Source: Thysanoteuthis rhombus
Taxonomy: Eukaryota; Mollusca; Cephalopoda; Oegopsida; Thysanoteuthidae
Direction: 5' to 3'
Assembly (NCBI GenBank): GCA_963457665.1
Contig: OY735207.1
Coordinates: 56,193,779 to 56,257,778 of the forward strand
DNA: 64,000 bases
Each line of letters begins with the position of its first letter. The first letter of the stretch is position 1. Positions 1-64,000 of the stretch are shown piece by piece. Made by a program: the position numbers and the translations under genes. The notes below the pieces were generated by a model. That model was given only the letters and a program-made list of their open reading frames with translations. It did no database searches and was not told where the DNA came from.

Positions 1-374
1 CCCGGTGATGTGGTTTTGAGATGTACTCGTTAGTCTCAAGTTTTTTCCTATTCACATTGTGAACTTTTCCTCAGCATATGTATATACATAGCTATTGGTA
101 GAAAGCAAGGCAGTCGAAGCCCTTCGATAACAGTCCATCTAATTCAATACAACATAAACCCTATTGCTTCGTAATCGCCATTGATGGTCCAAAGCTAGAC
201 AAAAGGAGGAAGATGATGCGTCAGGCTAGGAACTCTATCCCGTAGAAAATCAACATGCTAATGAAACCATGGTGGGTGGTTGCTGCCCTATGCTCCACAA
301 CGAGTGTGGACAAAAAAAAAGAAAAAATACCATGCAAGGGGAAGGAAAATACTTGGCAGAAAATTTATTTATTA
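1..374. other. AT-rich spacer, nothing recognised
   Basis: No coding motif, RNA gene or repeat that recurs elsewhere in the window was seen here. The short open frame that begins near 280 has no recognisable domain and runs into the Rep-A repeat, so it was not called. Confidence 0.6.
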
Positions 375-806
375 TAAACCATCAGTCAAAACTGCCAGCA
401 TAGATTTCATCAGTTTTGAAGTTGGTTTTGGCAGACTATGCATGCATATATCTCGTATAATGTAGCGCTGATAGAGGAAGAGGGTTAAAAATCTAAACTT
501 CTAATCATTTATGGAAGAATTTTCTTTTTTTTTTGATCACCCATGAAAAGTTTTTGATTGGGGTGTTCAATTTGAAATGAAAGCGTATAATGAATTAGTC
601 ACTTAGTTTGCATCCGGCAGCATTCACGCTGGTTTTCTTTTGAGAATTTTTTTTGAGAATTTGGACTTTTTTAGCGATTGGTACCTTACAAGAGTCGAAA
701 GAAAAATTAATTTGATTTTTGATCATCCCTTCCTCCGATTTTTTAGCGATCACCCCCAACATTAACGCATGATAGTTTCTATTGCACGACTAACCATACC
801 TGTGTA
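375..806 (+). repeat. Rep-A interspersed repeat, copy 1
   Basis: First of about eleven copies of a 430-560 bp repeat seen in both orientations across the window. Shared landmarks in order are a start with 'actgtcaacataggtttctt', a 'ttggtctggctggctggc' tract, a line like 'caccaatggagctagaa', a T-rich 'attatgtctagaaaaaac' zone, a 'gatcatccccaacacagcat' zone and an end near 'ctaaccagacctgttt'. This copy is diverged and has lost the middle of the GGCT tract. I saw no coding capacity, no terminal inverted repeat and no poly-A. The class is unknown; a non-autonomous Helitron or a decayed short element are both possible. Confidence 0.65.
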
Positions 807-1426
807 TCTATTTTTCCAAATCTACCTTGGACTACATAACCAATTGAGAGATTTTACCTCGTTGAACGCATAAATACTCGCATATCAAATACTTATGATA
901 TTGAAAAATCAGTACGATATCGGCTTTTCGTTGAATTAGTGCATTACAGAGGATAGTAAAATGTTAACCTTCTTTGTAGCTGGAGTAGTTGCACCAGGGA
1001 GGTGTGTTCAAACTCTTTTGAAATAAATAAAGTTTTTGGTGTTGACTTTTTTTTGACATTAAGATTCCTTTCACATGCAGTAGTTTTCTGAGCAGTCAAT
1101 ATTTTTGCGTGTTTTCAAAATCTACAATACCAACGTTGTAAAAATATCTTTCGATGACACTTTCCAGACAGACAGGCGTCCGTGAAAAAAAAATTTGCAA
1201 AGGTCATATTATTAAAATGTACAGGTCTCCCTATTTTTTTGTTTCTTGCTTGGATTGAAAGATAACAGCAGAAAAATAATGCAGGTTCAGAATCTTTGAG
1301 AAGCAAAAAACATTGAAAACCAGACAGTGTTTACATCGATGGCGTCGGTGCACAAAAGCTCGATTTAATCTCCAAAAACACGACCCGATGTAACCCATGT
1401 TAAATCAAGGTAATCTCAATAGCCTA
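807..1426. other. AT-rich spacer, nothing recognised
   Basis: Homopolymer-rich sequence without a motif I recognise. Minus-strand open frames here have no domain signature. Confidence 0.55.
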
Positions 1427-1760
1427 GTCATCATTATCATCATCATTATCATCATCATCATCATCATCATCATTATCATCATCATCCTCCTCCTCCTCCT
1501 CCTCTTAACATCTATTCTATATGATGGGCATTGCCGAGTCAGTATTTTCTGAGTTTGTCTAGTACATCTCTCCGTCTTGTATTCTGTCGGCCTCGGTTTT
1601 CGCATGTGATCTCTGGGGATCCATGTTGTGAGTCGTGATGTCCATCGGTTGTCTGTCATTCTTGCAACATGGCCTGTCCATTGCCATTTATGTTCTTTTA
1701 AATAGATTATATGATGTCTCGAACTCCCGTTCTCTCCCTGGTATACTGTGCTGGAGTCCT
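1427..1760 (-). mobile_element. RTE-clade LINE 3' fragment with ATC-repeat tail
   Basis: Read on the minus strand, the sequence encodes the C-terminal tail of an RTE-type LINE reverse transcriptase polyprotein, with pieces such as 'TDNRWTSRLTTWIPRDHMRK' near 1600-1660. It then runs into a (GAT)n tract, which on the plus strand is the ATC/CTC array at 1427-1505. A trinucleotide 3' tail of this kind marks the element end, and the same end is seen in many other copies here. Only the last 330 bp are kept, so this is a 5'-truncated insertion and not functional. Confidence 0.8.
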
Positions 1761-1861
1761 GTAGAGGAAGTCATAATTTTGAAACAGCTCAACCCACGAC
1801 GAGCAGTTGAGCCTAAATGCTCCTACTAGTCAGAAGAGCGTCTTCTGATCACAGATATTAG

Positions 1862-2312
1862 AAACTGTCAATCAAAACTGTCAACATCGGTTTCATGTTG
1901 GTCTGGCTGGTTAGCTATGCATGTATCATCCGCCCCGGTCGCACCAATGGAACTAGAGGGCTGAAGATTCAAACATTTACTCCGTATCACACCTAGAAAA
2001 AAAAGTATTTTGATTTATCCAAAATTCCCTTCCTGAATAACCTTTTTTTGGGAAGAGGTCCCGTTTACAAATTAGGTTTATGCTGAAATGACCCCTTAGA
2101 CTGTGCCTGTTTTTTTTGTTTTTTTAAAATAATTCTGGATTTTTCAGTTATCGCTGCTCCCCCTCCTGAAAAAGGCGAGAGAATTGACTTGTTCATTGAT
2201 CATCTACTCTCCCGATTGTTTTTAAACGATTAGCCACAACGCAGAATGCTGCCAAAAGACGTTGTTTGCATGACAATTTCTGAAGAATGACTAACCAGAC
2301 TTGTTTCATTCA
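1862..2312 (+). repeat. Rep-A interspersed repeat, copy 2
   Basis: Same order of landmarks as copy 1: 'actgtcaacatcggtttcat', 'ggtctggctggttagctatg', 'cgcaccaatggaactaga', a T-rich centre, then 'cacaacgcagaatgctgcc' and 'gactaaccagacttgtttc'. It is nearly full length and has one GGCT unit only. Confidence 0.7.
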
Positions 2313-2739
2313 TTTTCTGATGATTCCTTAGGATTTGAAGACTGAAAATATTGCAAAGAATTGCAGATTCCTCTATGGCTATCGGTGCAAAGCTGGAACG
2401 GAAACATCTATCAATATCGATTTAAATAGTAATGGCATTCAGAAATCCGGAAGATACCTAATTTTCGAGCTTTTTGGACAAGGGATAAAGTGCCTTTGGC
2501 AATATTTCAGACAGGGCAACGCCAGATGATCCTGCTTGGTTGTCATGATGTTCTGCTTCCGTTGGTTTGACTTATATTCTAAGCAAACTAATTGGGCAAA
2601 TAAACTCAACAATATAAAAGAGACGTTCGTCTGATGTTAACAACTATTGACTTTGGAGGAATAACAGCATTTTTTCATTTGCTACCAAAATAAAAATAAA
2701 TGAAGGTCTGTGTACACTCCAACAACAATCAATAGAGAG
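2313..2739. other. Spacer, nothing recognised
   Basis: A short open frame starts near 2335 but has no recognisable domain. No repeat family seen elsewhere in the window extends here. Confidence 0.55.
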
Positions 2740-2741
2740 AA

Positions 2742-2797
<56 letters not shown>

Positions 2798-2816
2798 ATA
2801 TATATATATATATACG

Positions 2817-2881
<65 letters not shown>

Positions 2882-2952
2882 TTGTGTTTATGCATATATG
2901 TACATATATGTGTGTATGTAAGTGTGTATGTGTGGATGTGTGTGTGTGCGTA
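2740..2952. repeat. (TA)n-(GT)n compound microsatellite
   Basis: About 110 bp of mostly TA dinucleotides with scattered GTA interruptions is followed by a GT-rich tract. The long Tyr-Ile open frames on both strands are translations of this array and not genes. Confidence 0.97.
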
Positions 2953-3082
2953 TGGTTACAAAACAATTTTTCACTGTTACATGTTCAATTTAAAACGACG
3001 GGCAAGGAATGCTTTTCTAACTCTTTAGTTAATTTTCTTGTTTACGTACATTTGAACATACCCACACACAGACACTCACTGA

Positions 3083-3085
<3 letters not shown>

Positions 3086-3132
<47 letters not shown>

Positions 3133-3152
3133 TGTGTGTGTATGTGTGTGTA
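3086..3152. repeat. (TA)n-(GT)n compound microsatellite
   Basis: Uninterrupted TA dinucleotides pass into GTGTGTAT units, the same compound order as the array at 2740. Confidence 0.96.
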
Positions 3153-3224
3153 CAGACAATATGACGATTTGGATGAGGAAAGACTTGATTTGATGTACTA
3201 ATCAGCTTCACATCTTTTTTCCAC

Positions 3225-3560
3225 ATCATATATATATATATATATATCAAAGTCCGTCCGTCTGTAACGCTTTGTAGGCCATATTCTAGCACGTAGGGAG
3301 CTGAAATTTTGCATAGTGTTACGTCTCTTCACTGCAGAGGATATGGGACGTCGGAGTTTCCAAAGATTGTTCAGGGTAATTCAATTTGAAGGAGAATTCA
3401 AATTTAAATTAGACCCCGACTTTCCCATCCCGGAAGTGTTGACATCGGGTGCTTCTCTTCAACTGACTGACCTCCGGCTCAGATTTGAGAGTATCGAACA
3501 TCACACTGCCAATCGAAGTTATTTTAAACAAAAAGTAATAAAGATTTAAAAGTATCAGAT
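3225..3560. other. Possible unnamed repeat beginning with GTCCGTCCGTC
   Basis: A 23 bp TA array leads into 'agtccgtccgtctgtaacg' and then 'gctgaaattttgcatagtg'. The plus-strand open frame here (3316-3549) has no domain I know. The abrupt junction at a TA array hints at an inserted repeat, but I saw no second copy in the window, so this is weak. Confidence 0.3.
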
Positions 3561-6500
3561 GGTATTTCTCTCGATTGTTATAATCGATATTATTCATTTC
3601 AGTGTATTTCATGTATCCATTCATACTAACAGTTATTTTGTTTTTTACGGTTTTAAATTCCGCTTTCAGAAGATATGCTTATATTCTAATATTTTATACA
3701 TCGTTAAATGAAATAAAATTGATTGTTTCAATGCTAATTCCTTATTAAAAAATTACGGTCATTCAAGCTGTTATGATGGTGTGAATATGTAAATAAAATT
3801 CTACTACTACAATTATGACCATGGAATTTTCACCACCAAGCCAGTATTGCCAACTTGTAAGATTTTTCACGATAAATCGACCTCAAAAATCGTCAAAGTG
3901 CACTAAAAGGTCAATGTTGATTATTCTTTTGGGGAAAATAGCTACATTTGTCGGCTATTGCGGATCCAATTGCTACATAGTGGCTAAAATATTGCTAAAT
4001 GTTTGATTTTCGCGCTGCCAAAACGACACTGCAGCCAACAATGACTCATTGGACTTGACAAAAAAGACTTCACGTGATACACTGAACAGTTTACCTCGTT
4101 TTCGATTTACCTATTGGATCAATTACATCGACAGTCAAAGACTTATCTATAAAATGAACTATCATCCTCTTGTTTAAATGTATCAATGTGTTTATTTATT
4201 GAATTCTATTACAGTCTTAAGGCACTCATTTTTGTCTAACGTGGGTGGGAGAGATGTATATTTTCATAGGCGAAGGTGGTAACTTTTTTTTTCATTTTTA
4301 ATATTATTTTCAATATCCTTTCTTACATCTATTTTTTAAAAACAGGTTTTAAATAGATATATTTCTCCACAGAAACCAAAAACTATGGACTGATTATCAT
4401 CATTTTATTTTTTTAGTCATTACTTTTTGTTGAAAATCTTTCGGTTTAAAATCATTAACAATTTTTTTCCTGGTGGCAAAAGACATCGGCTTATGTTGAG
4501 ATGTCTTCTGTCACTCTAATTTTATAGATTTATAACGGCTGATGATGATAATAGGCTAAGACTATATGTCGTATTATTCAGAAAGAATAACTTAATTTAC
4601 TACAAGTACAATAAGAGAGAAAGATGATTATGTTGCACCTATCTATCAAATTGAGAAGATGTCCCTCTTGAAAGATCAGCGTCCAAAACCCTGAATTCCT
4701 GATTCAAACAGCACGATAACGTCCTCATGTTTCTATAACGTGCTCTTTATTTCTCACAACGTCATGTTGCTATTTATTTCATTGGTCTTCAATATTTAAT
4801 TGGAAAGACAAGAACAAGCCGTGCAATCCTGAGTTCAACGCCATCTATTAACAACTCGATTTTGAAAAGCAATAAATTCAATTTCGTGAAACGATGTTGC
4901 TAACAGGTCTGCGTCACGAGTTTTCTATTCAGCTATTTGACGTGGGGAGAAAAATCCACGGTAACAAAGTAGAATACATGGTGTTTGTTTGAAACGGGTT
5001 CAATATAGAAATTACGTCGTTATTTTATAAGGGCTATGATTGGGACAGAAGCTGTGCATGATAAATGAGAGATAACCGTTATTATTTGATTTTGACAGGA
5101 AGAAAATGTCGTTTGATTTAATTAAATCTTTCTTTTCACGACAACACATTTTATTGAAGCTGGATCTTTCTATTCTATGATGAAAAAAAGACCCAAAATA
5201 AACTTACCCCAGTCCTAACCTTAACACTAACCCTGAATAATAACACTAAACATCAACCCTTAGACTAACCCTGATAATGACCTTGACACTAACCCCTGAA
5301 TTATATTCTTTGCAGTTTACTGTTTTAATGGTATCTTTAGTTATACGGTAATAATAAGTGAGAATTGTTTTTTTTCGTTTCAACGAACGTTCTACTTCAT
5401 TTGAATTGATTTTTAATTGATGATATATCGGATTTGCTAGTCAACATCGTTTCAAACTGAATTGGGAAGATTACACAATGTTTTTTTTGAGAAATGTTTT
5501 GGCATTTTCGGGACACAATCGTTTAGTAATTCTTTTCATGGGAGGAATCCAAGATTGCGTTGTTACCAATCTCGATGCCAATTCACGAGTGTTTTATTTT
5601 TTATTTTTTCGGTTAAATCTAGACAAATAGTTTCAAATATCCAGTGTGTTTGCTCATTGAAAAATGTCACAGCACCAAATATCATTATTGATCACATCGA
5701 TGTAAGTGTGTTTCTGTGTGCTGTGTAAATGATATATTGGTGTTTCAGCTGATATATTGGCGTGTTCAAAACAAGAAAAAATCGAAGAATCGGATGCTGA
5801 TTTTCAGAGCTAGCGGAACATTCCTTTTTGAAAGATTATCGTAGCACAATGCGTCTACCATAATTCATTCCATTTGGCTTTATGCTGCACTAAGGTAAGC
5901 TTAGTAAATAGCTATTATTGGAGGCATAAGAGATTTGTGTGACAACATTGGGCTGTAAATCTTTAAGAGCTTTCTGGAAGTGTTTTTAGAGAAAATTGTG
6001 TTTGCACTATGATTTGTGTAAGATGAGATTCGATGCCGATGGTGAGAGTGAGAAATTATACCGTCTGTCTGAGCAAAGAGACCTCCGATTACTGCATGAA
6101 CATACTTGAGTTATATTGAATTCTGTCATAGTACCCATAAAAAATGGTGGACTTATTTTCGTATGGATAAATTATATAGATATATATACAAAAAAAGAAA
6201 AAAAATATGCTTCGAATAAAATTAATTTTTTTTTACAAATCTGTATATTTTCTATCTTCATCAATTCCCAAAAAAATTAAAGCAGAGGAAGTGGTTTAAA
6301 TAAAAATTCTATTTTGATATGAGAGAGACACTAGTTTTATTCATGAAATGTCAGAGATGCCTACATTTTTCGGAATCGTTTCTAGTGTTACACTAAGCAA
6401 TGAGCTGCAGTACTTACAGTGATGTAGTAGCAAACATATAGACACAGATGTTTCTTCCCTTCCTCTCTTTCTGTTATTTCTAGCGTGATACAAACAGACA

Positions 6501-6616
6501 AAACAAACAAACAAAATAGCGAATTAAGATTTTGTATTATATGATGAACAGTGAAAAGTTCAGTTTATGGATATCTGCTAAACATAGTTGTGGTTTGTGC
6601 AAGGTCTGAAGGACAA
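3561..6616. other. AT-rich spacer, no gene recognised
   Basis: About 3 kb of AT-rich DNA without coding motifs. The open frame at 5462-5728 shows no domain and lies in biased T-rich sequence. The only internal structure I noticed is the CTAACCCT-like tract listed separately. Confidence 0.5.
5204..5300. repeat. Degenerate CTAACCCT/CTAACACT tract
   Basis: Repeated words such as 'cctaac', 'cactaaccctga' and 'gactaaccctgataatgacc' form about seven imperfect units in under 100 bp. It resembles a decayed telomere-like or simple-sequence tract, but no run of perfect TTAGGG units is present. Confidence 0.5.
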
Positions 6617-7047
6617 TCATCGTCAACATACACTGTCAACATAGATCTCTCTCAGTTTTTAAGTTGGTCCGGCTGGCCGACTGGCTGACTGGATGGCTAC
6701 GTACGTATCGCGTATATAGGCCGCACCAACGGAGCTAGAAAGCTAGAACATTCGTCATTTTCTACTTATTTTCTTAATAAAAAACTTTTTTTATCCCGCC
6801 TCCAGATTTTTAGTGGGGGTCTTTTTGCCATGTAAATTCATTATAAAATTGAGCCCTATATTATGCCCGCTTGTTTTTCGAAAATTCAGACCTTTAATGA
6901 TTACTATCTCACCAGAAGGCAAGAGAAGTAACTTTAACATCGATCAGAAAATATTCTAATTGATTACCCTCAACACAGCATGCCGCCGAAAGATGTTGAT
7001 CATGAGACGGTTTTTATTGAGTCTTATACTTATATTTCCTTGTTTTT
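6617..7047 (+). repeat. Rep-A interspersed repeat, copy 3
   Basis: Begins with a doubled 'gtcaacata', then shows 'gttggtccggctggccgac', 'cgcaccaacggagctagaa', 'ctcaacacagcatgccgcc' and an ending near 'catgagacggtttttatt'. It is among the better kept copies. Confidence 0.7.
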
Positions 7048-7744
7048 TTTATCTCTTTTGTTTAATAACGATGTAAAGTTGTTAATCCAGTGGAAACGAG
7101 TTTTGTCTTAGAAAAATTCAAGACACTATCGACTCTTTTGGAAGCCTACAATGATACATCCATAATTCATTCCTCTTGTAATTGTGCAGAAACAGCTTCA
7201 GATCTATTTTTCTCACACTCTCAACTTTTTATCCTACGGTTGGATTTGAGTAGATTTTCGATATGTCATTGTAGGCTACCAATTCTGTCAGTAGTGCAAA
7301 CTTCGGCTCAGCAACTTTCTGGGTTCGGTCGGAAAATGGTTTATTCCTACTGGAGTATGTGGTTGTCTCACTATCTTTGAAATCAGATAGAGGAATCTTT
7401 GTTTATCATATCTTTAATGTCTGTAAAATTCTATTGATTCTAAATATGACTTAATCCCTTTTCCTGATACATATTTGAAGCAGAATGTCATGATACTTGG
7501 AATATTGCACTTTATCACACCATTTCGTTTGTTGTATTCCATTGTGAGAAAAAAACAAAACAACAAAAAACAGAAAACAAACGAATTGACACTGTTCAGA
7601 TAAAATGTGAGGGTATTAAAAATTCATGCCTTATATTCAATCAGTTTAGTTACTTAGACGATTCCTTCTGCTATCTCTCATATACATGATAATCAATCAT
7701 CTTTCGATTGCATTCTTTTCTTGACTGGGCTCAATACTTATTTG
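7048..7744. other. Spacer with an unrecognised 96-codon open frame
   Basis: An open frame on the plus strand from 7090 to 7380 starts with ATG and encodes a Ser- and Leu-rich 96-residue chain with no motif I know. There is no supporting splice or codon pattern, so it is not called as a gene. Confidence 0.4.
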
Positions 7745-8165
7745 AAATCAAGTTTGGATGAAGAGTTGCAAGAGAAATAGCCGTGAGTGGCCCTCAACCT
7801 GAAAACCATGCATTGTGCACAGGAAAATATCATTGTCAACATCGAACAAATTGGTCACTATGCAGCACAGTATTTCAGAGAAAAAACAGGATTCAGAGAT
7901 TTCAGAGAATCCATTGAAAAACTCGAATGACAATGGGCTTGTCATGTTGCAAAAATGTTATATAACAATCGCTGAAGATGATGATACACAACGTGGATGG
8001 CCAGAGATCATATACGAAACTATGGTCGGCAAAATATAAGATGACGTAACCAACAAGTTCTGAAAATGTTGGTCACCTGTGATAGCAAGATCTGGCGAAT
8101 CTTGGCGAAGGTCGATGTCCAACAACGGACGCTAAAAGGGTGTGACAACGATGATGACCTGAGCT
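7745..8165 (+). mobile_element. RTE-clade LINE 3' fragment, strongly diverged
   Basis: The order of words matches the 3' end of the other RTE copies: a stretch like 'ctgaaaaccatgcattgtgc', then 'ttcagagaatccattgaaaa', 'caatgggcttgtcatgttgc', and finally 'ggcgaaggtcgatgtccaac' before a short GATGATG end near 8150. The reading frame is broken several times by small insertions and deletions. It is an old 5'-truncated copy. Confidence 0.75.
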
Positions 8166-8757
8166 CTCACTATCTGTTCACGAATAATAGACTTTAATGC
8201 ATAGATTCATCCGGTGAGTCAGGGGTTAATACGACTAACAACGTATAGTTCAAATTGGTTAGGTTTGTGAAGTGTATATAACGAGTTAATGTTAAGGCTT
8301 GTCAGAGGTCAGAAATTGTCCTTGTAGGGATAAGGGTTGTGCGGCGGGGGGAACGTAATTCGGACAATGAAGAATTATCCCGCAAACTCGTTGCTTAATT
8401 CAGTCATTACTTATTCGGAAAGTCGACAGGGTCGTAAAGCTGGCTTTGGGTTGGGACGAAATGTGAAAGTCTTGAAATGTTGTAAGACGGAGTGAAACGT
8501 GATTCCGATAAACATGCCTTTTACAAATATATACTTGAGTAAGAAACACAGCAAGAAGTTTTTATTTTGATTTTTATTACTTCAATATTTATTCACATCA
8601 TCTTCAGGGAAGTATTTGCAGTCTTGAAATTAGACACCAAATTTATCAACATAGGTTTCTTCGTTTTTTTTAACCGTGTCACGTGTACAGGTTACACAGA
8701 AGATGCTGGTAGACTCACATAACGTTTTTTATATGTTTGAAAAACTATCATAACACC
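8166..8757. other. Spacer, nothing recognised
   Basis: No coding or repeat signature beyond a short Rep-A-like 'caacataggtttcttcg' near 8649, which may be a detached start of the following Rep-A copy, interrupted by about 100 bp of unrelated sequence. Confidence 0.45.
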
Positions 8758-9132
8758 GTTTCTTCAGTTTGTAAGTAGTTCTTCCTGATTGGTTGGCCAT
8801 CTTTTTATATTCAACATGTAGAAACAGCATCAATGTAGACCCAAAGCTGGAAAATTAAACATTTGCTCCTTATTATGTTTAGAAAGATCTAAATATTCCC
8901 TCTAAAATGTTTTTAGGAGGTAGGTTCAATTTCATATTAAATTAGTCCTGGTGGAGTTTGTGCTTATCTTTTTTGAAATTCAAACTTTTGAGAGCTTGAA
9001 CGAAAGGTGAGAGAAGTATGTAACTTATTCATTTATTACCCCTATTCTAATTTTCAAATCAATCACCCCGAACTGGTTATGCTACTGGATGACCTTCATC
9101 ACGTGATTGTTTCTATTCAACCAAGGCTCATT
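8758..9132 (+). repeat. Rep-A interspersed repeat, copy 4
   Basis: Shows 'gtttcttcagtttgtaagta', a 'gattggttggcca' remnant of the GGCT tract, 'tgctccttattatgttta' and the 'caccccgaactggttatgct' zone. It is diverged and lost the first few tens of bases or had them split off by an insertion. Confidence 0.6.
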
Positions 9133-10323
9133 TTTTTCCTTAAATTTCTTAAATTTACTGAATAATTCTCAAGAAAAGGATTTATTCCCCTCGCACTAAA
9201 ATATGACTTTCTCCATAGATAATTTATGTATGTATATATACACACACAGCTTGTCCAGAATGCAATAGGGTAAATTTGGATATCTAGAGAATCAGTTATC
9301 TGGCCGTAATATTACTTTGAAATAAATCAGTATGGAACTTACTGCACACACGTGAACTGACACTCACTCAGTCGAGTCACCGGTATGACGCAGTCAAGTG
9401 AACTTGTGTACTATGTAACCATCACATTCACAATGACCAAACAAGTCATTCTTCCTGTAGGATTTTTCGGCAAAAAACGCATCAAATTCCAGCTTTTCCG
9501 AGACAGATGTTAGATCGTGGACGAGATTAAAGAGAACGTGATTGTACAAAGGCTGGCAACCCCCAAAAAGGAACCTTGCAGATTTTAATTAAAAAGAAGA
9601 AACGAATAGTGTGGCAAAGTCTGTCGACAACACCTGGCTTTCAGGTCCATTTATAGAAAGGCTACTATGTCTTTTATATAGGGAACTTTTGCTTTTTTCT
9701 GTCATTTTTCGGTTATCTTGCAATTTGTTGGTATATACTGTTCTATTTATACCGATAACTATTTTTTCAAATTTTGGGTATTTTATCGATTTTCATTTGT
9801 TTTTTTTTTCTAAAGAAGTTTGAGTTGACGAAACATTAACGCTTGTTGACAACCATGCTGATACAACTAGTTTCCATGCTATTTTTGCAATAATCTTTGT
9901 GTTGTTAACAATGAAAAGAATTGTAGAAAATTGTGATTAGGGTGTTTTGGAGTACATGTTTGTTTTTTTTCATGGACATCTGCCTTCAGCGAATTTAACA
10001 GCCTATGGCTGGACTGGAATAATTAAAGGAACTTTGTTGTGTTGCGCCTTGTCGATCATTGCATGACCTGTCAATTATCGTTATCATCCAACGTGTTCTT
10101 AGAGGGAGAGATATGGAAGATTCTCACTAAAGTTCGTTGTGCTCTGCCAGTAAACATTTTCAACCTGTTCGTTCACCTCAACGCACTGGAATCTGGTCAG
10201 TCCTGGGTTTACATATCGACTGGACTGGTTGCAGCCAAGGGTCTCATTATCCCCAACATGAAAAACAAAATCTGAAAAGAATTTCTGTTACTTTTATTTC
10301 ATTTGTAACGATAAAAATCAGGG

Positions 10324-10362
<39 letters not shown>

Positions 10363-11100
10363 CACAGTTATCATAACAAGGAAAGGAAAATTCATTTAAA
10401 AAGAGAGAAATTACAAAAATGTGACAAAATTAATTTTTGATTGAAAATAGTAAATAGCATCGAGCCATTTTCACAATGAGTACCGGAAGGAGTGCATTTT
10501 TGTATAAAGTAGTAAGAAATAACTCTAATTCCATAATTGTTCTTTGAAAGAGATTTCGAAAATATTTTTACGACTTCTAATAATCTTTAGAGAATCTCTG
10601 GAGGCATCCTGATCCAGAAAAGCCATGTCCCTCCCTAAGACTTCCTGTTGCGTTAATCCAACTCTGGATCGGGTACATGGAGTTTCAAAATCTTTGTGTC
10701 GAGAAAACAATCGTCGAAGAAGTAAACAAACACTTGATAAGCCTGGGATAAAGCTTAAATGATAAAATGTAAGTAATGAAAGCTAAAAAAATATACAAAT
10801 AAGGTTCACTCTTGGACACACGACATTCATAACATTTTTGACAAAATGTAGTACAAAGTGTGGATCTATTTTCCTATATTAACAAAAACAGAAATCCCCA
10901 CTAAATTGAAGGGTGTAAACCAAAATGTACAATCCACATTCCTCTACGTTGATTTTAAATTATGACCAACTGATTGCGGGGAGGCTGTTTGAATGATTGA
11001 GCTTAATTGACTCGTCTTAGATATAAAAGAAAATTTATCACAGTGATATGCTTGGGTTTATTTCATATATATCAGTAGATTTAACAGCTTATGTCCGACG
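9133..11100. other. Spacer with a 34 bp TA array, no gene recognised
   Basis: A TA array lies at 10328-10360. Open frames at 9611, 10039 and 10137 show no domain; the last one ends inside the TA array. The sequence around 10180-10260 is less AT-rich but matched nothing else in the window. Confidence 0.45.
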
Positions 11101-11103
11101 GAA

Positions 11104-11441
11104 TGTGATAATCGTGAAGATATTTTGAGGAAGAGCTATATTTCGTTGGGTGTTGGTGTTAACCGGGTAGCAAATCGAACAGCCTTAGACTTCATAGAAA
11201 AATAAAGAAGTGAGCAAAATAAGCGCTCTCTTGGACTGCTGATCTTTTTGGAGTGTCGTTAGCTCAGGTGGTAAGAGCAGCTGCTTCCTTTGTGAACGCA
11301 GATTCGTGACCTGCACGATGCTCATCTTTTTTAATATATTTATTCACGCAGTCTCAGGCTGGTAGATTTGCTACTCAGTTAACACTGGTTCATGACAAAG
11401 TATGGTTCTTCCTCAAAATGTATTTATAATTATCACAAATA
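11104..11441 (+). mobile_element. tRNA-like core flanked by ~100 bp inverted arms
   Basis: A tRNA-like segment at about 11251-11324 has an A-box-like 'ttagctcaggtggtaagagc' and a weaker B-box-like 'cagattcgtgacctgc'. On each side is an arm of about 100 bp. The left arm (11105-11203) is similar to the reverse complement of the right arm (11337-11436), sharing 'gtgataat', 'attttgaggaagag/a' and 'gtagcaaatc'. The arms run up to and partly into the tRNA-like 3' part, so the whole looks like an inverted duplication of a tRNA-derived short element. It is probably a SINE-derived foldback and not a working tRNA gene, since the acceptor stem does not pair well. Confidence 0.65.
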
Positions 11442-13395
11442 CATTCATACAATGAAAGACGTATTTTTTTTATTAGGTAGGTGTATAGTTGCAGAAATCA
11501 TTTTCAGTCAGAATAGAAGTAAGAGTTGAGTTTAATCCCTCCAGCAATATTGTATACCTGCAAGCTTTTCAAAGTGTATTCACTGAATGTGTTCTCACCG
11601 AGTCGTTAAAAGATTCAATACTTTAGTGTCATAATTCTATTCATCATTTCAGAACAAAAGATTGTTTTTAATTTAGGTAAGTGCAAATACTTCAATTTGT
11701 GAAATCTTATTCTACAGCTAAGTCGCAAAACCGCTTACTTTCAATTGTTAACTACTGCATCCATGAGAATGTACGTAAATGCAGATATTGGAAATCGATT
11801 TGTCTGTTAGAGATAACGTGTCCAAATGCACTTTATAGCTCTGCATTGTGCCGTTATGGCAGTGGGATTTATGAGAGACTTTTTGGACTCGATGCGCGAA
11901 ACTCAGGATGTTACTAATGAAGTCTGTGTGGGAGTTAATATAATTTAGCACAAATACATTTCGGGTAATATCATAGAAATATTACGAAGAGTATGCGTAA
12001 CCGGCCACGTGACAGAGCCAACACATGGGAATTCAAAATGGAGGGAAATAGATGGCAAAAAACAACAACTTCTAAACAAAATAGGAAACCGAAATAAGCC
12101 TTTTAGTATGTTCTTTTTATGTGGCTTATTTTGATAAAATAAAATATGATATATTTCTGATAAGACGGGAACTTGAAGAAAAAATTATTTCAATGAACGT
12201 TGATAATTCAATTTGATTTTTATGTAAAGGCTGGTATTAAACGATGGAGTTTGCTTATAAAATTGGAAATCGGACAAACGGTTGAAAAGTCATTTCTATT
12301 TTAATTTCATCATTAAGCATCTTAGTTTTAACAGACGAGTTGAAAAATTCAATCTCTCTCTGCAAGAAAAAGGGTATTGCAATAACAGGAGGGATATAAT
12401 TTTTTCCACCTACCAAGTAAAAAAAGCAGTCGTTATAAGAGTCGATTAATCAGTCCATTATGAGAAACAATACGAATGTTTAGTAAAGAGATATTTCTGT
12501 TACGTTATTCCCACAGTAACATCGGGTACATTTGGTTGACACAGCTAAAAGCTCAGGACCATAAAACTTTCTTTTGGGAGCAATTTAAAGCGTGCAAATC
12601 TTTACCTGTTCTAAAAAACAAAACTCCTTACCGACAACCATCCTTGAGTAAAAATTCATCGGTTTTATTCTGTCTATTTGTGTTTTCGTGATCTTTGCCT
12701 TTATGAACGAACAAGTTCACATCCTTCCTGTGGTGGACATTCACTCCTTGACATATATTTGACGCCACCTTACTTTTACACGAGCAGACATTTACAAGCA
12801 GGCGAAAACAATAGACCACGTGACCGAGTAGGCATTCTAACTTAATGATAATAATCGAAACGCCGGGGAAAGTGTGACGTAGTATCTTCAGAAGCCGACA
12901 GCTGTCTAATTATCTTGAAACTGTAGCATCTTGGTCGTCCAGGGTTCACGTCCAACGAAAAAAAATCGATGATAGAATAGCATATCAGTGTGTGACTATT
13001 TACTTAAGTCTTTATCAGTTTCCGTCCTAGGGACCAGTGTCAACTATAATCAATGACACAGCTGCATCTTTTATACAACATTATATAGGAATGGACTGGG
13101 TGTCTTGAAATACATTGAATAGTGTGATTTCGATTAATGCAAGCTTTGATGTAGCATAGTTAAGATATTGCTATACAAATTATTTCAAGAAAATATAAGC
13201 TGAAAAGAAAACACATTAAATTATAATGTGACCTTTAACAAAGCGATTTCTAACAGTACAGAAATTTTTAGAACAAATCAAACGGTCAACTTATCGACTG
13301 AGTTGGATTGATAGATCCAGGATATTGACAAAAATGTGGCATACAAATATGCGTGAGCTTATTTCAGTCTAATATATAAATACATCCATACAAGA
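11442..13395. other. Spacer, no gene recognised
   Basis: AT-rich sequence with several short frames but no domain. One weak tRNA-like patch at 12893-12957 is listed separately. Confidence 0.45.
12893..12957 (+). mobile_element. Weak tRNA-like patch, possible SINE remnant
   Basis: A B-box-like 'cagggttcacgtccaac' follows about 35 bases after a loosely A-box-like stretch. The A box is poor and no SINE body was recognised, so the call is tentative. Confidence 0.25.
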
Positions 13396-14080
13396 TAATG
13401 TGTTATTAAGGAATGGATTCATGATCCAGCAGAATGATTATGAATTGCGTTGTATTTTAATGACACCTCAATTTTAAATGATCTCCCGTTATTACACGGT
13501 GAACGTATCACTAGCCTAGACAACGAAAATAGAATAAACAATTGACCGTGTAATAACGGCATCTGAGTTCAAATAAGTGTTCCAATATGATATAACGTAA
13601 TTTATAATCATTCTGTCGGATCATAAATCCATTTCTTAATAACATTATTGCCGGCGTTGAAAAAACAAAAGCAACAGAACAAACAAACTAACAGAGCAGA
13701 TATAGACCGATAATAGACAAAAAAAAAAAAAAAGAATCTGGAGTGAAAACAGTTAATTGGGCCTCTGCACTACCGGCGGCTGTTTATCTCAATGGTTAGA
13801 GCAACGCTATCGATCACAGGCTCCATTCCTGCAGTAGCCCCATAGTCTTCAATAATTCATTCTATTTATGTTGTTTAGGCCAAGAAGACAGGTGAAGACA
13901 GTTAATTGGGCCTTTGCACTACCGGCGGCTGTTTATCTCAATGGTTAGAGCAACGGTATTGGTCACAGGCTCGATTCCTGCTGCAGGCCATAGTCTTCAA
14001 TAGTTCATGCTGTTTAGGCCAAGTAATACATTCACAGCGTAATAACGGGAGATCATATCAGGTTACACAATTCATAATCA
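13396..14080 (+). mobile_element. tRNA-bearing palindromic repeat unit, locus A, with two tRNA-like copies
   Basis: Two structures are joined. First, an inverted repeat: 13396-13500 is similar to the reverse complement of 13544-13645, sharing 'ttattacacggt', 'attcataatcattctg' and 'ggatcat-aatcca'. Second, a direct duplication of about 150 bp (13743-13891 and 13892-14030), each copy with a tRNA-like segment (about 13775-13842 and 13923-13990). These have an A-box-like 'tatctcaatggttagagc'; the second keeps a good B box, 'ggctcgattcctg'. The right end repeats the arm word 'taataacgggagatcat'. The same unit recurs at 47.5, 51.4 and 61.5 kb. Confidence 0.75.
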
Positions 14081-14889
14081 CCAAGCAATGTATTTTTTTT
14101 AATAATATCTATTTGTCAATTCCATGTAGAGTACAAAAAAGCTTTCAGTAATCTTCTTCTATTGGAATAGAAGTAGGAGCAGCCTTTGACCCTGCAACAG
14201 CGAGGCTTGCATTTAGATTTAATGACAAATAAAAAGTAAAGATTTCCAAATAGACAATGTAGGAATAGGGAGAGGACCTGCGTGGGGACTCGTCAGACTG
14301 TGAATAGGACATCATTTCTTTGTGATCTGTATATCTCAGAGATGGGCACACGCTATGATAGTCCACAGTTCAGTTGGTAATGTCGAAATCAAATCAATAT
14401 TTGCGTGTCGGTTTTATTGGTCGGAGAATGTCAGCATATTACATACTTGCATACAAGACCTGAACAAGTATGAATAGTTCAGAGTACCAAGTATTTACGT
14501 GACTTATCTTTCAATTGTTGTTTGCTGAATTGCTTTCTATCAGATCTCTCCAATATTTTTTTCCATAATAATATTGTAAATATATATATGTGCATTATTT
14601 CATGATAATAAAGAATATGATTGATTATAGCGTAAACTATAAAAATCGCGGGAGAAGGATGAAAAGCCAGTCATCGGGAACTAATTTGATAATTCCTAAA
14701 ATGTGACAGTAGCTGAGACTCCCCAAAGAAATAAAAAAACTTATAAGTATAATCTATTTTTGTTATATTATGTCCTATTGTCATTACAACGTATGATTTT
14801 TTTGTTATTATATTTCTGATTATTAAGATTTTAAATGTTTTTTCCCCAATACCTTGTATGATTACTCAAAGATCTCAATAAATTTCCGA
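14081..14889. other. AT-rich spacer, nothing recognised
   Basis: No coding or recurrent repeat motif was found. A short minus-strand frame near 14150-14366 has no domain. Confidence 0.5.
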
Positions 14890-15640
14890 TTTTTCGTGAC
14901 AAGAGCTCCTTTGAAGGAGGTATTGTTGCCTTACCAGGTTAATGGGTCGGTTGGAACGAACTGCGTCAACTCTCCAGATGGCAACGTCTTGGGGTACTGG
15001 TACAGCTGTGAAAAAAGTGCCATGGATGTAAAAGACATGTTGTGAACCTGTGGATGTTATTTTTTTTTTTTACCCCCTTTGGGGCAGATAACAAAGCAAA
15101 CATGATGTATAGAAAAACATCCTTCGGTCATTCTTTTTGTCAACCTCGAGAGATAGAGACCCTTATTTTCAAAACACGAAACGGGAAATAGAACAAAATA
15201 CATAAAGGACTTCGTTAGCCCCGACTGAATGTGACTTTGCAACTCACCGTGTTCTCTGTCACTTTTCTGTCTGGGCTGGTTTGTCCTAATAACGTACATG
15301 ACAGCGTATAGCTCAACCCCCAAACTAAGTTGTTAATTCATATGATTCATGATGGAAATGATAGAGCTATATGTCAATCATTTATCACATTTCACGTGCG
15401 AATAAATCTTGGAAGGAGGCAACGTTTCATAACCAGATTATCACTTTGCACAATCAAACTGTGTCCACTCTTCAAAATGCAATTTCTGTTGGTGCTGGTA
15501 AAACTGAGAAAAAGAGCCGTTGATGACACTTTTCTTTCAGCTCCTCTCTATCTCTTTTCTCTGTAGCCGGACAGGCGTGTCTCAATACCGTATACGCCAG
15601 CGTATAAATCGATTCAAAAACCAAGTTGAGACATTAAATA
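14890..15640. repeat. Degenerate two-copy spaced duplication
   Basis: The segment 14895-15035 resembles 15390-15535, sharing words such as 'ctctccagatggcaa' versus 'ctcttcaaaatgcaa' and 'ctggtacagctgtgaaaa' versus 'ctggtaaaactgagaaaa'. The stretch 15255-15335 resembles 15545-15627, both with 'gacagcgtata' or 'gccagcgtata' and 'aagttg'. This suggests an old tandem duplication of a unit of up to about 490 bp with a deletion in the second copy. The open frames inside carry no known domain. Confidence 0.5.
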
Positions 15641-16160
15641 CTTTGGTGCCATATTCTCCGTCGTGTCTCCATTATCTAAAACTCGACTTATACACTGGCA
15701 TATACGGTAAATAGCATCGCTCTTTACATTTTTTTCTGTCAGATTTAATTTAGTCTTCCCATTCATCAGTGGCCGCTTGTTTCCCAGTGAGAGGCTACGA
15801 CGGTCTATAGCATTATCATTCGTTTCGGCGCCCTATCTTGTTATACTGAGCTGATCAGTTAGTACATGTGCCGTATGACATTACTTAATAAGACAGTCTA
15901 GCTGGTAATTGGTAATTGGTAGTGTTGTGACTTTGATCTTTCCTGCCTGTCTAATGTCGTGGCTCTGAGCCAGACAAAATTAAACTTAGCAAATACCTAC
16001 AAATAAAGTGTCTACGAGTCAGCGAAACGAAGAAATCTCCGGTCACCAATGCGAACGTAAGTAATTACCTTTACGGGGGGGAAAACTCGGAGGAAATTGC
16101 AGGAAGTTTGAAGAACGGGAATTGAGAAGGTGGGGGAAAAATGGAACCGATTTCGAGGCA
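15641..16160. other. Spacer, nothing recognised
   Basis: No domain or recurrent repeat noticed in this stretch. Confidence 0.5.
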
Positions 16161-16164
16161 TAGA

Positions 16165-16315
16165 GAAGCAAATTACAAAGAAAGAAGGATGGGAGGAAGG
16201 AAGGAAGGAAGAGAGGAAGGAAAGAAGGAATGAAGAAGAAAAAAGAGGAAAAAGGATAAGAGGTAGGATGGATAGGATGGAACGAGGAATAAAAAGAGAA
16301 GAAAAAGTACATCTT
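16165..16315 (+). repeat. Purine-rich GGAA/GAAGGAAG tract
   Basis: An imperfect run of GGAA and GAAG units, strongly purine on the plus strand. The complementary open frames rich in Phe, Ser and Leu, and the Glu/Lys/Arg-rich plus frame, are low-complexity translations of this tract. Confidence 0.85.
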
Positions 16316-16421
16316 AGTCTTCGAGAGTTAATGCGATTTGAAATTGAGAAAATTGGAATTTTTTCTGAAGTTAAGTCAATTATCATAGAAAGAGTTTGAT
16401 ACAAATGGGATATAAAAACTT

Positions 16422-16468
16422 ATTTTCTCTCCCTCTCTCTCTCCCTCTCTTCCTCTCTCTCTCTCTCG
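16422..16468. repeat. (CT)n microsatellite
   Basis: Short CT/CCCTCT array immediately before Rep-A copy 5. Confidence 0.9.
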
Positions 16469-16489
16469 AGGAGATTTTATGCTGATTAA

Positions 16490-17056
16490 TGGAAACTGTC
16501 AACTAATAAGGTTTCTTCAGTTTTTAAGTTGCTCTGCCTGGCTGGCTGGCTGGCTGGTTGGTTATATATTCATGTGATAATTATGAAGACATTTATGAAG
16601 AAGTTATATTTTGCTCCCCACCGAAGATACTCAGTAACAAATCGAGTGATCTCAGATTATGTTCATGAATTAGTCGAAGAGTGTCATTATGCATATAGGC
16701 TAACCACAATAAAGCTACGGGTCTGAACATTTCAACATGTACTCCTTATTATGTCTGGGAAAAAAACTTTTTTAGTTTTTGAAAATTCCAGCCTTGAATA
16801 GTTTTTTTTTTTATTGGTGGTGGGTGTCAATTTTCAATGTGCTGAATTGATCCCTTAGACTATGAGTGACAGTATTCCGTGTGTTTCTTGAAATTACTCT
16901 TTAGGTAATAACCGCCAATCAAAAAAGAAGCTTATTTATTAATCCCACCCTTTTAAAAAAATTTTCAATTGATCATCCCCAACACAACGTGCTGCCAAAA
17001 CACATTGGTCACATGACCATTTCTATTGAGCGACCTATCAGACCCGTTTTTAATGT
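16490..17056 (+). repeat. Rep-A interspersed repeat, copy 5, with GGCT run and an insertion
   Basis: Starts with 'gtcaactaataaggtttctt', then shows a run of five GGCT-like units near 16538-16562. About 120 bp not found in other copies follows (about 16572-16695). The rest of the repeat then resumes through 'tactccttattatgtctgg' and 'ccccaacacaacgtgctgcc' to 'cgacctatcagacccg'. Its end lies about 40 bp from the left LTR of the gypsy fossil. Confidence 0.7.
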
Positions 17057-17094
17057 CAGAAATGTTGAGTGCTACTTACAACTATTTTTGTTAT

Positions 17095-17281
17095 ATTTAC
17101 CGTGGAAACGTTTCCTTTCCACTCATAACACAATGAAGCGGTTGATAGTTAACTTATTTTATCTCAGCTAACTTTACTGAATACAGTGTGTGAAGATAAG
17201 CGATAGACAGTAGATAGCAGCAAATGCCAGACTGAGGCAGGCCTTTTTAGTTATTACTTTTGCCGCTAGGTGACGTCTCCT
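17095..17281 (-). repeat. Left-hand LTR of the gypsy fossil
   Basis: About 185 bp matching 23035-23222 in the same orientation. Shared words include 'gttgatagttaacttatttt' versus 'attgatagttaacttatttt', 'agatagcagcaaatgccaga' and 'gggcctttttagttat'. The outer boundaries are not exact because the ends have drifted. Confidence 0.85.
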
Positions 17282-20200
17282 TTTTTTTTCTTTTCCTCAT
17301 AAAATTGTTATAATGTTATAACTTTTAGATATATAGGACTATTTGGGGGGAAAAACAAGATTATACAAAATTATGACTATCATAGAGTCGACTGCCATCA
17401 GGGGATTATTTTGACTCACATAATTGGTCAAATGTATTTCTTATTAATATTTTGTGGTATAGTCTTTCCTATATTATGGTGGTCGCCGGATTCTGGAAAA
17501 TCATTGTAGGTAACGATCCGTTTGAAAATAATTGTCATTTTTATTTTCAATGTCTACTTCTTCATCTGACTGATCCAAGTTATTTTTATTATTGTCATCG
17601 TCTTGTTATTGAATGGGGACTCTTCATATTCTGAATACGGTGAATTTTCAATCTTATTTAATTCTGTGTCAGTTGAATGCGTGGATATTACAACAGGAAT
17701 ATTAGGGAGTGTTGGGGTTGGAAAAAGTTGATTCCAGATCATTGTCTGAAGACAAAACTTGGCCTTTCTGAATGTGAGATCGATCTGACATGTGGGGTAC
17801 TTTGAAACATTCGGTGTGTTTCAGTCTATATGTTTGCGTAGTTGAGATTGCTGAATTTTCAGACATTAGACTGAAACCCCAGCTTCAACCATGTGCCAGG
17901 ATCTTGGTAGTGATCTGTTGCAATCATTACAAAGAACATCCAAGTCTCCTAATTCCACATTTGTCTTTTTTTACACATTGCACCTTTAGGGTTTCCTTGC
18001 TATATGGATGATTAGTAAACTATTGTATATGTTTTAAGACATCGATTCATGATTAGAGAGAGGGATTTCACGTCTCTTTGGGCCCAACATTTCCCTAACG
18101 GGTAAACTGGTGGTACGGACACATGTTTTGAGTCAAGCTGTAGCAAGTGCTATGGTCATTGAATTGATATGTCCGCCTAGTGGATTCAGTCTAAGAAAAT
18201 TTTCTCTGGGTACCTGTAAAACCAACAGGGCTTTTGCAATGATGCACACTCAAAACAATCACCAGAGAGCATGTTAATTGCCTTTTCCATGCCAAGAGCA
18301 AAGAAGTAACGCTTACAGATCTTTTTGAGCTAATCTGCAACGGATAATCAAACTTGATGCGAAGGGCAGTGAGTAAACCAATCAGAATCCATCGAGGCAC
18401 TATGATATTCTCCTGGAATTGTGGAAGTTGGCCTGCAGCTCGATACACAACTAGCTAGCCGTCTTTTAAGATGGTGACAACGTCTAGATAACGGTTCACA
18501 TCTCAAACTATGTTAGTTATTTTCTTTTGAAGGACGAGTACGTTGATGTAGGTAGGTGTGAGCATTTTTCTTGGAAGGGGCAACTAAGCCGATCTGCGAG
18601 TCAACAACAGTTTGATTTTACCATCAAATACTGTTATGCGCTTTACTACTTGATTTTCGAGTTGAGTAATAAAGAAATAAAGCTGACAACTTGGTATTTC
18701 ACCATGTAATGTATCTTGACCAGCAAAATCAGGAGAGATGTCAACGTTACCTGCTAGATGATGCACACTTGCTTGATATTGACTAATAGTTGATAGCAAC
18801 GTTCCCTGAAAACTCACCTCTGCATAAGTTTCCATACGCTGGCATAGTTTATTAGTAGTAAGAAAGCAAGGGGCGTCGTTTGACCGAATGATATAAGGAC
18901 TGAAGTTTTTAACAGCCACTGCTATGGAGAAGACTTCAATTTTGCATGGGAGCCTTGTTATCTGTTCTCTACGAAAGCTGACAAGTGTAATTACTTACCT
19001 GTGGTGATATACAGCGTAGCGTCAATCCCGTTTTCTCGTCAGGGGCGTAGGTAACGATCCACAGATCGTGAGAAAGGCGTGCTAGGACAATAGTGTGCTC
19101 AGATGCTTGCTCTGAATGTGCGTGTTGGAAATTGTCAGGTAGATTCTCAGTTCACACTATCACATCACTTGGTTGGTGTCCTGTTGTGATCTTTTGTCTT
19201 GTGGTGTTAGTGCCGATGAACATCTCGGTATTACACTGTATACAATTTTCTAAGCGTCGATGAATGATCTTATGCAGATAAAACCATGCGAGGAGCCAGT
19301 CTTGGAATTATGTACGGGCTTGCTTGTTGTGTACCTTAGTGTACATCCATCTGAAAATAGTCGTTCTTTGGGGACCAATGATTGTCTTCTTAGTGGATAA
19401 GGGGAGGGGTTGTTGTTCTGCAGAGCTTGTAAGATGCATTAGATTTGTGAAGCAGAGGGAATGTTACTCCCGGATTATATGTCATCAGTAATTTTGTCAA
19501 CTACATCTTCATGTAGCGAATCTCTCGAAACGTGATACATTATTTCTTCGAACTCTGTTAGGGATCCTGGCATTCCCATGGTTCATCAGATGTAAACATA
19601 CTCCCCCCCCCCAAAGGGGAGGTTACTCCACAATACGTCTAGGATAGAGGTGCGAGCAGTTCTTGATAGTAGGTCTTTGAGAGATCTCTAATGATTAGAT
19701 ATTTTCCGCTGGGCAATGCAAGGTCTATCTCAGGGATCGTAAGAGGTTGTGGCTTGCAATATCTACCGACATCAGGCGGTGGCTAATCTGATTTTCTTTT
19801 GTCTAAAAATGATTGATTGAAGTATTCAACAGTAATACGGGCATGAGGTCTCACGGATACAATCATCGAACTTATTTGTGAGACAGCTAGTTTGTCGTGC
19901 ACATAAGGTAAGACACACCCTTTCCTTGGAAGAGAGTGGCGAAAGAGTTGGACCAACGTTGATGAGAGCTTTGGGGTTACCAGATGCTCCATCGTTGGAG
20001 TTCGGGTTGAGCACATCATCATAGTCATGGTGTAATGTTTTATTGGGATTGAATATCAGAAAAGATATTGTTTAGATTAATAGTGACGGCCTCCGAATAA
20101 CTTGAGTAAACTCTGATCTTACTCGTGACATCAGGGTTGAGTAGAAGGACGGCATTATCAGACTAGGTGGGAATGAATACTCGTTGTGTCTGAAAGAAAT

Positions 20201-20844
20201 GCTTATTACGCAACAGCGATCGGGGAGAAACAGTAAGGCCAAGTAAACGTAGCTTCTCTGGCACAATGGTGACGATGTCAGGTTTTGGCCACATTTATGA
20301 TTTTTGTTTCTACTTGGTGAGCCTGCATGAGCGTTTCTAAACCGTATGTATTGCCAAGAACTGATAGCTCGGCTGGTAATTCAAGCTCAATGAATTCTCC
20401 TGGCCACACAACTGTGTTTCAAGGAAGTGCACGTAATACTTGAGCTCTTCTGGTACGGTGAGGATCGCTCAATCGTGTGGGAGAACCACATTGATATACA
20501 TTGGTCCCCTTGAGTAACTCTGATCGTTTAGATGGATGGAGTCGGACATCATTAACCTTCATGAAAGGTGTTCCCGCTTGCATATTGACGTCAAAGTTTT
20601 CTTCTACCAGTCCATCAAACTTCTTCGTAATGTTGAGCGAAGTATGTTGAACGTTGTTTCCCTGATTACAGTCTAAGAGAAAGAGCCATCTGCTCGATGA
20701 GAAAATTAGGAAAGTTTTGTGATTTTCACGCCGAAAAGTTTTGCCAAATGAAAGCAAATCATGTTAACGACTGCTCCACTGCCTACAATAATAGGTACTG
20801 TTTGGTGATCAACAAACATGTCAAGGTACCTCCAATGTGCATGA

Positions 20845-21864
20845 GGGCTATCACTCAACAAGGTGTACACCCTGTACACGTCAAAATACTGCAACATATA
20901 TGCAATCACTGCAACTCCTTTATCAAGCTACTTAAAGACTCTGAACCCACCCAATTCCAAAAAGGAGTGAAACAAGGCGATACCAGCTCACCCAAACTCT
21001 TCACAGCCTGCCTCGAGATGATCTTCCGTAACCTGGACTGGGAAAATAGAGGAATCATAATAGTCAGCGAATAACTGAGCAGCCTCAGATTTGCAGATGA
21101 CATCGTCCTTTTTGCAGAGTACATATACGACCTTCCACTAATGCTAGAAGTAAGTAAAAGAATCGGCTTACACATGGACTTCAGTAAAACAAAAGTCATT
21201 TGCAACAATCACATCGAGAATAATGACATAACAGTCAAAATCGAAGGCACAAAACTGCAGAAAGTGGACTACTACATCTACTTAGGACAACGAATCTCTA
21301 TGAAATCCACAACAGAAGAAGAAATAAAGCGGAGAATCACTCTAGGATGGCAAGCTTTCGGCATAACAAGCTCAACCTTAAAAAAGAAAACGACCCCAAA
21401 AATCCTAAAAAGACAAATAAACAACCAATGCATCCTCCCGACAGTCCCTTATGGAGCTGAAACATGGAACATAGCCAAGAGAAGGACCTACAAACTGAGA
21501 AGCATACAACGCACACACGAGAGAATCATGCCCAACCTCACATGGAGAGATCACAGGACAGCACAGTATATCAGAAAGAAAACGGGGTCGAAGAAATCAT
21601 AGAACTTATTAAAAAACTCAAATGGCAATGGGCTGGTCATGTTGCAAGAATGAAAGACAACTGATGGACATCATGTCTCACAACATAGAGTCCACATGCT
21701 AAACCGAGGCCGACAAAATACACGATTGGAGAGATGAACTAGACAAATTCAGAAAATATTGGCTCTGCGACGCCCATGATCGAGAAACGTGGCGGATCCT
21801 GGCGAAGGTTGATGTCAAACGACGGACGTTAAAAGATTGATGATGATGATGATGATGATGATGA
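20845..21864 (+). mobile_element. RTE-clade LINE, 5'-truncated, nested in the gypsy fossil
   Basis: Encodes the second half of an RTE-type reverse transcriptase on the plus strand: 'QQGVHPVHVKIL' near 20860, 'FQKGVKQGDTSSPKLFTACL' (RT motif region) near 20955-21015, the catalytic 'LRFADDIVLFAE' near 21088-21120, then 'YLGQRISMKSTTEEEIKRRI' and the tail 'LTWRDHRTAQYIRKKTG' near 21535-21590. A stop lies just before the FADD block and the frame shifts near 21600, after which the tail 'KKLKWQWAGHVARMKDN' continues in another frame. It ends in a (GAT)8-like tract at 21838-21864. The first half of the LINE, including the endonuclease, is absent. Confidence 0.88.
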
Positions 21865-21965
21865 TTCTTCTCCATTCTGAACTTGATCCATTCACTCGAA
21901 GGTCGGCTGGTTTCTAGTCGATACAACATCTCAGTATATTTATTTTTCTCCATTGGATTCATTCA
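21865..21965. repeat. Flank shared with 25630-25735
   Basis: About 90 bp directly after the RTE tail is similar (roughly three quarters identical by eye) to the sequence directly after another RTE tail at 25.63 kb. Shared words are 'ttgatccattcac', 'gtcggctggttt' versus 'gtcggtcggttt', and 'cagtata'. Here it lies within the gypsy fossil, between its gag-like region and the nested LINE. Confidence 0.7.
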
Positions 21966-23034
21966 TAACGTTTGAAATTTAGCCAATTTTTGCAACGTAT
22001 TTCTTGTCTGGGAGATATGATTATTCGCTAAAGAAATGTTTACCATATCAACCAGCTTCTTCGTGCAACTGAGAGGTTTAAAGGAGGGGTCATATTATGT
22101 CTACTTTCCCAGTACACTGGTGGAGTGGAGATTCAAGATGGTCGAGATTCTTGAGTGTGCACAACTTATGAATCCCCAATACTATGGATTCAATAGTAGC
22201 AAACTAAGTGCTCGCAATATCTCTGGTTTTATTGATGCCAATGTACTTGAGTGTAATTCAATTCTTTGTTACATGGGTGGTGGGAGGTTTGGGTCTAACA
22301 AACAGAGCCATGTGAGTACCAAGAAGTTTTCTAGCAATAGAAGAAAGTACTTCATCATCAGTAATATTTTCTCCATGATGAGTAATGCAATCTTCGCAGC
22401 GTAACAAGTTGCCCTCTGTGAAAGCCATTAATCTTTGATATAACTCTTCTGGGCGTTCGCCAGGCTGTAATCTTATGTTTGAAAAGTCAATGAAGTGTGT
22501 GCCTGTGGATCAAAATCCGTAATGCAGTCTAATGTATTGCCAAATCATACTAAGAGACGTAGAATTCTTAATTACCGTGCTGCAGGAGATGACTGGACAA
22601 TAATCAGCTAACTGCCCTAGCATTAGTTCTAATATTTTCTCAGGAATGCCAGTGTGGAGTCTGGTTTGCAGAACATCGGTTCGTTTTCTTCAGCCATATT
22701 GTGGTTTGGTGGGGTCCAAAATTCTGATCTAGCGACAGGATATATTTTGAAATGTGCTGCCAATTTGTGAAAGGGATTCACTCTCTCTTCTTTGTTAAAA
22801 CACACAACTGTTTGAGCTCACGTGTATTGGTTGCCATAAAGTTTGATAGATCTTCCTCACTTTTCCAGTATTGGTATTCTTAACTCGCGTGATGACTATA
22901 TATTCATGTGAGATACGGTTTAGGCATAAAAGCGTACATACCCACGCAATTATCACAAATCACAGAGTTCGCTGATATCACTTGGTCTTAAATCATCCGG
23001 GTGCCATCACAACAGTAATAACTATTACCATTCA

Positions 23035-23222
23035 ATTTACTGTGGATATGTCTTATTCAAACTCTCAACACAATGAAGCGATTGATAGTTAACTTATTTT
23101 ATTACAGTTAACGTTACTAGATACAGAAAGTGAAGATAAGAGATAGACAGAAGATAGCAGCAAATGCCAGACCCGGACGGGCCTTTTTAGTTATTTCTCG
23201 CACCGGTAGGTGGCATCACTTA
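23035..23222 (-). repeat. Right-hand LTR of the gypsy fossil
   Basis: Partner of the repeat at 17095-17281. Both copies keep 'gatagttaacttatttta' and 'agatagcagcaaatgcc' in the same order and orientation, as expected of LTRs around an internal region. Confidence 0.85.
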
Positions 23223-24034
23223 ATTTCAGTCATACAATGGCGAGGTTTCAAACTAGAATAATTTCATAGTAACCATTTTTACTCTAAACCTCAAATCGCT
23301 TCCTCTGCTTTTTTGTTGGTGTTTTCAGGAAATATGTTGACTTCGGACATATTCTTTTGAGAAAAGCATGAATCCATGATGATGATTGACCGAAAAAAGA
23401 GCGGATGAACAAGCACTCGAGCAAACCGCTTTCCCGTATCCATGTTACATATCCAGGGAGGAGGAAGAATAAAAAAAGCTGTTACCTCCATAGTCCACCT
23501 TGGCAGGCGCTAGGTATGCCCGAATGTTTGTCGTTTTAAAGATGTGGCTCTCACTCTTCTTTTACTACCACGACGCCACTCGTGGATGAACCTTGACTTC
23601 ACTCCTTCCTTTGTATCTTAAACTACATAATTTGAAATTTATGCTGCAAATCTATGAAAAAATGGTGTTCATATATTATGTTTATCACGTTCTCATGAAA
23701 ACACTCGTTAAGAGAATTTCCAAGAACAATTAGAGAAATTCTTTTTTTTTTTTTCAGGGGACTCGTGCTCCGTCTCCAAATTACTTCGATGCACCTTAGA
23801 GGAGATGGCCCTTCCCTGGTTGAGGAACAGTGTTTTAAAGCTAAATTTATTGTTCATTCGTTCATTTTAATGTAAAATAAAGATCTAATTTCGTAAAACA
23901 AAAAGGACCCAAGAAATCCAACAAAAAGATTCGAAAAATGAAAAAAAAAAAAAACTTTGTTAAACAATCAGTCATTCAATTTTGCCAGAAGAAACAATGT
24001 CTTTATGGTTAATAGTTAAAAACTGTAAAGCAAG
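23223..24034. other. Spacer, nothing recognised
   Basis: A minus-strand frame at 23291-23491 has no domain signature. Sequence is AT-rich with A- and T-runs. Confidence 0.5.
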
Positions 24035-24492
24035 ACTGTCACTAAAACCGTCACCAAAACTGTCAAAATAGGTTTCTTCAGTTTTTGAGTTGGTCCAGCT
24101 GGTCCGCTAGCTGACTATGTATGTATCACGTATACAGGCAACACCAATGGAGTAAAGGCATTGCTAATTCAAACATTCATCTTTTTTTATGTCTACAAAA
24201 CGTTTCGTTGTTGTTTTTTTTTGGGGTCCCCCTAAGATAAGTTTTTAGTAGGGTTCAATTTGCAATGTAAGTTTATGCTATATTGGATCCTAATTTGTGT
24301 CCAGCCCCGTGCAAGCTTGCTTTTGTAATGTTAACTGCCCAACAAAAAGCAACAGAACAAACTCATTCATCGATCAACCCTTTTCCAATTTTTTTAATTG
24401 ATCCCCCTTAATATCATATGCTGCCAAAAGTTCGTTGGTTGCATGACGGTTTTCTATTAAATGATCAAACCAGACCTGTTTCTTTTCTCTCC
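24035..24492 (+). repeat. Rep-A interspersed repeat, copy 6
   Basis: Near full length: 'actgtcaaaataggtttctt', 'ttggtccagctggtccgct', 'tgtatgtatcacgtatacag', 'caccaatggagtaaag', then 'cccccttaatatcatatgct' and 'aaaccagacctgtttc'. Confidence 0.75.
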
Positions 24493-25023
24493 GTTACTTT
24501 ATTGATGCACACAAACCTGAGGATTATTTAGACGGTGGTTAGTTAAAGACCGAACGGAGTTATCAGGGTCGCCAGCCTGACTGAGAGATGCGAGGCTCTG
24601 TGGAATTGGTAAGAGTTTGGCGAAGAGATTCCTTTTGAGACAAGAATCTGGCGCCTACACGATTCCAGTGGTTGCGTTTATTTATCAATTATTTGTCCTA
24701 AGTGCCGTTGGTATGGATGCGCCAAATACATTTCACAAGATTCATCATACCTTTCCCCTCATTCAGTGCAATTTAATGCCTATGTCTTTTTGTACAGTAG
24801 CAGGGGAAAAAAAACTCATAACGATCCACATATAAATCTTAGCATAAGCCCATAGGATTTTGTCAGTAGAACAGCTAGCTAGTACCCTTACGCCGGTTAC
24901 GGCATCAGCCATCCCTGTCGTGGCTTCCCGTATCGCAGGTTATTCTTGTCTCATCTTGCGATATGTGAAAAAGACTTGGAAAGGGACAAGCACCCAAAAT
25001 AGCGTCGCTCATTTCACCGTTCT
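24493..25023. other. Less AT-rich stretch left of the 5S-like sequence
   Basis: Two plus-strand frames (24617-24835 and 24860-25069) have no known domain; the second ends inside the 5S-like sequence. If the 5S-like sequence heads a SINE, this stretch would hold its body, because it lies downstream on the minus strand. I could not recognise a body or tail. Confidence 0.35.
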
Positions 25024-25140
25024 GTCTTACGGCACCAGGTATTCCTATTCGGTCACTGCCCAGTACTGACCAGACTTAACGTTGCTTAACTTTGGTGGCT
25101 GCTTGAGAACCGATCCATTCAACATGATTTGGCAGTAAGC
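25024..25140 (-). pseudogene. 5S ribosomal RNA-like sequence
   Basis: Read on the minus strand, 117 bases follow the 5S rRNA layout from end to end. They show a 'catgttgaatggatcggttc' segment, the conserved 'aaagttaagcaacgtt' segment of the internal promoter zone, 'ctggtcagtactgggcagtg', and an end like 'aatacctggtgccgtaag'. Length is close to the usual 120 bases. Differences from typical animal 5S sequence are spread along it, including in the 5' stem, and it sits alone among transposon fragments. It is either a dispersed 5S pseudogene or the head of a 5S-derived (SINE3-type) element. A working gene cannot be excluded by eye but seems unlikely. Confidence 0.85.
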
Positions 25141-25295
25141 ATTGATACTCAAATGGCAATGGGCTTGTCATGTTGCACGAATAGCAGACAGCCTATGAAC
25201 ATCACGACTCATGATCCCCAGAGATCAAATGCACAACCAAAGCCGACATAAAACAATATGGAGAGACTACAAAAATTCAGAAAAATTTTTCGTAG
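25141..25295 (+). mobile_element. RTE-clade LINE fragment directly beside the 5S-like sequence
   Basis: Begins at 'actcaaatggcaatgggctt', matching the WQWAGHVAR-coding part of other copies, and runs on to 'aaaattcagaaaaatttt'. It lacks the final tail. The junction with the 5S-like sequence is within about 10 bp. Confidence 0.75.
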
Positions 25296-25324
25296 ACATA
25301 CGTGGTTACATCTAAAAACAAATT

Positions 25325-25630
25325 AAAAAAAAAAAGGAAAAAGAAAACGGGGTCAGAGACATCATAGAATCCAATAGAAAATTCAAATGGCAATGGGCTG
25401 AACATGTTGCGAGAATGAAAGTCAATCGATGGACATCACGACTCACAACATCGATCCCCAAAGGTCACATGAGAAACCAAGGCCGACAAAATACAAGATG
25501 GAGAGATTAATTAGACAAATTCAGAAAATACTGGCTAGATATAGATAGGGAAATATGGCAGATCCTGGGTAAGGTCAATGTCCAACGACAGACGTTAAAA
25601 GACTGATGATGATGGTGATGATGGTGATGA
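25325..25630 (+). mobile_element. RTE-clade LINE 3' end with (GAT)n tail
   Basis: Starts near 'aaaacggggtcagagacatc', passes through the WQWAEHVARM-coding segment and 'atccccaaaggtcacatgag', and ends with 'gttaaaagactgatgatgat' plus GGTGATGAT repeats. It repeats part of the LINE fragment at 25141-25295, so there are two partial copies in tandem. The sequence after the tail is shared with 21865-21965. Confidence 0.83.
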
Positions 25631-25740
25631 CTCTCCACGCTGAGGTTGATCCATTCACGGATGCGTCGGTCGGTTTTTTGGTCAATACAACAGTTCTCAG
25701 TATAATCATTTTTCTCTAGCACTGATTTTGTAGCCAAAAA
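25631..25740. repeat. Flank shared with 21865-21965
   Basis: Directly follows the LINE tail and resembles the sequence that follows the tail of the LINE nested in the gypsy fossil. See the finding on shared flanks. Confidence 0.7.
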
Positions 25741-25854
25741 ACTGTTGTGAAACTTGTTTTGAAATAGAAGCAGTGCATTTGATTTCTAGGATTCAGATGA
25801 AACAAACTCGATATGTTTTGTAACCAGTTCGCTGCCATAGACTAAGTAACTCGC

Positions 25855-26030
25855 CTAAGCAAGTCGTCAGTTCAGTACCACAAACGGGATCATAAGCTGT
25901 CAGTCTAGTTCCACAGACTTGTTAGTGGAGTGTCATAGACAAAGATAACAAGTTGTCAGTCCAGTGTCACAGACGAAGAGAACTCGTTTTACTGAGTCGT
26001 CTGTTCAGCAATACGAACGATACGTATGAT
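25855..26030. repeat. Degenerate ~47 bp tandem repeat, four units
   Basis: Four spaced units share the pattern 'aag(t/c)(c/t)gtcagt(t/c)(c/t)agt' followed by 'cacagac'. They lie near 25860, 25905, 25950 and 26003, so the period is about 45-50 bp. Confidence 0.6.
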
Positions 26031-26460
26031 TTAATTTCATTATATTTTATTTCAACAAATGTATTCATGTACTATTGTACACCTGTTGTCAAAATCCAAA
26101 TATTTTATAAATTAAAGAGCAAAACGGTGGGCAAGCTATTGATAAATTTTTTCCCTAAATATTTTGCACCCTGTATTTAATAGTATTTTTGCATTATTTT
26201 TTAACATTCAGCATTTTTATTCCGTTATTAGAATATGAATTTATCGATTTTTTTTTTACGTCAGTTGCGTGTATGATATTCTATTTTACTACGTTATTTG
26301 TTTCTCTTAGCGTGATAGAAGACATCTGTGCATTGGTAATTATTACATGTGTGGACTACAGTTGTCAGATATAGTTTTGTACATATAAGTTGATTTGTAG
26401 GAAAATAAAGCCGTTCTAAACATGCGATAGTGACTTTCTATTTTCCTGGCACAGGAATTA
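26031..26460 (+). other. Possible LTR-like tract downstream of the tandem repeat
   Basis: AT-rich sequence ends with 'aggaaaataaagccgttcta', a polyadenylation-like signal, followed about 30 bases later by 'ttttcctggcacaggaatta'. This order (tandem repeats, AATAAA, then a sharp change) is reminiscent of an LTR end, but I saw no partner LTR in the window. Confidence 0.25.
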
Positions 26461-28992
26461 TAACGTTGAAAAGTAAACTTGGCAGCTAGCAGAACTAGAA
26501 AGGCCAAGGAATAAATTGAAATGTAAAGAAAAAACTTGCTGAAAAGACATCAAATAATAAAATTGATTCATCTCCATATTAACAGACAACATAAAAAAAA
26601 ATTATCGTATTTGTGTGAATAGAAAATATCCTAACCGAAATCATGCGTTGACAAATTCGCGTGCATGTTATGAAACGCCTATTGATTATTTTTCTAATTG
26701 CCTTCTTTTAAAGGGCACGTTTTAATTAAAATATCTTAAATGAGAGTAGAGAAAGGTTCAGTTAATTGATAGTTAATGAAGCTAACGAGATGACGCCATA
26801 TTAGAAAACCTTGGTTGATCAGGAGAAAATTAATTAGAAAACAAGAGAGTTCTTGGCGACTGAAATTTCCTCGGATATCGATTCAAGTCTCTAGGAAAAG
26901 GACATCATTATCGCCCCTTCACAGCCATTGACCTTAAACGGCCAGTGCACCCAACCAGAATGCGCCTTGAAATCAAAAACTGAAAAATCGTGGTAGAAAA
27001 GACGAATTCCTAAGAGAAAATATTTGGGACTAAAAATGAGAAAAAATATCGGTAAAAAAAGAAAAAGATGAAAGTCTCTTCTTTGCTTTTATCATCCAAA
27101 TCAGGAGAAAGTTATCAAAAGATTTCAGAGAATTAATTAATTAGTTGAAAAATCTTGATGAATTTTTAAATATTTTCCCCAATATTATACTCGATGCAGA
27201 GGACATCTATGGCTTTTAAAACCAAGGTCATATACTGTAAATAAAGGCATTTGAATCAAACCAACACCACGTTCGATAAGAGGTCTTCTTATTGGAAAAG
27301 TTTTTTCTTCACAAGATAATCAATGTTGCTTCATCATTTTGAATAATCTCTGATCAATTTTAACCACGTACGCCAAAGGGTCAATATTTACCCCATCTTG
27401 AAAGAATTTCCATAGAAGATATACTGATGAAGGAAAACGGATCAAATTACATTTGAATACTCTTGAAATGATAAATTTGCATTACCATATTAATACACTT
27501 TCTTTTATTCCATATTTCGGAATATGCCAAAATTTGACTCTAGGCATAAATAGGTCAACGGTTTATTAGTCAGATACATGTTAGAATAATATTTTTATTT
27601 TCAGTAAGAATCTAACAGGATCTCGAATCTACTCACTGCATTTGTGAGGACGAAAACAAACTAGGAACCAATCAGTGAATGAATGGATGGAATGTGTCCT
27701 TCGGGGGCACAAGCCTGGGCAAAACGTATGGTGATCCTGGGATACCCAGTAATCTGAATCACTCTCTCAGCTTCGCTGATGTAGTCCAAAGAAAAGCAGA
27801 GAGTGATATGTCTGATTTCGGCTTGGCTGGCCGAATTGCTGGAAGAGCACCACATTGGACGTCTAATAGTCTTAAGGCGTTCACCTCCCTATCTTGGAAT
27901 TAGTGTTGAGAGCTCAATTTATCCTACTCACACGCAGAACTTTTCAAAAGATGTTAGTGCAACGATGCTTACTGTAGCACGATGGCTTGCAATCTCGCCC
28001 GACGGACCAGTTCGTCTTTGTTAGTGGGTTCATTTCTCATTGAATGTCCCAATAACGCCCTAAGGTAAACCAAAGCCGAGCTAAGTAAATAACTATAAGT
28101 CATAAAATCATGGTTTTCAAACTAGTCTCGTTTTACTCTACTACTGTAGTGAGTTAGATGCTCTTCAACTGTAACCTCGTACCCTACTGAACTTAGTAAA
28201 TACCTTCTGAGGCAGTATAGGTATTTGTGTATTTTCAAATGGTTGCTGTTCGAGTGTTGTTGAAATCCTTTTTTTTTAATACTAATTATCAAAGCAGGCA
28301 ATCTCTTACCACTCGAAAAATTGGCGCAACGCAATCTCCCTTCTTCCAATTCCTACTAAATTTGACTTTGTGTTGTACTGAGTTAACGAGAGATGTATGG
28401 CTGTTCGATTTGCATCTTTGATAACACCGGTGGCAAATGAAATATAGTTCCAACTCCAAAATGTTTATAATTAACACATGCATGTGTATGCTGACATGTA
28501 TATTTCTATGTAAATAGATACCTTATGTTAAAGATTTTAACAGCAATTGAAATATATTCAGAAATGCATAACTTACGAGTTAGCAGAATTTAACTTTATA
28601 AAAGCAGTTTTCCTCGAAAGTTGTAGATTAAATCTTTATCCGAAAACAAAGTGAGAAAGGGAAGGCGCTTGATATAAATATTTCACAGATACTCTCGGTT
28701 TTCAGCTTTAATAACGTTTGAACCTATCGATTATCTGGACGAGAATTCTTCATTTTGATTTATATTTTATACGCAGCACATTTGCATGAGTTTTTTCTTT
28801 CTAACAGGTGCATTTTAAATTTGGAAAGAAAGTATCTGAATGGTGCATATACGTACTGGATCTTTCCAGAGAAAGCATATGGTTCCTTCATTTGCAGATT
28901 GCATTAATATAAAATAAGAGAGCAAAGGTCGTCGAATATTCGATGATGTTTACCAAAAGCAAATACCAATTTTTCGAATTTCAAAGACTTTC

Positions 28993-28993
<1 letters not shown>
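26461..28993. other. Spacer, no gene recognised
   Basis: AT-rich to 27.6 kb. A less AT-rich block at 27.66-28.03 kb contains overlapping frames on both strands without a domain I know, and it did not recur elsewhere in the window. No splice-site or codon pattern supported a host exon. Confidence 0.4.
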
Positions 28994-29034
<41 letters not shown>

Positions 29035-29420
29035 TTTGGCATCCTTCGCTAGACATAGACCATCAAAATATTCGCCATACCTTGGTATCATGGAGGTAGA
29101 ATTCCCTCGATTTACCTGGTTCATCACCTCATCTTACTTTCCGTCGGCTACAATTTTGCATATGATCTCTGGGGATTCACGTCGTAAGTTTTTATGTCTA
29201 GCAGTTGTCTGATAATCTTGCAACATGACCAGCCCTTTTCCACTCGTGTTTTCTAACTGTTTCTATATCGGATTCCTGTCTTTTCTTTAATATTCTGAGC
29301 TTTCTTATGATCCTTCCATGTGAGGTTAAGCATGATTCTCTCATTTGCACGTGGCATGGTTCTCAGTTCGAAAGTGATTCGTTTTTGCTAGGCTCCATGT
29401 TTCACAGACTGCTTATTTGT
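28994..29420 (-). mobile_element. RTE-clade LINE 3' fragment with ATC-repeat tail
   Basis: The (ATC)13-like tail at 28994-29032 is followed rightwards by the reverse complement of the RTE tail. Recognisable parts are 'catatgatctctggggattc', 'cttgcaacatgaccagccc', 'tccttccatgtgaggttaag' and 'ggcatggttctcagttcg'. It is diverged, with frame breaks, and is truncated near 29420. Confidence 0.8.
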
Positions 29421-29815
29421 AGCATTACTTAATCTATTACGTAATTCCATGAGTACCGACTATTTTTTTCTGTACGTGCAATAAACTTTCAGATCATGAA
29501 ATTACCCGAGTTCATAGATTGAATCATTATCTGGGTTGTATATCTCTAATCGGTATACCGTTTAAAAAAAAAAATATTTGTCTTTTTAATTTGCATGTCC
29601 CATTTTTCAATTTGCATGCCGTATTTCTTAATCTGCCTGCTCGCCTTACCTTTTAATTCATTTTCCCTTACTTTTAGCTCTGCTTGTCGAGTATTTAAAT
29701 TTGCCCAGCGAAAGCTCGTGTAGCTGGCAAAAGATCGAATCGAACCATCAAATATACCCTCCAATCTCCCTGTTTTTTTTTTTTGATTCAATATTTTATT
29801 GATTTTTCGTACTGT

Positions 29816-29866
29816 AGTCGTCGTCGTCGTCGTCGTAGTAGTAGTAGTAGTGGTAGTAGTAGCATT
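29816..29866. repeat. (GTC)n-(GTA)n trinucleotide array
   Basis: GTCGTC units pass into GTAGTA units and abut the start of an RTE fragment. A minus-strand poly-Thr open frame is its translation. Confidence 0.93.
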
Positions 29867-29874
29867 TTTATTGT

Positions 29875-30066
29875 CTTGAACCAAAAGACTGACTCTCAAA
29901 CTGAGAACCATGCGAAGTGCACATGAAAGAACCATGCTTGCGACATGGATCCACACAGATCAAATGTGGAACCGAAGCCAGAAGAATATGAGATGTCTCG
30001 ACGAACTGGACAGGTTCAGAAAATATTGACCCCACGACGCCAACGCAACGATGGACGATAAAAGAC

Positions 30067-30113
<47 letters not shown>

Positions 30114-30114
30114 T
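29875..30114 (+). mobile_element. RTE-clade LINE 3' end with an internal deletion and (GAT)n tail
   Basis: Begins with 'actctcaaactgagaaccat' and 'gcacatgaaagaaccatgct'. It then skips the WQWAGH-coding part and resumes at 'ggatccacacagatcaaatg', continues to 'aactggacaggttcagaaaa', and ends at 'aaaagactgatgatgatg' with a pure GAT array to 30114. The deletion removes roughly 130 bp compared with other copies. Confidence 0.82.
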
Positions 30115-30570
30115 AAAACATTGGCAACTAATTTTAACTTGTTAATACATGCGAAAAAAGTTCACGGATATATTTAGATCTTCTAGGAAACTATTTTTGA
30201 AAGTAGAAAAATTAATTTATTTCAGGTGAAGAGACCATAGTTTCAAATGGAATGAAGTATCCTGGATCATTGAAAAAAAAATGAATATCGACGAAGAGGT
30301 TTTGCATCAATCCATGAATATCGGATGATTTAAAGAGGATTGAAGCCACCAATAGCAACCGACAGGTTTTGCTAAAAAGAAAAACATAATGCTGAATACG
30401 TTCACCGGGGCGAGCAGATGGATTGAAACATGAGTAAGAAAATTCTAACCCCTTATATTGAAAAGTCCAGTGTCACAACCAATGAACCAAGAAAAACACA
30501 CTCCCAACTCTTGAATTCTTTACTTGCTTCATAGTGCAACTTAGTCACACCTAAATTAAGTAAATCAGAA
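30115..30570. other. Spacer, nothing recognised
   Basis: AT-rich sequence with no coding or repeat signature I could place. Confidence 0.5.
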
Positions 30571-30637
30571 GGGCACTGCTGCGCAGTGGTGGTCCCCCGG
30601 TGATAAAAACGACACCGGTTCGATTTTTGTCTGCAGC
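30571..30637 (+). mobile_element. tRNA-like sequence, probable SINE head
   Basis: 'gggcactgctgcgcagtggt' is A-box-like and 'caccggttcgatttttgtct' contains a good B-box core about 40 bases later. No cloverleaf with a paired acceptor stem is evident, so it is read as a tRNA-derived SINE head and not a gene. Confidence 0.5.
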
Positions 30638-30717
30638 TTAATGTTTTACACTTTTTTCAGTATGATCTTCATTATTTATTCACTGCTCTAAACCGACAGT
30701 CTGGGTAAGCTGCGATA

Positions 30718-31020
30718 AAATGTAACCAAGAAATTCAAGATGAAAGAAATACGAGTACAAAATATCAATAATGGATGACAATGCTTAATCTAATTGAAAA
30801 ATAAATCAGGATAATATTACTACGAGATGAGAAGCAACTAAAATTAAAATGAAAGAAATGCCAGACAGAGAAATTCATAATGGTTGACGATGCTTAATGT
30901 AATTGAAAATAAATCAGGATACTTTTACTAGTAATAATACTTGATTAAAATGTAACTAAAATCCAAATGGAGGAAACACTAGTCAGAGAAATTAATACTA
31001 CTTCATACTGCTTCATTTAA
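30718..31020. repeat. Tandem repeat of ~115-120 bp, about 2.5 copies
   Basis: Copies begin near 30718, 30840 and 30955. They share 'atgaaagaaat', 'aataatgg/cataatgg', 'gacaatgcttaatctaattg' versus 'gacgatgcttaatgtaattg', and 'aaataaatcaggata'. They follow a tRNA-like sequence and could be body repeats of that element. Confidence 0.75.
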
Positions 31021-31649
31021 TAAAAAAAATGAATCTGGTTGATATCCTTTCAAAACGGTCTTTACAAAATATTGCCAAAAGTAATTTCACTATACCTATT
31101 CGAGGAATCAAAGATGATATCAGGCCTGTCAACTACGGGGTCTAACTTGACTCCACCTCTATTCTAACTGAAAAATATTACTGCAACTTTCCTATTGGAT
31201 GAATAATGAATACAGAATAAAACATCAGAAATATATTTTTTAGAATGAATGTATTTATTCATTCCTATGAAATAAGCACTTGAATATTTGTGAAATAGAT
31301 GTCCGTACATGTATGAAAGTGAGTTAGGCTAGGTTGGTGAGAAAGCCGCCTATTGATCATTTGGTCCCAGTTTCAAATCACAGGAGGGGCGTTGAATTTA
31401 TGTATTGGTTTGGTTGAATCTGACGAGACGATGAAGATTTAACTTCCCTGAATCAGGTGAGTGTTTTTGTTGTTGTACCAAAAAAAATAAAAAATAAAAG
31501 TTAGCTCCAGCCTAAACTTGGGTTAGAATTTGACAACACTTATTTCTTTAGGGGAGAAGATACACTCCTAAACATAAGTCGAGGTTTGGTCGAATCTGGG
31601 AACACCCGTAAGAATTGAAATATGGTCGTACTTCAAGAAATCCCCAAAA
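31021..31649. other. Spacer, nothing recognised
   Basis: No domain or recurrent repeat noticed. Confidence 0.5.
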
Positions 31650-32190
31650 CAAGACTAAATAAAGCAAAGAATCACACTAGGTTTGCAAGCTTTCGGTAGA
31701 GCAAGTTCGACTTCCAAGAAGACAGTAACCCCCGATGTCCAAATGAGAAGAGTATACTATCAATGCATCCACCAAATACTAAGCTATGGAGCAGAGGTGT
31801 GGCACCCAAAAAAGAGATTGACCCTCAAACTGTAAACTATGCAATATCCACGGGAGAGAATCATGTTTATAATGGCATGAAGAGATCACAAGATAGCACA
31901 GTATATTAGAGAAAAGACGGGAGAGTGCAAGATGTCATAGAAACAATAAAAACTCAAATGGCAATGGGCTAGTTATGTTGCAAAAATGTCAGACAACCAC
32001 TAAACATCGTGACTCTCAACGTGGATACCCAGAGACCATAAGTAGAATTGTGGCTGTCAGAAAGTAAGATTGACTGACGAGCTAGAATAATTCAGAAAGT
32101 AGTGGATCCGAGATACTCATGATAGAGACGTCAAGCAAATCACAGGGAAGGTCCATGTCCAACGACGGACGCTAAACTGATTGTGCTGAA
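31650..32190 (+). mobile_element. RTE-clade LINE 3' fragment
   Basis: Starts in the segment coding for the ITLGWQAFG-like motif ('atcacactaggtttgcaagc'). It continues through 'caaatactaagctatggagc' (a TYGAE-like motif), 'agagatcacaagatagcaca', 'tggcaatgggctagttatgt' and 'caacgacggacgctaaactg', and ends without a clear GAT array. Several frame breaks are present and the 5' half is missing. Confidence 0.82.
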
Positions 32191-32334
32191 GATCTATTTT
32201 TTTCAGGCCTATATATTTGCTCTATCAGAGATTATTTTGACTGGAGACTTCTTCAATCGGAGAGAAATGCGTATTTCTTTTTTTTTTCCTTCAATTCAGA
32301 ACATGAAAAGAATGTTTTTTTCAAATCATCGAGC

Positions 32335-32400
32335 AAAACTGTCACTAAAACTGTCATAGGTTTCTTCAGTTTTCTAGTTGGTCTGGCTGGCTAAGTGTAT
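32335..32400 (+). repeat. Rep-A interspersed repeat, copy 7, first 65 bp only
   Basis: 'actgtcactaaaactgtcat' then 'aggtttcttcagttttctag' and 'ggtctggctggctaagtgt', after which similarity stops. The clean 5' start supports a fixed left end for the family. Confidence 0.65.
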
Positions 32401-32504
32401 TTGCTGTACGGAGGAATCGTAGAGAGGCAACATTTAGCCCAGTCTGGAAGGAAGGATAAGTTTAAGGATTCTTTTTATTACAAGATTTCTGTTTTCAGTT
32501 GAAT

Positions 32505-32580
32505 CTTGGTGGCCTAATTGGAAATGCAGGCCAAGCTAAACGATGCTTCCCTTCGAACATGAGGGTTCGAATGTAACCCA
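32505..32580 (+). mobile_element. tRNA-like sequence, probable SINE head
   Basis: 'ggtggcctaattggaaatgc' is A-box-like and 'gagggttcgaatgtaaccc' holds a strong B box with a pairable T-arm. The T-arm is the best kept tRNA feature among the tRNA-like segments in the window. Spacing between the boxes is about 40 bases. No downstream SINE body was recognised. Confidence 0.5.
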
Positions 32581-32599
32581 AGTATTTTATTTTCCAATC

Positions 32600-33624
32600 A
32601 ATGCTATTTAATCATTGCTGAGGGGTTATCGACCTGAGAAAAATGTTACTATCAGAAGCAACTAATGAAATAACGTTGAAGGTAAGGAATAAGCATAAAA
32701 AATTGAAGTGATGATGTTTATTTGATAAGAATAAAAGAGAACGTACAGGTGTGTTCAGTCATTCAAAATAAATATCCTTCATTTGTTTTTACTAGCACAG
32801 TCAAAAGTGTATCTGTTAGGTAGCAAATTTCTAGCTCTCAGATGACAAGGAAAACTATTTTTTATTATTTGAAATAGAAACTTGATATTTTTTGTCTCTT
32901 ATGAGATAAGTACAGAAATCTTTATCAAAATCCAATATCATTTAAAAAGTCTATTGTTATGAGCATTAAATTTTTCTAATGCAAATTTTAAGCAGTAGTG
33001 TTTTCTTGAAAGTTCCACTACATTTTACGATGTTCATTTGAAAAGTATCTCCAGTTCTATAAGCTGCACAAAAATGATTTTCATCTCATATTTTTCCATA
33101 ATGTTTCTTCTTACTAATGAATGACTGAAAGATTCCAACGATGAGATTAGATTTCATACGGATTTGACGTTCTTTGTGAGGTGTCGATATTCGTTTATTA
33201 CATCAGTGCAGTCTGCGTAAAATCTTGCAGAAAGAACGTGCAAGCCTAGGAGAACAAAACACTTCTATTTTTAATTTATTTCAAGATCTTCAAAGTGTAT
33301 TATCTTTTCTCTAAATTAAGAAAAAATATTGGATTGGAACAAGTATTCATTTGGTGAAAAAGAAAATTGAATGACCCTGAAAATTTCCTGATTATTTTTT
33401 TCTAAATCTTGAAAATTGTTTTTTTCAATTATGTTCCTTCGATGAATTTTTGGATCAGGAGAGTAATTTGATTGAAAAAATTAATTAATACGTCTCCTTC
33501 AAATAATTGCAAACACTCAACTAAAATTGCTTGAACAAATAAATTTCACACGCTTGTTCACTGAGTGTTTTGGTTATGTAATGGTTATTGTACCTCACTA
33601 TAAACGGACTGGATGCAAGATCTT

Positions 33625-33674
<50 letters not shown>

Positions 33675-34820
33675 TTGGTTTAGTGTGACTATTTTGGATA
33701 AAGAGACAAACGAACAAACCAACAAATTCTGCAATATTGGTCTCCATATGGTAAGATAAGCAACTTAATGAGAATGGTACCGTAGACTTCTATTATTCAA
33801 AACTAATACTTAGTCCATCTGGAAATTAAGCATCTTTTTTCTATTACTGAATTAACATCCAGATTAGGGAAAATGTTCTTCCAAAGGCATACCCATGAAA
33901 CTTCACGTTAGTACCCCAGCATCCTTCAGAAAACGGTCAGGAAAATTTTCTTTTAATAACTGCTTCGTTGAGTTCTCTTTAATCTCTTTCACGCTCTTTA
34001 ATATCCTCTCCAGTATCAATTTCACGTTTGGAAAAAAAAATGGATGTCACGGAGTGTCAAATCTGGACCATCCCTAGAAGGGGACTGGCGGGCAGATTCT
34101 GGTGATACGTTGTTTTGCCAAAAAAACGAGAAGCATGGGTACTTTAGGTCATTGTTAATGCAATGAGCATGCAATACAGAAGATCACTCAACGACGACTG
34201 CGTAACTCAGTGTCTGTTCACGCATGAGCAAAAAGGTCCTTTGCGATTGGTTGCTAAGATTCATCAATACTGTCAAACAGAAAGATTCAAAGTGGTATCA
34301 TACTATCCACATAGACCTCGTCTGTTTCTGAGGAGATTTCTAACTCAAATCTGAAATTGTCGGTCTTTATGCCTCTGTTGTGTGGAAATGCTTTTAATTT
34401 TTGATCTTCGCTCAACGTATTTGAAGGACAATGCATCCCGATTTCCTTTTCGTTTTTTCTAATTAAAGTAAGTTTGATATTCGTTCAAAGGAGAGCAGGA
34501 ACGACAAGGAAAGTAATGGTCACAATTATGAGAGAGAGTCATTATGAAAAGGAAGGCTGGGAGAACTTGACACTCACAAGGGAGGTAACAAGTAAACTAC
34601 TTTGAGCAAAAAGATGGCCGAACGAGAATTAAAAAAAAACAAAACAAAACGGGATCGTAAAAGAACAAGGATTGAATGAAAAAAGAAGGAGGCTGTGGAG
34701 AGCCATGATCACTCAACCCCCTTAAGGTACTTGGTACATAGAGAAAGATTAGTGTTAGTACACGAATTTCACTGTTTATGAATGTGGTAATGCAGAGATG
34801 CACACATTTCTCTAGGGATC
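32600..34820. other. AT-rich spacer with one TA array
   Basis: A TA array lies at 33626-33671. Frames at 33895-34077 and 34163-34354 have no known domain. No recurrent family from the window extends here. Confidence 0.45.
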
Positions 34821-34822
34821 TA

Positions 34823-35648
34823 TTAGGTTGGTGCAAAAATATTGGCGGTTTTCCACCATCAGTTTTACAGAAGTGTATCTCAACTTGGAATAAAAGTTAT
34901 TAACCGAAGTAAAAAAACCTTCAGAATCTACACTTTTTTGCCAACTAGAAAGTCCATTTATTCAGGAAGCTGTTTCAAGCTATTGCCCGGTCGTTAAAGA
35001 CATTCCCTTGCAGTAAGTGGTCGAAATACTTGAAAAAGTGAGAGTTGGCCGGAAAGAGGACTAGTGAATATGTTGGGTGAGGTAGTGTTCCGTGGCTTAG
35101 TACGTTCAATTTCTGCAGGGTTATTCTCACGACACAAGCTTTTTTCCCCCGCTTAAATCAGGGTCATTTGAACGATATGTTTAGCTTTTTTGCTTTTCTA
35201 ATTTGGCTCAAACACCGAACAACTGTTGAATGGTCAACGTTTAATTCCTTTGCAACCTAAACAATAACCCTCAATTGGATGTTATCAATTACAGAAAAAC
35301 GTTTACATCTTCAAGGCTCTCGTCTCCGTTTCGATATTTTCGGAACCAATGTTGACCTTTAGTTCGTTAATGGTCTTTTGACCATATTCTTGATTGATAT
35401 TGTTGGATTTTCGATGCTCCCCCGTCCAATGATTAAACTCTTACAGCAAAATTGCTAGAATTTGCCTTTTTTCAGTTTTTGATATGACAGCCTCAAATAA
35501 ACCAAAATAAATAGTGAAAAGAAAACGTCCAGCTTAAATAAACATAGAGAAATTAATGTTTCATGGAGATAGTTAAATGATACATTATTCCTAAATAAGT
35601 TTGAAGGTTTAAAATAACTAAAAACGCAATTATTTTGCTCCAACCTGA
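34823..35648 (-). mobile_element. mariner-type DNA transposon, internally deleted, transposase remnant on the minus strand
   Basis: The left end 'ttaggttggtgcaaaaatat' and the reverse complement of the right end, 'tcaggttggagcaaaataat', are mariner terminal inverted repeats. Each is flanked by TA (34821-34822 and 35649-35650), the expected target duplication. At 826 bp it is shorter than the usual length of about 1.3 kb. The minus strand keeps N-terminal transposase pieces ('HWFRKYRNGDESLED' near 35300-35345 and 'VAKELNVDHSTVVRCLSQI' near 35205-35265). A C-terminal piece beginning 'LPHPTYS', equivalent to the HPPYSPDL region, lies near 35050-35085. The DDE core between them is gone and the frame is broken, so it cannot make an active enzyme. 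Confidence 0.9.
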
Positions 35649-35650
35649 TA

Positions 35651-36925
35651 AGTAGGCATGTGACTGTTTGACTTCATGTTTTGGTGAATAGATTTGGGAA
35701 CTTTCTAAAACGATGTTTGTTTTAGGATAAAAAGAGAGTTTTTCTTCCCGTCGCAATATAAACAAAGGGTGGCCTTTAAGTTGACCCTATCCGATTACTT
35801 ATCATCCAAAGATGAACTCAGTCCCTGGCAGAACCTAATCGATACAAAAAATATTGATATTTGAGTCGGGTTTATTCAAAATCTTACAATCCTCACGTTT
35901 GATTCTAGACACTTCATATTCTTTCGGACTCTTAGGTCACATCCTGCGTAGAAACATAACTACCCAAGCAAAGCAAGCAATGTTTTAATTCACCGAGAAG
36001 GACAAGGGATTCAGAGATCATCGGAGAATCACCCTTTAACTACGGTTGTCTTCTGAATATTGGAGGCCCCCGGACAAATGAATGCATTGAATTCGGCCGA
36101 CAGGTTGTAGTTGTGACGACTCTGATGTAATACATGAATTAAATGAAGAATCAGAATTGATTTAAACATGAATGTAATCATAGATTCAGAGGGGGTTGTT
36201 TATGTCTGCTAATCAATAATATGGATCTTAATTCTTATTTGAAAATTTTTCTCCAGGCCCCCTAAAATTGCTGGGCGCTCAGTTTTCATGCAATAAGGTG
36301 ACTTTGCTCCTGGGGACTCTTATGATCGTAGTTCCTCACATCAGCACTGAAAGACCACAACTAGTTCAAGGTGAGAAAGGTCACAGAGAAGTGGCTATGC
36401 CTAGCGACTTGAATCATGAATGCTGCTAAGATATAGGTGAGAGTGGACATGCCCCGTGGACCAACCCCGGCCTATTTTCACTGTTAATTAACTCATTTGA
36501 AGGAATCTTTGATTAGATATAAAATTGTCAACTTGCAACACACTTTCGCTCTGACGTGGGAACTAGATGGGCTTGTGGATATATACATGATTGGATTATT
36601 ATGTCATAGGAATGGATAGGGAGAAATGGAGGTGACGGAGGATATGCTGCACCAATATTCAAAGTGGGAAGGGTATGTCTGACTTGAAGATCAGCATGTA
36701 AATTGCTTGCTTTTAAATTCCGATCTGGCCACCGATTAGTACCTGGTAGTAAAAAACACAAACATTTCAGCTGCAAAGCAAATCACAAATTTGATTTATC
36801 TATGTATTTTTCAATTAAGAAATATTATCAGGTGGTCACAAAAATTATCTGTGCGTTTTTCTTCTTTTCCGATAATTTCTGATGTTTAGACAATCAACAA
36901 ACAATTCAGTACATAGTTTAAAAAT
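35651..36925. other. Spacer, nothing recognised
   Basis: Several short frames on the minus strand (for example 36528-36776) have no domain. No family seen elsewhere extends here. Confidence 0.5.
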
Positions 36926-37450
36926 GTTTTGGATACAGCATACTGCGTTGGGGATGATTAATTAAACAAAATGAGAAAAGAGTGGTGAATGAATGAGTTG
37001 TTCTCTCACTTGTTGTCAGGTGATGAACTCAAAAAAGCCAAAAATAAATTAAAAAACAAAAGAAACATGAACACCGTTGGATATAAATTTAGGGGCTGTT
37101 TTAGCAGAAGCTTTCATTGTAATTTGAAACCCCCATAAAATCTGTATTGAGGAGGGGATCTCGGATCCTTCAAGAAAAGACCTTTTTTCCGGACACAATG
37201 AGGGATAAATGTTTTGATCTTCCCTTCTTTTACTTCATTGATGTGGCCGGTACCCATGATACATACATAGCCAGCCAGCCAGCCAGCCAGCAGGCCGGCA
37301 AGACGCCCAGAGAACCAGCCAGTTGGCCAACCAGCCAGTCAGCCAGCCAGTCAGCCAGATGGACAGACAGATCCACATAAAAACTGGAAAAAAACAACAA
37401 CATGTAGACGTCTCCGATAACAATGAAACAATTCACTAAATGACTTCATT
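36926..37450 (-). repeat. Rep-A interspersed repeat, copy 8, minus orientation
   Basis: Read in reverse complement it has the Rep-A order. The 'catactgcgttggggatgat' zone is at its right-hand logic end near 36940, the T-rich centre follows, and the GGCT tract lies at 37262-37365. The tract is expanded here; on the plus strand it reads as GCCA repeats. Confidence 0.65.
37262..37372. repeat. GCCA/GTCAGCCA expansion inside Rep-A
   Basis: About twenty GCCA-like units with GTCA and ACCA variants. Other Rep-A copies have one to five units at this place, so the tract is a seeded microsatellite that has grown. The Trp/Leu/Ala frames over it are low-complexity translations. Confidence 0.85.
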
Positions 37451-37734
37451 GAAATTTGAAGCCACGAACTGTTGTAGGTTGAAACATTGGCCCTAGATAA
37501 CCTATCCGTTGCAACTCTCTTGCAATACACTCGTTGCATTCACGGCAGCACAGGGCACTTCTAGGGGGAAAGGTAAGGAGCCAGAACCATTACTGAGGAT
37601 GAGAAATGGTTCCTTTCTCACAATGTTACACATTTGCATTGATAGACCTGTCCCAAGCTGGGAGGTGACTTTCAGTTGAATAAGACCTACCCCAAGAGGC
37701 AATAAAGATCGAGAGCGAGACCCAAAAGAGTTTG

Positions 37735-38312
37735 ACAAAAAAGTCTACGTAGGCCAGGTAATAAAATTAAAGATAGACCATGAAGGTGAAATAAGACGGC
37801 TGAAAATCATTTGGTATGAATAGAGAGATATTGAAGAGCATTTGGCCAATGATCTCAAAGGGTAAAGTATGCAATGTATGTATACGATACCAGTTATGAT
37901 TTATGGATGCAGAACGTGGAAACTAACAAAGTGAATTGAGAAACGATTTGGAATCGCAAAAAGAGCCATGGAAAGAGCAATGCCAGGGATATTTCTAACA
38001 TATAGCAACATATCAGCGTGGATCAGAAGGTGGACTAGCGTGAAGAATAATACACAAATAATTAGGCAACAGGAATGGAGATGGGCTGGACACTTTGAAA
38101 GGAGAGATGGCAACAGATGGGGCAAGAGACTATCCGATTGGTTCCCATTGGACAGTAAATTTAGTAGAAAGAGACACAAGATTTAGAGATGAGAAAGAAA
38201 GTTTTGCTCGGAAGACATGGAAAAGGTTATCGTAATCACAGTCGACATGGAAGGAGATTGGAAAGGTCTTCTTCCAACGGTGGACTAGTTGTTGCTGCTG
38301 CTGCTGATGATG
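37735..38312 (+). mobile_element. RTE-clade LINE 3' fragment, second family
   Basis: The encoded pieces differ from the common RTE copies but keep the same order: 'GEIRRLKIIWYE' near 37790, 'VMIYGCRTWKLTK' near 37890-37930, 'AKRAMERAMPGIFLTYSNIS' near 37955-38015, then 'QEWRWAGHFERRDGNRW' near 38070-38120. This is the standard RTE tail (a WRWAGH motif after an AMER motif). The end has GCT and GAT trinucleotides near 38288-38312. It is a 5'-truncated copy with frame breaks. Confidence 0.8.
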
Positions 38313-38736
38313 ATTTTTGCCTAATGTCCGTTGGGATATGCTTTTATTCATGAATTAGGAACTTTCCTACGATAGCTAAACAACTTCAGCGTTCGAAAAC
38401 TGGTCTGGATAAAAGATACCCATCCTTAGTGAATAGGGATGGCGTTTTTCTTCCTCACGATAATGTATTACCTCATGCCAATCGAGTGACCAAAGATTTC
38501 ACAGAGCCGTTCGGCTGGGGGGAAAGGATTCATCCACCATACAATCCTCACCTTCCTCTTATAGATTATAATCTGCTTAGGAGTTTGCAAAAACCATTCC
38601 GTTAGACAAAGACTCATCTCAAGAGGAGAGGCTGAAAATCAATTAGTCTCTTATTTCAATTCAAAACGGAAGGAATCTTGATGATAGATGGAATAAGGCC
38701 ATCGAAAGTGAATGAGAGTATTTTAACGATTGATTG

Positions 38737-38769
<33 letters not shown>

Positions 38770-39227
38770 TCTATTGACCGTTGTAGGACAACAGCTTTCC
38801 TTACCGTCTCCTAGTATTATTTTTGCTTTTCTAGCAGAAGTATTCAAACTTGTGTTCCTGGGAACACCAGGGTTCTGCGTGTCTCTTCCAAGGGGCTAAG
38901 CGGAACAAAAAATACATTTTCGAAATGTAATTAAAAATTTCCAATACAAAAAGGATTTCTTCGCGACTTTTATATGTCTTTACTTCATATCTTTAACGTG
39001 GACAGTACTTTTTATAAAAGGGCAAACTAACAACGTTTTGCCTTTCAATTGAAAAAAAACACACCTTGTTTATTTACGTGACACGGACGCCGTTCAGTCT
39101 GTATTAGTTCATATGTCTACCTTTCCTTAGTGAATTTCTTTATTACTCTCTCATTCGAATGCGTTTTTTTATTGTTTGGCTTGGTACATATTTGAATAAT
39201 TCCATTAACAAGACTAAAATCCTACAG

Positions 39228-39228
<1 letters not shown>
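38313..39228. other. Spacer with an ATC array
   Basis: An (ATC)10 array at 38738-38769 followed by 'attctattgaccgttgtagg' is reminiscent of a minus-strand RTE 3' end, but the match fades after about 25 bp. No gene recognised. Confidence 0.4.

Positions 39229-39308
<80 letters not shown>
39229..39308. repeat. (TA)40 microsatellite
   Basis: An 80 bp uninterrupted TA array, one of the longest perfect arrays in the window. Confidence 0.97.
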
Positions 39309-39309
<1 letters not shown>

Positions 39310-39555
39310 CAGTAAGATTTGGTCTTGTTTTGTATATGCATATATGAAAGGAGAGTAGAACTCAAGTGATAGGTGTTACATCTCAATTTTTTTATCATCA
39401 TCCCGTGGGTGTAGTTTGATGCATCTCGACGGGGGCCAGCTATCTCTCCCGGGGAAAAATATTAGTGGCGCTTCACAGAGAAAAATATTCTGTTTACATG
39501 TTTGATGCTGGAGAGGAGATTTTCATCTACAGTCTGTCAGATCACTCCATATCTA

Positions 39556-39622
39556 CAACACACACACATACACACACACACACGCACACACACACACACA
39601 CATACACATACACACACACACG

Positions 39623-39668
<46 letters not shown>
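39556..39668. repeat. (CA)n-(TA)n compound microsatellite
   Basis: CA units with CGCACA and TACACA interruptions pass into TA units. Thr-His and Val-Cys frames are its translations. Confidence 0.96.
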
Positions 39669-39671
<3 letters not shown>

Positions 39672-39674
<3 letters not shown>

Positions 39675-39990
39675 TTTTTTGAGCGTACCAAAACATTCTG
39701 AATTTCCCAAGACCATCATGCCATCTGACGTCTTGCCGGTTACTGTTTCGCCCATGATCTCAAAGGATCCATATCGTGAGTCGTGATGTCCAACGGTTGT
39801 ATGGTATCCTAGAAACCTGGCGTTCCCATTGCCATTTAAGTTTTAGTTATTGTTTGTTAATGGCCATTAGGATATCCTTGACACCTTGTTTTTACCACTG
39901 AAATATTGCTATGTTCTTTGATCCTTCCATGCAATCTTTAACATGTTTTTCTTCTTTACGCGTTTTATTTTTCTTAGTTCGAGAGTTGAT
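39672..39990 (-). mobile_element. RTE-clade LINE fragment, diverged
   Basis: In reverse complement order the segments are recognisable by 'tctgacgtcttgccggttac', 'catgatctcaaaggatccat', 'gtgagtcgtgatgtccaac', 'gttcccattgccatttaag' and 'gatccttccatgcaatcttt'. The 3' trinucleotide tail is absent and a TA array abuts the break. Confidence 0.7.
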
Positions 39991-40055
39991 CGCAATCATG
40001 AAGGTGTTCGGCAAATCCATTGATGTAGGCAGCAAAGCTTGGGTGACGTTGGTTA

Positions 40056-40355
40056 TCATCATCATCATCATCAGTCTTTTAGCGTCCGTCGTTGGACATA
40101 GACCTTCCCCAGGATTTGCCACACTTCTCTTTCATGGGCGTCACGGAGCCAGTACTTCCTGAACCTGTCTAGCTCGTCTCTCCATCTAACATTTTGCCGG
40201 CCTCAGTTGCGCATGTGGGCTCAGGGAATCCATGTTGTGAGTCGTGATGTCCATCGATTGTCTGCCATTCTTGCAACATGGCCAGCCCACCGCCATTAGA
40301 TTTTTTTAATGGATTCTATGATGTCTCTAACTCTTGTCTTTTCCCGTTTTTCATC
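40056..40355 (-). mobile_element. RTE-clade LINE 3' end with ATC-repeat tail
   Basis: An (ATC)6 tail at 40056-40073 is followed by 'agcgtccgtcgttggacata', 'tcatgggcgtcacggagcc', 'tgagtcgtgatgtccatcg' and 'cttgcaacatggccagccc'. It stops near 40355. This is one of the better kept 3' ends, so a younger insertion. Confidence 0.85.
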
Positions 40356-40404
40356 TATTTTTTAATCGTTGGGTGTGGAAAAATAGTTGTAAAATAATCC
40401 GCAA

Positions 40405-40760
40405 AATAATAGGTATGGTTACTCAATAGCGATCGTCAAGTGATCGACATCCTTCAACAACTTGATTCATTGGGGGAGATCAATGAAAAAAAAATATAAA
40501 GAGAGCATTAATGTATAAAGAAAAAAAAAGAAGCTTTACTCACAACCACGGTTTGTAAAATGGACATGTATTTTTTTTTGGTACTAAATTTGGGCGGTGA
40601 TCACTGAAAATGTTTGAATTTTCGAATAACAGAACCCCTGTTTTTCCTCGATATTATAAAGAGTAAAATCTTCAAAATCTTTGTTCTGTGGCTCCATTGG
40701 TGCTGTCTGTTCACGAGACACAAAAACAGATAGTCAGTCATCCAAGTAGAACAACTTTGG
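40405..40760 (-). repeat. Rep-A interspersed repeat, copy 9, diverged
   Basis: In reverse complement it shows the end zone 'ggtatggttactcaatagcg' and the 'ggctccattggtgctgtctg' line. The start and GGCT tract are mostly worn away. Confidence 0.5.
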
Positions 40761-41107
40761 AAATTAAAAAAAAATTATTTCGACCGTTGGACGGTTTTCG
40801 TTCTCAGTTGACGAAGATTAGCAATGTATCTTTCTACTCCATCATTCTAAGGGGCACAATTGGCGTAGCAAAATAGAATTTTATGGTCTGACGTAGTAAA
40901 AATGTTGAATTTAAAATATGATAAAATATAAATAAGAAAATAAAATTCAATTAAGAAAATCCATCTATGATCAACAGAACGCTATTATCCAAGCCCCCTG
41001 CAATGCAGATCTCCATAATTCACCTATATAAAGTGCAATGTATATTCATATATTTCATATATGCCTTCATTTTTTGATAGCACTGGTAGAAGTAGTAATA
41101 CTAAAAG
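40761..41107. other. Spacer, nothing recognised
   Basis: AT-rich sequence without a recognisable feature. Confidence 0.5.
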
Positions 41108-41366
41108 GTATGGTTAATCGTTCAATAGAAACCTTCATGTGAGCAACGTCTTTTGCTAGCATGGCGTGTTTGGGGTGATCAATCGAAAATTCAAATAAGT
41201 GGTGGTCAATGGATAAGTTACTTCCCGTCCACTTAGGTTGAATCAATAAAAAGTTCAAATTTTACCCTCCCCCGCAAAAAAAAGAACAGCGGACACGAGG
41301 TGAACCAGCTCTCCAGACCATCTTAATAACTGAAAAAAACCATGTTGACAGTATTAGTTTCAATGT
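41108..41366 (-). repeat. Rep-A interspersed repeat, copy 10
   Basis: In reverse complement it has the end zone ('ggtatggttaatcgttcaat'), the 'ctagcatggcgtgtttgggg' zone, and the start 'aaaccatgttgacagta'. The centre is shortened by about 200 bp. Confidence 0.6.
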
Positions 41367-42003
41367 TGGTTGACGGTCTCGAATAAACACCAGAGAACGG
41401 AGAATGAAAAATGTATATATATTCTTTTTTTTTCCTTCAGCTCTGTCCACATATTTCTATTAGGCGCCACTCAGTCCGTACGTCTGAAGCTCGACCGGTT
41501 TCACTTACATTAAACAACGGAAATGGGAAGGAAGGGATGTGATGTCATTCAAAGCGTGACGTCATTAATCTGATAATTGGATGTGCAAATTCGGCATATT
41601 TGAATTGGAGAAAAAAAACACAAAAGAATTCATATCAATATTTCCATATTGCAAAATTTTACAAGTACGAATATCAATTGACTCAAAAGAACACTTTTTC
41701 CTCTTCCTGCTCTCCCTCCTGCTACTACCATTGCAGATGTAAGATGCGTCGTTGAACTTATGGTTCATTTTTGTCCTTTTTTTTCTTCAGTTCCCCGAGC
41801 CTCTCCACAGAGGGTCAATGGAATTAGAGGTGAACGGATTCCTGCGTTGTCAACTTATTCTGACACGGTGGACAGAAAAATCGTTTCAATGACATCAAAG
41901 CAATTCAATTAGGCTGAAAGATTCCCTGACGATTTTCCATGGTTTCATTTCTTTTTATCTTTCCTTTCGAGTATACCAGAATAGACCGAGATAGACAAAA
42001 GGA

Positions 42004-42005
<2 letters not shown>
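41367..42005. other. Spacer, nothing recognised
   Basis: A minus-strand frame at 41565-41768 has no domain signature. Confidence 0.5.
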
Positions 42006-42094
<89 letters not shown>

Positions 42095-42338
42095 GTGTGT
42101 GTGTGTGTGTAAATGAGTGTAAATAGCTTGATAGATGGATGGATAGATATGAATAGACTGATATATAGAGAGATGGAAAAACTGAGATGCAAGGATGAAC
42201 ATACTGAGATATAAAGATATGTCAGTGACTGAAATAGAGAGATGAGCAGATGGATCATTTGATAGATATGAATGTACTGAAATATATACACACACACCCA
42301 AATATATATGTACTTATATGTATGTATTTATATGTATA

Positions 42339-42391
<53 letters not shown>

Positions 42392-42572
42392 GGGGGGGAA
42401 CGTAAATGAATTCATAGATAAATGGACAAAAAGAGATATACAAATATGAATAGAATGAGATAGATATAGACGGACAAATATATTTATATGAAATTACTGG
42501 GATAGACATACAGAAAGATAGATTGATAGATACGAATACACACACACACACAAACACACACATATACACACA

Positions 42573-42622
<50 letters not shown>

Positions 42623-42793
42623 TGGATCGATAGATAGATAGATGAATAGATAAATAGATATGCACATATACTTATGTGTGTGTGTGTGTGATCTGATTGT
42701 TATGTCTGCAACAGTGGATCATGGATACAAATAAGTTGCTAATATTCCTACTCACAGGGACATTGCTGAATTGCTGATATGACCAGATCAATT

Positions 42794-42832
<39 letters not shown>
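42006..42832. repeat. Cluster of TA, GT and CA microsatellites with GATA-rich spacers
   Basis: TA arrays lie at 42007-42052, 42340-42389 and 42576-42620. GT or CA arrays lie at 42055-42111, 42281-42298, 42537-42575, 42673-42691 and 42796-42830. The spacers (42112-42280 and 42400-42535) are built from GATAGATA/GATATGAATA-like words at irregular spacing near 40-46 bp, so the whole 830 bp is simple or near-simple sequence. The long Ser/Ile/Tyr frames are its translations. Confidence 0.9.
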
Positions 42833-42836
<4 letters not shown>

Positions 42837-43194
42837 CACTAAGATAACTCAACAACTGGCGAATAGAACAAACTTTCAAAAAAAGCTACTAATTGTAGAT
42901 CTTCTATCTAAAATCAAAGATTTGAATTCAGATCTGAAATATCTACTTCAGCAAATCTAAATTTAGATTTAGCGTATCTACATTGGTAGCACTGAAGAGA
43001 CATAATACTGAAATAATACGAAGCTGCAGTTTTGTACAGTGACTATTTGGCAGGCTTCCCCACAAAAATCCATTGCCCTCCAAACAAGCACCTTGGAAAC
43101 ATAATAATAAACAATAATCAAATGAATATAAAATCTAGAGTGGTTCACAACAATACATCACGTTTTCTTCTGACCAATGAATAATTAAAGGTAA
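42833..43194. other. Spacer, nothing recognised
   Basis: AT-rich; no motif. Confidence 0.5.
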
Positions 43195-45034
43195 TAATGT
43201 TTTGCACCATTATGAACACCTTCTTCCAAAAAAAAAAAAAAAAAAGAAAAAATGGATAAGTCCCGTCCACAAAACCAAGAACGAAATAGACTATATCCTA
43301 ACGGACAAAAGCAACACCGTCAAAGACATTCAAGTCCTTTATCAAGTCTACGTAGGAAGCGACCAGAGGATGGTGAGGTGTAAAGTGCAAATAAACACCA
43401 ACGCAGAAAAATGTTACTCACCAAACTGCAACCACTAGACTACGAGAAGAGCTCACTCAATCCCTCAAACTTAAACTGAAAAACAGATATAAAATTATTA
43501 CCGGACAAGCGGAGATCAACATCAACGAACTTAAAACGAAAAACGAAACAACAGCCTCTTTGATTGGAGTCGCCATTATTTCAAACCAAGGATGACACAA
43601 ACCATTAGTAAAATGTCAGATGAAACCAGGAAAGAGCAGACGCCTCAGCCTGTTGATGAACCCAAGAGAGAAAATTGAAGAGATCAGACTGAATAAAACA
43701 ATAAAAAAGTAGGAAAGGGTAGACAACAATAATAGAAACAGCTTTCAAAAAAGGCTGGGGCTCTAAAGCTATAAACAAGGCTCTTTTTACAAGAAGGAGA
43801 CGAATAACTAGCATACTCGAGGATGTGAAAGACCTAACAACAGGTAGAGGCAGGATTGCCGATGGTGCCCAAGAATTCAACCAAAAACTTTACTCCTCTA
43901 GACAAGGACTACAAAACAACGAACTGGATACGCAAGTCGCAAGCGATCAGTCTGGAGATTTCTCAAAAGTTCAACCATGGGAGTTGAAGCAAGTCATCAC
44001 AAATAAAAAAAAAAAAAGGAAGGCCCCCGGACCAAATAAGATCACCATCACCCTATTAAAAAAACGGTAAGACAACTAGGGAACTAGCTATTCTTTTCAA
44101 CTTATGCCTAAAACAATGTCTCAGAAAATTGGAACATGGCAATCAATACTTTTATACGATGAACAAACCCGAAAGACCTCAACAAGAACAGACCTATAAG
44201 CTCATCTTCAAAAACGTAAACTGTGAAAATAAAAGAACCAAAATAGACGGCAAATATTGGAGTAGCCTCAGATTTAAAGACAACATCGTTCTTTTCGTCG
44301 AGAGCCTGCACAACCTCCAATTAATGATAGATTAATTAAAGAAAGCAAAGTCGGCTCTCACATGAACTTCAGCTAAACAAAAGTCATGAGCCCAATCACG
44401 TCGGTAATAAAAACAATGCGATCAAAATCGAAGACATAGAACTGGAGAAAGTAGACCACTATACTACCTAGTACAACGAATCACCATGAAACCCTCCAAA
44501 GAAGGAAAAATCAAGCAAAACAATCACTGTAGGATGACAAGCCTTCGGTGGAGCAAGCTCAACCTTCAAAAACAAAAAGATCCCATCAGTCCTAAACAGA
44601 AAGATTTACAACCAATGCATCCTCCCGATAGTCAGCTATAAAGCTGAAACATGGGACTTGATCAAATCGCACACTGAGAAGCATGCAACGTACTCATAAA
44701 AGAATTATGCTTAACCTCACATGGAGAAATCGCAGGACAGTACAATACACCAAGGAGAAAACTGGAGCCCAAGACATCATATATTCCATCAGAAAAATGG
44801 TAAACGGAAAGTCATTTTGCAAGAATATCAGACAACCGATGGACATCACGACTCACAACATGGATCCCCAGAGATCACATGCGCAACCGAACCCGGCAGA
44901 ATAGTAGATGGAGAGACGAACTAGACGAATTTGGAAAGTATTGGCACCGCGACGCCCATGATAAAGATGTTGCAAATCCTATAGAATTTCTATGTTCAAT
45001 GACGAACGTCAAAAGATTGATGATGATGAGATAG
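43195..45034 (+). mobile_element. RTE-clade LINE, longest copy in the window, with internal deletion
   Basis: Includes the end of an APE-type endonuclease: 'KNEIDYILTDKSNTVKDIQV' then 'VGSDQRMVRCKVQIN' near 43270-43400, the conserved SDHR box read here as SDQR. A 'GRGRIADGAQEFNQKLYS' linker follows near 43840-43895, then 'KRKAPGPNKITITLLKK' near 44015-44065. A deletion removes the central RT blocks, and the copy resumes at 'LRFKDNIVLFVESLHNLQLM' near 44265-44325, where the FADD catalytic block has become FKDN. The tail 'MLNLTWRNRRTVQYTKEKTG' lies at 44707-44767 and the end is a short GATGATGA at 45018-45029. Many stops and frame changes; a dead copy. Confidence 0.86.
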
Positions 45035-47529
45035 AATGTAAGAAACTCCAAGTTAGGAAATCTCTTCACAAAAGATCAAAATTATAGAGACCCAAAGTGT
45101 TCAAATTATTGCAAATGTTTACATGAGATTAGAAAAAGCGTTGAATATTTTCATTTTATCTACGTCAAATAAATATCGAATAATAGAATTAGCGTTCGAC
45201 AGATGGAGAAAGTACTTGAAATGCTCGAACATCCCCTAGACACGAGTCCGGTGCTAAAGAAATTCTCAAGTATTAACAGATCTCTTACGCTCCAATAAGT
45301 TTGTTATAGGCCTGATTGATAAAGCGGCAAATAATATAATATTTACATGTAAAAAAGATGATATTCAAAAGATATTGAGTACAGTAGGTCTGATAGGAAT
45401 ATCATCATCCATGTATAAAGTGTCTACTTTCAAACCAAAATGTATTATGTTAAAAAACAACGTATTAAGACTTGAAACAGATGCAAAATGAAGAATTTAG
45501 CAATTATGCATTGGAGACCTATATGCATTAAAATCCAATTGGTGATCACTTTTTTGTAGCCTCTTGAGTATGTCACGCTAAACCTCTTAGCAAAGCTATT
45601 TCCAAAGTTTTTGATTTAATATAAAATCAAATACGGAAATTTCACAAAAGTAAATTCTATAATAATTTAAATATATTTTGTTTAGTAAATAATTTCACGC
45701 CTGTTAAAAAATGGATTTAATAAATAATCGTAAGGAGGCTAAACCTATCTCAACCTACGATTTTAGGATTTTTTATGCAAAAATTCCTCTTGAATATCCA
45801 ATCAAACAATCCAATAAAACAGGAGGAAGTAGTAAATATAATGGAATTGCATACCGTGAATGTTTCAGGTGTAAAACAAAAAAGGCGAGCCGTACGTTAC
45901 GTGCTGTACTTTTAAGGCGATTGTTGGGGAATTCGGGAATATTTCTTTGGAAAAGGTTATAAAATATTTCATCGAATCATAGGTGTTCCTATGGGAGTTT
46001 ATCCTGCATCCTAATGAGCAAATTTGCATTTACATAGGCATGAATATAGATTCATGTCATCTTTAATAAAAACTAATATAAAGCGAGCTGGTTTATTTTT
46101 AGTTCGTACCCGTTTTATTGATGACTTATGTTCTCTTAATGCTGGGGGTGAATTCGGAAAATCGAATAGTAATATATTCCCTAGGGATTTCAATTAAAGT
46201 GTAAACATTGGGGAATATAAAGAATTTTCCTAGATTTGGACATTGAAATCAAGGATTGAATGTTCGTTTATAAATTGTTTGATAAACGAGACTCATTTCT
46301 GTTCCATATCGTCCTATTCTATTCTTTATATTTTACGGAACTATATTATTAAAATATTTGATAATAGCCAGAGCTACTCTTAGATTTATTGATTTCATGC
46401 TAAAAAGATTTTTAGTTGTTGAAATGGTCGATAAAAGGTGTCGAAATTAGTAAGATTTTTAGACAATCCATGAATAGACATTTTGATCTCTTTAAACTTA
46501 TCAGCTTGATCATAATGAAATAATAACTAAAATTACAGAATATGTTAACGAGAATATAGAGATAGAATAAATGAATAATGTAAATTGAAATAAATTTGTA
46601 TTTACGTTGAGGGGAATCGGCTAACCAAAAGAGATGGACCCAATCTGTAAGTTCATTGTACTGACTGGAACCAAAAGAAAAAGGGAACGTTTTGTTCCGG
46701 TCTATTTATCCGTCTTATAGGTGGTAGGGCGGGTAGGGAGATAGAACGTGGAATTCCAAGTAATAAATGGTATAAGTATATTAATGAAATCGCCCATTGT
46801 AGTGTTATTACCCGCTAGAAAGTGATTTGGTTTCGTTTTGATCATGTGTATAAGGATACTCTATTTGATGATTCAAAGGAGAAAACTAAATGATGGGAGC
46901 AAGATTCTATACGACGTGGAATAAATAAATCTGAAGTTGGTGGGAAAATATCAAATTCTCTTGTTGAATGTGTTTGTAGAGAATCAACGCTCGGAAGTTT
47001 TTCAGTCTAATCATTTTTATTTTAGATAAGTTAGTTTCCATGAATTCTGAGATCAAAACCGACAAAACGGATTTAATATTCACATGGGTGAACTATCAAT
47101 AGAAGTGGCAGAAACAATGAATCACGTCTGTTGATATATTCACCAATCTTTCATTGTTGGATACGATTTTGGGTAACCAACGTAAGTCCAGTTTCAAAAA
47201 ATCAAATATTTGGTATAAAAACATCCATACACAATACATTATGATAATATCGTATATAAAATAACAAACAACAAATAGTATGACAAAAGTTATACATCAA
47301 AGTTATAGCTGAAGGGGATGATGTTTGATCAATACTACTGGGATGCCATGTTACTATAACTGTTTTATTTTTAAAATACCTGAAACGGTTACATGGTAAA
47401 CAACTGATGATCCAAACAAGAGAAAAATTACACGTAATACCATAATGATTAGGTGTATGTTGAATACAAAAAGATAACACAGGAGAAAATTACATGAATT
47501 ACGTTAACAAATATTGGGAAATGAGTTAT
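45035..47529 (+). mobile_element. Penelope-like retroelement, copy 1 (family P1), broken
   Basis: The middle of this copy encodes recognisable Penelope-like reverse transcriptase wording. A 'GVPMG'-type block lies near 45985-46000, a 'RFIDDLCSLNAGGEFG' catalytic block near 46112-46160, an FLDLDIEI-like block near 46230-46250 and an LYDKRDSF-like block near 46280. A C-terminal 'RFLDNP' zone follows near 46455-46475. The same sequence occurs in the opposite orientation at 51690-53945, and its last 300 bp recur at 61085-61400. Its left edge meets the RTE tail at about 45030; its right edge meets a tRNA-bearing unit. Many breaks are present and it is an old, dead copy. I read it as Penelope-like and not LINE because of the RFIDD plus YDKRD combination. 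Confidence 0.75.
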
Positions 47530-47957
47530 ATAGAAACTCTTATTTGAAATGATCTCCCGCCATTACACGGTTAATGTATCGCTTAGCGTTGACAACGAAA
47601 ATATGATATAACCTAATTTATGATAATTCTGTCGGATCATATATCCATTTCCTAATACATAACCATCGCATTGACATGAACGAACAAAAAAGATATAGAC
47701 CGAGAATAAACGAGATGAGAATTTGAAGTGGAATCAGTTATTTGGAGCTTTGCATTACCGGCAGCTGTTTAGCTAAATGGTAAAGGCAACAGTATGTTGA
47801 AACAGCTACCCTATCGGTTGCGAGTTTGATTTGTGCATCAACTCCTATTTTCTTTAACTTTATTCTACTTACGTTGTCTATATCAAGTGATGTATTGACC
47901 GTGTAATAACGGGAGAACATTTCAATAAAGAGGTTTTATATATTATCACGCAATTCA
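47530..47957 (+). mobile_element. tRNA-bearing palindromic repeat unit, locus B, joined to Penelope-like copy 1
   Basis: The left part (47530-47600) is the unit end in inverted orientation ('gaaatgatctcccgccatta'). It switches to the plus unit at about 47602, with 'aattctgtcggatcatata', a tRNA-like core at about 47760-47838 ('tttagctaaatggtaaaggc' and 'ggttgcgagtttgatttgtg'), and the plus end 'gaccgtgtaataacgggaga' at 47897-47916. It follows the 3' end of Penelope-like copy 1 directly. Confidence 0.75.
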
Positions 47958-47958
47958 C

Positions 47959-47961
47959 ACT

Positions 47962-48049
<88 letters not shown>
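47959..48049. repeat. (CA)n-(TA)n compound microsatellite
   Basis: CA units to about 47989 then about 60 bp of TA units. Confidence 0.96.
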
Positions 48050-48050
<1 letters not shown>

Positions 48051-48387
48051 CTTTAGCAAAACATCTTTGATGTTTATCCTGTTTGTACTGTCATTATGCG
48101 GAAAGGTCCATTGATTATGGGGAAATACCAACTGGAATATGTAAAAGAATAGGTGAAAGCTCAGAAAGACTAAATTGGTGTTAGGGTTAGCCTTCCAATG
48201 CACTGAAAAGAATAAACTACTATTAATAGACACAGAGAATAGCTTTTGGCAGTCAAAAGGTGGGAAAATATGATGTGCTTTTTTGAACGGATCAGATGAC
48301 CAACGACCCGGGTAATCCTCAAAGGAGTAGAAGATTAGATGTATCAAGACCTGAGGATGATTGTAAAAGATGAAGTATGGTGCCATA
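48050..48387. other. Spacer, nothing recognised
   Basis: No coding or recurrent repeat motif. A single 'ggtgttagggttagcc' near 48178 is too short to interpret. Confidence 0.5.
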
Positions 48388-48990
48388 TCATCATCATCAT
48401 CATCATCATCATCATTCTTCTCCAAGATCTCTCTATCGTGGGCGTCTTGGAGCCAGGACTTCCTGAACTTGTCTTGTTCGTCACTCGTCTTATATTCTGC
48501 CGGCCACATTTCTGCTTATGATCTTCCGTGAATCAGAATCTGACAAACTTTCTTCATGAACAGCCCATTGCCATTCAATTTTTCTAATGGATTCCATAAT
48601 ATCCCTCAGTCGTGTTTTTCTTTTTCAATATGCTGCGCTATTCTATGATCTCAGCATTTGATGTTGAGCATGATTATATCCTGTGCACGTTGAATGGTTC
48701 TCAGTTTGAGGATCAATCTTTTGGTTAGGTTTCACATTTCAGTTCCACATGTGACATTGTTTGTATACACTTATTTTTAGGACGAATGATATTTTCTTGC
48801 TCTTGAAGGCTGAGCTTACTCTACGGAAAACTTTCCATCCTAAAGTGATTCTTTGATTGATTCAATCTTATTTTGAGAGTTTCATTGAAATTTGCTGTCC
48901 TAAGTAGAAGTAGAGGTCTACTTTCTTCAGTTCTGCGTTTTCAATTCTAATCGTCGTGTCATTGTTCTTGCCTTGTTTACCTTACATGAC
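48388..48990 (-). mobile_element. RTE-clade LINE 3' portion with ATC-repeat tail
   Basis: An (ATC)9 tail at 48388-48414 is followed by the reverse complement of the RTE end. A small deletion lies within the TWIPRD region near 48540. Further upstream in the element's sense, the block equivalent to 'KKVDYYIYLGQRISMK' is encoded near 48870-48935 and an ITLGWK-like block near 48835. Frame breaks are frequent. Confidence 0.83.
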
Positions 48991-49784
48991 ATTTGATTCA
49001 TTGAAATCCCCGTGAAGACAAATCACTGCATCAAAAAGACATATTTGTAAAATAGTTGCAAGAATGGGGATGTTGATCGGACGCCATATGTTGACAATAA
49101 CGTCTTAAGACTGGTCTCGATTCCTTATCCCAGGGAGTGGTGACCAAATACTGTTGGAGGTTATCTGGTCGCTGGTGTTGTTGAGAAATGTTGCAAGAGA
49201 TTTTTGAAGGGACTGGTTTCATTTCTTCTATTTCGTTTATCCTTACGTCACTGAAAAGGCTAGATGTGTATTCATTCTCAAATTGATGAAAACAAGGTCA
49301 GCAGATATTTTATCTTTTTGATTTTATTCGACTTCGTTTGATATCGACTCTCGGAGGACTGTATTCCGAGTTCAAGGAACGTGAGAATTGTTTTCTGAAC
49401 CTGTCAGTCAAATTTCTCGGTAGTTTTGTGGGTTAACACACCTTTCGTTTTTCTTCTTTCTCTACCGTTGCACTTCATCTCTCCTGTTTTCTTTCTGTTC
49501 CTCTTGTCTCTTTTAGAACTGGGTTGCATTCGTTATCAATCAAGGGAATCACAGTTATCCTTTTTTTTTAGTTTCTGGTTTCTACATTTCTTGTCATAAT
49601 CCGTCGCTGCTAAGATAAGACTTTGAATGATGGACTCACCATTGTTGCCCCTAGGTTGAACATTTCCTGGATCTATCCATTGAATGCCCCACCCTCAACG
49701 ACGAGAGTGGGCAATTAGTCAAAGCAACCTTGTTGGCACCCCAGGGCAATTATACTGCTATCTTAAAATCCAATATCTATTCAA
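48991..49784. other. Spacer, nothing recognised
   Basis: A minus-strand frame at 49031-49222 has no domain. Nothing recurrent. Confidence 0.45.
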
Positions 49785-50165
49785 TCCTCCTCAAACTGAG
49801 AGCTGTGCAACGTATGCATGAGAGAATCATGCTGAACCTCACATGGAGAGATCGCAAGACAACACATTATGTCAAGAAAAAAAACATCGGTCCGAGACAT
49901 CATAGAATCCATTAAAAAAAACTCAAATGGCAATTGGCTGGTCATGATGCAAGAATGGCTGACAACTGATGAACATCGCAACTCACAGCATTGATCTCCA
50001 GAGATCATATGCTTCACCCATTCCGGCTAAATACAAAATGGAAGGACGGAGTAGACAAAATTCAGGAATTATTGCCTCTGCGACGCCCATAATTGAAAGG
50101 TGTGGCAAATCCTAGAGAATTTCTATGTCCAACGAAGGACAATAAAAAAAAACTGATGATGATGA
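49785..50165 (+). mobile_element. RTE-clade LINE 3' end
   Basis: 'ctcaaactgagagctgtgc' is followed by a segment encoding 'MLNLTWRDRKTTHYVKKK' near 49828-49882, then 'caatggcaattggctggtc' and 'ctatgtccaacgaaggaca'. It ends at a short 'ctgatgatgatgaa'. The 5' part is missing, and one frame change separates the TWRDR and QLAGH segments. Confidence 0.83.
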
Positions 50166-50939
50166 ATTGTAAATCACGTTGTATCCTAATTGTATCAGTA
50201 TGAAACAGCCAATCAACTGATTCTTTCTGTATTTCCCAATCCCAAACACCTTGAAATTCCTTACAATTATTTTACCATTTGTAGTTTCGTATTCAACAAT
50301 GACAATTCTAAATTAGCTATTTTGATTCTAGCTAGATAATAATCATTTATATGCTGTCTTTCTTTTACAGACTCTCCAATAAAACAAAACCCTGATGGCG
50401 AAATTCCAGCTTCTAAACTGTCCAAATAGTGTAATGTAACATTTTTGTAATAAATCATTTTATACTTCATTTACAGACCCATATATCAATAAAATCAGTT
50501 CAGCAAACTCAAAAATGGTGTTCAATTTTGAAATAAACTAGTTTGATAGTTTTTCATGAAGTATTTTTTATAGTAATATAGTTTTAAAAAGAAAATGACC
50601 TCTCTGAGATATTTACGAAGAATAGCTTATGATTATGAATTTATCAATTTTTATATATATCTGAATTGTATGCAAACATTCTTATAAGAAAACAAAAGCT
50701 ACCGAACTGACAAAAAATTCTTAAACAACATTTGATAGAAACACAAAAATGTAAATTTTAGAACTCCAAAGAACTATCTTCCAAATATTTCTAGCTATTT
50801 GGCATCGATTCGGCCTGTCATCGACTTGACGTCTGGTTATCCTGACATCGACTCAGCCACATCGATCCGACCGCTTCGAGGTGGCTGCATCGAATCGTTG
50901 CCAACCCTTCTGTGCAAACTTCTCAAAGTACAAGAAAAG
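50166..50939. other. AT-rich spacer, nothing recognised
   Basis: No motif; a minus-strand frame at 50267-50470 has no domain. Confidence 0.5.
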
Positions 50940-51075
50940 GCGATGAATCTAGTAGTCTAGAGGTTGAGATCGTGGTTAACGAGAGCCCGAGGTCGGAACT
51001 CTTCCGCAGGTGAAGACTATTCTAGCCTTAGTTGGACCAGTCAGGCGAAGCTGACAGGCTGAGGGGCGGAATATT
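50940..51075 (+). mobile_element. Possible tRNA-derived SINE
   Basis: A less AT-rich block has an A-box-like 'tagtctagaggttgagatcg' and a B-box-like 'cgaggtcggaactcttccgc' at tRNA-like spacing. A G-rich body 'gcgaagctgacaggctgagg' follows. No second copy in the window, so the call is tentative. Confidence 0.4.
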
Positions 51076-51131
51076 AGTGACCTGAGATACCTGCTGAAGA
51101 TGCGGAACGAATCACAACAATGCACCACTCC

Positions 51132-51135
<4 letters not shown>

Positions 51136-51194
<59 letters not shown>
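51136..51194. repeat. (TA)n microsatellite
   Basis: About 59 bp of uninterrupted TA units. Confidence 0.97.
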
Positions 51195-51197
<3 letters not shown>

Positions 51198-51350
51198 AAC
51201 TTACGAATGTATTTTGATATGTGTTTCTAGATATAATCATGCCTATTGATGTATCAATCTCAGTCTGTCCATTTCTATCTATGTATCTAACTGGAGCCAA
51301 CAATTGGTGGATGTTTCAGCCCAGATTGAAATCAGGATTTTAGAAAATAT

Positions 51351-51683
51351 CATTCTGTCGGATCATATATCCATTTCTTAAAAATACGATTGCCTGCGTT
51401 GAAAGAAACAAATCGAAAAAATATAGACTGTGAGAAAAACAAAAACGAGAATTTGTAGTTGAAACAGTTATTTGGGCCTTTGCATTACTGGTGACTGTTT
51501 AACTCTAAGGTAAGAGCAACGCTACTTCGAAGCTGCTACCTTATTCCCGTTCCTGTCACAGTCTTACTCTTTAACTGTTCATTCGATTTACATTGTCTAG
51601 GTCAAATGATACATTCACCGTGTGATAGCAGTAGGTCATTTCAAATAAAGTTTCAATATAATATAATGCAATTCATAGTGATA
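51351..51683 (+). mobile_element. tRNA-bearing repeat unit, locus C, joined to Penelope-like copy 2
   Basis: One plus-oriented unit from 'cattctgtcggatcatata' to 'caatataatataatgcaatt'. The tRNA-like core is at about 51489-51565, with 'tttaactctaaggtaagagc' as the A-box-like part and a worn B box. The end word is 'caccgtgtgatagcagtagg', a decayed form of the arm sequence. Relative to the minus-strand Penelope-like copy on its right, it lies at that element's 3' end in antisense, the same relation as locus B to copy 1. Confidence 0.75.
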
Positions 51684-51689
51684 TATATT

Positions 51690-53945
51690 AGTTCAGAAAA
51701 TTTTGCAGCTCTAAGCACATTAGGAAAATTTTCTTTTTTTTTGTCACTTCAGTCATTTATTTCCAAATATCTGTCAATGTAATTTATGTAATGTTCTTCA
51801 GTGTATTTTTTTAATGATTTACGCGTACTTACTTATTATTGGACTATGTGTAATTTTTCTTTTGGTGAGATAACCAGTTATTTACCATGTAACCGTTTCA
51901 GGAATTTTAAAAACAATACACTTATATTAACATGGCACCCTAGCAGTGTTGATCAAAAACCTTCCTTTCAGCTATAATTTTGATATTTAGCTTCTGTCAC
52001 ACAACATGCAGTTGACGATTTAATACAGTGAATTATCATGATACATTGTTTATAGATGTTATTCCATTCTAATCATCATTTATTTAAACAAGGCTTATTC
52101 ATGCAAGTTACGCAAAATACGTAATAAATAATGAGGGATCAGTAAGTCTAGCAAAAGATGTAACTCGGTGTTCGCGTCAATCCTATTGAGTGTTCACCCA
52201 TGTGAATATTAAACCTGTTGTGTTGGTTTTAATCCTAGACTACATGCAAACCAACTTATGATACCATCTTTAGGAAAAGTGATTTGACACAAAAACCTCT
52301 TCACGTTGATTCTCTACCAACATATTTAACCGAGGATTTTTTTCCAATTTACCTTATAGTCAATTATCCCAAGTCGTAAACCATCTTGCTTTCATCAATT
52401 TTTTTTCTTTGAAATTTCAGATACATTATCCTTAAATACATTGTTGAAACGAAACCAAACCACTTGTAACAGGTAGTAACACCTCAATGGGCTACTTCAT
52501 TAATATGCTTGGACAATTTGTTACTTGGCATTCAATGTTCGCACTTTCACACTGACACGGACTGGGTCTATCTCTTATGGTTAGCTAATTCCCCTTACAT
52601 CGTTACAATTATACATTATTTATTCTATGTTTATACTCTTGTTATCATATTCTTTGATTTTCGTTATTATTTCCCAATGGATAAGCTGATAAGTTTCAAA
52701 GAGATCAAGATGTCTATTCATGGCTTTATTAAAATGTCTAAAAATCTTTCTAATTTCGCCACCTCGACTGACCATTCTTACGACTAAAGAAATAATTTTC
52801 CGTATGAAATCAATAAATTCAAGAGTAACTCGAGTTATTCTTAAGTATTTCAATATTATGATTCTGTAAGATGTATTAGATATATTGCTTATTGTTCTAA
52901 ATGGCATAAGCACTACAGGGAATGGAAATGAATATTTTTTTTTCAAACAATTTTTTGACAAACATTTCATTATCGATTTTAATGTCCAAATCTTGGATTA
53001 TTGCTTGCATTTAGTTATATTTACACTTTATATCTTATACTTAAAAAAAATCTCATTAAGAGAACATGAGTCGTCAAAACGGTTACAACTTGAAAATAAA
53101 CTAGCGCACTTTATATTAGTTCTAATTAAAGACGACATAAATATGTATTTATGCCGATGCGGATACAAATTTGTCCAGTTGGGCGCTGGATCAATACTCA
53201 TCTGGCTGCATGATCTGATGAAATATTTAGTTATTTATTTCAAAGTTGCGATCCCCATTGATGAAGAATTTACTTTTATCATGTAATTTCTATATTTGAT
53301 TGTATATTGAATTAAAAAAACAACAACTTTAGAACAGCTTTGCTAAGAGGTTCAATGCTAAAAACTCTAAAGGCAACAAAAAAGCGAGCATCAATCGAAT
53401 TTTTATGCATTTTAGGTATCAAATGCAAAATTGGTAACTTTTGTATTTGTTCATCTATTCTCAGTCCCAACTTTTTAATAATAAGATGTTATTAGATGTA
53501 TTATTATCTGGTTCACAAGTACATGCTTTATACGTAGGTGATGGTGTTCCTATAAAACCTACTTCGGACAATATCCTTCGAATATAATATTCTTCTCATA
53601 GAAATGCTATAATATTTGCCATTTTATTGATCGGGGCTATTACAAATTCATTTTAAGATCAGCTTATGTTTGAAAATTTTTAAGTGACTGATTCATTCTT
53701 TGGGTTTTTTAAAAGTATTTCACCCGTTCGTCCTTTTCATTTGCAAATCCGGGTACTTACTCTTCCGATCCATTGAACGCTAATTCTTTTACTCGATACT
53801 CATTTGACAGAGAAAACAAAAAATATTTAATACTTTTTTAAAATCTCATGTAAGCATCTGCAATTTAATTTAAAAACTCTGTTTGCTATAGTTTGGCCTC
53901 TTTGTGAAGAGTTTTCTCATTTTAGATCTTTTTTTACGATCACTA
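51690..53945 (-). mobile_element. Penelope-like retroelement, copy 2 (family P1), broken
   Basis: Inverted relative of 45035-47529, with matching blocks all along. The 3' untranslated part near 51850-52140 matches 47210-47430. The RT C-terminal part is the best open stretch, with 'KYLRITRVTLEFIDFIR' and 'MVSRGGEIRKIFRHFNKAMN' encoded near 52690-52860. The 5' part near 53770-53930 matches 45060-45220 ('gaacgctaattctttta' is the reverse of the 'agaattagcgttcg' there). It has many breaks and is an old, dead copy. It points towards copy 1, so the two lie tail to tail about 4.2 kb apart. Confidence 0.75.
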
Positions 53946-53946
53946 G

Positions 53947-53986
<40 letters not shown>

Positions 53987-53992
53987 TAGAGA

Positions 53993-54031
<39 letters not shown>
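53946..54031. repeat. (CA)n-(TA)n compound microsatellite
   Basis: CA units, a short GAGACATA link, then TA units. It marks the 5' edge of Penelope-like copy 2. Confidence 0.95.
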
Positions 54032-54034
<3 letters not shown>

Positions 54035-54179
54035 AAGATTAAATTAAATGCCTCCGACCATTGATTACTTATTCATATCTTATATAACTATAATAGAGAT
54101 TTGCTTAACATCTATGTCACGACGTTTCTCCTCGACAATTGTGTTTCACATCGCCTCAAAACGGTTGTCAGCTTTTGAT

Positions 54180-54330
54180 ATTTCATTTTAGATTGGTTTA
54201 GACGATGTTTTCAACAGATTTCCACCGTTCCAGACACAGCTAAACACATTTTAAGAACATGTGATACCTTCAGTCCATTCTATCTTTTAAATCAAGTATT
54301 TTTGGTCTTTCAGGGACGATTGAAAATTCA
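54180..54330 (+). mobile_element. Possible LINE C-terminal fragment
   Basis: Plus-strand translation gives 'VPDTAKHILRTCDTF', which resembles the D-x-x-x-H-x-L-x-x-C zinc-ribbon end found after the RT of several LINE clades. The match is short and only one Cys/His pair is visible, so it may be chance. Confidence 0.25.
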
Positions 54331-55797
54331 GTTTGTAATATTTTCCAATGTGTAATTGTTCTGAATTGTATTGAGGATCTCCCTTGGATTTGGCTCTTGA
54401 GTGAAGAAGGAAGAAAAGAAGAGTTTGCAGGAAATGGTTCGAAAAAAGAGTTCCTATAACGCCGTCTTGGAAAAAAAACCACGTGTAACTAAATCTGTTG
54501 TTAATCCTCGGTTATCCTGCATCATCCTGGATCCTACCCCTGATCATGAAAAAATGGATTACACAACACTCTGGATTATCAGGATTTGATAAAACTAAAA
54601 GACCGAGCTATTCCCGAATCTAAACTTGTGACGTAGGCGTAACCGAACGTGAAAACCGATTCACCTTTTGAAAAGAAAAAAAAGAAAATCCATAAATTTC
54701 TCGATGCATACATCACACAAAAGGTTGAAATTCTCTTTTCAAAACGCAACATACCAAAAGAACTATATCGAAAATTTCATTATTTCCGTCTACTCGAAAT
54801 GTAACAATGTTTGCTTCCTCCTGCTGTTTCTAACACTTTTCTTTCACACCGTTTAAACAAAAAAGAAATTCGCGACCTCTGGCTTGTCATACACGGCGGA
54901 GACAGAAGGGAAGCTCACCGGAGAAACCCAACTGTTGCAGACAGTTTCCATCACGCCATTGGCGTTTGTAGAGACCAAAGTGCATGCATTGTTCTCTACC
55001 ATGGAAGCATAGCTCAGCAACACGAAGATCACAGACTCCGACACCAAGTCTTATATCTAAGCATTGCTTCTTTCTAGATTAGAGGGAAATATTCCTCCAA
55101 CAGTTTAGCAGTCGATCGATTATGCTAAACTTGAAAAGGATATCATATTCACATACAAAAAACAAAACAAAACTATGGATCTTTGATGAATTGAAGGTAT
55201 TTTTGTGACCTTTCCCGATTCAAAATGACCACAGTTTCAACTTTAGAGTGATAGGAGCAGATGGTGAATTTGAAGTCAAAGAAACGAACGACCATAACCC
55301 TAGCCCAAAGCCTAAGTCTAAAGAAAACCCCCCAAAACTATTGACCCTGACCGGAATAAAGCAACCCCCCAAAGCACTAATCCTGCAGCTGGGGTGGCGG
55401 TCATTTTGAAATGTAGAGTTAGGGGGGGATGTTCACAATTGCTGCATTGTCTTGTATCACTTGTTGTGCATAGGTTTATCTGAATGAACAGTTGTAGTCG
55501 GTTGGTCGAATCGGTGTTGGTGATGTCAATTTCCGGCCCAAGTTCATTCAAACCTTTCCTTTTTCAATTGTACCGGGAACAGCATCTCAGATAGATCAAA
55601 CAAATCACTCGCTTTGTAAAAAACGGCTGATGATCTCCTGTCGTATCCTAATAGCAATGGAACTGCACATACCCAACAAGGGTCACATCAAACTCAACCG
55701 GTTACTGCAGCAACAGTAGCAGCAACAGCAGCAGCAGCAACAGGGGTTTCAAAGACAACAAATCACCGGTCTGGTTAGTCCCTCAATAGGAACTATC
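54331..55797. other. Spacer with unrecognised frames
   Basis: Frames at 54401-54589, 54811-55077 (88 codons) and, on the minus strand, 55318-55551 show no domain. There is a short CAG/CAA-rich patch at 55705-55742. No gene could be supported. Confidence 0.4.
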
Positions 55798-56002
55798 ATG
55801 AGACCAATGTCTTCTGGCAGTATGCCATGTTTGGGTGGGGTGGGGATTTAAAAAAATGAGAGAATGTCTGAATTTTCAGCCCTTTAGCTCAATTTTTTTA
55901 GCCTGTACGTGCGTTGTATGTGGCCAGTCAGTCAGCCAGTCAGCTAGCCAGACTACCTCAAAAACTGAGAGAAACCAATGTTGACAGTTCTGCAGAGATT
56001 TT
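55798..56002 (-). repeat. Rep-A interspersed repeat, copy 11, start part only
   Basis: In reverse complement it starts 'actgtcaacattggtttctc', has GGCTGACTGGCT units (55922-55955 on the plus strand) and keeps part of the next zone before similarity is lost near 55800. Confidence 0.65.
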
Positions 56003-56029
56003 TGGTTGACAGCATTTAGCATTCTCTCG

Positions 56030-56210
56030 AGTCTCATCATCTTTGTCATTAGCCTTTTAATTGCTATCGTTGGACTCAGACCTTTCCCAAGGTTCGCCTG
56101 ACTGCGGAGCTAATACTCACTGAACTCATCTTCTTCGTCACGCCCCTTCATATTTTGCCAGCCACATTTTCGCATGTGATCTGTTGATGTCAATGTTGAG
56201 AATCGTGTTC
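56030..56210 (-). mobile_element. RTE-clade LINE 3' fragment, short
   Basis: 'ttgctatcgttggactcaga', 'cctttcccaaggttcgcctg' and 'tttcgcatgtgatctgttga' match the last 170 bp of other copies in reverse complement. No clear ATC tail remains. Confidence 0.75.
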
Positions 56211-56479
56211 TGCAAGCCATGGGATGACTGATCGAACAGATCAAATGTGGCTATTCAGCCCGACCCGTTCCCCTGCACGCAGCGAGTAATCGACAAACTA
56301 TGTGGGTGAGATCCTACGGCCTCCACTGAACTCGCTACTCCTAAAAGTCATTGCCCTGCAAAGGGGCTCAACAAATTAGATTCATCGTGTATACAGGGGC
56401 TGTTATATCATTCACCCTGGAATCTCATTTGGCAGTTGTAGTTATTATCCTGATAATTATCTCCCCTGTTTCTGTCGAT

Positions 56480-56765
56480 GGACAGCTAATTGAATGAGAC
56501 AAAAGATCATTGACATGGCTACATAAAGGACACCTGAAGAGAGAAATGGAAACTCTTATCATGATTGCCCGAAACAATTACATTAAGACAGAACCCAGGG
56601 TAACAACAAATGCCATCTCTGTTGAGAGAGGGATATGATGATAAACTAACGAATGTATCAGTGCCCAAGGAGAGGCTCGGCAGGGTACCAACAGTCATAC
56701 CCTCGGGACTGGGAACTATTCTAACGATTCAGATACAGCCATGTAAACAAATGGTGCTAGTACAA
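56480..56765 (+). mobile_element. Possible R2/R4-superfamily LINE fragment
   Basis: A plus-strand frame from 56516 encodes 'WLHKGHLKREMETLIMIARN', followed by 'NYIKTEPR'. This resembles the stretch before the zinc ribbon in LINEs with a restriction-like endonuclease (R4/Dada type). About 60 bp later another frame encodes 'RVPTVIPSGLGTILTIQI', reminiscent of the conserved end of that endonuclease domain. The central part is missing, and I place the family with limited confidence. Confidence 0.4.
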
Positions 56766-57094
56766 ACTAGAGACTGACGTTGAAAGTCTAAACAATAAAT
56801 TACTTTGAGACTTCGATATCCAAACAGTCCACCACATGCAATCAAGAAGGCCAAATCTGGTAGTTATCGTTATTCAATTTCTAAATTCTTCATAATAATC
56901 TGAAAATGAGTAAATACTTCCTCGTTGGCAAATTCAAATTTGAAAAAAAAAATAATGAATTATCAGGGATGTTCAAAATCGATTACATATTTCGATTTGA
57001 ATGTAATTTGTTTCGTTTCGATGTCTGACAAGAGATAACTTATATGGTCTGCCTCGTGCTGAATAAGTATGGATCAAATGCCCAGTGCACTCTG
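56766..57094. other. Spacer, nothing recognised
   Basis: No motif seen. Confidence 0.5.
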
Positions 57095-57362
57095 TTTAAT
57101 CGCCAGAATATTGAAAAACGCCTTCTTTATTAATACTTATGAGAACAAAAAAATCCCATTTGTCCTAAAAAGAAGGGTATATGACCAATGTATCCTCCAG
57201 ATTGTCACCTATGGAACTGAAACCCGGGACCAAATCAAAAGATTGACATTCAAGCAGAGAAAAGTGCAGCACACACAGGAGAGAATACTCAACAAAACAT
57301 GGAGAGATCACAAGACAGCACCGTATATTAAAAGAAAAGCAAGGGTCAGTGATATCCCATTT
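57095..57362 (+). mobile_element. RTE-clade LINE internal fragment
   Basis: One open frame encodes 'VYDQCILQIVTYGTETRDQI' near 57178-57237 and 'ERILNKTWRDHKTAPYIKRK' near 57280-57340, the region around the TYGxET and TWRD motifs of the common RTE family. It stops before the WQWAGH block, so both ends are missing. Confidence 0.83.
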
Positions 57363-57869
57363 AGGTACTGACTAGGCTCGATCTTATTCCAATTTGGTGA
57401 TTGTACCTGATCCAGTGTAACCATTGCGATTTGGAAGTAACTATATGAATACTTTACATGCCAAGGAAGTTGCAATAAAAGCAGTTATCCAAGTTATCCA
57501 TCCCGACATTGTACATGAAATTGATGTATGGATGTTAAATCTCTCTCTCCTTACCTATGAAGGTCTTCGATTTCAATATATAATATTGTTTGGCTTGTTC
57601 CTCCCGGCATCTCAATAACTTTCACCAATAAAACAAAAGGAAACGTTAGGTAGTTTAATACGAAGGTGGAGAGGAAAAGGGCTGGAAATAAAGTTTTGTA
57701 GTTAACCGAGAGGATAGGAAGATTTTCGCATATGAAGTGGAACGAATCCGTATTCGTAGAGCATTCAGATAAGCGTATTGACGAGCAACGAAGATTGGAT
57801 TAGATAAGGGGTGGGGGAATGAGGGGGAGATAAAAGTGAAGGGCGAGAGGTGAGCAGAGCCATGGGTAT
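57363..57869. other. Spacer, nothing recognised
   Basis: Frames on both strands lack a domain. Confidence 0.45.
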
Positions 57870-58800
57870 AAGGCATAATCTAATTTGTCTACACCGGTGC
57901 ATTTTCCACGGGTTCAGATAGTGTCCATGATTTCCCGTGTAACTGAACAATTGTTCTGTTTGACTCCTGATAGAGACACCGTTTCCATGCTTTTTCAATG
58001 CTCACAACAGAACGGATTATGCTATTTCTTTTCACGTTTCCTGATCTCAAGAGGCTTTGAAATCTTACCCGGAGCAGCTTTTATCCGAACAGCCAATTCT
58101 GAATGCATTTAGACGTACGTGATAATTTGCACGTAAATAACTCCAAGAAGGTCTTCGAGAGATAACTATCAAAGCAATATCTCTTTTCTAGCTGTTGGTA
58201 TACCGAAGCCATTGATATATTGTAAGTACACTGCAGTGTATTTATTAACGAAGCCAAAAGTTTGTATTGGCCACATGGAAGCACAAGTTCATTAAAACTA
58301 TTCTCTAAATATGCCGAGGCCTGGGGGATGGGTGAAAGGCGACAGAACGTTACGTTCAATTATTCCTGTTGTTGTAAAGATAGCGAATAGGTGTTGACAC
58401 CGTAGCAACTGAATGAGATTATCGTGCAAAGGTGTTACAGTGAGGAGATCACATTGTGCATCTCTCTCACCTGAGATTTCATTGCTTCTTTCAATTGTGC
58501 ATAGAGTCCCCCCACATAATAGATCTTGGGAATGTACAAGTAACGCTTTCAAAATTACATAAACCCATTTCGATACTTTACTGCGAAAAGTGTCCCGCTT
58601 TTCATGGCATCGAAGATGGGTGGCGTTTAAGCAGCACATTGTCAAAATTAGTTGGTTCGCATCAGGATTGCCACCTTGGCTATTTTATGGCCAAATTTGA
58701 CAGACCTGGCCTCTTCTGGAAAGCATTTTGCCATGAACTTTTCGGTTTGGTTATATTTAAATTTTTGGACGTTTTGACTCAGTAGAAGTATTTCTTTTAA
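57870..58800 (+). other. Possible decayed LINE tail, unassigned
   Basis: Plus-strand frames include 'DRDTVSMLFQCSQQNGLCYF' near 57970-58030 and 'GLFWKAFCHELFGLVIF' near 58708-58760. They resemble the cysteine-rich tail of some LINE polyproteins, and a TTA array follows at 58848. The evidence is thin, and the two pieces could be unrelated. Confidence 0.22.
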
Positions 58801-58847
58801 ATTCTTTTTGTGTACACTTTAGTATTGTTATATTTTATACACAATTA

Positions 58848-58861
58848 TTATTATTATTATA

Positions 58862-58897
<36 letters not shown>
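58848..58897. repeat. (TTA)n microsatellite
   Basis: About 16 TTA units with two interruptions; the only long TTA array in the window. It could be the tail of a retroelement. Confidence 0.92.
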
Positions 58898-59699
58898 TTT
58901 AATACTGCAATTCAAATTCATCTTAATTGTTCAGTTGTTAATTGCAACTTTGATACTCAGATCATAACCATGAATAATAAAAAGCCACTGAAAAATGAAA
59001 GTGAATGTAAATGGCTGTATCACTTGAAAAAAAAGTAATATGAAAGATTTGCAATACAGAAACCAATAGAAATAAACCATACAAAATCATTGCTTTTACA
59101 AACAATTTTGGCTTTTGGCCATTGATGACGTGTTTTTTGGCTAGAAATGTCTCCAGCTATCTGGAAATTGCAGTTTACATGACTGAAATGTATGACGTTA
59201 CTCTATTGCAATGCACTCGTGCTAATCATAATGCATTCGTCTTGAAGTCAGCGCTGTGATAGCTCTTAGAATGTTGAAAGGGTCTTGTACGATTGCGTGC
59301 TCTTGAAATATCGCCTTCGAAAAATCCAACCAAGTTATATTGTGGGCTACGTAATAACATGTGCGTTCACACACAATGGATAAATACATAGGCTCCTTCT
59401 TTGCACGCAACGGATTTCACTAGCAAGTCGTCAACAACCATCTGCTGGAATCCACACTTTGATCGTTTCCAGACATTCACATAAAAATGCAAATCACAAT
59501 ACTCTCTCTCTCTCTCTCACTCACTCACTCACACACCCACATATATATATGATGAGATAAAAGATCCACTACGCAGATTCTAATCAAACTGAACTAAATT
59601 TTTAATGCTGAATTTATCGAACACTTCATGAAATAAACACATCACACATCGGATATTATTTCATATTGTATTCCTGACATATACTGTACATAGACACGC
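58898..59699. other. Spacer with short CT and CA runs
   Basis: CT and CA runs lie at 59502-59540. No other feature seen. Confidence 0.5.
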
Positions 59700-60370
59700 A
59701 CACACATATACCTGGAGATAGACAAAGACTGCATCTTGTACGTCGAATTTATAGATGATTTTTTTTTATATATGTACTGGAGTTGAAGCCGACTAGAGAA
59801 AATTTCCTTACATATAAACTCTAGACACGACTCGATTGAATTCGTTTATGTGATATCTACTGACTCCATAGCTTTCTTGGACACCTGCATGCACACACAT
59901 GGTAATAGAAACATCCCAAACACCTTCAGACACACACAACTACCTTCACTCCAAATCAGCTCACCCCAAAAACCTAAAAAAACTACCATTTTCACAAGCA
60001 CTAAGAATCAGGAGAATTCGCCCTACGGATAGTGAACTCAGCAGACACGACTATAATCTACAAGAACATTTCACTCAACGAGGATATTCACAAAGATACA
60101 AATAACCAAATGAAAAAGGTCCATTACATTGCACTACCTAGAAAAGAAAAAAAAACTTTACGACCTAGAGTGTGATGAATAAATTACAATACATAGGTAA
60201 ATCCAAGTTGCAATTTAACATTGGTCTCAATAACTATATGCACATAATAGACCCAACAAAAATTCTTGAATGACATGAGGATATGCAGATTAACAAATTT
60301 GGAACTCTCCCCCCTAACGAACTTGACGCTATAAAAACCCCTAACCAAATCGATTTCTAACATAATAATC
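59700..60370 (+). mobile_element. Penelope-like retroelement, second family (P2), with GIY-YIG-like segment, broken
   Basis: Encodes a FIDD catalytic block near 59748-59759, then 'STDSIAFLDTCMHTHGNRNI' near 59856-59915 and 'FSQALRIRRIRPTDSELSRH' near 59990-60050. This order is typical of Penelope-type reverse transcriptases (FLDT, then the SQALRIRRI block). Further on, a 'LQYIGKSKLQFNIGLNNYMH' segment near 60186-60245 and 'MQINKFGTLPPNELDAI' near 60283-60333 fit the GIY-YIG endonuclease end of such elements. The start is missing and the copy is broken in several places. It differs from family P1. Confidence 0.72.
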
Positions 60371-60993
60371 CATCAAAAAATAACAACCCCGCATCCACAC
60401 CGTGCCCACTTTCATGTATATCCAATATTGAGAACTTCACACAGTTACACTGACCCTTACCTATAAAAACCTTTGCACGGCATTTCATTTGCACAACTCA
60501 AAGCCATCAGGCTTTCCACGACATCCACAATGACCATTAATAATGCCAAATATGAAGTTCCTTGACCCCATTTCCCTACCATCTGGATTATCCCCGACCT
60601 ATCAAGTATTTACGCAGTCTAATACTAAACCATAACCCAACTCCTCAGTATCCTTGAAAGCCTATGGCTCCCCCAAGACCTTCTACTGCTGCTACCACTA
60701 TATCCTTGAACATACCAACACATCCTTCACCACAGACAGAACAAAGTCCAAATAATCATGATGACCATAAAGGAATCCTCTCCTTGATTTCCATTTTTGC
60801 TTCCAAAGCAAAATATCTGATGTTACATCTATTTTCAACAGAAACCATTTAATCACTGAAAGGTGCAAACACACTGCACACTACTGAACATAGTATATAT
60901 ATAGTATACTAATCAATTCATCTATGGAATAAATAGTTTATAAACAAAGTTTCCGTACTATTTCATCTGTCTCATTCCCTATAGTGTATACTC

Positions 60994-61028
<35 letters not shown>

Positions 61029-61084
61029 CTCACACATATATATGTAACTCTGAACACTACATACATCAAGAATATCTTTTTAAA
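60371..61084. other. Spacer with a CA array
   Basis: CA array at about 60990-61030. The Pro/Thr/Ser-rich frame at 60664-60852 has no domain. Part of this stretch may be the decayed 3' end of the P2 element. Confidence 0.45.
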
Positions 61085-61400
61085 AAACTCATTTCTGCGT
61101 TTCATGTTTTATATAGAATTTGATATCATATGTGAATTTTTCGAGTTAGGATCATTGGTTGTTCGCCGTGTAACCGTTTTAAAAACAAAACAGTCAAATT
61201 GTCATGGCTCCCCGCCAATGTTAATCAAACCCCAATGCCTTCCAAAAAAGGATTCTAATTTATTAATTATCTCATATTAGATGTAGTTGATTATCTTATA
61301 TTTGGTATTATCATAATGTACGAGGATGTTATTTCATACTAAACATTATTCAAATTTTCGGAATGCATGGCTTATTCACATACGTAACCCAAAAACATAT
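61085..61400 (-). mobile_element. Penelope-like family P1, 3' fragment
   Basis: Matches the 3' part of copy 2 in the same orientation: 'ccgtgtaaccgttttaaaaa' versus 'ccatgtaaccgtttcaggaa', 'catggctccccgccaatgtt' versus 'catggcaccctagcagtgtt', and 'atggcttattcacatacgta' versus 'aaggcttattcatgcaagtt'. Only the non-coding 3' end is present. Confidence 0.7.
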
Positions 61401-61403
61401 CCG

Positions 61404-61407
<4 letters not shown>

Positions 61408-61464
<57 letters not shown>
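61408..61464. repeat. (TA)n microsatellite
   Basis: About 57 bp of TA units between the P1 fragment and the tRNA-bearing unit. Confidence 0.97.
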
Positions 61465-61469
<5 letters not shown>

Positions 61470-61476
61470 TATTTGA

Positions 61477-62066
61477 TGATCTCCCATCGTTACACGTTTA
61501 ATATATTAATCGCCTTGGACAATATGAATAGAATAAGCAATTAAAGAAAATGGGGCTGCAGCAGGGATCGAACCTGCCATCGATAAGGTAGCTGCATCAA
61601 CGTAGTGATACTCTTACCATTGAAGTAAAAAGCAGCTGGTAATGCAAAGGCCCAGATAACTGTTTTCAAGCTAAATGGTACGAGCATCGCTACGTTGAAA
61701 CGGTAACCCTATTGGTGGCAGGTTTGGTTCCTGTTACGTATAATGACGGGGTATCATCTCAAATAAATTATTATATAATATAACACAATTCATAAGTCAA
61801 TCTGTCGGACCAAATATGTCCTTTTCTCATTATATAACTGTCACATTGAAAGAATCGATTAAATCGAGAATAAGTGGCCACCCTATCAGTGACAGGTTTG
61901 AATTGTATGGCAGTCCCATTTTCTTTGATTGTTTACTCTCATTATGTTGTCTTAGGCGAGTGATATAGTAATCGAGTAACGACGGGAGATCATCTCAAAT
62001 AAGTTTCTATATAATATAACACAATTTATAATTCATTCTGTTGGAGCAAATATGTCTATTTCTTAA
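61477..62066. mobile_element. tRNA-bearing palindromic repeat unit, locus D, three partial units
   Basis: A minus-oriented unit comes first (61477-61655), with a tRNA-like core read on the minus strand at about 61555-61640, its B box visible on the plus strand as 'gggatcgaacctgcc'. A plus-oriented unit follows head-on, with its tRNA-like core at about 61666-61738 ('aagctaaatggtacgagc', 'ggcaggtttggttcctg'). A second plus unit (61790-62066) keeps only the 3' half of the core near 61890-61925 and ends with 'gagtaacgacgggagatcat'. The head-to-head pair makes a large hairpin. Confidence 0.75.
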
Positions 62067-62153
<87 letters not shown>

Positions 62154-62166
62154 GAAGAGAGAGAGG
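62067..62166. repeat. (TA)n-(GA)n compound microsatellite
   Basis: TA units to about 62110, then GA units with AAAG and GGAA variants. The Arg-Glu frame is its translation. Confidence 0.95.
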
Positions 62167-62246
62167 GTGGGAGAGGTGGTTATACTGTAAAAAGTTGAGA
62201 CATATCCAGAGTGTATTGTGTATTTGCTATCCCCCTCTTCCTGCTC

Positions 62247-62900
62247 ATCATCATTCTTTTAACGTCTGTCGTTGGCCATAGACCTTCCCTGGGATTCGCC
62301 ACACTTCTCTATCATGGGTGTCGTAGAGCCAGTACTTTCTGATTTTGTCTAGCTCGTCCTTCCATCTAATATTCTGCTAGCCTCAGTTGTGCATGGGATT
62401 TCGGGGATCCATGTTGTGAGTCGTGATGTCCATCGGTTGTCTGCCATTTTTGAAACATGGCCAGCCCACTACCATCTGAGATTTTTATTGGATTCTATGA
62501 TGTCCCTGACTTTTGTTTTTTCTCGGATGTACTGTGCTGTCTTGTGGTCTCTCCATGTGCGGCCCAGCGTAATTCTTTCATGTGCACGTTGCATGGTTCT
62601 CAGTTTGCGGATCCGTCTCTTGGTAAGGTTTCAGCTCCAGAAAGGAGTAAGACGGGATGATTCCAGCTCAACCAAACTCTTCACAGCCGGCCTCCAGATG
62701 ATCTTCAGAAGACTAGACTTGGAGGGTAAAAGAATTAGAATAGATTGCGAGTATCTGAGCAACTTCAGATTTTATGTACACGTTGCATGGTTCTCAATTT
62801 GTGGATCTGTCTCTAGATTAAGTTCAATGTTTCTGCTCCATAGGTGACTATCAGGTGGACGTATTGGTTATATACCCTTCTTAGTCATTCCGAACATGCT
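62247..62900 (-). mobile_element. RTE-clade LINE 3' end with an inverted internal segment
   Basis: From the short ATCATC tail at 62247 the minus-strand RTE sequence runs continuously to about 62638 ('cgtctgtcgttggccataga', 'tctccatgtgcggcccagcg', 'gcacgttgcatggttctcag'). At 62639-62776 the same element's RT palm region appears in plus orientation, encoding 'QKGVRRDDSSSTKLFTAGLQ'. From 62777 the minus orientation returns with a repeat of 'cacgttgcatggttctca'. This is a rearranged insertion, most simply a twin-primed copy lying against another RTE fragment. Confidence 0.83.
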
Positions 62901-63242
62901 CAGTGGAAATGTCTGACGTCCGAAGCTTTGTTGGAGAAGTAGATGGTTATGTAGAATCAGTAAAATGAGACATTTTATTTCAAGTCCATCCCGCTGCTGA
63001 AGGTCAAGAAACTGAATTAATAGCGAGGGCTGTCTCGAGGATTTGCTAATGGCGTGCGTAAGTGGGGGTCATCTGGGGGTTAGCTCGCTAAGAGACTGGT
63101 TGCAATAGAAGTATTTTAGGTTAGGAGAGAAAATGTGTAATAGTATACGGGGATTAAAATTAGAAAAATTTGATGATCAGAAATCTTAGTTTTACAGAAA
63201 CTATTTGGAATGATATTGTGAGTAGTTTAATTTTTACTAAGT
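62901..63242. other. Spacer, nothing recognised
   Basis: No motif recognised between the two RTE copies. Confidence 0.5.
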
Positions 63243-63566
63243 CTCACCATCAACCTTTTAACGTCCGTCGTTGGATATAGACCTTCCCTGAGATTCGCCA
63301 AATTTATCTTTCAAAGGCGTTGCGAAGCTATAACCTTCTGAATTTGTCTCGATCGTCTCTCTATCTAATACTTTGCCGGCCTCAGTTGCGCATGTGATCT
63401 CTGCAGATCCATGTTGTGAGTTTTGATGTCCATCGATCGACTGCCATTCTTGCAACATGACCAGTCCATTGCCATTTTGGTTTTCAAATAGACTTTATAA
63501 TGTCTCCGACTCCTGTCTTCTCCCTGATATATTGTGCTGTCTTGTGATCTCTCCATGTAAGCTTTT
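63243..63566 (-). mobile_element. RTE-clade LINE 3' end
   Basis: 'aacgtccgtcgttggatata', 'ctttgccggcctcagttgcg', 'cttgcaacatgaccagtcc' and 'ttgtgatctctccatgtaag' give the usual reverse-complement order. The tail is a short CATCAA stretch. It is truncated at 63566 after the TWRDH-coding part. Confidence 0.83.
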
Positions 63567-64000
63567 AATTCTATCACCAAGAGCTTTTCCTAACATTGCT
63601 CTTACCAATGTATTTCTGAGTGTGTTTCCAGACGGGTTTTTCTTCTTGTTTTTGCACTTTTACCCAACAGCTAATATTTTGCATTTGTTGTATACTCATA
63701 TGCATTTTTAGCATATTGGCAATTTGCTTTTCAGTACGTTTCTATTCATACTAAATGTTTTCCAGCCAATCATTGTGTGCTGTCTTATTTCATTTCCATG
63801 GACTTTCTCTAGCTTTATTCGCCTGATTTTGATGAATGGACTTCTTATATTATCAGGCATCATTCATGACCAAACTCAACAGCATTGGGACTCTATGTTT
63901 GGAAAAAAATTTTTTCTGTCAAAGGGGGTAATGATGTACTCATTTACTGGCTATACTGCGCGCGCGTGAAAACACACACATACATGCATTCATTGTTTAC
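63567..64000. other. Spacer to the window end, nothing recognised
   Basis: T-rich frames at 63457-63711 and 63724-63969 have hydrophobic composition from the T bias and no domain. A GCGCGCG run near 63960 leads into a short CA array. Confidence 0.45.

What the first reader, a model, noticed from the sequence alone, without database searches (positions are those of the whole stretch)
47530..51683. tRNA-bearing unit sits at the 3' end of both Penelope-like copies in the same relation
At 47.53 kb and at 51.68 kb the same short tRNA-containing repeat starts where the Penelope-like sequence stops, and in both cases it is antisense to that element. Because the two elements face opposite ways, the match cannot come from simple extension of one copy. 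Either the unit is a terminal part of this Penelope-like family, or it uses that 3' end as a target or is mobilised by it. Penelope-like elements are known to have unusual terminal repeats in direct or inverted arrangement; a tRNA-like core inside them would be unusual as far as I know.
Basis: partly seen in the sequence, partly recalled or inferred. Interest (0 to 1): 0.78.

Follow-up and report, generated by a model that had tools for sequence, protein, structure and literature searches.

The report
tRNA-carrying short retroelement beside Penelope copies
The repeat next to the two Penelope-like elements looks not like a part of them but like an abundant, independent 342-base mobile repeat that carries an old tRNA; both kinds of element tend to end at TA-repeats, and the repeat's insertions look as if a Penelope-type enzyme had made them.

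Summary
The adjacency is real but not a fixed relation. P1 (45038-47522, +) and P2 (53937 to about 51689, -) are decayed Penelope-like (PLE) copies. Unit B abuts P1, which lacks the last 70-80 nt of its family's 3' end; unit C stands about 11 nt from P2's true end, across a (TA) tract. The tRNA core is sense to P1, antisense to P2. P3 has no unit at its 3' end; unit A has no PLE beside it. In the 2.73-Gb source genome 3 of 38 fetched P1-family 3' ends have a unit within about 500 nt, and 31 of 39 further unit copies show no P1-family DNA within about 3 kb. The unit is thus not a PLE terminal part; both families' 3' ends favour (TA)n, which best explains the meeting. The unit is a 342-nt repeat with an internal tRNA (up to 50.5 bits). 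Copies are tandem (26/39), carry inverted arms on the 5' side (15/39), and end at the unit boundary or about 40 nt beyond (17/39), like the optional tail that a paper calls unique to PLEs. I propose a SINE-like element mobilised by a PLE-type enzyme. No hammerhead, target duplication or partner was established.

The parts
45038..47522 (+). P1: decayed Penelope-like RT copy, lacking the last 70-80 nt of the family's 3' end
   Evidence: tblastn and profile matches to PLE-type RTs; 3' end compared with genomic copies
51689..53937 (-). P2: decayed Penelope-like RT copy; its own 3' terminal region is about 51689-51757
   Evidence: the last base was read by eye
61121..61408 (-). P3: 5'-truncated fragment of the same PLE family, without a unit at its 3' end
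47523..47603 (-). unit B, inverted arm (unit nt about 323-243), fused to P1
47601..47959 (+). unit B, end of a preceding tail plus a full monomer; tRNA core near 47763-47845
51347..51677 (+). unit C, one monomer from tandem boundary to tandem boundary; tRNA core near 51495-51575
51678..51688 (.). short (TA) tract between the 3' end of unit C and the 3' end of P2
   Evidence: sequence
13398..13545 (-). unit A, inverted arm with about 47 nt of extension into the next head
13541..14080 (+). unit A, direct copy with an internal duplication of the tRNA-containing part (A1/A2 91.6% identical over 131 columns)
   Evidence: tRNA 13778-13840, 22.0 bits, below the gathering score
61458..61669 (-). unit D, inverted arm including the tRNA core
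61664..62067 (+). unit D, tandem direct copies ending about 40 nt into the next head, then (AT)n
47956..48048 (.). (CA)n(TA)n tract at the 3' end of unit B
61407..61465 (.). (AT)n tract between P3 and unit D

Best explanation
The unit is an independent, high-copy, non-autonomous retroelement of 342 nt with a tRNA-derived segment at about nt 143-226. It works like a Penelope-type element. An RNA longer than one unit (a tandem transcript or a circle) is reverse-transcribed from one of two internal start sites about 40 nt apart, primed from breaks in TA-rich DNA; both strands of the break can prime, which leaves an inverted, truncated arm on the 5' side of a head-to-tail direct copy. The P1 family also ends at its own hairpin, often followed by dinucleotide repeats, so the two families meet at shared (TA)n tracts, often with 3' ends facing. 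Shown: the anatomy, the end classes, the (TA)n bias and the lack of a fixed junction, in the copies examined. Inferred: that a PLE enzyme does the work, that the template is multimeric or circular, and that (TA)n is the target rather than a product.
For: 39 best genome copies other than C: 26 tandem; 15 with an inverted arm on the 5' side and 0 on the 3' side within 120 nt. 3' ends: 17 of 39 extend into the next head, stopping at nt 35-48 in 15 of 17; of the other 22, 21 stop at nt 339-342. Outer ends of 12 scored arms: 9 at nt 335 or beyond, 5 of these with an extension, which stops at 40, 40, 41, 53 and 66. (TA)6+ within 80 nt of the unit 3' end 15/39, of the 5' end 4/39, control 41/1560; after the 3' hairpin of the 29 P1-family copies (of 38) that show it 16/29, control 104/760. 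[quoted passage not shown] it cuts AT-rich DNA and extends both strands. [quoted passage not shown]
Against: No hammerhead motif found in the unit, although PMC6155905 (passage) says all available PLE sequences have one. No target duplication above control (1 of 39 at 8 nt or more, itself a TA repeat; control mean 1.87). None of the 120 P1-type proteins used matches within about 3 kb of the 39 copies. No similarity of the unit to P1/P2 beyond shuffles, except one weak case (rc tail against the P1 3' end, 19 of 500 shuffles as good, not seen with P2). 24 of 39 copies have no inverted arm and 13 of 39 no tandem. No covariation in the tRNA stems or the head hairpin. The 39 copies were chosen by similarity to C and are old.
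Confidence: 0.62

Rival explanations
1. The unit is an ordinary LINE-mobilised tRNA SINE; tandems, inversions and end classes arise from template jumping, LINE twin priming and decay, and adjacency to PLEs is mere abundance.
For: A tRNA-derived segment, short and high-copy (5149 first-look candidates, of which 40 were scored). Chance could give 3 of 38 neighbours: expected 0.56-1.19, P 0.02-0.12, by the density assumed.
Against: The tRNA starts at nt 143, not at the 5' end, and in B, D and the D arm (not A or C) is followed by TTTT. Outer ends of inverted arms reach nt 335 or beyond in 9 of 12. Two end sites about 40 nt apart. No tail shared with the two RTE-like LINE tails tested.
Confidence: 0.2
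2. The unit is the pseudo-LTR (pLTR) of an autonomous PLE other than the P1 family, and most copies are solo pLTRs.
For: Tandem, 5'-side inverted and tail architecture as described for pLTRs. In L028 a coding fragment that resembles a Penelope/Poseidon RT by eye (2481-2873) is joined in the same orientation to a partial and a full unit copy, then (TA)n.
Against: The L028 fragment matched no Pfam family above cut-off, found no relative and did not beat shuffles against the P1-type profile. No hammerhead found. The searches for more copies of it did not complete.
Confidence: 0.13
3. The unit is a terminal part of the P1/P2 family, as the reader first proposed.
For: Both P1 and P2 have it; 0 of 200,000 random placements gave three units that close to PLE edges.
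Against: The family has its own 3' end (hairpin motif in 29 of 38 fetched copies); 35 of 38 have no unit within about 500 nt; the junctions differ.
Confidence: 0.03

Closest known systems
Penelope-like element pseudo-LTRs and solo pLTRs (Adineta vaga, Anolis PAc; PMC3846280, PMC11167929)
   Same: Head-to-tail copies, inverted partial copy on the 5' side, optional 30-40 nt 3' tail, AT-rich sites.
   Different: The unit carries a tRNA, showed no hammerhead and no target duplications, and the copies examined lie mostly without P1-type PLE sequence.
Schistosome Sm-alpha / Sj-alpha SINE-like elements
   Same: SINE-like, tRNA-related (2,342 of 2,368 S. mansoni tRNA-Gln-TTG genes were classed as SINEs, similar to Sm-alpha; PMC2770079 passage); called satellite DNA (PMC6155905 passage).
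   Different: They encode hammerhead ribozymes; none was found here. Sequence homology was not tested.
Metazoan non-LTR retrozymes (PMC7229834)
   Same: Repeats of about 300 bp, from dimers upward, low GC (passages).
   Different: Defined by type I hammerheads and circular RNAs; no tRNA segment was mentioned in the passages seen.
tRNA-derived SINEs (general features recalled)
   Same: Short, abundant, tRNA-derived part.
   Different: Internal tRNA position, no tail shared with the elements tested, PLE-like ends.

Membership tests
Penelope-like element (P1, P2) | Reverse transcriptase related to telomerase RT | tested here: met
   Model of relative P0001 (mean pLDDT 69.5, pTM 0.55): the 8 PDB matches with E <= 0.001 are all telomerases, though TM-scores are low (0.24-0.30 by query); P1/P2 match this protein group
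Penelope-like element (P1, P2) | GIY-YIG endonuclease domain (absent from some PLEs, PMC3846280 passage) | tested here: inconclusive
   Pfam on four relatives: RVT_1 in 3, below its cut-off, and no GIY-YIG in any; P1/P2 begin inside the protein, near residue 138 of P0001
PLE-type terminal repeat (unit) | Optional 30-40 nt 3' tail from two start sites | tested here: met
   17 of 39 with extension, ends nt 35-48 in 15 of 17
PLE-type terminal repeat (unit) | Tandem copies with an inverted copy on the 5' side | tested here: met
   26/39 tandem, 15/39 inverted on the 5' side, 0/39 on the 3' side within 120 nt
PLE-type terminal repeat (unit) | Joined to a PLE ORF | tested here: not met
   P1-type protein within about 3 kb in 0 of 39; P1-family DNA in 8 of 39; L028 is an unverified exception; other PLE clades not tested
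PLE-type terminal repeat (unit) | Hammerhead ribozyme motif | tested here: not met
   Rfam scans and core regex on the window copies; a minimal PLE hammerhead may escape these
PLE-type terminal repeat (unit) | Target site duplication of about 8-10 bp | tested here: not met
   1 of 39 with 8 nt or more, control mean 1.87; old copies next to microsatellites
tRNA-derived SINE | tRNA-related region | tested here: met
   50.5 bits in L020, 31.5 in L013; above the gathering score in 2 of 6 loci scanned
tRNA-derived SINE | tRNA region at the 5' end as internal pol III promoter of the whole element | tested here: not met
   tRNA starts at consensus nt 143 of 342
tRNA-derived SINE | 3' end shared with a partner LINE | tested here: inconclusive
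   No similarity to two RTE-like tails; other LINEs not tested
Retrozyme / Sm-alpha | Hammerhead ribozyme in a tandem repeat | tested here: not met
MITE / TIR DNA transposon | Terminal inverted repeats in every complete copy | tested here: not met
   Unit C and 24 of 39 genome copies show no inverted arm

The most novel reading that the evidence does not exclude
A tRNA-bearing SINE-like family that is mobilised by a Penelope-type reverse transcriptase instead of a LINE, copied from a tandem or circular RNA and inserted into (TA)n tracts by priming from both strands.
Probability: 0.5. Interest if true: 0.76.

Novelty: new variant of a known kind. Interest (0 to 1): 0.57.

Why it matters
SINEs are normally assigned to LINE enzymes (general knowledge). 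A high-copy tRNA-bearing family with the tail signature that a paper calls unique to Penelope-like elements (PMC11167929) would mean that PLEs drive their own SINE-like parasites. It would also give very many natural insertion products for studying PLE start sites, target choice and both-strand priming. It shows, too, how a shared landing site can mimic a terminal repeat.

Tried and rejected
Hammerhead in the unit: Rfam at E <= 5 on 45-55 kb and on loci A and D, gathering scans of the window and of six of the 39 genome loci, and a core regex with one mismatch on the four window loci: none. ARAGORN: nothing in the raw window; relaxed settings call tRNAs everywhere (77 in the window at 75%), so single-copy calls were discarded; the 9-segment consensus gives a call at 95% with 0 of 200 shuffles, but at the default threshold neither that consensus nor the 41-sequence one gives any. 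N-terminal PLE motifs in the P1/P2 3' region: not significant. Covariation in tRNA stems or the head hairpin: none. Target duplications: none above control. IMG/VR scans for two unit words and for the RT: nothing confirmed. PDB by sequence: nothing. A schistosome origin was considered first and dropped; the 2.73-Gb genome, its SINEs and PLEs recall an octopus, but no call names the species.

Papers: PMC3846280, PMC11167929, PMC7229834, PMC6155905, PMC2770079, PMC13282606 and PMC8967140 were seen as found passages only; all others only in search listings. I saw no report of a tRNA in a PLE repeat or of a PLE-driven SINE; the searches behind that were made, in an open-licence library that lacks most subscription journals.

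Rows dropped or at the edge: L042 scored above threshold but did not start at the junction and was not counted as extended. In one search two inverted hits further downstream (L010, about 340 nt; L027, about 190 nt) fell outside the 120-nt limit. Of its 26 tandems, L028's leading piece stops at nt 281, not at the boundary. In one search only 12 arms passed its own filter, against 15 loci. In one search nine of 38 PLE ends without the hairpin motif were left out of the (TA)n count. Of the 38 PLE ends, two hits (L079, L085) stop about 75 nt before the query's end. L016 (318 nt), L036 and P3 (5' side) are not in the count of 7 close pairs.
Full report
WHAT IS THERE. P1 (45038-47522, +) and P2 (-, 53937 to about 51689) are decayed copies of one reverse-transcriptase element, 72.7% identical over 2,070 aligned columns. 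Their protein belongs to a group with 193 database relatives at E <= 0.001 (the query was a composite of both copies). The predicted structure of relative P0001 (mean pLDDT 69.5) has eight PDB hits at E <= 0.001, all telomerase RTs, with low TM-scores, as expected for Penelope-like elements. P3 (61408-61121, -) is a fragment of the same family. The unit occurs at four loci in the window: A 13398-14080, B 47523-47959, C 51347-51677, D 61458-62067.

THE REPORTED RELATION. The tRNA core of both B and C lies on the + strand, so it is sense to P1 and antisense to P2. What touches P1 is an inverted arm of about 80 nt that belongs to unit B. The junctions are not equivalent. To find the family's true 3' end I fetched about 500 nt downstream of 38 genomic P1-family copies, that is the 40 scored places without the window itself and without one that already lay in L042. 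They mostly run 70-80 nt past the equivalent of P1's last base to a small hairpin (motif in 29 of 38) and then often a dinucleotide repeat. P2 has this end, so most of the 80 nt that seemed to separate P2 from unit C is P2 itself, and C begins about 11 nt further on across a (TA) tract. P1 has lost this end.

A unit lies within about 500 nt downstream in 5 of 42 P1-family ends examined: P1, P2 and 3 of the 38 fetched (L050 at +156, L063 at +118, L073 at +13); P3 and the second copy in L042 have none. From the other side, the 39 best genome copies of unit C other than itself (of 5149 first-look candidates, 40 scored) were fetched with about 3 kb on each side. P1-family DNA lies within that distance in 8 of 39, and none of the 120 P1-type proteins used matches in any of the 39. 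With a unit density of one per 34 kb (6 further loci in 205 kb), 0.56 neighbours were expected among the 38 (P of 3 or more 0.019); with the window's own density of one per 16 kb, 1.19 (P 0.12). Enrichment is weak at best.

WHY THEY STILL MEET. (TA)6 or longer stands within 80 nt of the unit's 3' end in 15 of 39, of its 5' end in 4 of 39, and in 41 of 1,560 control windows; it follows the P1-family hairpin in 16 of the 29 copies that show it, against 104 of 760 controls. Both families thus tend to end on the same kind of tract. The close pairs mostly face each other 3' to 3' across or beside such a tract: P2-C, L011, L033, L050, L063 and the arm of B at P1; L073 is the exception. In L050 the facing unit has itself lost its 3' end. 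Whether the tract is a target or grew from the element's end is not shown.

WHAT THE UNIT IS. The consensus of 41 monomers (39 genome copies plus B and C) is 342 nt. The tRNA begins at nt 143. Rfam scores it at 50.5 bits in L020 and 31.5 in L013; the other 4 of 6 loci scanned stayed below the gathering score, as did the window copies. In B, D and the D arm it is followed by TTTT, in A and C not. The copies are old: B-C 71%, P1-P2 73%. B and C are no closer to each other than to A1.

HOW IT INSERTS. Of 39 loci, 26 are head-to-tail multimers, 25 of them joined at the same boundary (L028 differs); 15 have an inverted partial copy, in these on the 5' side, and none has one on the 3' side within the 120-nt limit used. 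The 3' end falls at one of two places: 17 of 39 run into the next head and stop at nt 35-48 in 15 of these; of the other 22, 21 stop at nt 339-342. Nine of 12 scored inverted arms end at nt 335 or beyond, and 5 of those 9 show an extension, stopping at nt 40, 40, 41, 53 and 66. So both priming events of an insertion seem to use the same sites. In LINE twin priming, as I recall it, the second site is an arbitrary internal one. [quoted passage not shown] Rotifer PLEs have inverted pLTRs at the 5' end, an optional 31-bp tail and solo pLTRs (PMC3846280, passages). The unit therefore works like a PLE product.

LIMITS. Membership is not claimed. No hammerhead was found, no target duplication, no convincing shared end with P1 or P2 and no verified partner. 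L028, where a coding fragment that looks to me like a Penelope/Poseidon RT is joined in the same orientation to a partial and a full unit copy and then (TA)n, could be the partner or a template-switch product. Its identity rests on my eye alone: Pfam, the protein search and the P1-type profile did not support it, and the genome searches for more copies did not complete. Two further P1-family copies had no unit in the stretch fetched upstream: L086 (about 1.5 kb before its PLE start) and L087 (partly withheld).

VERDICT. The unit behind it is more interesting than the coincidence: a tRNA-bearing short retroelement with the end signature of Penelope-like elements.

Noticed in passing
window 45038 and 53937; L086 about 1472: P1 and P2 start at the same base, near residue 138 of relative P0001, and a third copy (L086) starts there too. 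P1-family copies may share a fixed 5' limit rather than random truncations; L087 does not reach that far.
   Followed up: partly
L028 2481-2873 with 2872-3330: A coding fragment resembling a Penelope/Poseidon RT by eye is joined in the same orientation to a partial and a full unit copy, then (TA)n; its identity is unverified.
   Followed up: partly
window 25024-25140, - strand: A full-length 5S rRNA match of 46.7 bits, divergent; possibly a 5S-derived SINE or a pseudogene.
   Followed up: no
window 44670-45029, 49792-50170, 20637-21602: Remnants that look by eye like LINE reverse transcriptases, two of them with GAT-rich 3' ends; one ends directly at P1's 5' end.
   Followed up: no
window 13770-14010: Internal duplication of the tRNA-containing half of unit A, 91.6% identical, much younger than the unit itself.
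   Followed up: partly
P1-family 3' ends L053, L060, L066, L033: Some P1-family copies end on (CA)n or (TC)n instead of (TA)n, as if dinucleotide repeats in general were the landing site.
   Followed up: partly
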